A stretch of 64,000 bases of DNA, from positions 372,001-436,000 of the forward strand of contig JAUFSD010000020.1 in NCBI GenBank assembly GCA_033030425.1, in the 5' to 3' direction. The number at the start of each line of letters is the position of its first letter. Positions within the stretch are counted from its first letter, which is position 1. The position numbers and the translations under genes were made by a program. The notes under the pieces were generated by a model that saw only the letters and a list, made by a program, of their open reading frames with translations, made no database searches and had not been told where the DNA came from. Positions 1 through 64,000 of this stretch are shown here, one piece after another. The stretch is from Verpa conica (taxonomy: Eukaryota > Ascomycota > Pezizomycetes > Pezizales > Morchellaceae).

Positions 1-2890
1 TTCCGGGTATGACTTCCTTGGGAGAATATACACAGCAGGATTGAGCATTTCTTTTGTATTGACACTGAGCCGGTAGAACCTAACCTATGATACGGCGGCG
101 TCAGTAGCGGTGATGGCGTATGGTCATCGCTACCTTGGGTTGACTCTGGTTCCAACACCTCCTGGCGTTCTATGTCTTCGGCACCTACGGTGGATGCTGG
201 AAAATCGTCATCACGGTCTGGGCCGGTTAGTTGATCGACAATGGGTGCGCATACAGGATATGACATGGTGGGAGGTAATCTATTGATGGGTGATCGCTTC
301 TGGGATTAAGGTTTTTTGGGTACCATTCTATCGGTATTTATAAAAGGTATAAGTAAGGCAGTGCTATTGTAGTTACGTTTATAGTTGGTGGGCATATTTA
401 TTCTAAGTTCGCCTTATTTTGCCGGGCGGAGATACTCACAGTGAGTGCACATTTACACATTTGTCTGACCCGAGTAGATAGTGGTGCGGTGGGGCCGTGC
501 GTTAGGCTGCAATAAAACGTTACCGACGTGCTGAAGCGGGGCTTAGCCTAGAAGATGGGGATCACAACATCTACGGGCAGATTCAGTATACTTAAATGAG
601 GCTTACTTCGACAAATATCGGAGCCGATACTAAAAACCTATTTGGTTGGATGATGTATTCTTCATCTACGTGTCCGCAGAGGAGTGGCAGTAAATGGGGA
701 AAAAGCAGCGAACCAAAAAACCCTAACCTTAGGCGAGAATGCAATGAACTTTGTCAAGTCGTATGTTACAAGAATCACCTTCTATCCCGGCGACGAGAAT
801 GAATCTCATGTTCCAGACAACTTGCAACATCTACAGACATGGGTAATATATCCGGTTATTGTAGCCTGGTACTGGCATCCTGGGGCGAGATACTTTGTTG
901 TTTCTACCAATCACTCGTTTCATTTGGGGCACTGGGCTGTGTTTGTTATTAGCTATTGCGGGTTCAGATGGGGTTTGGTCCGTTCTCATCACCATCATGA
1001 CCGGAATCTAGCCGTCCGATACAATAGTATAACCATATATAGCTACCTCGGAGGAGCCAAAGAACAGCTCCCCATACAGGGCAGCCAGATCTTGAGATGG
1101 CAGTTAATGCGTTTAGGGTAATCGGACCGTGATTAGTTCTGAAACCTAATAGCCCTGCACTATCAGGCTGGAGTCTTCGGACTGGTATGTTGGGCGGGGC
1201 ATATGTATAGAACGGCCACTAAGTCTAAAGCGGGCTAGACTCTATACGGCAGGACTGGTGGATCCAGGGTATAGTGGTCCGCCTAGAAGGCTCGTATCTT
1301 CATTCGATAGCTGAAAGTAAATACAAGTGCAATTGCATCTCTATATCCGATGTCAGTGTAATCCCTCGGAGTACTCTAGTCTGCCTTGTCTTATCTAGGC
1401 TGGTCATTGCTTGAGTTAGTTTCTCCCTACAAGGAAACTTATACTATTGGGCGTTGTCAGAAGAAAACCCTGGGAACTGTGGTAGGTTTATAGCCGTATG
1501 CAGACTACAATAATTTCCCGTCGGTCGCCTGTGCCCCACTTCAATAACGTCTGCTTTTCTTCTGTGGGACGGAATATATACTACCGTACTTCATCTTCGT
1601 TCGATACGGGGCTATCAGATTCATAAAGATTATAAGACGGTGTCTTGATGCACTTATTACTCGCAACCGTAAATCCAACACTCCCTACCCCGATCACATA
1701 CCTGTGTTCCTTCATCCATTCCTAGCCTAATTTCTCTAGAAACAATGCTCCACGTCGCTGCGTAAAGCACTTGAGTACATGTTGTGTCAATAGCATGGGG
1801 CGACGTATCAGGAATTTTTAATACACGTATTCCCTACGGTCATGTGGTTGTCTTGGCAACCGTGCCCCAATGCATAATTACGTCGGGGGTGCAAACGCTA
1901 CAGCCTCTACATAGGTTTATGGTACAGACGATACCGGGTGTAGCCGTAATTATTAATGTTGGACTGTAACACCGTTGTATGCATTGGCCGGATGCCTTGA
2001 CTGGGTAAGATATGAAAGCCCGCTGTAATCCGTCAGTGAACACGAGGCTGAGAGAAGTGGACTGCGCCCATCACATCAGCCCCATTTTTTATCTCTTCAT
2101 GGGCAGGGTTCTCACCTATATATCTCGGACTCGGAACGGTAAATCGATGGCTGTATCACGCACATCTAACACCCGTTTATTTTCTCGTATGTCCTGTTTT
2201 AGCTATAGCTTATCTGAAATAATATGTATTACAAATATTTCTCAATACCCAGTGCTCTGGGATTTTCTGCCTGAATCAGTTTAGTATTCATAGTGTTTAG
2301 TTTATTGGTGTAACAGCACTAGGAAAAACTCCCGCCAATATCTTTTGTAGCTATAAAAAATCCTCTTTATCTCCCGGTGAAAATTTATCGTTTTATTCTT
2401 AATGGTTGTATAGCACTGTATTCAAAAAGTAATTCTCATTAGCGGAAAGATCTATAATGATTTTAGGAGGGTAGCTCACGATACCGACCAACATCCATCA
2501 CTTCTAACATGTAGGTACTCATCCCCCTATCCTCCTCTGTACCGACCTTTTGCTAACTCAGTTCTTTCTAAACATACCGGCCAGAGTTTGAACTACACCA
2601 AAGCCTATGAAAAGGCACCAGAGCCCGAGTTCAGAGTCCGATAGCGGGTGGATCTGACAAGGATTTTTGGGAGAATTACGGAGTAGGGGCATATACGTAA
2701 AAGTGAATACATTAGTATTATAAAGTAGGTGTTAATCACGATAAAGACGGTAGACACGTACATACGCATGGCAGGGCGCTTGAACTTGATTCACACACTT
2801 TTCTCAATAGTGGATCATGTAAAAAGGGTAGATGTTGAAGAAACGGTGATATTTAGAGTGAGTAGAGTTTGTGTCGGATGTCAAAATTCG
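1..2890. other. Gene-free stretch
   Basis: Stop codons are frequent in all six frames. The longest open stretches (for example 684-1121 on plus) show no domain, no matching splice structure and no plausible neighbouring exon. I see no repeat with a second copy here until about 2,895. It is most likely old, decayed intergenic or transposon-derived DNA. Confidence 0.6.
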
Positions 2891-2894
2891 TGTC

Positions 2895-3835
2895 CGAGGA
2901 CCAGAAAGGGGGCTCATATTAAGCAGTGACATAGAATGGGTTCCGATATTTTACGCCAAGTCTGAAGGAGAAAGTTTTTTTCGCACAATGGGCCATGTCA
3001 ACAAAGAGAAAAAGATGAAAAATAAAAATCATAACAGCGGAGTATTTCCTATCTTACATTGCTAAACCCACAATCAATACACTCTGAATAAGCACTCAAA
3101 ATCACACTCGAATAAGGGCTATTTCAGTAACAAGTTACGGAAAAAAAAAATCATTCATCTACAAGAGTTTCACGTAGCGGAGGAAAAGAAGCAATGCAAA
3201 GTTATTCAAAGGATTTATGACTATTAGTTAATAGCTATCTGGAAGTAACATGAAGAAATACTCAAAAAACCCAATTCAAACACAAAAAGTAATCTTTTCA
3301 TTTCTACTTTCGATCCCTCGGCAGCGCCCAGGGACCAATAGTAAAAAAAAAAAAACTAGAAAAAAAAAAAAGGAAGCGAGAGAAAAAAGCGAGAGGGAGG
3401 AGAGGGAGAAGAGGGAGAAGAGAGAACACCAAAGAGAGTACCAGGGAGTGAGAGGAGGGGGGGGTGGCGGGGATGGCGAGCAGGAAGGCGAAGAGGAAGG
3501 CGAAGAGGAAGGCGATAAGGAGGAGGAGGAGGAGGAGGAGGAGGAGGAAGACCGGAAGGAGAAGAGCGCTGGGATAGCCTCCGGACGCTCCAGCATAGGC
3601 GGCGAACTTGCCCCTAAAGGCAGGAAGGGCTAGCTGCAAGCAGCTATAGGCACCGACCAGTTCGAGCACCAGAGCCGGCACAAGATCCCATGAAGAAGAG
3701 AAAGAGAGGGAGGAAGGTGCTGGTTATATAGAGCTTGGGTCAGGAGCGCCAAGCTTTATTTGGCCGCCGGGTACTCTTGGCGTTCAATTTGGCCGCCTGG
3801 GGCTCTTTGGCGTATGCCTAATGTATTTGGCCGAC
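2895..3835 (-). repeat. Dispersed ~0.9 kb repeat family with TATA box, copy A
   Basis: One of three copies (others at about 9,598-10,490 and 16,935-17,905). Read on the minus strand the order is: short tandem units built on GTCGGCCAAAT...GACGCCAAG (3,835 down to 3,750), a TATATAA box near 3,725, a conserved block that would encode LELVGAYSC and GKFAAY, a long purine/pyrimidine tract (3,350-3,570), the conserved sequence GAGGGATCGAAAGTAG, and finally CACAATGG and AGCCCCCTTT-like ends. The long Glu-rich and Leu-rich reading frames here come only from the GGA/GAA tract and are not treated as genes. The element could be a non-autonomous transposon or an LTR-like promoter unit. No terminal repeat or target duplication was identified. 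Confidence 0.7.
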
Positions 3836-4983
3836 AAGATATCTACCCTGAGGTGAGTACTTGTAATGGGAACTCTACCAACAGGAGTTATTTCGATGTT
3901 TTCCTGTAATATTACCCCTATTTGGCACCTGATTAGGATGGTGAGTGACTTTTCAAATGCAGTAAAGTAAACACAGTGGTCTGTTTGGTCTTTGGGAATT
4001 TATCTCTACCTTACATACATCCCTGATCTCGGCCGTGACCAGCCTGCTGCTGAGGAGACTCCCTTAAGATACTAGCACGGGCTGTTGAGGAAGTTCAACA
4101 CTCTTTTGCTTCGGATGGGCTGGTAAGGATGCTACGGCAAGACACCGGATCCTCATTGAAATCTCTCCGCAAAAAAGAGGGGTCCGCGGATAGCGTATAA
4201 GGGCACGAGTTTCGTGGTATCGAGTGTAGAGATGAATTGCTTGTATCGTAATAGTGCTATAAGATGGAATTGGTCGAGCCTACCGAGCCTGATGGTGGAA
4301 AATACAAGAATCAACTACGATAGCCGCTTGGGAACTGCCAAGGATTCTAGAAAGACATCCAACCAAGACAAGCGCAGGATCGCAAACCTATCGCAGACAC
4401 TACATGCGACAATACCTTGAGAGTAGTGAGCTCGTATCTCTCAAGATAAGGCTAGCACTAGTAGCTTTAAGTAAATAACTGTTTTCGGCTAATCGGGCGT
4501 CTTTCCCGAAACCGTTTTTGTTCTACGCTAAAAGAGTACTGCTCTACAAACCCTGCACAAGACATGGTGCATATTTTGTGCGACATTTGGTTGGACAGAG
4601 GACCTATTGCAGCTTGTAGCTATAGATAGAAGTAGCAGTATTTGTGATTAACATCCATTCAGTGACTGGTAAATGAATAGTCACTTGAGCTGTCGGCTGT
4701 GATGAAACTCGCTCTTGCTAAATACGAGTGATAATTTGTGGACTAGTAGTAAAAGTAACCATACGACCCACAAATGAATCATTTTTAAGTGACGTAACAA
4801 ATATTCTTATAACGCTTGATAATTGTAATCGTTGAAGAATCGGATTAAACATTTAGATAGTATCCAAAGGTGTTGCCGTGACGTGGTCCTAAGCTCAGCT
4901 CTTACTGCATTACCTGTGAATGAATGAATGAATTAATCATAAGTATATGTAGCCGAAAGGCTAAGGTACATGCACCCCACACT
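3836..4983. other. Gene-free stretch
   Basis: No reading frame with recognisable content and no splice-linked exon series. Nothing supportable was seen except ordinary AT-rich intergenic sequence and a short (GAAT)n run at about 4,918. Confidence 0.5.
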
Positions 4984-5463
4984 ATGGGCTAAGCCTAGTC
5001 TCGTGCGCAGCTCCATTATTTGCTGCGCAGCACTGTAGGGTCTGGTGTGCTAACCCCTTCGAGCTTGCCCAATTCTTTTTTTCGGGGGTATTTCTCTCGG
5101 GGGGCTTTCGGGGAAAATTTGGTACTTACCTTTGTGTGGTTGTCCCACATAGACCTAAGTACCTTTAAAAGGCCGAGCTAGCCAAGGAAAACCACCGAGC
5201 TTACTTGAAAGCCCCAGCAGGTCGGGGTGTTTTGGGGATTTTCGGCAGAAATTAGGTACTTACATCTGTATGAAGCCATCACACAAACCTAAGTGCCTTC
5301 GGAGGTCAAAAGACCTCCCGAGCCCCCCGAGCCAGCCCAATCCCCCGAGGGGTCCGGAGGTTTTCGGAGATACCCCCGAGATTTCTCGGAACTTTACTGC
5401 TCCAGACCCTACGGTGCTGCGCAGCAAATAATGGGGCTGGGAACGAGACTAGGCTAAGCCCAA
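4984..5463. mobile_element. TIR element (~480 bp, MITE-like)
   Basis: The two ends are imperfect terminal inverted repeats of about 60 bp. The left end (4,985-5,044) carries GGGCTAAGCCTAGTCTCG followed by CATTATTTGCTGCGCAGCAC and GTAGGGTCTGG. The right end (5,403-5,462) carries the same words on the other strand. The interior has no coding potential. It contains a second inverted pair built on AGGTACTTAC and GTAAGTACCT and several C-rich/G-rich runs. Flanks read ACTATGGGC and GCCCAATATA, so a TA duplication is possible but not clean. Most likely a non-autonomous DNA transposon. Confidence 0.8.
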
Positions 5464-8400
5464 TATAACACAACACTAATAAAACAAAAAACAAAAATAA
5501 AGTAAATAAACGCTGCACCCAAAACAAAATCAAACTTCGCTCTCTGCCTGATCGCTACTCGCTATATCCTCCCACATATCCACCCCCACTCTTCTTCCTC
5601 TTCTGATTCTATTCCAACTTCCCGAAACACTCAGTCCTTCCTCGCTTTGCTTCTTTTCCTCTTAAATCTCCTCCACACCAAGGTGCCCCAGGCCCAATTA
5701 TTAGCGTTCGCCAGGTATAGGATGTCATGCCCTTACCTGTGGCAGCAATACACTACCTTAACACGGTCACCTTATAGGTTACTCGTCAATTCACGCCGCT
5801 CCCAAGTTGCTCTTATTAAGACGTAACTCACTTCAAAAAACACATTGCGCTGTTATTTTTTTAATTAACATCGCCGGCCCGAGATAGTGGTTCCTCTGAT
5901 GGGGTACAATTGGCTCATATAGAGGATCTCAAGCCATTGGATCGGCTTCATAGTATCGATATTCATTCAACCCCCATGTCATAGGATTGATATTACGGTC
6001 CTTGTTCGCAGACAATGTATTCGTTTTCTTCTTGAATCTGCGACTCTTTGTACCGAGATTTCTACTTCCTCGCTCTGTATTTTGAAATATGGGTCAAAAA
6101 GAACTACAATTAGTCCAGGCGAGTCTGAGTTCATCTACCAATAAATATTGAGAATTGTCAATGTTTCACAGCAAGTCCTCAAAGGATCAAGTTATAAAAC
6201 ATCTCATAGCCTTTGATTACATTAGTCTGGCTCAATGAAACTGTCAGATCGGGATTGGAACTCCTAGTGAGGGACACCAGGCAGCGTCAAGACAGATAGG
6301 AAGAGCATCAAGTATGTAAATAATTCTAATAATATCTCAGTCAGAGGCTTGAGTGAACTGGCCGGGGCTAAATAGCTGTTAGTATATATTAATTACTGGA
6401 TGATTGGTAGTAGAATTCATATAAAGAGTCTCCACTAATAGTGGGAATTTGACATTATATTCCCCACCCCCTCATGTGAAGTATTTATCACATATACCAC
6501 TGCATGGAGCTCTGACTGTCTTCTGTGACTTGTTCAACCGCTGTATTTTCCAGCCCTCTCTTTCTTGAATCAATTGCTTTTTCAGGTGCTTTCCTCAATA
6601 AGGAGTTTCATGCAGAGTGCCGTAAGAATGTAGGTACTTTTGTGATCACCGAGTCCACTGCCAGTAATTATTCAAGGGTCAACGCTTACTAAATTCATAG
6701 TATTTAATACTTAGGAAATATACTACTAGAGTAATATACAATCAACGAAAACTCCCCACAAGATGAAAGAACACCCGGCCTTCTTCCTCCGTTTCCTTTT
6801 TTGCCGTGAGCTCTTATCCCGGGTGCCTGATCTTACAATTAACCTGGCTCTGGTGATCACATCTATCTTTGCAATTTGACTGTTCCCTTACACTTATGAC
6901 TCTTAGTACCGGCCCAAGTCAGCCTCCGGCCCCAGTCATAATCTAGTTGGTATTAGCTAAATATGATCTTGGTGCACCCATTTCGATTTCAATGGCAAAA
7001 TATAGTTCGACGGCAGCTCTCGGATGTAACAACTACAACATGACGTAAGTTCTGTTCCATCACTGGAATATTGCTTGGGTGTCTCTTGATCGTGTCTGAC
7101 CTACTTTCGTGTCCCGCATGGCTTTATTTGTTAAATTTTAAATGCCAGGCATGGGGGTTCTGATCGTTTTCGCCGGAGCCTTTATGAACTTAACTTTGAT
7201 ATGTAGCTTTGCGCAATTCTTAAATACATGCTGTTGACACTTATAATATTCTGCTTTCTCTTTCTGTTCTTTGAAACACCATAGTTAGTGATTCTGGCGA
7301 TAGAGACTGAAGTACCTATTATGCCTTAGATTAATGATGTTTCTTAAACTTCATAGAAATATTTCTATCCCGTTTTATACTACCCAAGTGCTAATTTTAA
7401 GAATATCTGGAATCAGTGTGTTGGGAGCTGTGTTCTCGATAGTTACATTTTAATATCGAGCGTATCAAACCTTCGAACGCATAGGTAGCGTGGTGTAAAC
7501 ATTCACGAGCGTGGAGAGTTTGCAGGCTCCTGAAGCTAACTACGTAGTGATGTAGCTTATAGTCTTAATCTACCCGGTGATTAATACATAGGTTTGTTAC
7601 TTCAGTGCCGAAGCCCCATGGGTAAAGTGTAGTGGCAACCCGACCGACAGGATTGTTGTGGGACTTCACATCGATTGAGCTCAGCTGTTGAAACATAGCT
7701 TGGTACTTCGGGTGATGCCTTTGCGCGATATTTATATGACATGTGGGTCACTCTACTCTATTAATTTGTTCATAGTATTGGTTCCAATTATCCGAAAACG
7801 GGATTGGGTTCCGCAGCGAATACAAGTCAGAAATCTTGGCCTCCCGTCACAGGCATGCCTGAGTGATTTTAACTTACTTCAAACATTAGCGGGGGATGGT
7901 CAGAGCCCGGACCCAGGCTTTATTTCTTATTTTCTAGCTGCTTACAGGCCTTCTCCATATAATTGGAAACTGGTAGGTCTAAGTAATGCTGATGAAATGG
8001 GGGAATAGCTATAGTTGGGGTAGTATATCTTGCAGCATAAGGGGCCCATGCAGAGGTTGGCAGTTACTCATAGCGTTGTAATCGATGGTGATACCTACGG
8101 GCGGGAGTTGCTTCACGAGTTATCCAGCGTTTGTAAGAGGCAGGCCTTGTTGTAGATTCGCCGGAGTGCTGATGCTATTTTGATTTTGGACGTCATCTAA
8201 CGGTCAATTATGTAGGTTAGCGTATCTCTCTAAATATTTACCAAGACAAGATTGGCGTTACTCGTTTCCTTGTAACTGTTCCTAGTCGGTCACTAAAAAC
8301 AGGTATTGCGGATAGACTATGAGGTGAAGACAGTAAGGGCAATGATTACACGAGCGATGTCCATAGAACCACCCTATTACCAAGGGTAGTAGTTATATGC

Positions 8401-9597
8401 GGAACACAGATATACTAGGGAATTCCAGGAACAGCCATAAGATGCCGCGGAATTCACACAGTAACACTGTAATATCTATAGGTTCTATATTATGAGGCCC
8501 AGGCGCTCATAGGAAAATTTTCGAGTTTGTGGTTGTGTGTTGGGTTTGGGCATGGCACCTGAAGATCCAGAAACAGATCCCAAGAGTAATTCTGGCGAGG
8601 TTCATGCCTATCACTAACTCTGACCGCTTCGGATATATTGGAAGCGCTTAGTTGTCACAGTAGAGCTACCGTTGTAATAATTAGCGCCATTCATGGGCAT
8701 TGACACTAGACCTCCGGTGCTAACCCGGCAACACATTGTTGAAGCTCATTGCGATAGTAGAAACACCGGTCGGTGTAAACGATAGTGGCTCCCTATTCGT
8801 GATCCTTTATGTTAGCTAGGTGTAAATGGAAAAGCAGTTATCAAAGCCAGGATCGGGGAACGAATCCTATTCTCCCGTACATATCCAGCATATCCAGCAT
8901 ATAGCCCTATGCTATACCCTGGATACAGGTTGCTCGCATGGAGCTGTCCCCCAGTTTAATCTGCTCCTACGAAGATACTACCTCTGCATGGGGGTCAGCA
9001 TACTCTGCTGATTGTCTTTGGGACCGACTAGTGATTGCTGGTAATGCTATGCGTAGATTAAGTACTGCCTCCCCTCCATAGACAACGCTCTGTATAAGTC
9101 ACAAATCAGTAGCATATCAGTCCTTTTCCTCCATTTACTCTTGTCACAGTTTACCTGGGAGGGGACGACCTGGAAATACTACACGCGAACTACCCGGAAA
9201 GGGGATAATTATGACCGTAGTTTGGCGTAGAAAATAAAAAAATTATGCGATTGATCAGCGGACGCGATAATCAGGGTAGGTACAAAGACGTACTTTCAGC
9301 GGTGATCGAGTGATATCTAGTGACTGGCTAAAGTTGATTCTAGTTCTCTCTGGAGGTTTCTCTTGTGGGATAAGATAGATACCTCCTGGAGCTGAGTGAG
9401 AAGTGCGCACTTCAAGAATAGGAGAATCAGCGTTGATATCCTGGTTAATTATTTCATCAAAGTATGTGTAGAAAACTATGTATATTAAATTTCAATTCTC
9501 GAGCGAGGTCCTTATCGCATATGAACGAGGTACCACTTTTTCATGGGTAGGCGGGTAGCAGACCAGGAGTACGCTAATGGTTTATGCATGCTGCGTC
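5464..9597. other. Gene-free stretch
   Basis: No gene is supported. Open frames such as 7,688-8,008 (plus, 106 codons) have no domain, no codon regularity and no matching exons. Small direct duplications occur (CATATCCAG at about 8,880). Composition and stop density look like decayed repeat DNA. Confidence 0.5.
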
Positions 9598-10490
9598 GGA
9601 ATATGAAAGGGGGCTGAGACTGGCAACAACAAGCAATTACTGTCGTGACATTAGGGCATTACCTAAGAGCAGTATGGCTTTCGCACAATGGCCTTCGCAC
9701 AATGGCCCATGTCATCAACAATAATATGAGACAATAAGATAATACATCTGTAAATTCTCGTGCAAGGGAGGTGTCTTCAATCTATGAACTTTCTTGTACC
9801 AAGAATAAAGTAATAACAGTTATACACCAATGAAGTGTCACTCGTACATTGACTGTCCACTCGTACATTGACTGTCATTCAAGTCTCACGTAATAAGAAA
9901 TCTGCAGATAAGGTACCCAGACTTTGTTGTAACAAGCATAATCACTGGAGCTATGAAGGTCGCTTAATTCCACTGAAGCACTATTATTTATTCACAAAAT
10001 ACACGCAATAAGAATACAAAAGCAAGCAATGAAACAAGTAATAGCACTAGGACAGGTCAAGAACAAAGAAAATCTTGTAGAAATTATAGAGAGCCGACAA
10101 TAAACCCAAAAAAATTTTTTCTTTCTCCTACTTTCGATCCCTCGGACAAAGCCCAGAAATCAACAGTAGGGGAAAAACTAGTAGTAAAAAACCCCGAGAG
10201 ATAGCCTCCGGACACCCCAGTATAGGCGGCGAACTTGCCATTGAAAGCAGGAAGGGCTAGCTGCAAGCAGCTATAGGCACCGACCAGTTCGAGCACCAGA
10301 GCCGGCACAAGATCTCATGAAGGAGAAAGAGGGGAGGGGGGAGGTGACGGTTATATAGTGGTAGCCAAGCTTTATTTGGCCGCCGGGGTATCTTGGCGTC
10401 GAGATTTGGCTGCCGGGGTATCTTGGCGTCACATTTGGCCGACAGGTGCTCTTGGCATGCTATTGAGATTTGGCCGACAATGTGTGTACC
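9598..10490 (-). repeat. Dispersed ~0.9 kb repeat family, copy B (short-tract variant)
   Basis: Same order as copy A on the minus strand: tandem GTCGGCCAAAT units (10,490-10,370), TATATAA at about 10,353, the LELVGAYSC block (10,240-10,310), GAGGGATCGAAAGTAG (10,129-10,145), the CACAATGG words at about 9,685-9,705 and GAAAGGGGGCT at about 9,605. The purine tract that is over 200 bp long in copy A is almost absent here, so that tract is the length-variable part. Two local tandem duplications are inside: CTTCGCACAATGG (9,680-9,705) and ACTCGTACATTGACTGTC (9,840-9,878). Confidence 0.7.
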
Positions 10491-12694
10491 ATGACTTGAG
10501 CACGTGTTAAGGGATCCCTGGTCCCTCGGCCAAGTCTCATAGTTTGCTCATACCTATATCAGCCTCAAAATACGCACAAGGAACACATCAGACAAGATAG
10601 ACACCTTGTTCAAAGGGGGTGTTTATAGAGCCGGAGTAGATTACTGCTTTACCGGTTCAATCGGTTATGAAGCCTGGATGTCTCAACTCTCACTAACCCC
10701 ATGAGAAGACTCCCGTCTGTCGAATAGCTGGTGGATTTACCCATACCCATTGATTAATAATACCATGGCCAAAAGTCAAAATCCTTCTTAAAATAACCGT
10801 GGGAAGACCAGCCCCCACGCTTGACGGAGCAAAGGGCTGAATTTCGGGGAAGGGTTTCGGCAAAAAGGAATACGTCCTAAGAATTTTCTACTCCTGTCAT
10901 TCCATGAGCTTCCATTATCACACTTGCATAGATCTCTCGCTACTACATCCTATTAGCCTGGTAGGGTCATCTTGGTATTCCACTTCAATATTGATCACTT
11001 ACCTCTAACGCCCTGACATATAGGGCTTGCTTCAGCAGTGTCACTATGTGGAATCACGGTTGGCCCCTCCGGTGCTCATGATTGACCTCGGTGCGTCATA
11101 AGGCATCCACAAATCCGAAATCAACAAGGTACACAAGAGCTGCATCTGCATGAGCCATCTAGGAATTTCGTTCATGATGGGCGGCCCAGTATTCGATTTT
11201 GATATGCTCTATCTCTCCGCGGTGTAGGATTTATGGCCTTAAATGCATGTTTGGTGGTATAACAAAAACGGCCGGGTAATGAGATTCCCTATCAATATAG
11301 AAAATAGCCTTTTCAGTTACTCTACACCTTCCACATTATTAGCAACCGTGTATTTTTAACTGTAAATCTCGAAAGCAAGGTTCTAATTCAAAGTCTAGTG
11401 CTAGAGAGATAAATCATTATGAGAGTTGGTAGGAGCTGAAGTTGGCAAAGCTGAGCGTTAATCAACAGTTACTACTTCCTGTCACAGACATTGCTAATTA
11501 ATCTAATTTCATAGATTTACATTGGTGATGTACATTGGTGAAGTGGTATAGCGTTAGCTGGCACTTGTCCTGGGGAGGGGGTTTAGGGCGGCTCCAATGG
11601 CAGGGAACCCTCGCAACGTGTCCGCGTGCTGAGTATCATCAAAGAGACAGTGTAAACACTGGAATAGAGGGCGGGGCCCATTGGTCCTGCTACAGTCAAA
11701 TCGGTTAAAATTCGCTTAAGATGAGATATTTTAAGTGTCCATGACTATCGTCTATGACAATAACTCTCGTTCCGGAGAAACACTCGGTTTTACTAACTTT
11801 AATCCCTTCCCTCTAAAGGGGCGCCATTATGCACATATTAAAAGGGTGTCAAGGGAGGTAGTAATAGCTACTTGTATGTAAAATGCGTCCTATAACTACA
11901 CAATGAATCTAGATGGATAAATTGGTGTTAAAATTGATAACCTCTTGTCGAGGAGCTATCCCCTCGACCTGCTTATTTTGTACTTTTAGTCTCATCACAC
12001 CATCTGATAGTCTTATGAAATGCTGACTAATCAGCCCTTACAATGTGCCCAGTACACCGTCAAGCACGTGATTCGTATCACGCCTACTCCCTTCACCCTT
12101 TTCATCCACACTATTATGAATTCTGCTGGTCCTGTGCCCTGTATCCGTCATAAATAGTGTGATTACTGATTGTAGCTACTGCGGCCAAATACGATTCTCA
12201 TTTTATTATCATATACTCGCCTAAAATGTACTGTATCAATACTTCTTGCACTTTCAAATGGATATTAGTGGGTGGTTGTGTGGCAACACAAAACATCGAC
12301 AACCCTTATTTTTAGGCGAGTAAGTGGTGCAATGCCTTAGTCCATTTCGTTATCGATGGCCCTTACGGTAAACTCTTTCCAGGACACATAAGAAAATACT
12401 TTTTATAACTTTAGTAATGAAATCTTATTCGCGGAATACCCAAGTGGCCGAACTTATTAGCTGCTAGATTTATTTGATGGAGTTAAAGATAGGGGATCAA
12501 CATGGTCAATCTACTTTACAGATATCGCGTTTTTCTGTCTCCCTTGTATCATATTTTCATATATGTGGAGGATTACTGTCTCACTTATCGGAAGGGGGCT
12601 GCGGGTGTCTAATTTCTGGGGGTATCTTGGCCAAGATACAGAGCCTGCCATACCTGCCGGAAACAAAATGTTACCTGGGTTCACGTGGGTAGTG
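10491..12694. other. Gene-free stretch
   Basis: Nothing supportable on either strand. The frame at 12,474-12,692 (72 codons) has no recognisable content. A small duplication of ACATTGGTGA lies at about 11,520-11,545. Confidence 0.5.
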
Positions 12695-12825
12695 TTCTAG
12701 TCTATTCAGGAAACGCCGCTTATCCAGGAACGCTCTCTGCCAGACTGGTCCGCTGGGGAACGTTCCTGGATAGACTGCACCATTCTTTGGTCGACTAGGT
12801 TACTGAATAGACCACCAATTGTAGG
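12695..12825. repeat. GGAACGTTCC repeat family, copy 1
   Basis: Contains TTATCCAGGAACGCTC, GGGGAACGTTCCTGGATAGAC and AATAGACC-type words that recur at 33,936-34,105, 44,352-44,600, 44,884-44,966 and 45,478-45,550. The shared core is the palindrome CAGGAACGTTCCTG with half-sites spaced by GACTGGTC/GACCGGTC-like words. This copy is diverged and has no full 20-bp palindrome. Confidence 0.6.
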
Positions 12826-13017
12826 GACTGAAGTGCTTTCAGAGCCAAACTATTGACTACTTAGATTCCAGCCACTCAAGTTTATATTCCATCACGGTTA
12901 TATTAACACAGAGCTCCCGGGGCCAAGATGAAGGTCAAAAAGCCTAAGCCAAAAGTGGACAGGGGCAACACCAACAGACTGTTCTTTCCACTACAGCTAG
13001 GATCTGAAGTAGTCGAG

Positions 13018-13205
13018 TAGATTAGACAGCGTAGCGTAGATTAGGTCCTTCAGAGATCGCGATTAGATTAGATCTTCGAGATTAGATAATTATTTTATTT
13101 ATTATTATTATTATTATTCATTCATTATTTGAAGAATACGAGTCACGATCCATGACCCAGAGTACGAGTGACGTTAGATGACCAAGCCCTAGCCCTGCGC
13201 ACGAG
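13018..13205. repeat. GATTAGAT / GAGTCACG repeat family, copy 1
   Basis: Begins with repeated GATTAGA words and continues into ATTATTTTATT(ATT)n. It then reads GAGTCACGATCCATGA, GTACGAGTGACG and CCCTGCGCACGAGTC. The same order of words occurs at 35,935-36,152, and the last part again near 36,318. Family unknown. The internal T-rich run and fixed 3' block are SINE-like, but no Pol III box was verified. Confidence 0.6.
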
Positions 13206-14201
13206 TCTTTCTAATACTAGGCCACCAAAACACTGATCTATTACACATAGTTTGCACAGTACACGATTGCTATCCTGAATAATCTTTTCATCTACCAAAA
13301 GTACTGGTGCTTGAAGTTTTATAGAGTTCTGCAGTTAAGCGGGGTGGTCAATATTTCGGTAGTGGAAGTAACACTCCTCCAATGGACTGTCTATTCCTAG
13401 ATAAGCAGCGTTCCCTAAATTGCCTAGAACTGGAGCAACCGAGCCCTCAACTCAATGACGCGAAGAGTAAGCCTACCCAATCTGCCTCATAGCTAGCAGA
13501 GTATGAGGTACCATGCACTTTACAATACTCCTAAAAGTGGCTTAGTCCTTACAGTGTTAGTTGTCATGGGCGCATTATGTATCTTGCCGCAGCGCTGAGT
13601 CAGCATCGTGAGTATGCGGCACAAGAGCATGGTATTTCCAAGGATTTCCCGACAGCGGCTATATAGTCAAACACCCGCTCATAAGGTTATCAACACGCAA
13701 CAAGCAATATTCCACAAGTGAAAAGCAGAATGCTCTTGTAGAGATATGGTACCTCGAGAATACTGATCCTGTTACAATACTAGGTAAACAACAGGATTTG
13801 AAAGACAAGGGAGTTAGTTACCTAATCGATCTTAAATCAAACGATTGCGATTACACTAGCAGTTGTGCTAGTATGTACTAGTAGTTGATGACAGGTGTCC
13901 ATAAATGGACTACAAGGGGCTCACCCCTCCTTGTTCTTTCTTTCTTCTGCTTGTCAAGTAATCAATACATCACGTTGTTCTTTTTCGCTTCAACATTTCG
14001 CTTTAACAATCGATACATATAGGATGAACATGGTATTATGGTGGGTATCTGTGAGATATCAGGAGGAAATCGGGTCTTAGTTAAGTATAAAGCAAACCGC
14101 AGAATAAAGTTAACCTGTGAGAGCTTGGAGATATCACACAACCCTTGAATAGTTGGTATTTCAAAGAGCGATATAAAGTCTACGGAGATGGATTGAATCC
14201 G
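13206..14201. other. Gene-free stretch
   Basis: Only short frames, for example 13,895-14,080, with no recognisable content. No repeat with another copy in the window was seen. Confidence 0.4.
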
Positions 14202-14353
14202 CAGAGGTTTAAATGGGCCGGCCCATTAATTAATTCGGGCCGGCCCAGCCACCTTTTATGTGGCCCGGGCCAGCAATCACCATACTAAATTAATTATTGG
14301 GCCAGGCCGGGCCACCCTAGTTTTGAGCCCGGGCCGGCCCATTTAAACCTCTG
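14202..14353 (+). mobile_element. 152-bp MITE, copy 1 (inverted partner at 14,943)
   Basis: The element is bounded by perfect terminal inverted repeats CAGAGGTTTAAATGGGCC and GGCCCATTTAAACCTCTG. It is rich in GGCCGGCCC words with AATTAATTAA in between. Its reverse complement is, base for base as I read it, the element at 14,943-15,094. No coding potential. The flanks (GAATCCG before, ACGACAT after) show no obvious target duplication. Confidence 0.85.
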
Positions 14354-14942
14354 ACGACATGTGATACCGATAGTGAGGTCGAATGGTATTCATTTCCATC
14401 TGACGTTAGTTCATTGAAGCTAGAGAAATGTTATTAGACAAGAGATTGATAAAATGAATTCGGGAGAGGACACTCATCCGCTGCGTGGGATAGAAGGGCT
14501 ACATGGGTGGTATGGACAGTATGTTGGATTAGTAGCGAGATCAGGAATATTCCCATATTATATCAAAAAAACTTAGTGTAAATAGTAGAGGTTATTTCCC
14601 TGCTTCACCTTACAGATTTGATGGTTGATAAGCGGGATTAGTTCAGACGAGAGTGTTTATTACTCCTCAGGTTGACTAGGTGACTTATTCTATTTTTGGG
14701 CAAGAATGTGTAACATACCTTGAAAAATCCACTTAATGGTTTTAGCTCTGGAAGTATGGGATTCAAATTCTCTGTTACTTCAGCTATGTGTTTCTTGAAT
14801 ATTCCCCTTTGGTACCTTGACCTACTTTATCTCTAGCCCTCAGTGGCCGCGCAATAGCTAGTACTTTCCCGTGGAGTACTGCCAGTCCAATAATAATATC
14901 CATTCCGGGCCCTGAACTGTTGTATCTGCTCCTATGCGGGTG
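14354..14942. other. 589-bp segment between two identical inverted MITEs
   Basis: No reading frame of note and no second copy in the window. It could be ordinary flanking DNA between two independent insertions, or the body of a composite unit bounded by the 152-bp elements. Confidence 0.4.
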
Positions 14943-15094
14943 CAGAGGTTTAAATGGGCCGGCCCGGGCTCAAAACTAGGGTGGCCCGGCCTGGCCCAAT
15001 AATTAATTTAGTATGGTGATTGCTGGCCCGGGCCACATAAAAGGTGGCTGGGCCGGCCCGAATTAATTAATGGGCCGGCCCATTTAAACCTCTG
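14943..15094 (-). mobile_element. 152-bp MITE, copy 2 (identical, opposite orientation)
   Basis: Same length and same sequence as 14,202-14,353 but on the other strand, with the same terminal repeats. Zero divergence points to recent insertion, recent duplication by inversion, or gene-conversion-like exchange between the two copies. Confidence 0.85.
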
Positions 15095-16934
15095 TGTGGG
15101 TGCCGAGTTGTGTAGTTTTCGTACAGCTAGCTCTCTAGTTCTTGCATTCTTTAAAAACGGCTTCAAAGCACCACTCCTAGCCTGATCTCACAGTACTCGT
15201 GCTCATTACAGTCAAAGGGTACGTACTAATAAATACACATATATTATATTCCGGTAGCTTCATCTAAGGAATTCTTTGGTCAATTAAATGCATTCTGGGG
15301 ACCAGTCGGGACAAGGTGCGCGATCACTTGCAGTGACAGAGTTGCCGTGTCATAGTGTACTGTTATATGCTCGATAATATTTCCTTATGCCTAGCGGGCA
15401 TTTAATCTCTGGAGGGCTTCGGAGGAAGGTTATGATATGATTTCCAAACGGCTAGTAAGGACCTCGTACCTCGCACGTAGTGACAATTGGTACTATTGCT
15501 TTGTATAGTTCTGGAGCTTGTAACTGAAGCTATGGCCATAGTCGAGCCCACTTCTTGGTCAGCTCTTTGTATACTGGCCGATGGGGGCGATGAAGTATAT
15601 ATTCAAATGATTGCTATTTACATGAGGTTGAATTACATATTACCCTGCCTCGCTCTGTTACCCGGTATTCTTTGCTCATCGCCGAGACGATCACCTGTCA
15701 TCTTCCCACAATCGGATAACGCTCGACTGACCTTCTCGACATAATTGCCCGATGATACTAGGTGTGTGGAGGTATCGTGGGCTACCACAATCTAAAACTT
15801 TACCTCCAACACCGTCAGCGCATGCACCTGCGAGTGAGATTTGATGATGCAGGCACATCCACAAGCTGTCCAAGCAGCACTCTAATAAAAACAGCGTATA
15901 GAGGTATGTGGCTTAACATGTCTATTATTATTAGGCGAAATCACTCCTTCGGGCCATTCAAGCCCGCCTTGAGCTGTTCCTGTACCACAGGATGTTCTGG
16001 ACCTGTCACATACATCCAGCACATATACTTACATTCATCAGCTTCAGGATAATCTATCGATCACGAGGAGGCATCCTTCACGACTTCATCAGCACTGTTT
16101 CCAACCCGCACGCGAACCACAGTGGACATAGAGGAAGCATGCATTTCCTAGCGGTACAACGGTCCTCGCAGTAGTACACCAATTGAGCTGCGGAGGCTGG
16201 TAAAGGGTCACATGAAGATCGGGCTGTAGGGATACTATGGTGAGGTTTGATGGCTAAAGCATACCGGTTCAGGATATTGGAGAGGGGGCAAACGCTGCCG
16301 ACCGGCGAGAGAAAAGACATATTGAACCCTCCATCGGGAGAACAAGGTAGGAGAACGATATGGAGTAAAGTAGAAGCGAGAAGTAAATGTGCATGACATG
16401 GAAAGGCGTGATGCAGGCGTAGTTGTGTGCTCTCATATTGCGCAAATAGCACACGGAAAGTGCCCAGATATTGTTTTTGTTCTCAATCTACCAGCAGGTA
16501 ACATGAACAAGTGCGGCTGGGAAACAATACTTCACAGAACACCGAAATCCCCTGCAAGAACACCAACGTACCCTCTCTATTCTCACACTCACATTGATTT
16601 ATAAAGATCATAAGGAGCTACTTAACTTGGAAAATAGCGAAACTGGCGTTGTATCGCAAAATCAAGATTTATGGTTCCTAATAACGTTAGTTGAGTTGAA
16701 TTTAATTGGTCTATAGTGATTTTGTGAGGAGATTATTCATACGACTCTCGTGAAAAGATGACCTATGTCATTTTGATGCTACTCAGTTGAAGAGAAGCTC
16801 AAAATACAAGTACTCAGGGTGTATGGTATAATCCGCTCTGTTTCTGGATCTTGACAGCACAAGTTTGGTGCTGACACAAACTGTACAAGCGATAAGATAT
16901 GCTATGGTGTAGCTAATTACTAATCGTACGTGGC
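15095..16934. other. Stretch without a supportable gene
   Basis: Open frames are somewhat longer here than elsewhere on both strands (15,487-16,604). None has a recognisable domain. On the minus strand, 16,140 down to 15,940 reads as protein-like text (words such as NSADEVVKDASS and GPEHPVVQEQLKAG) but contains an in-frame TGA and would need a 30-nt intron. At most this is a gene relic. Confidence 0.35.
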
Positions 16935-17905
16935 CGTGGCGGGGGGGTGTCGGCCAAATCAGACGCCAAGAAACTCTGTCGGCCAAATCTCACGCCGAGG
17001 TAGTCTGGCGGCCAAATATTGACGCCAGGAATGTCGGGCGGCCAAATAAAGCTTGGCTCCCAGCTACTATATAAGGGGCACCTCTTCCTCCCCCTCTCTT
17101 ACTTCTTCATGGGATCTTGTGCCGGCTTCGGTGCTCGAACTGGTCGGTGCCTATAGCTGTTCACAGCTAGCCCTTCCTGCCTTTGATGGCAAGTTCGCCG
17201 CCTATACTGGAGCGTCCGGAGGCTATCTCAGCGCTCTTTTCCTCCTGGTCCTGGTCCTCCTCCTCCTCCTCCTCCTCCGCCTCCTCGACCTTCTCCTCCC
17301 TCCTCCTCCCTCCTCCTCCTCGGTACTCTCTTTGGTGTTCTCTTTTCTCCCTCGCTTTCTTCTTCCGTTTCCTCTCGCTTTCTTCTTTCGCTTCCTTCTT
17401 TTTTTTTCTCGCTTTTTTTTTACTATTGGTCTCTGGGCGCTGTCCGAGGGATTGAAAGTAGAAAAAAATATAAGTATTAGTTTATTTGGGCTCAAGATGT
17501 TTCCTTAAGATACTGTAAATTCTGGTTTTTTTGCTTTGAAGTGCTCAGTTACTGCTTGTATTTAATGAAATTGAGATTTACAGTTGAAGTTATAAAGCCC
17601 ATTATATTCGCGTGACAACAAGTAATCAGGCTATCGTTTCGGTATTTACAGTATAAAAGTGCTAGCAATGGATATGTAGCGAGAGATTCTTGTTTAGAGT
17701 ATCATAGTTCTAACTGTATAGATCACACAGGAGGGGTTGTAATAATGATACCCCTATTGTACGGGATGGTTATTATTTTGCCCCACCCAGACATCAGAAG
17801 CCATTGTGCGGGAAAAAAACGGTATTTAGGGTGTACCCTGATGTGTGGAGGTCATTCTATGTGACTGCCCATGTCAGCCCCCTTTCATATCCCGGTATCG
17901 GTTAC
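16935..17905 (+). repeat. Dispersed ~0.9 kb repeat family, copy C
   Basis: Plus-strand copy. Four tandem units GTCGGCCAAAT...GACGCC (16,950-17,050) end in AATAAAGCTTGGC. TATATAA follows at 17,070, then the LELVGAYSC block (17,120-17,215), a long CCT/CTT pyrimidine tract (17,240-17,420), GAGGGATTGAAAGTAG (17,446-17,461), CCATTGTGCG (17,803) and AGCCCCCTTTCATAT (17,876). The promoter-like order (upstream tandem units, TATA, transcribed block) is the same as in copies A and B, which suggests a transcribed non-autonomous element. The Leu/Pro/Ser-rich frames are by-products of the tract. Confidence 0.7.
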
Positions 17906-20068
17906 ATCAATTTTCCCTGAGGCCATTATTTAGTTGATACTTAGGCATGTGTGTAACATTTTCATCTTTCTTATGTGTTAAGGGATTCAGAGAAAATGCA
18001 GCGTATGAAGTTCAAGAATTCAACTATACCAGCTAGTAATATCTAACAACTTTTGCAAACAAAGCTTCTGATCGAGGCCATGATTGGAGATTCTGCTCCT
18101 ACTGACTTGGCGCAGACTTGTTCTGCTTATGTAAAATAATCTACAGTTAGTATCATGTAACAGACTAATAATACTAGGTTACTAGACAGCATACCATCTA
18201 CCATGGAATTCGATCCAAGCAGTGTTTGCAATGGTACGCCGGTTAGGTGGTATAAGCTGATACAAATTTAAATGATAATGAGATAGTAGGTGCAGTTTTG
18301 ACTTGCTAAATAATGCGGCTCAACTGATACAGACCCTACAGAAAATCAGTTTTTACCAGTTTACCACCAGGGTAGTATTTCATGATCGAGGTATTACAAC
18401 ACTGATTGTAGCCAGTAGCGCAATGCTTGAACAGGTCTATATTATCTATCTATAGTCAATTCAGTGTCTCCATATGCAATAGTCTCATTGCCAGGGTCAT
18501 AATAGCATGTCTGACCAGATGGAATATCTATTTTTAGAGACTGGAGTCAGTGATTTGACTGCCAAGAACTCTAATAGTTCTACTGGTACCAAACCATGCA
18601 TGATTGGGCTTAGGTGGTTGGTGCAGTTCCATCTATATGGTAAATGATAATGAGGCAGTTGATGTGGTTTTAGTCTAAATTCACACTGGTTTGTACCATT
18701 GAAAACACTGGATCCAAGTACGACATTTGGAACCTTCCCCCATCGGCAACTTCAACCGGACGCTACTTTTGCAGTTGACTGGGTAGAGTGGGTATCTATA
18801 GCGTTACAGAATCACTGGATATCACTCACCACCGCGGGAATCGATGGCTTTCTTGCTGTTTGCCCTCAGTAAAGTGCTTAATGGTGAGAGATACAGTTCC
18901 TTAATCTCATCTTGGTTGTGGCTCGGTGTAAACTAAGACTAAGTGAAAATAGACTCTGACGATCTAACGGGTTATTTTCTTGTGGGTTCAAATTACTCAA
19001 ATACGTTTCGGCTAAGCTTTTTGGTACTTCTGTGACAGGTTCCTCTGTTAGTTTTATCACTACTATATCTTTCACCCCTCCTGTTCATATGACAATATAT
19101 TCCTATATCTTCTCTCTCCTCTCCCACCTTTCATATATCTATGGTAAGAATAGAGATAAAGGAAAACACTTCCCTCGGTGCCTGTTCAAACTATTTACCA
19201 CAATGTCTGTCGTCTGATTTTATGGGCCATGCGGTAGGTGTATTGATCATACGCTCAGACGACCAGTTCAGGTGGGTGTTTTCTAGGCTGGGCTGGTTAA
19301 ACCGAGTAGTGCTAGGTTGGGTATCTATTAGGACATGCTTCAGTCTCTTCAAGGCCCCCCTGAATACCGGTGGATATCCCTCTTTCTCTAAGGCGCAGGC
19401 TTCATACTGGACGAAATACAGTGAGGTTGATGATATTGGATAAGATTTGATTTGGAGTCTATCCCTCGAGCGTCAGGCTAGTCACTATCAGCAGACTTCT
19501 TGACTAGATTGGATATTTGATTAACTGCACAATCCCTTCGATTTCGGACAACCTAAAGATAATAATAGAATAATTTTTTTTTTTTCTTTGTGTAGTCCTA
19601 AAACTATGCTGCGGTGGTGCTCTAAGCGCCTGTGCCTGGCAATGATGAAGACAAGACTAGATGATACTCTCCGGCTGAATATTTGAAACACTCCTATCCT
19701 TCTAACGTCGAATGTAGCCGTGGCATACCAAAGACTATATAATCTCAATCCCCAGCAGTGATCTTGGTATGAGTAGGCAGTACTTTGTACATGTATATCA
19801 GGACAAAAGGGTATATTCAATGGATCAATAATTATCACCTATAACTACCAATCACTCCAAAAACCTCAAAAAATCTCTCCGAGTTCCACCTCAACACCTA
19901 GATCTCTACTATTCCTTCTAAACACTAACTAAAAAAGGCCCTTCTACCCATACACCGTTTGAAGTATAGGTTGGTTCCTTCATTCACCTCCTCAACCTAC
20001 TACAATAGTTAGTGACTGAACATATTATACCAATATCAGAAGGGCCAGTGACGCAGGTTCGTCTGGCT
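17906..20068. other. Gene-free stretch
   Basis: No supported gene. A loosely repeated block containing AAATGATAATGAG occurs at about 18,268 and 18,640. Frames such as 19,141-19,443 have no recognisable content. Confidence 0.45.
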
Positions 20069-20151
20069 CTATTCAAGTAGTTTGTCGCTTACCTCGTAGT
20101 CATAGTTGGCTACCACAAGGTGGGCATATCGCCGTATCTCGTCTATTACTG
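20069..20151 (-). pseudogene. Possible frameshifted C-terminal tail of the kinase-pseudokinase gene
   Basis: Directly past the stop at 20,152 another frame reads protein-like text (RIWLLVAVIDEIRRY, then VVANYDYEVSDKLLE and a stop at 20,069). It overlaps the last codons of the main frame and has a stop just upstream in its own frame. It would belong to the gene only if there is a one-base indel near 20,190 or an unrecognised splice. Confidence 0.3.
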
Positions 20152-23091
20152 CTACAAGAAGCCAGATTCTAGTAACAGATGTCTGAGCCAAATTCCATCA
20201 TGGAGCTGTATTTTTTGGTCTATCGAATCCCTCCAGAGAAGGCGGGATTCTATGTCAGCCTGAGTGGAGGCTTCACTCGATAGTTGTGTTTCGGGCTCGG
20301 TATTGGGTCTAAACAGTTCCCGCATATGGGCAAGAATCCTCGTAGAATCTAGCCGAAGAGTGACCCTAGGCTCTAACATCAACATAACTCCCATCAAGAG
20401 GTGGCGCATCTTTTTAGAACAGCCAGGTACCATTCCCAAGGAAGTAATCCACTCATTCATCTTGTGCTTCAGTCCCCTAGAGCTATTAAGTCCAAGGGAA
20501 GTAATCTTCCGAGGGATAGCTTTCTGGAGATCCTCAACCCCTTGGGACCCATGGAGCATATATGTGGCAACGAAACAGAACACACAGCCTAAAGACCATA
20601 TGTCCATTGGAGAATTATCCTCATAACCCGGTTTCTTGCCCGGCCGTAGCCATGAGCCCCGAGGGTACGGACAATTGGCTTCAGGAGATGCAAAAGAGAC
20701 TGCACCGTAGGTGATGGAGTTGGGGTCTTGCTGGCCATATTTCAACCGCAGGTTATCAAAGCCTGATAATACCAACCTTCCCCTCATAACGAGAATAGTA
20801 TAAGGAGTAATCTTTTGATGATACCTGAACGTAGCTGCTTTATCATGTGAGGCGGTCGCAGCAGAGGTGTGAATCGAATTAAGCGCATGTGATAATCCGA
20901 GAATAGAATCATAGAATGAAGAATCGTTCAAAAATTCTGGATGTCGCTGACTGTTTTCGAACATCTCATGGAGAGTTGTTTCAGCGTAAGGAAATATTAG
21001 GAAATCGGTACCCATATGAGAATATGACCCCAGGAGACTAATGATATTGGGGTGCTGAAGCCTTTTCAAGTGCTTATAGGTATCGAGCTGTAGGGCAATA
21101 TCATAGTCGTGGCTAACTTTCCTTAAGGCGACTACAAGTACATCCTGAAAAATACAGAGTGATTAGAGGGAGTTGATGCTAGTCCACACTTATTGGTAGA
21201 AAGCTTACCTTTTCCCTAACCTCATCGGAACTGCAAGTTGGAGTGGAACGGGTTGCCTGTAAAGGATGTTAGAAGGTCGAGGTGGGGTGTATTTAGAAAC
21301 GTACCTGGTGTGGCAATTCCCCTAGACCCATTTGGTGGATACAATAAATCTCTACTTTAGAAAATGTAGTGTCCAGTCTTTCTATCACCTCCTCACTATG
21401 GAAAGGTAATATGATATCGTTATGTAACTCGAGGTGTACGCTATCAAATGTAGGGGACAGATATTCCCACTGGGTCTCGTAGAATCCACTGATGGCACTT
21501 ACAACCGACTCTGCAAATGGTAGGTCTACATCCCTGCTATGCATGAGACTGATAATCTTCTCAGGCTTCCGTACCCATATGAGAATACAGAACAACTTCT
21601 TTGAGTAATTTAGGATAGTGTCGACAATTTCCGATAGATCACCTAGGGCTGTTTTGAACCCCTGATCAGGACTAACACAGTTGATAATTGCCCTTACACT
21701 GTCCTCGGTTAAAAGACGCCCGATGACGGGGCGAGGAATAAAATGCTGCCCCTTCACATTAGTTTCTAGTCGACTCTCTTTGATGCGATCTCTCAGCCTT
21801 TCCATTGGGGAAACATCTATTCACTATATGAGTATGCTAGGCAGCTTAAAAGGAGACAAGAACGAGGACCCTTACCAATCGGATCTGGAATGACATCCCC
21901 CCAGCACCCTGGCTGGGATAGTACAGCCGCCGACGGACCATTGGAAACTCCTGATGGACTGAGGGCAAACTGGTGTAGCTTTGGAGCGCCCAAAAGGGGT
22001 TTTATAAAACCAATCTCCTTCAGATAATCTCCATTCAAGATTTCACTCGCGGAGGCTCGACTACTAGGATCTGCAACTAGTAAACTCCTTACTAAGCTGA
22101 TCCCACTATCATTCACCTGGCATATCTCCATGTACTTCACTGGAAATGTAGTTTTCCCCAAGCAGAAATTAAATAGGGCAACTATATCAGTCTCATCTGA
22201 GTCCAAAAGTATTGTGTCAGGCGCTATACCTGAAACAGTTGTAGAACTGTCTGTATCTTCGCAGAAAGGTGTTCTTGAGGTGAGGATTTTGTGTATTATA
22301 CACCCTAGCGCCCACATATCGACAGCATTTGTATAAGACTTTCGTGTTGGTACTCCTGGGAGTATTCCTAACATCTCAGGTGCAAAGTAGCCAGGCGTCC
22401 AAACTTGGGTAATTAGTTCGGTGCCTTCTTCGTTTTTGGAGCCTCCGAAATCTGCGATCTTAACCCATATTGGGTCCGGTGAAACAATAAGTATATTCTG
22501 TATTAATGACTTAGTATACTGCGATATATAATGATAGGGACTCCAGACCTGGGGCTTGAGGTCTCGATGACATATTTTTCTTTCGTGGAGGACGGAAAGA
22601 CCCTCAAGCAGCTGTTGAGTAATTTCTCTAACATTATGTGCAGCACCGGGGGTCTTGATATATTGGTACAAGTCTCCATGCTCGATGTACTCCATAGCAA
22701 TGAAAATGAAGTCTTTGTCCCCGTACCAGCCGATGAATGATACGAATAATTGTTTGTGCTAGTGCCCCTTATGTTTAGCGCCATCCGTAGCAGCAGTTCG
22801 GGTATAATGGTTACAGACATCCGTTAATGCGGATAACGTTTTTAATTCCCGGGAATAATCAAGGCCTTTTCGGCTTCGCGACAACTTCTTTACTGCTCTA
22901 AGCTGACCTCCATCGGATTCCTGTAAGATGACAGTACCGAACGCCCCAGACCCCAGCTCACACTTTTCGGACCAGCTCGTAATAATTTGCTCGTGACCCT
23001 CAGTAGAGATACTTTGGATAATATGGTCCTTGTGGATGATGACGTCTAGCTGGTAGTCGTTAAGGCTGGGTTGATTTAGTGTAGTCTCCAT
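20152..23091 (-). CDS. Tandem kinase-pseudokinase protein (six exons, 885 aa)
   Basis: Minus-strand exons: 23091-22819, 22758-22549, 22497-21876, 21816-21305, 21256-21209, 21144-20152. Every junction keeps phase. The N-terminal half is a Ser/Thr kinase with Gly loop LGSGAFGTV (about residue 46), Lys in LRAVKKL, MEYIEHGDL, HRDLKPQ|NIL split by an intron, IADFGGSK, FAPEM and MWALGC. The middle (about 370-540) resembles a module that precedes many Pezizomycotina kinases (FIPRPVIGRLL, KKLFCILIW, ILPF). The C-terminal half (555-885) is a degenerate kinase: the Gly loop is lost, VVALRKV keeps a Lys, the HRD position reads YHQK, DFG reads SGF, but SPE and DIWSLGC remain, so it should be a pseudokinase. 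The first kinase frame stops 12 bases before the next ATG. The G|GTAAGG donor at 21875 and the AATAG acceptor at 21817 join them in phase (DPI-DVSPMERL), which favours one gene. Introns 1 and 2 start GTCTGT and GTCTGG, which is unusual. Confidence 0.85.
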
Positions 23092-23999
23092 CGTTTTGTT
23101 TTGTGTGTAGAGAGTCAGCTAAAGGTATATCTAAGAACATCTGTCCCTGTCCTCGTAGCGATCGGTTACCCCTTTTTTATTTCTTGCCAAGCGATCTCAT
23201 GTTGGGTGCCTAAATCACGTGAGTTGTCTTGGCATAGCCCTTGTCTTTCTCCGCAAGGCTACAGCGTATCTCCGGATGATGACCCCAGATACGTAGACCG
23301 GCATAAATATATTTATTTACAAGTCACGTCCGGCCTCCGGCCGGATACAGGTGCGAGCGTAAATGCGCGGCTAGAATGAATGTGGCAGGTATAAGGGGAC
23401 ACTGTGGGTATGGCACTGAATGTGGGTAGGTATAGTAGTCTAATAAAGAGATATTGCGGGTATGGCACTGAATGTGGGTATCATGCCTGTGCCGCAGTGC
23501 CAAGCCACTACCGGAACGGAATCAGCCGCAGCTCTGGAACAAATCAGCTGCAGCTCCGGAACAAAATCAGCCGTAGCTCCGGAATCTTTACTAGCCGCAC
23601 TTCCGGTATACAGCTGCATTTTTGTATATAATTGGTTTAATTTCCCCTTCACTGCTGCATCTTTTTATCATTCACATATTACAATGTAGAACAATATTAT
23701 CTACTTTTTTCTTACTCTTATATTTTATTTATTATTTTTTACCTTTCAGCCACCTTTGCTGCTTCCAGCCGCATTTAACTACACCAGCCACTCCTGCCGC
23801 TTTCAGCCATCCCTGCTACTTACAGCCACTCTTTCTATTTTAGTCTTTATTTTTAGGCTTTAGTTACTCCACTTTTTATCCCAGTTTCCCTACCTTTAAT
23901 TCCCCCACAGATAGGTGTGCAGGGATGCCCGGAGGATATTAAGCAATGCATCATGCACGTAAGGGAATTAGGGTAGGGTAATCGGAGTTGGAAAGTGGG
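23092..23999. repeat. Intergenic block with short tandem repeats
   Basis: Upstream of the kinase gene. GGGTATGGCACTGAATGTGG occurs twice (23,407 and 23,458). Units like ATCAGCCGCAGCTCCGGAAC repeat three to four times between 23,515 and 23,605. CAGCCAC/CAGCCGC-type words recur at 23,745-23,830. No coding frame is supported. Confidence 0.6.
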
Positions 24000-25380
24000 A
24001 ACAAAGGTATTGTGTTAGCAGGGATTTTTGTATAAATAGGGAGCGTTGCTCCCTTTTTGTAGCAGTTTTTCTTCTCTTCTTTCTTTACGCAACTTTTCTT
24101 ACGCCGCGACCGAGCTTCGCTCGGTCACGGCTACTACTATCGGTTCCCCCATTCTCACGACTCTAGAGTTATAGCAAACTTTCGGGCGCGCTGAGACTCC
24201 ATCTTACGGCAATACTGGGCACGTAGGACGGGAGTTGTTGAAGCAAACCTTCGGGCGCGCTGTAGCTTCTTTGTCGACCCAAACTTCGTTCAGGTGCCCT
24301 TCGGGGAAGTTGCGTCCACCTGCCCCCATTACCTCCGGATTTCACACTGCCAGTCTCTGTAAGCCTAGCGCTGGAACCTCTGTCAAAGTCCTCCGGAAAC
24401 CCTCTCCATTCCATTTGGTTTGGATGAGCCCCTACTCGTTGCCTTCGGGCATTCACCATGATGTTGGAGGTATCTCACCCGAGAACCAACCTCTCCACCA
24501 CCAGTGAGCGGGCAGTCCCCCTCAACAACACTTCACTTTACCGGACCAGGTAGACTCGATTCTCCAGGTCCTTTATTATATATAAACACTTTTTCCGACC
24601 GGAAAAAGTGCTCCACTTGACAGTTGGTCGACATCCGAGATCACCAACCCCCCCTCTATCTCAACGGCATACTGAATGACACCGGCCCCATGCCTTACAC
24701 TACCATACTTCGGCTCTGTCCAAGCCCCTAACCTTCCTTACACCTTCGCTTTTTTTCCTTTTTTACCAGACTATGTGACCGTGTCCGCTTCGGCGGGGGT
24801 AGAACATTTTCCTTGGTACCGGAGCTCCCCTAGGATGATCATAGCCTTGAGTTATAGGACGACTGGACCGGATTACACGCCAGGAATCAGCCTCTCTCGT
24901 TACTACGTCGTTGGATCGGTGGATTAAGTGCTAGGAGAGTTGGGATGGGTTTACACTTGGTTTACTACATGTTCTTTCTTTGGTGTCGCTTAGTTAGTTC
25001 TATGTATTACGTTCTTTGTTGAGGTCCCTCTATGCGTTTAGTTCATAGATACCCGTTCACTCATTTTGTTATCGGTACTCGATACCCATAGTTAGTTAGT
25101 TAGTTAGTTCGTGCCACCTAGTGGCTTACCTAGTGGCCCTTGGGGCTAGAAGGGAAACAATATACTTTACTTTAATTTACTTTCTTCAGTTAGATTCAAT
25201 CAAAGCTTTCTCTTCTCGCTGCCTCTCTACTACTACATCGCTATGCGATCGTTGAATCCACTGAGACTACATCACAAACTCTTGGTATTTTGCTTGCAAC
25301 GGATAGTTGCCTTGCCATTAAGTTAGTTGTGTCCTGTGGTTACGCTGTTCTCACGCTGCCCCCTTGAAAGTTTTCTGGGG
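24000..25380. repeat. Left arm of a large inverted repeat
   Basis: Nearly the whole 1.4 kb recurs in reverse at 26,185-27,565. Shared landmarks in order are GGGAGCGTTGCTCCC, the hairpin GACCGAG...CTCGGTC, a block with an open minus frame of 96 codons (24,169-24,459), the CACTTTTTCCGACCGGAAAA block, (GTTA)n, and the end at CTTGAAAG. Identity looks around 90-95% by eye, with scattered substitutions and small indels. At the outer end the copy of the oxygenase start codon reads ATA instead of ATG. The arm frame is kept in both copies but matches no family I know. Confidence 0.85.
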
Positions 25381-26184
25381 GGTCACATTGTCGTGTCGGA
25401 CACGGAGTATTTGTACTAGTTCGTTGTTTGTTGGTGGCCCAGGGCCACCAGGGGCAGGCAGGCTGGCAGGCTTTGCTGAAGGAGGTTCTTATGATTCTGA
25501 ATACATTGTTAGCTCCATAATAGACTGCTTTTAGGTGGGGGGAGGTACGGAGTTACTACAAGTAAAAGATTGCTGCAGGTACGCAAGACTGTGAAGATTT
25601 AGTAGGTTTTGGTGAGGGATATGGTTGTGGTGGGTGCAGGCCAGGTATCTGATTAGGGACTTAGCAAATCTTAGCAAAGCGCAGGTGTTCTTTTGGAAGG
25701 AATAACCTCCAAAGCTCTGATAGTTACTATCAGTGCTTTAGAAGCCGCCATCAGGGCTTTTAAGGCTCTGTCAGACAGAGCTGCAGTAAAAAGTATCTTA
25801 GAGTTTTGGGTGCTCCAGGAGACTTTACCAGATACTTCAAGGGACTCCACCAAAGTCTCTGGAGCCTTCTGGGAGACGTTAGGAGACATTATGAGACTGG
25901 AGCCCCTAGAAGTTCTATCAGGTCAGTGTGGATGCATCTGATGTACAATTTTCTAAGCCTGTATCCTGACACAGTGCTTGTCCCTCCTGATACAAATTTT
26001 GGTTTGCTGATGTATTAACGTCTTTCTGCTCCTGGTACTGTCTACATAGTTGATAAAAATACGTTGGATGTTTACTTTGTTGCATGTATTACACCATTCT
26101 CCTCCATGGCTTCTCAAGACCGTGATGAACCTCAAACAACCTTTCCTCACCTTGGAGAAAATTCTAAATTCAAATACAATATTA
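25381..26184. other. Unique loop between the inverted-repeat arms
   Basis: About 800 bp without a second copy. One plus frame (25,693-25,941) gives a short Ala/Leu-rich peptide with words like ALIVTISALEAA and no recognisable domain. The block contains GGTGGCCCAGGGCCACC (palindrome, about 25,434) and many TTAAGGCTC/AGACTTT-like words. I see no transposase, reverse transcriptase or helicase motif, so no autonomous element is supported. Confidence 0.5.
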
Positions 26185-27565
26185 CTTTCAAGGGAGAGAG
26201 CGTGAGGGCAGCGTGACCACAGGATACAACTAACTCGATAGCAAGGTAACTATCCGTTACAAGCAAAATACCAAAGGTTTGTGAAGTAGGAAGTGGTTTC
26301 AGCGATCGCGAAGCGATGAAGCAGCAGAGAGGCAGCAAAGAAAGAAGCTTGTATTGAATCTTACTGAAGAAAGTAAAGTAAAGTAAAGTAAAGTATATTG
26401 TTTCCCTTCTAGCCCCGAGGGCCACTAGGTAAGCCACTAGGTGGCACGAACTAACTAACTAACTAACTATCGGTATCAAGTACCGATAACAAAATGAGTG
26501 AACGGGTATCTATGAACTAAACGCATAGAGGGACCTCAACAAAGAACGTAATACATAGAACTAACTAAGCGACACCAAAGAAAGAACATGTAGTAAACCA
26601 AGTATAAACCCATCCCAACTCTCCTAGCACTTAATCCTCCGATCCAACGACGTAGTAACGAGAGAGGCTGATTCCTGGCGTGCAATCCGGTCCAGTCGTC
26701 CTATAGCTCAAGGCTATAATCATCCTAGGGGAGCTCCGGTACCAAGGAAAATGTTCTACCCCCGCCGAAGCGGACACGGTCACATATTCTGGTGAAAAGG
26801 GGAAAAAAGCAAAGGTGTAAAGAAGGTTAGGGGCTCGGACGAAGCCGAAGTATGGTAGTGTAAGGCATGGGGCCGGTGTCATTCGGTATGCCGTTGAGGT
26901 AGTAGGGGGAGTTGGTGATCTCGGATGTCAACCAACTGTCAAGTGCAGCACTTTCTCCGGTCGGAGAAAGTGTTTATATGTAATAAAGGACCTGGAGAAT
27001 CGAGTCTACCTGGTCCGGTAGAATAAAGTGTTGTTGAGGGGGACTGCCCGCTCACTGGTGGTGGGGAGGTTGGTTCTCGGATGAGATACCTCCAACTTAG
27101 TGATGAGTGCCCGAGGGCAACGAGTAGGGGCTCATCCAAACCAAATGGAATGGAGAGGGTTTCCGGAGGACTTTGACAGAGGTTCCAGCGCTAAGCTTAC
27201 AGAGACTGGCAGTGTGAAGTCCGGAGGTAATGGGGGCAGGTGGACGCAACTTCCCCGAGGGGCACCTGAACGAAATTTGGGTCGACAAAGAAGCTACAGC
27301 GCGCCCGAAGGTTTGCTTCAACAACTCCCGTCCTACGTGCCCAGTATTGCCGTAAGATGGAGTCTCAGCGCGCCCGAAGGTTTGCTATAACTCTAGAGTC
27401 GTAAGAATGGGGGAACCGATGGTGGTAGCCGTGACCGAGCGAAGCTCGGTCGCGGCGTAAGAAACGTTGCGTAAGGAAAGAAGAAAGAAAAACTATTACA
27501 ACGAGGGAGCAACGCTCCCTATTTATACACATAATCCCCGCTATTGTACAATGCCTTTGTCCTCC
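26185..27565. repeat. Right arm of the large inverted repeat
   Basis: Reverse-complement copy of 24,000-25,380. Its outer end holds TATTTATA at about 27,520 and the start codon of the Tet-like gene at 27,551. The repeated unit therefore includes that gene's promoter region and first codons. Weaker similarity to the left flank seems to continue a few tens of bases further, with mostly transition differences. Confidence 0.85.
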
Positions 27566-28326
27566 TCTTCAACACCTGTTACCCTACTTTCCTCCTTGCG
27601 CGCGTCGCACCAGGACTCATCCTTGCGTCCCGATCATTCCGTGAAAATTACTCATACTGGAGCTATGCTTAATGGCAATATGTTTGGGCTAGGATGGCAT
27701 GCTGGCTATAACGCTGGTGTTTCTATAGGAATCTATGCAGCCAAATCTACTGTTTTGGGAAAGCGGGAAAAGGCAACAAAATGGAAGATTTTAAAAATCC
27801 AAGAAAAAATTGTCCATGATATTTACAGCAGAGGCTTCTTTTCACTGGCCCCAACTCTGTTTGACAATACAACGGAAGTTCTTTCTACAAACTCCCTTCC
27901 ATACCTAGGTTACCGTTATGACAAAGAAATTCCTGAGAACTCAGAATCCTATCTATTCGCATCAAATTTTACCTATACTATCAGTACGTTATCTAATCTA
28001 ACATTTTTGAAATATACTTATATATTCTAGAAAAATTCCACAATAAAGCACACCACAATTACGATGCTAGTGATGTAACCTATGGTATTTGGGCACCTTG
28101 TGACCAGTATGGAACGCTAGCAGAAAAAAATGTAGCGTTTGAAAAAAAGAATGGGTTTTTCTTCTTGCATCACTGTAAACCAAATACTCCACAGGAATTT
28201 GGAAACGTGCCACAATACGACTACGATGCCAAATTTAGAGGGGTTTCAAAGTCAGGTCTTGTTATATACACAGCTGGTTGTCAGACCGTATATTCCAGGA
28301 GTTGTAGTTTCGTACCTCAGGGCTAG
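27551..28326 (+). CDS. Tet-like 2OG-Fe(II) oxygenase domain protein (two exons, possibly degenerate)
   Basis: Exons 27551-27983 and 28031-28326, joined across a 47-nt intron (GTACGT donor, CTAAC branch, CTAG acceptor), give 242 codons. The text resembles the fungal Tet-like dioxygenase family: FGLGWHAGYNAG, TKWKILKIQEKIVHDIY, LPYLGYRYDKEIP, ASNFTYTI, then across the splice FHNKAHH and YDASDVTYGIWAP. Family members normally have a His-x-Asp iron site in this last block. Aligned by eye the Asp position is Asn, and I cannot place the distal His or the 2OG-binding Arg. The C-terminal 60 residues look poorly conserved and may be frameshifted. The start lies in the end of the large inverted repeat, with TATTTATA about 30 bp upstream. 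The family is known to expand with transposons in fungi. The name is family recognition from memory, not a search. Confidence 0.6.
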
Positions 28327-28630
28327 GGTTTTTGTATATCTCCGCTAGTGTGATTTTATCTTTTTTTCTCATATACCACATGCAGCCTTTCCGCTATGGT
28401 AGTTCTCTGCTCCAGTCTCAAGCCCTAACATACATTCACACCACTCCTTATCTACCTCCATAACTCCTTACAATTTAAACTCCACATCTGAATCGTCCCC
28501 TATCCCCGACTCCTCACTCGCCCATTCCTATACTCTCCTAAAATATGAAATGCTACTAACTTCCATTGTACCTCAGTGCGACTATTCAACCTTCGCCTAT
28601 CCTCCTTCACTATGTGTACATCTCGCTGTC

Positions 28631-31549
28631 TCAGTCACTCAGTTCTGTATCCGTCACATCGGGTGAAGTATTAGATGACTTTGTGCCATACGCATTCACT
28701 GTTTCGACGGAATCCTTGATGGTCTCCTGCATATTCTGTAAGTATGTTTACATGAAAATAGTTTGAGTGCCTACCTTCAGCTTTACAAAATCCATCAATA
28801 GGCTCTTAACGTCCTGAAAGTCCGACATGCTCCGTGGGAGTGAGCGAAGCTTCTCACGTTGGATTATGTATACGTAGCGACTTGGAGAGCTCATGCGTAG
28901 GATCTGCATCTCAGAGCCTTCTCTTTATAATTAATGTCTATTGTATATCGATGGGGGGGGGTGAATACTATTATAGAGGATACCCACTACCTGCAGGACT
29001 TCCTTGGTTATTCTGTCTTTGTCGACAAACTCATATAGTCGGGACAACATATCTTGCAGCGCACCGACAAGCTTAGAATCACGCAGAATGCACCGCTCAG
29101 AGTCGGGGTCATAGATCTTGTTCATATGGACCATAGCGCCGTACTCGTGGTAGTCGGGGCCACCAGCGCGGAAGATACCGTCGAGCAGGGGGCTCCTTTT
29201 CTTATGGTCGGTGGTATTTGGGCTGGCTCTATTCTTCATCTTGGTCGCTAGGCAGCGGGATCGCTCCCTACGAGTTCACAAGAAAGGTCATGAGCAGCCC
29301 ATAGACTCAGAGAGATCAAGGGAGTAAATGACGTACAGAACTACTTCAACCCATTCAAGGTCCTGGAAACTATCACGGAGTACTGAGGGCCAGTCGAGGT
29401 TTACATCCATTTCAATGGACATGAGACTATAAAGTACAGTCAACCGACAGAGCACCAAGTTTAGTCAATGTTTGGTGTGACCCGTGCTAACTATGGATAC
29501 GAATACTTACAATCTACGAATGGCAATATCTGCCCACTGGAAGTTGAAATGATCATCAGGATCTTTGGAAGCACTTGATGATATGTTTCTGTGCGCATCT
29601 AAAGCGGCTCGGAGCATACCCGTTGATGGTAGACCGTCGCAGGGCGTATAGTCGAACCTCTCCATCCAAAATTCTAACGTATGATTAGGCATGCTCGAGC
29701 GTGGCAATTTACTCTGTATCTCCCACATGCTTTCGCCAGTGAATAGAAACTGCATTATCTCATCTGAGATGTCTATGATAAATGACTTGGCGGTACAGTA
29801 TATCATCTCAGTGATATCGAATATATCGGAAATATCAAAAATGATATCTTCCATCACACGGCCACTGGGCAGTACCCATTTATGTTCGCAGCTCATTTGC
29901 CGGAAGGCGACGTTGAATGCGGCGTCAGCTGCAGAATATTTGTTAAGATGGTCCGGGGAACAATCGCTTGAGGACATGTCAGGCTCATGGTCTGAAGTTA
30001 TTAGGTCCGCCATAATCCCAATCACATTCAGCGGTATACAATCCGACTGATCCTCGGCCGGCATCTCGTCTAAATCAGGTTCAGACGATATATCATTCGA
30101 ATCTCTATCGGAAGACTTCATCTCCAGGTCGTAGCCTGCCTCATTCCCCCGTTGTATGACCGCAGTACACTCCCTCGCAGGAAATGTCCTGCTGTCTTCT
30201 GGTACCCGCAGGATATCAAACCTAGGCAGGCTCGGTAGGGGGCGCGTTGTGTTGATGCTATCCACGATTGCTTCTGGGTGATGCGGTCCGTGGTCGTCAT
30301 AATTCATGGCGTCTCTAGAATCCGACTCCTCGCCAGGCAAGAGGTTTTGCGACTGTTCGACGGATAGTATATCCTGCTTTCCCTCCGGTCTTGCTCTCTT
30401 CAAACATACACCCAACTCATCGTCACTGCACTCCTCAGCACTATCGTCATTATCCCTCCATCGTTTCCGCTTTTTATCACTTGCGTCGGCAAGGCCGGAG
30501 CTACCAATCATTTGCCAAAGCGTTGAGTGTAGGAATAGGAACAATGGGTGCGGTAGCGGGAGTAATTTTGGATTGTCGGTGGTGAGCCAGTAAATATCGT
30601 TGTCCTCAATGACCCTAGGCTGCGCTAGATATACCTGCTTGATGGATTTTGTTTGTGTCTCACAAGTCTGATCCCCCGCAATCTTAGTGAGACGTGTAGT
30701 GTATACTTTCATGCTCTCGTTATAGTTTCGCCATCTGAAACGGAGATCGAGGTACCGTGTATTTTCCAAGTCAGGAGCAGTGTTGACGACTGGGCTAAGT
30801 ACAAAAGTACCTTTGTTAAAGAGTCTGTGCATTCTAGCGTCTAGGGCAAGTCCATTGATTGTGGGATGTGAGCTTGCTTTGTGGAGTAGGTTATACAGGT
30901 TGTCACGCAGTTCTTCGCCGAAACAAATAACAATAAGTACCCAGAAAGGGATATTCGATTTCCGCAATGGTGTAACTGAGTATGGGATTATATGGGTAGC
31001 CTCGACAGTGTCATCAGTGAGTGTTGTGATTGCGCAGGTTAACTTGTGGCGTTCCAGACAACGTTGTATGTGAGCCGCTGGACGGGACTCCCCCACAGGT
31101 GTCGTTGTTGTTATGGACGGAACAGTGGATCGACATTTCGGAAATGCGGATATATGGAGTTGCTCGAAGAGGCTATTGAATCCAGTTTCCGCAAGTATAT
31201 CGGTAGTCACAGGTATAATGGGAGTATTATTGTCGGCAGTCGTCTGTCCCTCCTTCCAATGGCCCCCCCAGCTCCGAACATTGAGTAAGCCAGCGGCTAA
31301 GACGGTCGCCAGAAGCTTGATATATTGTGGGCTGAGTGACATTACGTGCTCGGCTATGGCTATACTAGGGGTATGCGATGGGATATGTTGCAGAACTCCT
31401 ATGAGCACGAGGCGATCGGCATCCGTGATGCCACGTGTATTTTGGAAGTGGCGCTTGAGACGGCTATAGAGTATAGGTTGTTGAAGATATAATGGGTCGG
31501 CAGCGATGGAAAGCGGTGTCTGTGCAGCATCTGCTGTAGGGTCTGCCAT
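28631..31549 (-). CDS. HNH endonuclease domain protein (five exons, 892 aa)
   Basis: Minus-strand exons: 31549-29511, 29426-29337, 29267-28969, 28920-28775, 28735-28631. Introns are 84, 69, 48, 54 and 39 nt at most, with GTAAGT, GTACGT, GTATTC and GTAGGC donors, and all phases match to a TGA stop. The first exon carries an HNH_2-like nuclease region at roughly residues 165-250: a CAITTLT loop, EATHIIPYS (the His-His motif), then NLLHKASSHPTINGLAL and MHRLFNKGTF. An acidic, low-complexity linker with a possible nuclear signal (DKKRKRW, about 365) follows. The last ~250 residues (EFWMERFDYTPCDGLPS, MSIEMD, LLDGIFRAGG, DYHEYGAM, LQVVGILYN, QILRM) match a C-terminal region I have seen in other Pezizomycete proteins but cannot name. 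The gene looks intact. Its job is unknown: a DNA nuclease by motif, with no mobile-element ends beside it. Confidence 0.85.
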
Positions 31550-32943
31550 ACTGATATAGTGCAGGGACTGGTATCTCCGGGAGTTGCGACGTTTGCTCGC
31601 TTAGTGTTTATCGGAAACAATCTTTCCAACGGGATATTGGCGACTATCTGATTTGACTCGTTAAAATAGTAGAGACTCGGTAGCGGGTATGGCGGTTGTT
31701 GTGGTTGAGGTTGCGATAGTGGCCAAAGAAGCGGGGTAACGAGGGAAAGCCGCTGAATTGTAATGGGAGTTCCTCACGGAAGCGGGGTAACCAATATGTG
31801 GACATGTATAGGCAACATATATAATTCAGCTACAGGCTCCCGTACAATAACAAGTGTAGTTCCTTTAACCCGGCCTTCTACACATCCAAACTTATAGAAT
31901 ACGGAAGAAGGACATTGGTCCCCTCAAGGCGCGATACGATAACCTTTGCAATGCCACAACTAAACGCATTGCTACTTATACGCTGTTTTTGCTTGTGGCC
32001 TATAGCCGATCGGGGCAGAGCTGGACTGCGGAAATAGAAACTAACCTGAATCCTAGGCCGCTGCGGTAGTGTGGGCTGGTCCATCCCGGAGAGCTGGATC
32101 TAGCATCTGCTCGGCTAAGCGGCTGGACAGTTGCTGAGGGAGTGGCGGTGTCAGTGATCAGCCACGTGGCGTGCTGAACCGTAATACGGTGTGATCAGGG
32201 CTAGGTGTACAGAGAAGATAGGCTAAATAAACTAGTATTTTAAGCCACTGAGCCGTTTAGAATTCAATATCTTGTTTTTCAACTGTCATGTATTCAATTG
32301 TTTTACGGTTATTAAGCTTGTAGTAATAGGGGATTACTCGTTATAACAAATGCGATGCTTTATCATCACTTCCACGGCCACCGTTACCGGTCTACACAGA
32401 TCCTGAGACTGTCAGTAGTCTATTAACAATCCCCGCAGCTTCTTAGAATTACTCCACTGAATTCCTTGAAACGTACTTAAGACTACTCACAGTAAACGTA
32501 CTGATAAAGTATATAAATATGAGGATACAAATACCTAACAGTATGCAATTATTTGCTTATGAAAGGTGGGGAAATATCTACCAGAGCTCAATGGTTTAAT
32601 GAATAATAGATATTTTGAAGTGTGGATGAGAAATATAAGTAAAGTCGGCAAATAAGGGAAAAGTAGATAAATGGGGGCAAGGTAGGTAAATAAGAGAAGA
32701 CAAATAAAGATAGATAAAATAGAATGTGTGCTAGAATTATGTTGTATACCTCACAGAAAGAAGCCCACGTGAAAAGTTTGATTCATGACAAAGGGAGAAC
32801 CCCCTAGGATATCTCACTACCTATAGAGAGATCACTAAGAGAGGTCAAACTACTGCTACTACGAGCTTGATTATTTCTCGCAGAATACAGAGCACGGTCC
32901 TCATCTCTGTCGAGACCCTGTACCTCTAGCTATACACTACCCC
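31550..32943. other. Intergenic region upstream of the HNH gene
   Basis: No supported gene. The 13-mer GAAGCGGGGTAAC occurs twice (about 31,727 and 31,778), roughly 180 and 230 bp upstream of the HNH start, and could be a regulatory repeat. The remainder is AT-rich with simple G/A-rich words at 32,630-32,720. Confidence 0.4.
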
Positions 32944-33654
32944 CTATTGTTCTGGTATCCTGAGCAGATAACATGCAACCTGAGCGACCACGATCCTTTC
33001 GACATCATCATTCTTGGTAAAGGAGAGTTCGGTGGTACGTATAATTTCCAGAAAGGGGCCGTTCACTGACTTCGCAATGAGAAACTGATTGTCGGATTGA
33101 AGCTGCCTTGGATCCTCGCCTGATCGGCTCCCCGGTAGTCTTGTCACATCACTAGTATCAATATCCATTCCCGGGGGGCTTGGTGCCCATTCAGTCGAGT
33201 CAAACCCCAGATCACCGGTCGGGCCTTCAGGACTACTCCCAGCAGTGAATGCGGTGGCCGGCTCCACGGGCAGTTCGTTGGAAGGTGCAACATATCCCTC
33301 AGGCGTAGGACCCATATAAAGCCTGATGTATACGGGTGACGCCGTTGCAATGAACACTGAGAACGACAACCCCTGGATAGACCACACAATGCTAGTGCGC
33401 TGTGCATCGGTAGTCATCCTGATTGAATTAATATCAGCTAGGTCGACGCCTGCCCTTTCCATCTGGGCCCTTATTTGGGTCAAGTGCTCCGCTCCAACTT
33501 GCCATAGTGAAGCACATGGATATCTTTTGGCTTTTACTCGAATTGTGCTAGCCCCGCAACCCTCGCCATCTTTGTCATGCAATTGGCGCCAACTACCCCC
33601 AAAATCCAGGGCATAGAATGTAGCACAACCATCGTCAATTGATATAACCACCAT
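32944..33654 (-). CDS. Hypothetical protein (236 aa, single exon)
   Basis: An uninterrupted frame with start ATG at 33,654 and stop TAG at 32,944. I do not recognise a domain. The N-terminal 115 residues look like mixed alpha/beta text (ISIDDGCATFYALDFGG, ADINSIRMTTDAQ, FSVFIATASPVYIRLYMG). Residues ~120-190 are Pro/Ser/Asp-rich and probably disordered. The end (FLIAKSVNGPFLEIIRTTE, VAQVACYLLRIPEQ) looks folded again. No signal peptide or membrane segment. The regular codon use and protein-like composition support a real gene. The upstream flank is AT-rich with several TATATATC words (33,735-33,760). Function unknown. Confidence 0.6.
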   Translation of the reverse strand: MVVISIDDGCATFYALDFGGSWRQLHDKDGEGCGASTIRVKAKRYPCASLWQVGAEHLTQIRAQMERAGVDLADINSIRMTTDAQRTSIVWSIQGLSFSVFIATASPVYIRLYMGPTPEGYVAPSNELPVEPATAFTAGSSPEGPTGDLGFDSTEWAPSPPGMDIDTSDVTRLPGSRSGEDPRQLQSDNQFLIAKSVNGPFLEIIRTTELSFTKNDDVERIVVAQVACYLLRIPEQ

Positions 33655-33935
33655 CTACAGATTTTCGAGGAAGGGGCAATTTTAGAGGGCCTAGAGATGC
33701 CAGCACCATCTTATAAATCTCTAACTATAAGCTATATATCTCTCACCTATATATCATACCTTAGATAGGGCCCTCCAGATGTGAGCCTAGTAGTGGGGGG
33801 GCTTTCAGTTAACAGCAAGTCTCACTTGAATTAGAGTATATATATGGGGCAATGATCTCTCATAAATAATTATGTAGATCCTCTAGCTCATGGAGCCGCT
33901 ACATGCAAAGATAGATGTTTTTTTGTTGGATAGAC

Positions 33936-34105
33936 TGGCAGTGTTCCTGAGTGGACTAGGGTGTTCCTGAGTGGACTGGCTCTGATACGGTATCTGATTC
34001 CGTTCCCTGGTAGACCGGTCTATTCAGGAACGTTCTCTGGTGGACCGGTCCATCCAGGAACGTTCCTGGATCAGCGGCGTTCCCCAATGGACTAGAACAC
34101 AAAAA
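33936..34105. repeat. GGAACGTTCC repeat family, copy 2 (with 20-bp palindrome)
   Basis: Holds the perfect 20-bp palindrome ATCCAGGAACGTTCCTGGAT at 34,052-34,071. TTCAGGAACGTTCTCTGG lies before it and GGCGTTCCCCAATGGACTAG after it. The last word recurs at about 44,940, so the whole unit, not only the palindrome, is shared. Confidence 0.75.
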
Positions 34106-35934
34106 GGGGACTCTCAGGAACCCAAAAGGAACTTTCACAGTATGATTCCTCGCCTTCTCCGGATTTAGAAGATACTAACCTTTGTAGGCCATCTGTTGTT
34201 TCTCTCGGCCGTGCCAGAGGATGAACTTCCTTAAAGTCAAATTTACATAGCACTTTCTGGAGAACTTCAGAAATGGGGAGCCGATGGACGAAGATATCAT
34301 GGTCATGGACACAGCTGTAACCATTACAAAGGATTGTAAGGAGCTTATAACGGCCGTAAAAGTAGTTGCAGCTGCTTGTTTAGATTTGAGTACCTGAAGC
34401 ACTACCCTTGTAACTAGATATACATTACCTGTATCGAAAACCTGATATGTAGGGTTCGCTGGTCAGAGATTTACTACCAGGCTTTAGTTAAATTGCTTGT
34501 CCGTTCAATATAACTGTCCTACCCCGGATATCATGTCCCAAGCTTTTTATAACTCATTTAATGCCAGTTTCTACTACCAGAATGGGAATTCTTTATATCA
34601 CTCGAAGCTGCGGTAGACCCCCAGCAACACATAAATTCAATCCTACACTCATTTTCACACTTACTCACAACTCTTACAGTCTCCCGCCTCAACGGAGAAA
34701 CCGCTTTATGAGTGACATCACGGCCTGTTAGATAGCCTCGCTAAGTAGTAATTATACGGTAATTGACTGATATCTATTGGTCGAGTTTTGTCATAAGTTT
34801 CATTATGCCTTCACTGTTCTCTAGCAAAAATCACTCGTATCATGCTACCTGCATCCCAAATTACTACTTTCACAGCCCCCTCCTATCTTCCGTGGAATCG
34901 CCCAACCACCAACCATCCCATATTTTGTACCCCACCTGCACCCCGGTACTTATATCGTGCAAGATCAAAATTCGCCGCTCACCCTGAGCTATTAACAGTG
35001 ACCTGATCGCCGATAGACATTTAAGCCGTTCCCTTCGACCGGATCGTATCCTGTACCTTTATTGGTAGCTCGCTGGTCGCTGCCTACTCTAGATCGTATC
35101 AGCGCGTTCTCAGAGGTCGCAAGGGGCCTGGATATAGTGATATGATAGTACCGATGTAGATCTAGTTATATTTGAAGCAGGAAAACCCACTGAGACGTGG
35201 CACAATACCGTGCGACAAATCATCATCGCGACGCCAAGACCCCCGAAAAGACACAGCTGTCACAAGGGGAACTCTAATCATAAGCATTTATGAATTGAAT
35301 TATGAATATAGCAACTTATAATAGAACTGTTGATATTATTATGGAAACTCTAGCTACCCTCTAGCGGGACTTGCAAATGTTAAAGGCTCGGTAATTAACT
35401 GTATAGCAGTACGTGCTTAGTCAGCACTAATGCCCCCTACATATTACGTTGCGATCCAAATGACAAGGCTATGGATATGGTCCACCGTTTCTTATCAGGT
35501 AGGAAGTCAAATAACCAGCTAGAGCACGACGACAGTAGTGAAATAAATATCGTACGAATGTCTCCCAAAGGTCTACTAACGGAAGCGGGTCAATATTTTT
35601 GTTATACTATCCTATCGCTACGACTATAGGAACACAGATTCTGAGAAAACCACATATCGCCTGAGAGTCACTTTGAAAATAGGCTACAGAACATCTATTG
35701 CATTTGCCCAGACCACTAGGTTGCCCGGTTGAATCCTCTATTACCCAGCATGGGTTAGGGTTATCGGAGTGCATCAAACTATATACGTTCCTTCTCACTG
35801 CTAACGTTGCTGAAGCTCTAGGTCGGCTATCCTCCGACCTCTACAATATCTTCCGCCGATATGCTTTAGCAAACATCGAAATATATACACTCAGTTATAT
35901 CTCGATATGAGTGTGTGCTGATAGAGAAGATCAG
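34106..35934. other. Gene-free stretch
   Basis: Short frames only (34,763-34,987 and 35,698-35,910 among them) with no recognisable content. I see no repeat with a second copy here. Confidence 0.45.
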
Positions 35935-36152
35935 CCAAGAGATCTAGAGATTAGATCGAGAGATTAGATTGAATTAAATTATTTTATTTCTTTTTTAATT
36001 ATTTTAATTGTTTATTTTTGTTTATTTTTGTTTTTATTTTTATTTTTACTTTTATTTTTACTTTTATTTTTATTGAAAAATAGAGTCACGGTCCATGATC
36101 CCAGGAAACAAGTGACGGTGTATCACCAAAGCTCTTACCCTGCGCACGAGTC
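35935..36152. repeat. GATTAGAT / GAGTCACG repeat family, copy 2
   Basis: GATCTAGAGATTAGATCGAG leads into a long T-rich run (35,980-36,075). GAGTCACGGTCCATGATC, ACAAGTGACGGTG and CCCTGCGCACGAGTCC follow, in the same order as at 13,018-13,205. A partial third copy (ATACGAGTGACGACC) lies at about 36,318-36,340. Confidence 0.6.
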
Positions 36153-38484
36153 CACAAAAAGATAAGGTTTACACTGATTCAAATTGGGGTCCCCTCTGGG
36201 GCTCATGGGCAAAGATGACTGAGCACTCCTTCAAGTCTCTGCCCTCGACCTGAGACCCTAACCCTCGAACACGTGAGAGTCAATGATGAAAAGGTATTTA
36301 TTTTATTTTCATTTTCTACGAGATACGAGTGACGACCTGTGACTAGACCGACCTGCGAAGATGACTGATGCACAACCCCGTCGGCAAAAGATACGTACAT
36401 ACCGGTGGAATTGGCCCGGTAGACATAAGTCACTCTGAAGGACGATATCAACCAGCTATCGGGAATCTCGGGAGTGTAACAAGGAATTCCCGATACCGAT
36501 ACCTCCGGCTATTACCCTAGGGCACTTTACCACTTTATCAAATGGGGAACGGTAGTGGGGCCTGTCCGAAATTTTTCACAGCACTTGCAGAATCACCCAT
36601 TCACATCCATGTGTTCATCTGACCTCAACTGGTAGTACCGTCACGATATTTATTCCCCGAACTGTCTTCTATACCTGGACTAATCCTTTTGTCGTTAACT
36701 ATGGATCTCCGTTGTTGGTTTGTGTCTATGATTGGATTAAAGAACCGTTTGTACAATGACAAAGATGAAACCAATCACTACCGATATATCAAATGCAACG
36801 GTAGCATGTGTTAGAATCAATACTTCAGGTGTGGCTAAGAGGTTTTAATGTATACACCCCTGTCATCCTTGAGCCAGCATATGGCTAGGGAACCACAATC
36901 TATAAGCTAATTGGAATGGTAATTTTTTGCATTCCGTGTTGAAGCCATCCATTATCTATATCACTCGGTTGTTTTAAGAGGATTTCCCTTGAGAAAGGTA
37001 GAAGAAAGATCTGTTGTTGGTATAGTTTACACCTTCATGACTACCCTCCGATAAAATATATCTAACCTACATAGAATAAAACCAGAAGAAAGACTCCCGA
37101 TACGGTGGTCCTACGTATACCTTAAAGTCACAGCAAACATCATCTCCAGCACCGGAACCGCCGACAGTAACCTTTCTCCCGTCAGGATCTCACGTGACTA
37201 CCCCACTCCGAATAGTAATCAAATATGACTCGTACGCCCCCCACCCATTCCGTCCAAGAATACCCTAGTCTCCCGTGTATCCTTACGAGAAAGTCCAAGG
37301 CAACCCTAACCCTGATGCTCACCCAGTTCAATCAACCCCGCAGCCAGTATCCCCACATTTTAAGCCCTCTTTAATTGTCGCTATAAGATCTGATCCGTCA
37401 ATTGCTACAAATACCGCCACTCTCATTGCTCGCCGAGGTTCCGGAAGCCCTACAATAGCTATCCGGGGGTGGGGGTGGGCTGTGTAACCCGTATTCTTTC
37501 AAGTCTAGTAGCGGGGTACTTGTTTATGATCTGTCGTGTTGCTTATGCCAGAGTACCAAAAGATACTATGTGGCGCTCTATGGCCCCACACCAGAATTGT
37601 CTCCTCAATTCTATCGCTGATGAAGGTTGGAATAATATAACTTGGATGCTATTAGGTACCAGTACTAAGGGGTGTTTTCCTAAATCGTTATTATAATCGG
37701 TAAGTAGCAAACCATTTATAACAATTAAATAAAATAATCATATAGGATCTTTCTATAGGCGATGGTGTGTTTATTGCACCATCTGCTTGATCAAGCATCT
37801 CGTTTAACGGGTTCCGGAGCATCCGTAAAAAAACAAGTTCGGACTATATAGCAGTGGCTGATATGATGAGAGAGTTTAGTCCGATCCACATATCATATCC
37901 AGATGAGTGATAGCTCTCATTAACGTTGCTTTTTTTCCCCCAAAAACACCCGAGTGAATGCTCGCCTACCGAACCCGCTGACAGGTCTAGTTGAAAACTA
38001 GACCAGACCCCGCGATGCAGTCGTGCGAATGACAACAACAATTCGGCTACAACCGAATCGCAAGCAACCAAACAGTGGGTGCAATTCTCCGCGCGGCGCA
38101 TGTAATAAGCTACACATGGCATGATGATTTCGTCGACTTCGCCTAGGAGAGCCGGTATGGTACCCGGTTGGTGGGGTTTTTCGCTTCTTTTTTGGTTTCC
38201 CCCCCCCACTGATTACATCCCGGTTGGTGGGACGCATGCACCTCACTGTAGTCTATATCAGAATTCGTATCAAAGACTGATATTCACAGTCAGTACCATA
38301 TCCCACGATTTGGAATTCCACGATTTAGAATTCTCCTCCCGGTTCCCAAACCGCTATAAGGAGGCGCCTCTCCCGACTGAAAGTAAGAAGTTCTATTAAC
38401 CACCTTCACCAAATACCACTCCCGTGAGCCAGCTTCTACAGACTTCTCTCTCTCAAACCTTCAACAAACTCCCCCCAAGACAAA
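36153..38484. other. Gene-free stretch
   Basis: No supported gene. Near its right end there are direct repeats just upstream of the next gene: CCCGGTTGGTGGG at about 38,160 and 38,219, and CCACGATTTGGAATTC / CCACGATTTAGAATTC at about 38,302-38,333. They may be part of that gene's promoter. Confidence 0.4.
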
Positions 38485-39201
38485 ATGTCCGTCTCACCCC
38501 TCGTCAGAGCCTGGTCAACCGAGAACATTCCCGTCGGCAGTGCGGCCGCAGCCAGAGTACCCAAACCAAACGACCCCGAGTTCAACAACTGGCTACTAAC
38601 CACCCTCCTGTTCTACCGGTGGTCCATCCACACACTCGGAGTCTGCCTCAACCACCTCCCACCCACCGAAACGCGTCTCCCGAACAAAGCCTTCGAGCCA
38701 CTCTACGAGCTCGTCAGAAGCATGATCGGAACCGTCCACAAAGTAGCAGAACAGCGCGGAATCACAGTGCCCCCCTACACCGAGGTTCCCGCAGACTGGA
38801 AAGACGAGGCCGCGATCACTACAGACACGGTTCGGGGGGAGTTGTTGCCCCATGTGTCGGGGCCTATTGCGAAAGTTATTGAGTTCTGGACGGCGTTGGA
38901 TCGTTCCCGCGAGCAGTATCATTGGTCGACGTTTGTGGCGCAGATTGCGGTCGGGGTGCCGATATATATGGATGCGATGGTCAAGGCGGGGAAACGAGCG
39001 GGTATGGCGGAGGATGAGACGTTGGTGCCGTATATGGATACGATGGAGGATGAGAATCTTAGGAAGTGTATTGATGTTATTGGGGAGGAGGTCATGCGAA
39101 TTAGAGCCGATGCGGCGGAGACGGGGTGGAGGGAGGATGAGGCGAAGAGAACCGTTATTGAGAACCGCAAGGCGTGGGTAGGGTTTTGGGGATCGGACTA
39201 G
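38485..39201 (+). CDS. Hypothetical protein (238 aa, single exon)
   Basis: An uninterrupted frame with ATG in a good context (GACAAAATGTCC) and stop TAG at 39,199. Predicted text is mostly helical (NNWLLTTLLFYRWSIHTLG, FEPLYELVRSMIGTVHK, AKVIEFWTALDR, FVAQIAVGVPIYMDAMVK, LRKCIDVIGEEVMRIRADA). I know no family for it. No signal peptide or clear transmembrane helix. The first half (to about 38,830) is C-rich on the coding strand (ACC, CTC, CCC codons). The second half is abruptly G-rich (GTG, GGG, GAG codons), so strand composition flips mid-gene. The C-rich leader continues into the 5' flank (38,440-38,480). The gene looks intact. Function unknown. Confidence 0.75.
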   Translation: MSVSPLVRAWSTENIPVGSAAAARVPKPNDPEFNNWLLTTLLFYRWSIHTLGVCLNHLPPTETRLPNKAFEPLYELVRSMIGTVHKVAEQRGITVPPYTEVPADWKDEAAITTDTVRGELLPHVSGPIAKVIEFWTALDRSREQYHWSTFVAQIAVGVPIYMDAMVKAGKRAGMAEDETLVPYMDTMEDENLRKCIDVIGEEVMRIRADAAETGWREDEAKRTVIENRKAWVGFWGSD

Positions 39202-40719
39202 AGACTTCTAACCCGGAATACAGTGTTCTTTATGGATATTTAAGGATTGTGTTTGGAGGTGCGGGTATCGTAGTTGTCCTGTAGTTAAGCAAGAATTTAT
39301 CTCTACATCACTTGTGAATGTTCGTGTGTGGCTTTGAGTGTTTATATCGTAGACCCCCGCGACTAGAATAACCGACATGTTAGTAGCAATTCTATCTCTC
39401 CTATATGGGACTGAGAGTACCGGATGAGCTACAAAACCAGAATATAGAGTCTCGAGTTTAATAATTTTCCCAGGACGGGGCCCTCCCGGGACTAGTATAA
39501 ATAGGCGAGGTAAACCGACAAGATACCCCACATCAGACAGATAAAACTTATTCGAAGAGACAATGCAAGACTCCGCTTGATTTTGGATCTGCTATATCGA
39601 TCGTTTTTGCACTCGTATCGCCCATATACGCACCTAGTGAGTGATCTTGGTTACGAGGTAAGATTTAGTGGGATATGGCCCATTGCTTTACCGGGGTTGA
39701 TCGGTTACTATCTTATCGGATCTTATCTTATCTTATACCATCTGACCGTCACGTGCGCACCTGCAGTGCAATACCCAGGCCGAGTCCTGCGGCTAATCTC
39801 TTGGCTGCCGGTCACATGACGGACATTAGACCTACCAACATAAGTAGTACTTTTATTGGTATGGCTTTGACGATCGGCGGTGGGGGCCTCGTTGTAGTCT
39901 CTAACTCCCTTAAAGTCATGGCTCCTGGATTGGTGTGGTCAACGAAAGAATACTCACATTAACGGTGTATGATACCGGGAGTCTTTAATCAGGGGATGAT
40001 AGATGGAACGATTGAATAAAATGTCCAAATCCTATACATTTATAATAACATCACTCTTCAAGAGAATTATCTACCAGGAAATCACATAGCCGCTCCTGAT
40101 AAATTAATTTATAATATTGCATACATGCATTATTGCCCAAATATGCCTGATGAAACCTAACCCTGATTCAAGGGTGTCACATCTCTGGTACACGCCTAAT
40201 ACGGAGGGGTTCACAGTACGGTGTATGGTCTGCTACAATCGTGCGAGTCGGTTGCGGCCGGTACCTTTGTGACTTCTGCATTACTATGGTTAGTGGTGAT
40301 AGTGACCCCTCCCCCATGACGTACCAAATGCATGATTGGCAACCAAGTGGGTAATAATTCCCGCGCAAATAATTGGCAAGGCCTAATATTCTCCCAATTT
40401 GATTATAGATGAAGTCCGGAGATACTAATCATTCTCAAGATTAATTTGGAGTATATTATGTTGATTGATCTCGTTGCCACATACTTCGGGGGTGTCAGGC
40501 TGCTGTGATCACCGACTACACAACTACATAAGGGGGCGGAGTAACACTCCTAGCCTACTAGGCTCCTGCAGGTGAGCCCTGGCTTATATGAGAGAGTGAC
40601 AAGGGCCGATTTGGGGATCCTAGAACATAGAGAAACACTAGCGCTACTTGCAAGATGGATATCGTGTTCAATTACAAGGTCCGACCATCGGCAGCCAGGG
40701 TTAATACATGATGTGCGTA
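39202..40719. other. Gene-free stretch
   Basis: No supported gene. A TATAAATA box at about 39,495 faces right, but the frame after it (39,577-39,819) has no recognisable content. A (CTTAT)n-like run lies at 39,710-39,735. Confidence 0.45.
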
Positions 40720-40940
40720 CTCGCGCGTTAATTAATAACTCGGAACTTTTATAACTATAACATCAAAACACCATCAAAAACCCCTAGTAAATAGGCTACA
40801 GATATAGTTAAGGCTAGTTAAAATTCATTTGAAGTACAGATTAAAATGCTATAAATTCCCACTAGCTTTCTTGTTGTCATTACACCACTATGCACATTTT
40901 GGTGGTTGTAACCATTCCGAGTTATTAATTAATGCGCGAG
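40720..40940. mobile_element. 221-bp MITE with TA target duplication
   Basis: The ends are terminal inverted repeats of about 26 bp: CTCGCGCGTTAATTAATAAC at the left, and at the right the reverse complement of CTCGCGCATTAATTAATAAC. Both continue with TCGGAA. The element is flanked by TA on both sides (GTA|CTCGCG and CGCGAG|TAG), as expected for a Tc1/mariner-type insertion. The interior is AT-rich and non-coding. Confidence 0.8.
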
Positions 40941-40952
40941 TAGTTTGTAACC

Positions 40953-41020
40953 AAAAAAGAAAAAGAAGAAAAAAAAAGTTTCACCCTGTATCAATACAAG
41001 GGTGAATCTCTTTTTTTCTA
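40953..41020. other. Hairpin flanked by A-tract and T-tract
   Basis: TTCACCCT (40,980-40,987) pairs with AGGGTGAA (40,999-41,006), extended by GTAT/ATAC with one unpaired A. An A/G-rich tract precedes it and a CT7 tract follows, so the fold can extend on both sides. No gene ends nearby, so I do not call it a terminator. Confidence 0.4.
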
Positions 41021-42413
41021 TCTCCTTGCTGTTCCAGAGCTTGTCAAACATATAAACCCCCGGTCACAGCGGGTCAAATCTCATAAGTTGGTACGGTATA
41101 GGTATGTACCATGATAACCTCAAGTTCCATGGTTGTAGAGACAAGGCGTAGGGCAGTGACTTGAATATATTTAGATTAATGTAATGAACCCGCCCCAAAT
41201 AGTGGGGGGCTTTAGGACAAGGCAGGAAACGTGGAGATCGCCGAAAGATAGCCCTCACTTTGTGGGTACAGCCATAGAAGTATCTCTCGGGGAGTTTCAG
41301 AGATTAAGGAGTTTTACTTTATACGAGTATTCCTAACGGGGGAGTCCGTCCGTCCTAATCCTGAGACCCCACGCCTGTAGCTTTGTAGTCCGTCCTTTCC
41401 CCTGTTATAAATGCCCTTGGGCCCAAAGCATGAGGACCCGGACTACATGAGGCCCACAGGCCGCCAAGGTAGTAGGGTTAGTGCTTTAAGACTAATATTT
41501 TACTCTATTAATGCCTTGTTTTGTGAAAATTACCTATTTAGATATGGGGGGGTATAACAAAAACAACTTGGCATGATTTATAGGGCCCTGAAGGGCCCTA
41601 TGGTCACTGTAGGCCGGGAAAACCATGCCCCGGACGGTTGGGGGAACTGAATTCTCTTTGCACTAATGGTTGTTTCGTCTTGATTCAGGGTACGAAAATT
41701 TGCACTTTCCAATACTCAGAATTAGGAATATGTTTTGCACTTCGCACTACGCACAGCTACATTTCAGGTACTATGTCCGTGCAGGGTTCTCCTATTTTCT
41801 GGCAAGACACAACAGGTAGGCGCACAGGCTAGGCTTGGTTAGGGGCTGATGGCTTCTTAGTAAATATGCCATCGCCGAATGACAATAGACCCCTGGGTGA
41901 AATCAACGATATGCAGCACTCATAATCCTTGGAGGTCCTTTGCTAATGAATTCCGCTTAGATTTAGCTATACCGTGAGATATTCTACATATAACAAAGAG
42001 ACCTGGTCCATTACGTAGCCGCGCGCCTACTTAACTCACGTAGGTATATGCACACGAATAAAACATGCCGCACTGTTTCGCTGCATGTCTTGCAGAGATA
42101 CACTATGATTTAGATGCTGCTAGACACTCAGCCACAGTAGCCCGGTTGTGTGCCCTTTATCGGATACCATACCGGTCCAACTTAAGCCATATGTAATATA
42201 TACATTACTTCAACGGTGTACAAGTACCACCTTGCGATTTCAAAACCATATCTTCAATGCTCCCGATGCTAAAGATATCCCGGGATGATACCATCTTCAT
42301 TCAGCGCTGGCTCCCCCGTGGTGCGCACCTGGCGTCCTTGTTCTCTCCGGATGCCTTTCTTTATTACCTCCGCAGCTCTTTGCACCATTTCCTCCATAGC
42401 TGTTTAGACCATT
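41021..42413. other. Stretch without a supportable gene
   Basis: No gene seen. At 41,340-41,635 there are GTCCGTCC, CCCCTGTTATAAATGCCC, a GGGCCCTGAAGGGCCC palindrome and GGACGGTT words. They resemble the composition of the hAT-like element at 46,582 but do not align well enough to call a copy. Confidence 0.35.
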
Positions 42414-44351
42414 ATGAGGGGCTGTTCTACCGATGGCTGTCATATCTTCGGCACAATCTCTACGAAAACCCTCTCTCGTACAACAGCATTGGTGTACAAC
42501 TTACTTCCGACTGCTCTCGGTGTAGGTCTCGGCCTCCTGTGGGCGGTTCCGCATCATGATCTTATGCGACTTGAACCATATTTCCAAATGCGCACAACCG
42601 GCGGTACCTCAGTGCAAGCACTATTTCTTCAATATCCATACACTTTCCCACTTTGGACTCCATTCGTAGCTGGCAAGAGAAGGTTGGCATCACCCCCATC
42701 TTCATACACAATAGCTGACCAACAGACATTATTCGGTCCTACTCTCATCGTGCATCTACCTCCTGATGTCGTTCGTCGCCACACCACTCATTTCCGGAAT
42801 CTTCGACAACACTCTTCTCTGGAAACAAATTAGAGGAGACGCGACATGGAATGTATTACACCCACTAGACTCGAGGTCACATTCTTTGTCAGATTTCGCC
42901 TACGTTGCTTACTCTTACTCTTGGCTTGGGCGACAATTGCCCCCGTTGACAACACAGTCTAATGCCTTTCTGCCGGTGGTAGATAGTGCCAGAATATGTT
43001 CTGGAAACGAAACGTGGAGCGCAGTGACTACACTTCTCAACGCAGAGCTCCTATGCCAGCCAGCAGGAATTAACTTTTCGCCCTGGGATATGAGTGGTGT
43101 TAGTGGGAACATAACCTCGCCCAACCAAAGAACTGGTATGCAGTTCTGCGGTTATAACAGCACGCAGACTCCATGCGATATTGATACAAACTTCATGACG
43201 CCCTGGACTGCGCTGGTTGGTATGAAATCCATTCCCGAAACCTATTACATTGGTTGGGCGCGTGGTGCCGATCTCGCCCTAGATTTGGGTCCAGACTTAC
43301 ATAGGGCGCCTCAAGAGATGATCGGGTGTCCTTTAGTCCTTCTTTTTACCAGCAGGAAGTGAATGCAACATTTGTAGCGGGTTCGGGAAAAGTTCTGAGC
43401 GTAGATCGTGTCGGTGTACGCACACTCCTCAAGCCACCGTTAATTCTTTTTAAATGTTATGAGGGGAGGTTCATTAAGTTTCCCTATACCACAACAATTT
43501 CTTAATAATATGGATACCCCTGTTGGACTGGGCTTCATGCCCTCACAGTTACCCAATACCATGGCACAGATGGAGTGGCGTCTTCGTTCATGTCCCGAAA
43601 AAATACCTAATCTCATGGTACCGCCGTTTTGGGCATGTTCAGCTGCCGTGCACATATTTGGGATGGAGCAGCCCACGACATCCGCTATATATAACGAGAC
43701 ATGGGATACACTCCCAGAGTTACTGGACTCGGACACGTTGATAGCCAGATATAACAACGCCTTCAAGCCCCTATTTGCATTTTGGGTGTCTATTGATATG
43801 GTGGATATTGATGCGGCAGAACCTATTCGTGTTACACGTCGCGTGTCGGGAAGAGGATTTGCTGTCAATAAGGCGTGAGCACGCGGCGTGCAAGGCACTT
43901 TGGTTGTAGTCGCAGCCATGGTGGTGGTGCTTGGTACGATTGTTAGTAGGAGGAGCTGTGAACTAGACGGGGAGCCGAATAGTCTCGGGGAGGGACTAAG
44001 CTTGCTATCGGTAAGCAAAGACTTGAGCTCGGATATGCAAGGTGCAGAGTTTCATAAGCCGGAGGAACTCCGACGAATGATGGACCAGCGCGGCAGACGG
44101 TATAGACTAAAGCGAATAAGAGGAAAAGGTCCAAGAGTCCATGTAACCAAATTATCTGAGTGCTTGCAACGGAACACGGGGGCTAACAATAACCGCTGGG
44201 CACCCCGTAAACCGGTAAATACCAGAAAATTCGGTGCACAGGAGTTGATCGATGTACAAGAAGCTATACAACTGCTTTCACCTGAGTCAAAAAACTCTCG
44301 ATCATGGGCAGATATTAATTTTCGGTGTGCATTGAAGATAATTGTAGTCCA

Positions 44352-44600
44352 TTCAGTGAACGCTGCTTATCCAGGAACTTTCTCTGGTAGACTGGTTCAC
44401 TGGGGAACGTTCCTGAATAGACTGAACCGTTCATTCTAGTCAATTGGGGAACGTCGCTTATCCAGGAACGTTCCTGGATGGACCGGTCTGTCAGGGAGCA
44501 GAATTCTATGCCGTATAAGGGCCAGTCCATTCAAGAACAACCCAGTCCATTCAAGAACAACCCAGTCCATTCAGGAACACTGCCAGTCTATTCAAAAAGA
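44352..44600. repeat. GGAACGTTCC repeat family, copy 3
   Basis: Contains GGGGAACGTTCCTGAATAG, the perfect palindrome ATCCAGGAACGTTCCTGGAT at 44,460-44,479, and at the right end a tandem run of CCAGTCCATTCAAGAACAAC units (44,522-44,600, three to four copies). It sits inside the DUF3433 pseudogene. Confidence 0.75.
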
Positions 44601-44883
44601 AATATATCTATATTTGCATATACTGGCACCATAGGCTAGACGATCTATGTAATGATTTATGAGATATTTTTCCTCTATATATACAGCAATTCAGGTATGG
44701 TTTGCTGCTGCCTAAAAGTCCCTCCACTGCAGGGTTCACACATGCAGTAGCCCTTAGTAGGTATGATATATAGTAAGAGATGCATAGTATATGGTTGGAG
44801 AATAATAAGATAGTACTGACACCTTCAGACACTCTACAACTGCCCCCCATACAAAATTCTATAGATTGTGGTTGTATCTCCGA

Positions 44884-44966
44884 TATAATAAACCGTTCGC
44901 TGGTGGACCGGTCGATTCAGGAACGTTCCTGGATAATGGGCGTTCCCCCAATGGACTAGAACACCA
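44884..44966. repeat. GGAACGTTCC repeat family, copy 4
   Basis: GTGGACCGGTCGATTCAGG precedes GGAACGTTCCTGGATAATG. GGGCGTTCCCCCAATGGACT follows, matching the right side of the copy at 33,936-34,105. With copy 3 it brackets about 280 bp of unrelated AT-rich DNA. Confidence 0.7.
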
Positions 44967-45477
44967 ACATGTAGCTTTACGCAGATAGTGTCCTCCTGAT
45001 GGGGAAACAAGCCATGAGTCCAACGCCCATCAAGGCCTCTATAGTGATAGAGTCAGCGTAAGTACCGTTACATTCATCATCGGAGTGGTTATACTTGTTC
45101 TCATCATGGGGGTGCTAGTGGTACTCCACTGGTTTCAAACGCCACCGGTTTATGATCACCTTCCAACTTCTCTTGTCGGGATGTACGCCCTGCTGTACGC
45201 AAGTAGTGGCAAGGAATTTGTGATGTCTAGGAGAGATGACCCGCACGAGTGGGCGGAAGTGATGGGAAAGCTTGATGGGAGATATACGTATGGTGCGCTA
45301 AAAAGTAAGAGCTGGAAAAGGTATATTGGTGCTTACGAGGTAGAGAAGTACCTCATGGAATGAACAAGAGAGTTAAGCATGCATATATGGAGCCCTGCGG
45401 CTAAGAAATTCAGACCTACTTTCCATAATCTAAGCCCACAATCAATCATATTGCTAGGGCTACAGGGCTGGTGTATT

Positions 45478-45550
45478 TGGGGAACGTTGCTTAACAGGGC
45501 GCCTCCCCGGACAGACCAGCCCACCAAAGTACCTTCCTAAATAGGCATTC
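45478..45550. repeat. GGAACGTTCC repeat family, diverged copy 5
   Basis: Only partial words remain: TTTGGGGAACGTTGCTTAAC, then GACAGACCAGCCCACC and CCTAAATAGGCATTC. The palindromic core is lost. Confidence 0.45.
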
Positions 45551-45726
45551 AATAGGAGGGGCACCAATGTCTTCTCAGCGAAATGACCAACGACGTTTCT
45601 TAGTTTTAGCTACCTTAACAGGACCCACCTATGGTACTAGTGAGACGATTGTACCCGATTATTAAGTGTAGAAGATAGAAAGCTCGATAGTCAATTACTG
45701 CCCTAGGGGCGTACTCCTACTTCTAT

Positions 45727-46520
45727 ATAACGTATCTGACGGGGAAGTGGAACACGACCGGGTAATGAAACACTAATTACATACAAAATAGTCAATTTGG
45801 CCACCTTCTATCTCCCACACCAGTCAGTTATTTATACTAATAAAAATAGTTCCAAGAAGATAGCCTCTTCCCAAGCCATTCATGAGATTTATAGTGATAG
45901 GTACAGTGTTTAATGGGGGCTACAAAGTGCCCAAGTTAGAGAATTTATAGAACTGACCACTACCATAATTTTGCCATCCCAACTACTCATATACACCTAT
46001 AAATATAGAGGCAGTCTTTCTACAAGGCATACAATCTATTATAGATATTATATATATTAATGACCACTTATAGGTATTTGTAGTTACAATGAAGGGGATG
46101 TAAGTAAGGGTATATACATTTTATATTGTAGTCTCCACTATCAAGCTTTATATGTCTAGTTTAATTAATGATACTAAGCGAAGCCAGAGACTACTCTATA
46201 CAGTATTCTAGCTTTGTACACTAATTGGTTAAATCTCTATGTGATCTGGGTAAAATCTCCATACAAAAACTACAGGCTTGGCAATATTTTATATGGGTTA
46301 AACTACCACTCATGGAATTACTATTTTATATCCATCCCAAATACAGCTCTGTGGCTCCTGAATGGAGAGATAGATTCATGAATAGATAACTCTCTAATAC
46401 TAGAATTATTCACATAATTATTAAACTCTATGGGAGATAGAAGATAGTCAAAATGACTATTTGTATGTAATTAGTGTTTCATTACCCGGTCGTGTTACAC
46501 TTCACGGTCACATACGTTAT
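45727..46520. mobile_element. TIR element (~794 bp)
   Basis: The ends are imperfect inverted repeats of about 85-90 bp. Both begin ATAACGTAT and contain AACACGACCGGGTAATGAAA, CACTAATTACATACAAA and TTCTATCTCCCA. The interior is AT-rich and has no coding frame, so it is non-autonomous. The target duplication was not resolved. It lies about 60 bp left of the hAT-like element. Confidence 0.8.
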
Positions 46521-46581
46521 CCCCCATATCGGGCCGTGGTCGGCCCGCTGTAGAGTTCTCGCCGAATTGACAGGGTGAAGA

Positions 46582-46997
46582 CAGTGTTCGCAACCGTCCG
46601 GGGCCCCCGGTAGGGCCTTATATCGGCCCCGCTGTAACCGTAGGACTGGACGGACTATGAGCTATAGTCCGTCCCGGGCTGCATTCTCCTGGACTACGGG
46701 GGACTATAGGGCCCTGTGGGGCCCTGTGGGCGTTTGCCAAGAGATATTTTGCACCATTCTAGAGATAAAAGCATATAATATCCGCTAGAAATTACTGCCT
46801 AAGCGAGAGTAGGTAGCCATTTTGGGGTAAATAAGCCCTAGCCCTGAGGTCTTGGCGCCCTGTAGGGCCCTATGCAGTCCATAGTCCCCGTTCCTTATGC
46901 CCTGGACCGCCCCGAAGAGAGGCTGGGACGGACTATAGAGCCGTAGGGCGTCCGGTCCCAGCCTCAAGACGGACGGACTGCCCCGTTGCGAACACTG
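46582..46997. mobile_element. hAT-like MITE (416 bp) with 8-bp target duplication
   Basis: It starts CAGTGTTCGCAAC and ends GTTGCGAACACTG. It is flanked on both sides by the same 8 bases, GGTGAAGA (46,574-46,581 and 46,998-47,005). An 8-bp duplication and CAGTG-type ends are the hallmarks of the hAT superfamily. The interior is rich in GTCC/GGAC and GGGCCC words and non-coding, so it needs a transposase in trans. Confidence 0.9.
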
Positions 46998-47380
46998 GGT
47001 GAAGATCCAGACTATTTAGGAAGATCTACAAGATTAAGCCCCTGCAGCAAGTATGAACTAATATTGCCCTTATCTCCATAGAGTTCTGTAGAACCTGTCC
47101 CGAAACAATACTCTCTTGTGTTACCTTCCACCCAAGTCCCTTTTGATAATATTTAACGTAGGCACAGTTGAATATTTAGCTCGGGGAAATAATCCCTACA
47201 ACCCGGCCAAACCCAACATAGGTCGGCCTACTAGGAAGCGTGGCAATTGCTATAACTATTCTGTGGTGCCCGTAGCACTGTCCATTTTTGTTTAGTTCTG
47301 TATATCTTTGAGGGAGAGAAAGACCATAGTAGATACATAGAATCGTCGATTGTTGGATATATTTGAGCTAAACGCCCCTC

Positions 47381-48388
47381 TCATACATCCTCCATTCCCT
47401 CATACATCATCCATCTCCCGGAAATATATTCTGTAGCGTTGCGCCCCATCATCTGTAGGATGCAGACGACCTCCATGTAAAAAGTGTCTTTCCTAGAATC
47501 AACTCTTACAATTTCAAGGTGGTTTTTTTTAAGTGGAATCTCTCTGTACCGTGCACTGGAAGGAGTTCCTGCTATCGTGGCAGAGGACTTTGATATAACC
47601 TGTTAAGGGTAATTAGTTACTTCTATAGGTATGGAGTTGTAAGAGGATAAGAAGCTCACCTTTACGGAGCCAGAGTGGGTTGGAGTTTTCTCCGTCTCGT
47701 AAAAGCATATTGTGTGGAATTGGTCTGCTATGATATCATACTGGATCGCGAGGTGACCTAGGAAGTTGGAGTATGGATGAAGCTGTCGGATAAGCCTTAT
47801 TTTATTTGACACCAGAGTGGAATCGATAGTAGAGCCTTTTAAAGGGACGACCGTTTGACCTTGGTGAGGAGTCCCGAAGAACATGATTCCATAAGTTGAG
47901 AGGTGGACATGTTTATGTTCTACAAGATGGGACTTGCTACAGGAGTTCGCATGTACCAGTGCCTAAAACTTAGTGCCTATGACAAGCTAAAAAGGTAGTG
48001 GCGTATATGAGGTGGAGAAAAAGGTGTACTCACATATTTAAGAAAAATACCCCCAACACCATGTACAAGAAATACTATAGGACGTCTTTCACTCTATCCA
48101 GTTGTCACTAGCTATATTATAGTGAATGCGCTCTTTCAACCTACTAACCTCTGTGGAACGCCTAAGTATGGAAACATCTGAGATTATTCTCAGAGCTAGA
48201 TCGGCTACTCCCAAACCATCATCACTCAACATATAATTCTGGTTACAATAGTTGAGAATACGGGCGCTGGGGTAGTCTCGGGGAAGCAGGTCTTTCAGCC
48301 AATTCACACCGTTATCTGCTACCCATGTACGATCTCCAGCGCAGTATAGTCCATGAATGGCGATAATACTAGAATTAACAATCAGCAC
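47381..48388 (-). pseudogene. Alpha/beta-hydrolase (serine esterase-like) pseudogene
   Basis: Three exons are recognisable: 48388-48034, 47962-47660, 47599-47381. The text matches the hydrolase module found in many fungal NLR-like proteins: IIAIHGLYCAGDRTW, NGVNWLKDLLP and ARILNY; then RRPIVFLVHGVGGIFLKY; then HLSTYGIMFFGTPHQG, VISKSSATIAG and a TGA stop. Exon 1 has a stop and a two-base frame loss at about 48,089 between DNWIE and RRPIVF (355 nt, not compatible with its phase-0 ends). The nucleophile motif, normally H-S-L-G-G, reads HGVGG, so Ser is missing. No ATG is present in frame at the 5' end. Introns are otherwise normal (GTGAGT and GTGAGC donors). It lies just downstream of the kinase on the same strand. 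Confidence 0.8.
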
Positions 48389-48763
48389 TACAGAACGACA
48401 TGGACATACTCATCATCCCCAACGGTTTATCCACACTATCGGCCATACCCCCCTCCATTCTCCACACACTAAACTTGAGCCAGAGTAGAATCATACTACT
48501 GGTCCCAAATGTAGTAGTGCGGAATATTTACTTTTTAAAAAAACTTACTCTACATTTGGGTTAACTCCAGGCGACAATATTTCAAAGCGGGTTCCGTAGT
48601 TAGCTGATACAGTAGCCCCCTTGGCCTATGACAAATCACTAAATAGATGAAAAAGTAAGGACGATGGATAGAAGTCTTACATTGTGGCTTCTGGATAGCA
48701 CGCTATTAGGAAGTATACTCAGGATTCTTCTTATAGTAGACTAACATTGCCTTAGCATCGATT

Positions 48764-50170
48764 CTATACAGTTGTATTGACGAGTATGAGGTATACATGT
48801 TCTTGTATGTACAACCGTTGATTTGCGTTTATGATGACTCTTAATTGTGTGTCATTAGGAGGAGCACCTAACGCTGCTGCCGTTGGGGTGTCTGACGGTT
48901 CAGATGTGGATGATGCAGTTGAATTCATAGTAGGACTTGAGGACTCTATTCCGTCTAATCCAACGGGGCTTTGGAACAGTACACCTTCCGTATTAGGACT
49001 TGATGGATAGGGTTCCTCTGCTTCATTTAATATCCAGGCACTATTCAAAGCTTCAGCTGCAGATATTCGGGAGCGAGGATTAGTAACCAGCAAAGACTTC
49101 ACAAACTCGATCCCGTCATTGCTGATATTTGCACCCCGCAACGCTGCATCTGGAAAGGTTATGTCCCCACAACAATACTTAGAAAAACGATTCATATCCA
49201 TGACTAGCACTTCGCGTTGTCCTTGTCTTACTTCCACTCCAGAGTCAATGTCCGAATCAAAAGTGGGGGCGTCTCGGAGCAAGAATGGTAGGTCTCGAGT
49301 CAAAATTACATGCGTCAAGACACCTAGGGACCGGATATCGACAAGGTTGGTATAAGACCCGCTGGAGTTGCGTAGGGAAAACCCTTGTAACTCTGGGGCC
49401 AGATAAAATAAACTGCCACAAGATGTTCGCAAGGATGTATTGTTTTGGTGCTTCGATAGACCAAAGTCGGCAATTTTTATCCGGAATGGTGATATAGAAG
49501 AGATAAGAATGTTCTGTAGTTGAGTAAGTATGTATATATATACGTTGGTAAAGGGACAATCACTAGGGGCTGAACCTTTGGTTTAATGTCGCGGTGGCAT
49601 ATGTTTTGTGTATGTAGTATAACGAGGCCTTTAAGTATCTGGGTTACGATAATCTTTGCCTGAAGCTTAGCGCTTGCCCCAGAGGTTTGGAGATATTGAC
49701 TTAAATCCCCATGCTCTATGTACTCCATAGCGAAGAAGACATAACCTTTGGCTTCATCCTCGTACCACCCTAGGAACTGTACGAACAGTGACTGACTTGA
49801 ATCCTATTTCCTCGAGATAAGCCTTATATTTGATCTCAAATACAACACACAGGAAAGGGCTCACATCTCGCAATCGCGCCAAAATATCCAACTCCCGTGA
49901 CCAATTTAAACCCTTCACTTCCTGAGGTACTCGCTTTACAGCCCGTAACGAACCCCCTCGCCCTTTTTGCCCTTCGTCGTCTGCCTCTTCAAGCCATACT
50001 ACTCCAAATCCTCCGATACCTATATCTTTTTTATACCTCCACTTTATGCGAGTTTCAACCGCCGGACCATCCTCCTCCGTCGCAGGAGTTTGTATAGTGT
50101 GGATTGTACAATCGTCGAGGAATGTCGTTTTTAGTTTATGTTGATCCATTTGCAAATGATGCACAGCCAT
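48764..50170 (-). CDS. Serine/threonine protein kinase (three exons, 423 aa)
   Basis: Exons 50170-49865, 49791-49576 and 49513-48764, with introns of 73 nt (GTGAGC) and 62 nt (GTTCAG...CAACTACAG), phase 0 at both. Kinase landmarks: IGIGGFGVVW (about residue 52), AVKRV, LFVQFLGWYEDE, MEYIEHGDL, CHRDIKPK|NIL with the intron inside the catalytic loop, IADFGLSKH and YLAPEL. The DxWSLG motif reads DIRSLG. The 75-residue tail after the domain is Ser/Thr-rich. Both intron positions and the MEYIEHGDL text are shared with the first half of the gene at 20,152-23,091, so the two are paralogues. This copy lacks the C-terminal pseudokinase. Likely an active cytosolic kinase. Substrate unknown. The downstream hydrolase pseudogene is on the same strand. 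Confidence 0.85.
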
Positions 50171-52200
50171 TTTATTGTTGTATTTCTGTGTGGCAACTTT
50201 GTGTGGGGGCTAGGTCCGGATAATCACGTAGCTAGGAGTTGTTCGGGGGTAAGCGAAGCTGAACCCCGCTTTTGTGCTATACGTGCCAAGAAAACCGAGG
50301 CTTGGTGTAGCACTCGTGCGGTAAATAGAAAATATTTGAAACTTACAGAGAACACAACTAAACGGGATTAGTTACTCAAGAGACAACTAATGACTTATAA
50401 TTACTCCCCAGATAAATAAATTATTATTTAGTATTGTTTTGGTTAAGATTGCGTGGGCTGGGCAGGGTTGTGCTTCCGGCAAATCATGCATGGTAGCACC
50501 CTTGGCAGCAGGGTTAGGTTTAGAATAACCTCTACATATGTAACGACTATAGTATTCCCTGATAGTGCAATAGGAAACCAAGGGAGCGCTACATCCCCGC
50601 CCCATTATTAAGGGCTAGGATTTCCGGCACACTATCGAAGGGCGCTCATGCCTAAGTCTCAGAATGCATCTAGAGTACATGTGCCATGCGTGTACGGCTA
50701 TGGCACACGCGCCTGCCAAGAATGTACACTCTAAGTACTTCCGTATATCTATATTCTCACTAGTCATGTGTTAATTAAATAGTGCTTGTAAGTTGCCAAG
50801 AAACTTGCCTTCTGTTAGTGAAGAATTGGCCAGAAAGAGTTCAGCACGAACAGCCCTAGCCTTCGCGTTAGCACCGTCCATGCCGGCTGTACCTAAATGG
50901 GCCGGAACAATATTAGGTTGTTTCTCAACTGTCAAATCTAGTTACATGGTTGGTAATGGTTAACCTTGGCGGGGACTATAGAAGGGTTCGAGAATTATAG
51001 GTACAGCATACAAAAGAGTCTCAGAACAGCCCAAGCATCAAGGGGATAAGTTAAATACGAGCGAGACTTGGAGGCTTCTATTCTATGACCTATAGCTCAA
51101 TACTTATCCTATCGATAGTTCTGTATGGCACCAATACAGTACTGGCTGAGTGACTTGAGCCTGCTCTGACATTCTTGAGTATACTAGAAAGATTAGGCTC
51201 ATAGAAATCGAAGAGAGAAAAACAGAAATGATATATACTCGTAATCAGGTAAGGGGAGGAAGAAAGTTGTAGTTTTGTCTTTGTTATGACTAATGCACAT
51301 TACCAGCAGGACGGATTATGGGAAATGATAGAGCAAAATATCTAAAGAATCTATCACAATAAAATACACCCCTAATCTTGATTCATGGCAGTTGATAGTA
51401 CATATAACTACTTATAGTAAATCATTTAAAATGCAGGGCTAGTGAACTATACTGACAAAGATAACAGGATACGGAGCCCATAGAATAGACTCACTATACA
51501 ATACCAGGAATGGTACTTAGTCAGATATATAGGTCCTATAAAAGGTGCAATATTTGACAGGTGGTCCAATTCTTGCCTGATGAGTCCTGTGTCCCTGACT
51601 GCCCCAAAAGCGATGAGAACACAGTTCCTATGCGGTAATTGAGAATTTAGAATATCGCATCAGGATAAGTATGCGAGTTAGCCTAGAAATTGCGCAGGGA
51701 TGTAGTGCCTTTACTTGCATTGCCAACTTACCAGATGGGTCGTGTAACAGCTGCGTTTTTAATTCATCAAACGTTTCACTTATATTTCGGTGGTCTTGTC
51801 CCCTACCTACTCTTCATGAGATGATAGAGGACATTGGCCGTTTATACCATGCCATCATCTTGTCAACGTATTCGAAATTTAACATGATTTAAAGACATGG
51901 AGTAAAGGAAATCGCCCAGTCTTATTCTCCTATAACTGCAGCCGGAGCAGTACCTTCACGACCATCAAAACAACATAACCTCCCTTATCGTATATCTGAC
52001 CTTCTATGTATGTTTATAACCCCGGTGTACTGAATCAGGACTTCACAAACTAAGTGAGCAATGTATAAAACAAATGCAACTAATATATTGAAGTAGTTGG
52101 TACTGCCCTAAGTTTTTGCTGAAACTCTGTCTGATTCTAGATCAAAGACATTAGATACCACAGACAGGAGTGGTTACTGGGAGATCGGAATAATACATAG
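50171..52200. other. Gene-free stretch between kinase and micro-exon gene
   Basis: Only short frames (51,671-51,892 among them). I find no AG-NNN-GT series here, so the micro-exon architecture stops at the terminal exon at 52,201-52,267. No repeat with a second copy was seen. Confidence 0.45.
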
Positions 52201-55200
52201 TTAGTTTAGACCAGATGTAGCACTCTCGCTGCGAGTAGTATTATAACGTCGGTCTCCCATGATTTTCCTGTGGCCCGCCCATTGAGTCTTTATTTACAGC
52301 TTTCGGGTAGTCAAGCCAGACTCACTCGCTTCAGAGTCGGCAGTCAAGACATGATCAGCAGATCATTATAGCCTCAAGTAAGAATGTTACTTACATCTTC
52401 CACGCGCTGGACATGTTATGTTAGGTCAGAAGATGGTCATTATTGGTTATTATAGCTGAACGTACCTGAATTCATTGCACGAAAGAACCAACTCTTAGGA
52501 CTGAGCTACGAGGGTGATGTATAGGGTCCAACTTACTCACTACACACCCACCAAGCATACGAGGATGAGCCCATGACCATGGAGAGGATGTAGGGTCGAA
52601 CTCACAAACTACACAACCGCCAAGCAAGCGAGGATAAGCACATGACCATGGAGAGGATGTAGGGTTCAACTCACAAACTACACAACCGCCAAGCAAGCGA
52701 GGATAAGCACATGACCATGGAGAGGATGTAGGGTCCAACTCACTAACTACACACCCACGAAGCAAGCGAGGATAAGCACATGACCATGGAGAGGATGTAG
52801 GGTCCAACTCACGGACTACACACCCACGAAGCAAGCGAGGATAAGCACATGACCATGGAGAGGATGTACGGTCCAACTCACGGACTACACACCAAGCAAG
52901 CGAGGATAAGCACATGACCATGGAGAGGATGCAGGGTCCAACTCACCGACTACACACCAAGCAAGCGAGGATAAGCACATGACCATGGAGAGGATGTAGG
53001 GTCCAACTCACTAACTACACACCCACGAAGCAAGCGAGGATAAGCACATGACCATGGAGAGGATGTAGGGTCCAACTCACTAACTACACACCCACGAAGC
53101 AAGCGAGGATAAGCACATGACCATGGAGAGGATGTAGGGTCCAACTCACCGACTACACACCAAGCAAGCGAGGATAAGCACATGACCATGGAGAGGATGT
53201 AGGGTCCAACTCACTAACTACACACCCACGAAGCAAGCGAGGATAAGCACATGACCATGGAGAGGATGTACGGTCCAACTCACTGACTACACACCAAGCA
53301 AGCGAGGATGAGCCCATGACCATGGAGAGGATGTAGGGTCCAACTCACTAACTACACACCCACCGAGGAAGTCACCATCAGTAGCTTGTCATTGACAACA
53401 ACTGAGGTCGAACTTACCCACTATCACAGAAGAAGTCACAGTAGCATTAGTAACTACCAGTTAATAGTTAGGTTATGACTTACATTCTACCAGTTCATAA
53501 GTTTAACGAGGGTCAGCACCTCATTAGTCCCAGAATTTCGTATATTACTTACATAGTACCTCTGTAACATGACCACGCTCAGCATCCTATCGGAAATACC
53601 ACTAAAGGTCCAACTTACCGACTATTACATCATTGAAGATACAAGACCCGTTGCTTAGCGATGGAGAGCACGAAAGATAAACTATTATTAAAATGAATCT
53701 CACCTATTACTACTTTATAGGTAATATACAGGTTAGTAGCTCATAATAGTGTAGGTGACGGTTTGACCTACGTAGGAATATAGCGACTGTTGTACTAGTA
53801 TTAATGAACCTTATAGCCTCTAGTAATGACACTACTCACTTACTAGTAAGTGAAATGTAGAGTAAGTATTAGTACCTATACAATATGATAGTATCTCTGT
53901 GACTTACACTCTAATAGTAACCCCCCCAAGTGGGATTAGCAGCTCGTAGTTAAAAGTTGTTAAGTGGTGACTTACATGCTATCAATACACCAGTGTGGCA
54001 ATGATCAGTATCTCATTCTAAATTATGCTCAGGATATAACTAACCAGCTGAGTTAACCAACCACCCGATGATTAGCAGGCCAATCAGATAGGATTAGTAC
54101 TAGTCGAGATATATCTTACTATCTGTTACATAGAATATATTAGAAATTGATATTTTTGCCAGCCAAACGGTAACTCACTTCTCAAGTGCTTGCTGAACGT
54201 CACCATCCCCTAAGTTGAGCTTCCGCGTAAGAACTTGTAAACGACGGAAGTGCTTGATATCGCCATCATCTAGCGGCGTATTGAGCTGTTCAGGTTCCAC
54301 TAGCAGTTTCTTAGTTGGTTCATATAGAATATCCGGCTCGCCTCCGTTGTCTGTAATGTCAGTAATACGCGGTTGCAATGATACTTGGAACCAAGTTGCA
54401 CAGCGGTTACTAAACATTTTCCACTATGGTAAGCCTACATTCCGTCTATTGCCATTTTGAAAACAGTAGCTCAGGTGCTCACCACTTCACACGCTTAAGC
54501 TCTTTCCCTATGTCCCCTGTATATCGATCGTTGCAAGATGGACAGTTGTGTTTTGTAATATCAGTAGCTTTTTGTTTGTGCAAGACCATAGCCATCGAAA
54601 GCATCACGCCAGGCTTGATACCAGTACACCACTCCTTTGCGGTCAAAGTGTTTCCAGTCGATTCATCCGCGATCATATACCTCCCGGCGTCAACCCAGCT
54701 TTTTCCGACCGACTCACGAAAGCTGAGCTTTAAGAGGTCTTGGAAATTCTAAACACAGTATGAGGTATCAGTACTATATGATGGTAATATTAGTTCGCGC
54801 ATGTTCAGTTATATCACATACCTCCCATGTCCTACACATTTCAAACGGAAATTTGATCTGTCTATCAAGTGCATCTATGAACCGGATCGGTTGAAAGTCG
54901 GCCCATGCATCAAGGTGCTGCGGAGCGGCTTCAACGCGCCTCCGTATCACGTCTTTTTCTTGCAACATTCTCCTATGAGTCGTGTTGTAAATGTCAGGCG
55001 TCCCCATTGAAGGATTGGGGCTCAGGCACCATAGAGTTGAGCAAAGGGTAATGCTTACATGTTGTAGGCGTTCAAGAAAAGATTGAACGAATTGATCTGT
55101 CCCTCGAGCTTCTCAACCAACTTCATCGATTCATCCTTTTTGTAAATCCCCCACCGGAGTTGCTTTAGGGAGGTCCCCTTTCCTCCGGGAATGCTGTTGT

Positions 55201-55456
55201 ATTTTGTGATCGATTTCTCGAGCTCCTGTAGGAGCTGATAACAGTTTTCGAGTTGCTTCTCGGCAATCTTTGCGGTTGGTGGCGATAGTTGACAGCGGGA
55301 AGTAACATCTTTAACCTCCTGGAGAGAGCAACGGAAGATCTCCAGCTTGAATACAAGCTCGAGGTGGTCGGCCGGGAATGAGCGGATGGACTCGCATACG
55401 TTAAGTGCAATTCCGGTAACTGCAATGAAGTCGCCGATGCTGAAACCAAATGACAT
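52201..55456 (-). CDS. STAND-type N-terminal/ubiquitin-like domain protein with a single-codon exon array (~30 exons, 406 aa)
   Basis: Start ATG 55,456 (MSFGFSIGDFIAVTG). Main exons: 55456-55059, 54972-54822, 54748-54491, 54423-54179. Residues 1-132 match the fungal N-terminal domain of STAND proteins. About 150-240 is a ubiquitin-like fold (PIRFIDALDRQIKFPFEMC, SWVDAGRYMIADESTG, EWCTGIKPG). HNCPSC and NRCATWF follow, a partial Zn-ribbon. Exon 4 ends GAG AA|GTGAGT instead of at its apparent stop. After it come exons of 3 nt (22 of them), 15 nt (53772-53786), 9 nt (53553-53561) and 12 nt (52395-52406), then the terminal exon 52267-52201 with stop TAA. All are multiples of 3, so phase 2 is kept throughout. 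The 35 residues they encode (about 351-385) have no stop and read on into AWKIEKIMGDRRY. Weak points: donor CGTGTGAAG for intron 3, and donor GTTAGT after the exon at 54,045. Confidence 0.75.
52505..53365 (-). repeat. 65/69-bp tandem array in which each unit is one intron plus one 3-nt exon
   Basis: Twelve near-identical units plus a diverged edge unit. On the minus strand each reads ...GTGTGTAG|NNN|GTGAGTTGGACC... . The 3-nt exons, in transcript order, start at 53349, 53284, 53215, 53150, 53081, 53012, 52947, 52882, 52813, 52744, 52675, 52606 and 52537. They read TTA TCA TTA TCG TTA TTA TCG TCC TCC TTA TTT TTT TGA. Spacings are 65 or 69 bp. The 4-bp indel (before GTGTGTAG) would wreck a coding repeat but is harmless inside an intron. 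The intron half is nearly invariant while exon bases 2 and 3 vary. Branch-site candidates are GCTTATC/GCTCATC, weaker than the CTGAC/CTAAT of the non-array introns. Confidence 0.85.
53418..54122 (-). other. Diverged single-codon exons upstream of the tandem array
   Basis: Non-repetitive introns of about 55-80 nt, each with a clear donor, branch site and AG. They bound 3-nt exons at 54120-54122 (ATA), 54045-54047 (CTG), 53976-53978 (CAT), 53908-53910 (AGT), 53840-53842 (TAA), 53619-53621 (TCG), 53484-53486 (AAT) and 53418-53420 (TGG), plus the 15-nt and 9-nt exons. Branch words such as TACTAAT and GCTGAC sit 20-35 nt before each AG. These units no longer resemble one another in sequence, so the architecture is older than the tandem array. 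Confidence 0.7.
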
Positions 55457-58400
55457 AGTAGCGGTCGTTAGGCTTGGTCGGGTACTTGATATTCGGTTAG
55501 ATGGTTTGGCGATCAAATGGCTCTGGGATGTAGTAGTAAGGATGTTGGTGAGGGTTGAGTTGGGGCGAGCCGTGCGGGGTCATTTTGTTCGGTTTACCCC
55601 GCACATAAGTAAACCTATGAAATCCAAGAACGATTGGTATGTACCAATATCCTTTTATAGGGGCCATATCGTTAAAGGAATAATAATAGAACATGATGGT
55701 CAGCTTTAGCGGCTAAAAAATAAAAGAACGAAAGACTTTTTGCATTTATGAATCGGCAGTATGGGTTAGGGTTGGTTCCCACTTGCATATATGCATTTGC
55801 ATAGGAACTCGGGACCAGTGATAACCGCGTTGCGCACTCACTTGGACATCTACCGGGTCCCGAGAGTGAATAGATAAGATGTAGAGGGAATATTTAATAA
55901 TAACTTTGTCAATCTCTCAGATATCAAATGTAATTCTTCAAGCCCTTAATATGCGTTGTGCGGGTGCTAAAGATTTTTACCGTGTAACCATGTTATTTAG
56001 CATCAATGACCACTCTGCGCATAAATATTCAGGTTTATGTATTTTGGGGTTGGTTCGGGTATTAAACATGTACTCCCAGGGGGGTTTGTGCCGAGCAGCG
56101 CTAGTGTCGCCAAGCCCGTCTTGGCACGACACACCCCGACACAAACCACCAGCTTGACGTATGAACCCCGGGATACCCTCAGCTACTGTTTTGAATCTTC
56201 CATTGCCGAGAATCTTTTACATGTTGTGCGGTAATTAAATGTCTAGTGGCTCTGCACCAGCGTTTCTTGCACACGCCGTGGGGCCATCTACGCTTCGAGT
56301 ACCCGGTTTTTGCCTGCGTCGCTTAATTAGGTAGCCACTGTCCCTCCGCACTGAAGCCCCTCATGCGTTCGAAACAGCGCTCCCACGTAAATTATAATGT
56401 CGCGTTAACGAGTATTTGGTAGATGCAGGTACTGTCGCTGACGTTCCATCCATGTCCGGAGTAACTATATGCCCGGAAGAGCTCTGTGTTTATGTGCCCG
56501 CTTATCAGACAAACCCTAGCCCTTATATCCCTGACATCCTGTTGAAAGGTTATTCGTAGAGATCTTGATGGGGAAATCTATTGGTCAGTAGGTTGAATCA
56601 GCATCTGAGAGGATATTCGCTAACAGCGTCTGTCAGCACGACCTGGTGATTGAGTATATAATTTAGGCTCGTAGTATCAAGATAGGGGGTGTTTTGTTCC
56701 CCGTAAAACAGCATTTTAACGATAGATGCTTTGAATAGGTAACACAAATTTGATACGCCGTCAAAGTTACATGCCACGAGTTATAAAAACAGCAGTCTTT
56801 ATCTACATGAAAGTTCCTCCTCTATCACACTGTGAACACCGCCTAACATGCAGGTACCAACGTATTAGTAGACCCTCCTCACCCACCCGAAACCCTAGCA
56901 CTACGAATTGATTGGCTGAGATTCCACCAGGAATAGCCATTATATCCAGTAACATATATGTAGAATGCTTAAGGTATCTATACTGGGGTCTCGAGCGGCC
57001 CAGTGTATAACTAAACCCCGGTGGAGAGAAAGAAACGCATTGTATACGAAAATCGTTTTTGAGAATGGTACAGGGTGACATTCCACATATGATTATTGGG
57101 GTGGTTGATTATACCTTTATATAAAAAAATAACAGCATGAACTCTGTCAAGCTTGGAGCTAACGAAAGTGCGAAATGATCAGTCACCACCCGAATCAACC
57201 CGCATTGGCATTGGGCTCATGAATCGTATCTAACTACAAAATATCATTATTTATCAACCCTACTGTTAGAAACACAGATAATTCAATGTAGCTAAATGAT
57301 GTTCAACTGGCTATGGTATACTGACTCCACCCTCCAAAGTGCTATCTCGGGAACTTTCACACCTGAGCCTTCACATGACAAACCACCCCATAATTCGCCT
57401 ACCTTTTGCATGATGAACGGTGTATTAACCGTCCCAACAAATCATTGTCTTTAGTGATTCCGCCCTAGAACAATCAGACCCCTGCATCGGAGCTACGATT
57501 CCCCGGGTAACATCCTTCAGATTACCGGCATTGGACACCGGCGGGGTATACTATGCTACTACACTTACATCATGTATTATCGTGACATGCAACACCCCCT
57601 GGATGACTGCGGACATGAAAGACATTGACAAGATCAACAGCCGAGTAGACTCAGCGGGACCATACTTATACCGGCCCGGGGTATTGTCCTCCGCCGGCCA
57701 TCTTGGAGAGGATTCGGGGGCTGACGTTGACAGGGCTAGGGGTACGATACATTGTGTAGACTAGCCTGACCGGGGCAAGACTAGATAGTTAGTTTCATAT
57801 TGTCTTTATTTTTGTTTCTGCCTATTAGGTCAGACGATTCTAAGGATGAGGATGTGAGGGCGGGCACTAGGGGTCGGGTTGTGAAGACATAACGAGCCTC
57901 ACAATTCGGTGGTGGCCCCGTGGGGTGGAGATTTCCGCTATCCTATGTTCACACCCCTACCCCTTGTAGATTACCTTAGATCAATGAGACACGCATCAAC
58001 CGTTTAGAGACACGTGCACGGTAGAATGATAATGTGACATGTGACGTGGGTGACGTAGTAATGTGATATGTGACACCAGCCAAGGAGAGATGAGCAGGGG
58101 ATAGTATGCACGACCTCCGAGAATAGTATAGTGCAGGCGAAGGACCGAGACTGACGAGAAGAAATCAGTGAGGGTCCATGGTCCATGAGAACCGAGTGAG
58201 GTAGCGTGAAGAGCCAATCTTAGTCAGACTTGTTCCGGGTTAGGGTTAAGTGTTAATATCCTTAGTGGTATCTTTCTCACGCGCTCTGTCAACTTTGCCA
58301 TGCACCGCCAGGGGGGACCCCAATCTGATTAACTATACCCTCTCTCCTCTTGGCTTATCGCACTGTCTCACTTGGTTCTCGTGGGCCATGGACCATCACT

Positions 58401-60214
58401 CATTTTTCCTCGTCTACGACAGCTGGACAAGTGGTTTTCTGCGCTATCCCGTGTGCCCCAACTTCCGTCATAGTGTTTTCTGCACGCGAGACTCCCCCAT
58501 GAACGATATTTTCCAGATATTTTCCCATATAAGCTCGGTTCTGAAGTGTATAAATCTAACGGCATACCCTGTACTGCATCCCCGCGTTGCCCGAAGACTG
58601 GACCAACATAGCAGATATTGTGATTGAATATGATAGGTTCTGCTATACCCCCTCCGATGAGAATATCCACTACTGTCATCTAATCCTAAAAGATGAATTT
58701 CAATAGGTACTTCCCTCTCTTATCATCTATCCAATCTCCCTGCAAATGGTCTCGCCTTTCAACAGCGGCATGAGTACCTACAACACCAACCACACCCTTA
58801 TACCCTCACACGTCGTTGGCAATGTCATGAAGAACTTGGGCTCTCGTAGTCACTACAGTGGGGGTGTCTTCACTGCTGGAATGATAGTTGTGATCCTCAA
58901 TAAAGGATCGGTGGTCTGCTATCAGTTAAATACACGAGCTAGCCTACCTATCCCAAGACAACAAACTCTGCTCTATCGCGGACGTGTCCCCCGAGTTATT
59001 AAACTTGCATTTTCCCTACCAAATTCGCCCCATCCTCGGTGTCGTCTAGGCATGTAGTAATTATTTCTGTATTGCCTACGTGGTGGGGTCGGTCGGGTAT
59101 GACGGGAGTAGGTATACCGACTAGGCACGATAATTATTCGCGCTTTATGGGAGCCGGCCTATTGGAGCAAACGCCATAGCAAGGGGCAATGCGTGCGACA
59201 AACTTAATATGAGCTGAAACTATGTTTACACAACTATACTCGAAGCTGATAAAGGTAAATAAAATTAGGAAATGTCTGTGATACCGCTAGCCCAGACCCG
59301 ACCTCGTACAATCAAGCCCTGCTCTACCCCAACGATATATTGCGAACCAATCGATGCCCTCCACCCACACATTACATCTTCCTATATCTCGACTCCATCC
59401 AATGAGCGTGAGCTTGAACATAGTATGATGGACATACACTCCCAATAGATACTTACGGGGGTGAGGGACCGGGTGAAAATGGCGTGAGGGATTCGGGTTC
59501 TGCCCTGGGTACCGCAGGGTTCGGAGAATCAAGGGGCGGATGAGGACGGACCGGGGGTGGGGGCGGTTCTTGGTGGACTAGGACAACTCCTGTGGTGTTG
59601 ATGAGGGGAGAGCGAAAAGAAGGGGGGTCATAATATTATCCATCCGGATAAAGGGATAAATTCATGATGTCTTATTCTTCTCCAGGTAGTATCTTTATAA
59701 GCTCTCCAGCCATTCGATTCGTCGATATGGTACTCTTATAGCATTCTGTAAGGTATGTGAACCCACCAATAAAGGCTATAAGGACCTACTTGGTATGCTT
59801 TCTAGTTATCTTCAAATATTTATACGAAGAAGACTGGTCACACAGGTAGGCACTCAAAACCCATCTTCTGACCAGGCTGTATCCAGCAGAAGAGGAGGAG
59901 TATTCAGTGACCGTGTACAGCCAAGTAAGAGAAACTACCACCAACTCCTAAGTACAAAAAGAAACTTATCGGCGGTGCCCCATTGCCATCCCCATAAGTA
60001 TATAGTATTAAGCATTCGATGCTGGTAGTTGTACTTAAGAATAAACAGCGACCTTATCGCTAGAGTATTCATAGTATTTACAAGACGGCAAATGGTTGCG
60101 CTCAACTCATACTAGACAATCCTCCTCGTGGGTATAACCTAGCACGCCCCTCTACCACAGAGCCCCCAAGAATCAAGTCAAGACACGCAACAAAGGACAT
60201 ACTTTCGGAGGTCC
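55457..60214. other. Stretch without a supportable gene
   Basis: Many medium frames (56,803-57,081, 58,250-58,627 and 58,746-59,057 are the longest) but no domain, no consistent splice series and no family resemblance. One imperfect inverted repeat of about 50 bp lies at 58,156-58,206 and 58,369-58,418 (shared words GGTTCTC, CCATGGACC, TCACT, TTCTCGTC). Confidence 0.45.
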
Positions 60215-60280
60215 GGTCTCCTAGCAGCAAACGGCCAGCTTACGACGCTGTAAGTCCGCAGTTCGACCCTCGTGGAGATT
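60215..60280 (+). tRNA. tRNA-like relic
   Basis: GGTCTCC and GGAGATT can form an acceptor stem with two G-T pairs. CAGC-TTACGAC-GCTG forms a four-pair arm with a 7-nt loop, in which the anticodon position would read ACG. GTTCGACC looks like a T-loop/B box. The D-arm is missing and the T-stem needs a bulge, and the whole is only 66 nt. At most a degraded tRNA or tRNA-derived repeat. It could also be chance. Confidence 0.25.
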
Positions 60281-61400
60281 ACTCTTTCCCCCAGGTGTAC
60301 GTTATCGCCACGACCTGTAAGTGATTGAGGAACTACCCTTTTTTTTGTCACGGTATATTAATTAACTTATGAATTATTTTTAAACATTAGATTGATTTGA
60401 TAGGTAGAGTTACTTGCCAATATGAATTTTCCCCTTTTTTGTAGCGAAATAATTACGCCGGTGTTGCTGGTACCGCCGTCAGTATGAATCGTAGGATGAC
60501 GAAATTGAATAGTCACATAAGATTAAATTCATAGCCGGGGACCACGGCTTAAGTGACAGCAAACTTATCACGGTCGACAAGCCTACATGAGAATTGCACT
60601 AATCCAAGCCAGCTAGCGGAAACAAGTGCGGAGCAGAAGGGATTCTAGACTACCATAATAACAACATGTACAATGTCTAGGATAATGGGGACAAGTAAAT
60701 GAGTTTAGATATCACAATCTGCGAGCCTCAAAGACGGGCCCGTGAGGTAAATGAATACTAAGGGAATTAGGAGTCTCCCCGGTGAGCGCACCATCTACTA
60801 GATATCATCTACTAGACGTACTTAAATTTCTTAGACGCGCTTGAAACATTTTTCATGGAACCGTACCGATAAACACTTGATTCAAGATGTATTCTACATT
60901 CCCATAGACGGCCTAGAATATCATCCGCACATGCCCTAAGAATTGATATCCTTGTCCACCTTGCGGAGAGGGTATAATGGGGTAACACAAAGCCTTTATA
61001 GCGGATTTATTGGCCCACTTCAACACTGCTGCAAGCTTACTAGGCTGCCATTTCAACCTCTACTATTCTATTAATGCACTGGCTTAGCCTATACGAGTGT
61101 CGGACAAGATGACCCCTGGGCCGAAGGCTTAAGAAATATTGATTCGAAAAATTGAAATTAACGGATACGAAATGGGAGAACCCGAGTTAAACTGACTAAA
61201 CAAAGAAGGGTTCCTTCATCAGCTATAAGGCAAGTACTCTTTGGAGCAATAACATACGCTCTAGCCCCCTACATAACATGATAAGCGACACAATATATAC
61301 TTCACATGAAGAACTACCACGCATATATAATCCTTCCACTACCTTACATATATAATCTATCATCAAACAGCCCTTGGGTATTAGTTCAATTCCCCAAGTC
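60281..61400. other. Gene-free stretch
   Basis: Nothing supportable on either strand; the 3' flank of the NB-ARC/TPR pseudogene. Confidence 0.45.
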
Positions 61401-64000
61401 TTAACCCCGTAAGGTATTCTTCTTTGCCACCGTGGCTTGTGCCTGCCATCTTGCTGCCTCTACCATCTTCCCCTGGGAGGTGTAGATCTCCGCTAGGTGA
61501 GACACATACCTGAATTTGTCTTCGTGCCCGTTACCAGGTAAAGCTATCCCGGCCTCCACGGCTTCCATCCCCAATTTTCCGCCTCTACCCACATTTTGCC
61601 GCTAGGATAGATCCTCGCTAGCACAGACATCGCTCTTACGGTTTGAGCATGGTCTCTCCCAAACACCGACTCTGCGGACTCCACCGTCCGCAAGCCCCAT
61701 TCCTCGGCCTCTCTCATCTCCCCTTGGGCCCTGTAGCTTCTGGATACGGCTGCCATAAGACTGGTGACTGCTGTCTCATTTTGCTGTAAAACCCCCTTAC
61801 TGGACTCGAGGCTTGTAGAGCGCATTTCTCTGCTTCTTCCCACCACCCAAGGCCACTATATGCTTGAACAAGGGCACTCACCCTACTAATAATCTTCTTG
61901 TCTCCATCACCTGATATTCTTCTTAACCCCTCCAAAGCCCGAAAGCTCAACTCGGCTTCCTCCTTCCACTTCTTGAGACAAACATAGGTAACAGACAGCC
62001 TAGACATGATGAATAGAGTTTTTTGATGTTCTGGCCCCGAACCTCAATACTGTTCTTCAGTGCCAGCACTCCGAGTTCCTCCGCTTCTTTCTATCTGCTC
62101 ATAGAGTTATAATGGCAGCACAGGGAATACATGGTATCCAAAGTGTGTTGGCTTTCGATCCCGAATGATTTCTGGCTTGCTGTAAATAGTACTAAAGGTA
62201 TCTTCAATGCAGCGTGTGGTCGTCCTAAGTCATTGAACAGTTGCCCCAGTCACTCAACCACAGGGAATAAGCCATACTGGTCGAGATCTCCTTTATTCAG
62301 ATAGCGGTGAAGGTTGAGACTGACGGTTTCGATGTGTGACATGAAATGCGCAAGATAACGCTCTGGCACAATAGAGCTCATTCTGAATTCATTTTTTACA
62401 TTGAACAGCAATCGAATCGCATCTGGTGCTTCCTAGAATCTCTCCTCATTCGTAAGGCGCTCAGACGCCCACCAATGAACCATCGAATGAATATAGAAGC
62501 CATCGTCACTGTTTTTACGAGTAACAAGTGAATATGAGAAAAGATATCTCAGTGAATCATCCAAGGTAGTGTCTGCCGTGCTTTTTAGGTCATGTAGAAT
62601 AGTTAATATAGTTTCTGGACCTACCATGCTGTGCCAAACCCTTACCGTGCTGTAACATTGTCTCGGAAATATCTCCACTTGAGAGGAAAGAACACAGTAG
62701 GAGCAGCTCCGAGGCCTCTTCGTTCTCCTCCCTCACAGCTTTGAATGATATTTCCCAAGTTGGAAGTACCGTTCTCGTTCCATAGCTGCTCAACGGTCTG
62801 AGATGTACTTCCCTAAACGCTTCGGTGTGGTCCCTGCCGGGTGCGTCTGGGTTCCTCTGGGGTGTCATTCGCCGGGAGTGAATATATGCGCCTGCTTGGT
62901 CTAAAGCAAAGGGAAGGTATCCCACCTCTTTCGCTGAGATCATGGCTGCTGTACAGTCAACGTGAGATCCCCTGTCAGTACAATTACTTCAACAGGAACT
63001 GGTAAGTGACTGGCACACCTCCCTGACTGACCTGTCGACCACCCTGGCCTGCACTACGTAGAAGCAATCGTAAAGCCTCGTCTTGACGCATCTGATCAAC
63101 CTCAAGCCTATTCGGGTCGTCTACTCGTAATCAGGATATTGCCATGCAAACGAGTGGGCAAAAAGTCGGCAATCTTAAGTGATTCGAGATCGTCGACGTT
63201 ATCCAAGACAAAGAGCCAACGGGAATTATCCTCGTGATTCAGCCAACTTCTTACAGCTGTGATTACTTTCGCTGTGATGCTTCCATCAACCAAGATCTGA
63301 CCGCTTTCACTCAAAACTCCTGCCATCGAAAACTCAGCCGCTAAGCGGGAGTAGTCTAGGGTCCGTTCTTTGGCTAGGCTGACTTGATGGTCAACCAAGC
63401 GCTACGCTATTCTTCTATACCCAAGTATTGCCGTCTCTTGGCTGGTCGCATTGACCCACAGCAAGGAGGTGTACTCCGTTAGATGAGAATGAACATACTC
63501 CCACACAAGCTGCGTTTTCCCCACGCCCCCCATGCCGTGCAGCACTACTGGAGTTCCCGGGTTTTCCCTAAGTTGTTGATGTAAGTCAAGAAGCACCTGC
63601 TCTCTCCCTGTAAGATTTGGATTTCTTCGTTAATAAAGGTCAAACGGGACCTTGTATTTCACGGAGACGTGTACTTCTTGGCCTAGTGCTAGCGGATTAG
63701 AGATAGACTTTAGAAATCATTAGAGAAATTACCACTTTGAGTGCGTGGAAATCCTTTTTCGATAGCTTCCGGTGATGTTTGGACACAATTTGTGATATAC
63801 CCGAGGAGGATTTCATAGTCCTGATCTGACTTCCTGACTGGTAGTCAAGGTCTTTGACAAGAATGTCCCGTACCCACATCGTATATTCACGAGAAGCTTT
63901 CCAGGAGCCAAAAGCATGTCCAGAAAGTCCGGTAACAAAGATGACACTAACAATTGAATTAGATCCTCAGGTGCCAGCAAAAGCATAAGGTACTGAATGT
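61401..64000 (-). pseudogene. Hydrolase / NB-ARC / TPR protein (NLR-like) pseudogene, 5' end outside the window
   Basis: Reading right to left on the minus strand: GLSGHAFGSWKASREY and MWVRDIL (start of an alpha/beta-hydrolase-type domain, about 63,950-63,840); then VPFDLY, an in-frame TAA, and NPNLTGREQVLLDL (63,600-63,660); Walker A GMGGVGKT (63,520); LLWVNATSQE followed by an in-frame TAG (63,402); Walker B WLFVLDNVDD; and NILITSRRP with a frame change to RLEVDQMRQDEALRLLL (about 63,100). Next come GYLPFALDQAGAYIHS (62,890), TVLPTWEISFKAV, another frame change near 62,650, HSMVHWWASERL, stops near 62,265 and 62,090, and TPR-like repeats spread over three frames (AVSRSYRAQGEMREAEEW, SHLAEIYTSQGKMVEAA) to a stop at 61,401. 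At least four stops and four frame changes make it non-functional. The family acts in fungal non-self recognition. Confidence 0.85.

What the first reader, a model, noticed from the sequence alone, without database searches (positions are those of the whole stretch)
52201..55456. A gene whose 3' part is a string of exons one codon long
Seen directly: on the minus strand, from 54,179 to 52,267, AG-NNN-GTRAGT recurs more than 20 times with 55-80 nt between. Joining every 3-nt piece plus the 15-, 9- and 12-nt pieces to the four upstream exons gives 1,221 nt (407 codons). There is one phase, no internal stop, and a terminal exon that ends in TAA. The odds of an in-phase, stop-free path through ~25 junctions followed by protein-like text (AWKIEKIMGDRRY) are low by chance. 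Known: 3-nt exons exist but are rare and normally single. A consecutive run of more than 20 is something I have not met in fungi. Inferred: the spliceosome here must define exons purely by introns, and the gene adds or loses residues by adding or losing introns.
Basis: partly seen in the sequence, partly recalled or inferred. Interest (0 to 1): 0.97.

Follow-up and report, generated by a model that had tools for sequence, protein, structure and literature searches.

The report
Gene tail of one-codon exons
A fungal gene, whose sister genes carry repeats of the kind used by immune receptors, has its last part broken into 26 small pieces, most of them three letters long, between short segments that carry the signals of introns and are likely cut out one by one; a sister gene carries a second such array with unrelated intron sequence, and truffles are already reported to have genes of this kind, so it is a striking new example rather than a first.

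Summary
Behind four ordinary exons, AG-NNN-GTRAGT occurs 20 times in 2 kb. Thirteen of these exons lie in a 69-nt minisatellite. The non-repetitive 5' part still has 8 AG-NNN-donor sites against 0.07 expected (maximum 2 in 2000 simulations).

New: a paralogue on another contig has 23 consecutive 3-nt exons between different introns. Chains of three GTRAGT sites occur 37 times in 45.8 Mb: 15 in this gene, 21 in the paralogue, 1 elsewhere; reversed controls 0. In the young arrays introns are nearly identical, while exon columns are the most variable. Other paralogues carry ankyrin or TPR repeats behind the same front part.

Runs of 3-bp exons are already reported for truffle NACHT-ANK receptor genes (passages of three papers). 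So this is a new variant of a known kind: no NACHT domain found, a different genome, two genes. Splicing is inferred; no RNA from the source could be examined.

The parts
55059..55456 (-). Exon 1: N-terminal region, HeLo-like below the Pfam cut-off
   Evidence: join; HeLo 18.4 bits, cut-off 23.2
54822..54972 (-). Exon 2: start of the ULD_2 domain
54483..54748 (-). Exon 3: rest of the ULD_2 domain and first half of a C..C / C..C knuckle
   Evidence: knuckle read from the sequence
54179..54409 (-). Exon 4: second half of the knuckle, FRR-like motif; ends in phase 2 at donor 54,178
53352..54178 (-). Older, non-repetitive part of the array: introns 1-12 with exons ATA CTG CAT AGT TAA (15 nt) (6 nt) TCG (9 nt) AAT TGG
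   Evidence: path; 8 AG-NNN-donor sites against 0.07 expected
52522..53371 (-). Young part of the array: minisatellite of 69/65-nt units, 13 three-nt exons (TTA TCA TTA TCG TTA TTA TCG TCC TCC TTA TTT TTT TGA) between near-identical introns
52268..52536 (-). Introns 25-27 with exons of 12 nt (52,406-52,395) and 3 nt (CGA, 52,328-52,326)
52201..52267 (-). Terminal exon, 67 nt, ends in TAA

Best explanation
The 3' part of this ULD_2 gene is an array of 27 intron-like segments with donor, branch-point-like motif and acceptor, which are likely spliced one by one, so that about 22 three-letter exons would be joined in frame and each would add one residue to a variable C-terminal tail. The young part is made of tandem 65/69-nt units of one intron and one codon (shown), so unit gain or loss adds or removes one intron and one residue (inferred). 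In the phase set by exon 4, a retained intron meets a stop within two codons in 26 of 27 cases (computed), so the extent of splicing would set the tail length (inferred). Near-identical introns around differing codons show that units are copied or homogenised while the codons change much faster (shown; cause unknown). Paralogues carry ankyrin or TPR repeats behind the same front part, so the array most likely encodes a diversified recognition or specificity segment of a receptor-like protein (inferred). It works like the 3-bp-exon arrays reported for Tuber melanosporum NACHT-ANK genes.
For: Spacing is 3 nt only: 20 sites here, 23 of 23 in the paralogue, against a flat background. Non-repetitive part: 8 sites against 0.07 expected. 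Whole genome: 36 of 37 three-site chains lie in two paralogues of one family, reversed controls 0, 4-nt-exon chains 0. The two arrays have unrelated introns, each found once in the genome. Branch-point-like motif 25-26 nt before the AG in introns 3-5, 10-12 and 26 although their bodies do not clearly match the young unit, apart from intron 12; CTRAC 25 nt before it in 21 of 22 paralogue introns, 23 nt in the other. Exon 4 sets the only open frame of three. Exons vary far more than introns. ANK or TPR repeats in paralogues. Precedent in Tuber (passages).
Against: No RNA was examined, and none of three protein searches returned a spliced product of this gene. The open frame has a chance of 0.18. 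The pieces between 53,839 and 53,553 and the 130-nt intron are ambiguous. In the paralogue both candidate exon-4 donors are the weak GTAGAT; one leaves the array open, the other meets a stop after 12 array codons. The terminal exon matched no homologue convincingly. A Tricharina homologue is annotated as ending shortly after the FRR-like motif. The HeLo match is below cut-off, and the model of a homologue is poor (pLDDT 56).
Confidence: 0.68

Rival explanations
1. The introns are real but lie behind the coding part: translation ends at the TGA at 54,175 or just after the first array introns, and the array is a spliced 3' UTR, perhaps tuning splicing or decay.
For: A stop overlaps the first donor in phase 2 in the window gene, and in the paralogue for its second candidate donor. 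The Tricharina protein ends shortly after the FRR-like motif. The paralogue's array has a stop in one of its two possible frames.
Against: A UTR gives no reason for exons of exactly 3 nt in two arrays with unrelated introns. The frame set by exon 4 is the only open one through the window's small exons. It does not explain the excess of exon change.
Confidence: 0.18
2. The whole array is removed between exon 4 and the terminal exon by successive or nested splicing, and the 3-nt pieces are steps of removal that are not kept in the mRNA.
For: A 1.9-kb intervening stretch made of short spliceable units could be removed stepwise; a possible AG|GT junction lies at 52,466/52,465 (sequence). Joining exon 4 straight to the terminal exon also keeps the frame (the small exons sum to 108 nt).
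Against: Removal by stages needs no 3 nt between acceptor and next donor, yet 3 nt is the rule. Exons are the most variable columns, which is not expected of discarded pieces.
Confidence: 0.08
3. A minisatellite that happens to carry splice-like sites, with no role in splicing.
For: TRF arrays with period 69 here and 71 in the paralogue: one unit copied many times gives many sites.
Against: The non-repetitive part shows the same sites. The only other array found lies in a paralogue, behind the same exon, with unrelated sequence.
Confidence: 0.04

Closest known systems
[quoted passage not shown] 2012, not held; known here from passages of PMC4986451, PMC10197012 and PMC9815663)
   Same: Dozens of 3-bp exons; the papers tie them to the C-terminal recognition part of a receptor family; Tuber is in Pezizales, as is Tricharina, the best named homologue
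   Different: No NACHT or ANK in the window gene; two genes instead of an expanded family; ULD_2 front part. Whether Tuber arrays show near-identical introns and hypervariable exons is not known to me
Micro-exon genes of Schistosoma (passages of PMC4350168)
   Same: Runs of very small symmetrical exons that keep the frame whichever are skipped
   Different: There most of the coding region is microexons; here 108 of 1,221 nt, mostly single codons, at the 3' end
Fungal NLR repeats (WD, ANK, TPR) with high internal conservation and variable codons under positive selection (PMC4986451, passages)
   Same: Near-identical repeat units with a few fast-changing codons
   Different: The conserved part of the unit is an intron and would not be translated
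Introner-like elements (PMC9860276, passages)
   Same: Multiplication of near-identical introns in fungi
   Different: No copy was found outside each array
Stwintrons (search listing and abstract starts only)
   Same: Adjacent fungal introns removed in succession
   Different: Each intron here has its own complete donor and acceptor with 3 nt between

Membership tests
Tuber-type NACHT-ANK microexon genes | Run of consecutive 3-bp exons | tested here: met
   By sequence; splicing not observed
Tuber-type NACHT-ANK microexon genes | NACHT and ANK domains in the same gene | tested here: not met
   Pfam scan of the 349 aa of exons 1-4 lists ULD_2 above its cut-off and five families below theirs; no NACHT, no ANK
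Tuber-type NACHT-ANK microexon genes | Expanded family with such arrays | tested here: not met
   Two genes with GTRAGT arrays in 45.8 Mb; other donor types not searched
Tuber-type NACHT-ANK microexon genes | Alternative splicing of the microexons | not testable with these tools
   No RNA data held
Schistosoma-type micro-exon genes | Most of the coding region in microexons | tested here: not met
   108 of 1,221 nt
Introner-like elements | Similar introns spread over many genes | tested here: not met
   One match each, the array itself; the tool skips simple repeats and very common words
Stwintrons | Internal intron splits a splice signal of an outer intron | tested here: inconclusive
   Complete signals per unit in the path; the AG|GT at 52,466/52,465 was not resolved
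ULD_2 proteins (PF22893) | Pfam curated score | tested here: met
   83.9 bits, cut-off 24.5
HeLo domain proteins (PF14479) | Pfam curated score | tested here: not met
   18.4 bits, cut-off 23.2

The most novel reading that the evidence does not exclude
The array is a device that diversifies a receptor tail in the germ line: introns are the recombining, homogenised repeat, the single codons between them are replaced many times faster than the introns by diversifying selection or a targeted mutation process, and tail length is set by how many introns are spliced. A recognition repeat is thus reduced to one variable codon per unit.
Probability: 0.35. Interest if true: 0.85.

Novelty: new variant of a known kind. 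Interest (0 to 1): 0.62.

Why it matters
It would show that one-codon exon arrays are not confined to the NACHT-ANK genes of truffles but also occur, with unrelated introns, in two paralogues of a ULD_2 family. Because near-identical introns flank each codon, the gene carries its own yardstick: exons differ about 6 to 35 times more per site than introns in unit pairs with up to 14 intron differences. That makes the question of selection against targeted mutation testable in a few strains. Introns separated by only 3 nt are also a severe test of intron definition, and gene models of this kind may end too early.

Tried and rejected
Chance: rejected by simulations of the non-repetitive part, reversed patterns and a 4-nt-exon pattern. 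Minisatellite alone: rejected. Introner spread: no copies found elsewhere. The one other three-site hit (C17:892984-893133) was only judged by eye from its printed letters: purine-rich and apparently without a branch point. Open frame as proof of coding: weak. Homology of the terminal exon with P0002: by eye, not convincing. Structure of the homologue P0005: poor (pLDDT 56); the 50 Foldseek rows shown are mostly ubiquitin-like, none of 769 with E <= 0.001. Codon-position signal of selection in the paralogue: flat (.70.71.78), undecided.

Iotti et al. 2012 is not held, so I cannot say what it shows about intron similarity or exon variability.

Full report
What is there. On the minus strand four exons (55,456-54,179, 1,046 nt) encode an N-terminal region with a sub-threshold HeLo match, a ULD_2 domain (E 9.4e-24) and a C..C / C..C knuckle read from the sequence. 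Named homologues are Tricharina praecox, Wilcoxina mikolae and Geopyxis carbonaria and a distant Aureobasidium protein (E 6.2e-4). Tricharina is in Pezizales; the other two were not looked up. That the source is a relative of Pezizales is inferred.

The array. A chain of 27 introns leads from exon 4 to a 67-nt terminal exon: 22 exons of 3 nt and four of 15, 6, 9 and 12 nt. The path-finding weights were set from memory of fungal splice signals. Thirteen of the 3-nt exons lie in a minisatellite. In the non-repetitive part 54,178-53,352 there are 8 AG-NNN-donor sites and a chain of 5 introns, against means of 0.07 and 0.43 and maxima of 2 and 1 in 2000 simulations; the rest of the window gives chains of at most 1 on either strand. 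Compared with a young unit, intron bodies 1-11 score Z -0.5 to 2.4, intron 12 5.1, introns 13-24 13.4 to 18.1, and introns 25-27 2.7, 2.3 and -1.3. Yet introns 3-5, 10-12 and 26 are 63-66 nt long with a branch-point-like motif 25-26 nt before the AG, as in most of the young units. The simplest reading, an inference, is tandem duplication at different times with only the splice signals kept.

A second array. A search of the genome with the protein gave 25 matches, 5 of them the window gene itself. The best other locus, on C21 (L043), has 23 consecutive 3-nt exons behind its exon 4, between introns of 68-71 nt unrelated to those of the window. Three-site chains with GTRAGT donors: 33 (11 window gene, 21 paralogue, 1 on C17) and 4 (all window gene), 37 in all; reversed patterns 0 in both calls; the pattern with 4-nt exons 0. 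Six further family loci (L037-L042) have at most one AG-NNN-donor site on either strand. The weaker loci (on C5, C12, C18, C22, C23 and one on C8) were not inspected singly.

Exons change faster than introns. Paralogue (23 exons, 22 introns): diversity .70.71 and .78 at the exon positions, mean .12 and maximum .52 over 68 intron columns. Window, young part (13 exons, 12 introns): 0.60 and .69, against mean .066 and maximum .53 over 66 columns. Were all columns exchangeable, the three exon columns would rank first once in 57,155 and the two variable ones in the window once in 2,346; the second figure ignores the invariant exon column, and columns and units are not independent, so both are guides only. 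Of 4 pairs of identical introns in the paralogue, the downstream exon differs in 4 and the upstream one in 3; of 5 such pairs in the window, upstream differs in 4 but downstream in only 1. Unit pairs with up to 8 intron differences: paralogue .50-.54 exon against .014-.043 intron differences per site (10 pairs); window .28-.39 against .017-.046 (29 pairs). With 9-14 differences.65 against .086 (51 pairs) and .50 against .084 (24 pairs). Since older intron bodies have drifted apart, young introns look alike because they were copied recently, and the exons have changed unusually fast. I cannot tell diversifying selection from targeted mutation.

Frame. Exon 4 ends in phase 2, which is the only open frame of three through the window's small exons; 36 codons are free of stops by chance with probability 0.18. 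In this phase a retained intron gives a stop at the second codon in 20 of 27 cases, at the first in 6 and at the sixth in 1. In the paralogue the two candidate donors of exon 4 are both GTAGAT; the phase-0 one leaves the array open into every terminal acceptor tried, the phase-2 one meets a stop after 12 array codons. So its frame is undecided.

Context and function. In other members of the family the FRR-like motif is followed by ankyrin repeats (L040, C15) or TPR repeats (L041, C25), with ULD_2 in front; this was read from neighbouring open frames on one strand, not from joined genes. L042 (C15) also has a similar start and ankyrin repeats; its ULD_2 was not tested. In fungal NLRs such repeats are the part with high internal conservation and positively selected codons (PMC4986451, passages). 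From its position I infer that the microexon array makes a diversified specificity segment. Nothing here shows its partner or effect.

Novelty. [quoted passage not shown] PMC10197012 speaks of 3-bp long microexons, PMC9815663 of dozens of 3 bp mini-exons. I saw passages only. The kind is therefore known, in the same order as the best named homologue. What differs here is the lack of a NACHT domain, the number of genes, the unrelated introns of two arrays, the gradient from decayed to near-identical units, and the contrast between exons and introns. The listings of my 10 searches (named above) showed none of these for another gene, but the primary paper was not held.

Noticed in passing
L043 (G000:C21:1246501-1256000), 6,028-7,623, minus strand: Second array: 23 consecutive 3-nt exons in the closest paralogue, with introns unrelated to those of the window.
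   Followed up: yes
L041 (C25) 1,538-2,545, minus; L040 (C15) 2,667-4,817, plus; L042 (C15) 2,004-2,699, minus: Family members with near-identical TPR (126-nt period) or ankyrin (105-nt period in L040) repeats where the window gene has its array.
   Followed up: partly
L038 and L039 (C8): Two further family members without ANK or TPR repeats noticed; short 24-42-nt tandem repeats instead.
   Followed up: no
P0008 (Wilcoxina mikolae) and P0005 (Tricharina praecox): The Wilcoxina homologue is labelled partial and the Tricharina one ends shortly after the FRR-like motif; their gene models may have missed arrays of 3-nt exons (guess).
   Followed up: no
L043 about 1,040-2,060, minus strand: Open frame that resembles ORF1 of a LINE-type element, some 3-4 kb beyond the paralogue's array (by eye, from memory; not tested).
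   Followed up: no
window 20,152-22,695 and 48,764-50,170, minus strand: Pieces that look like protein-kinase genes (by eye; not tested).
   Followed up: no
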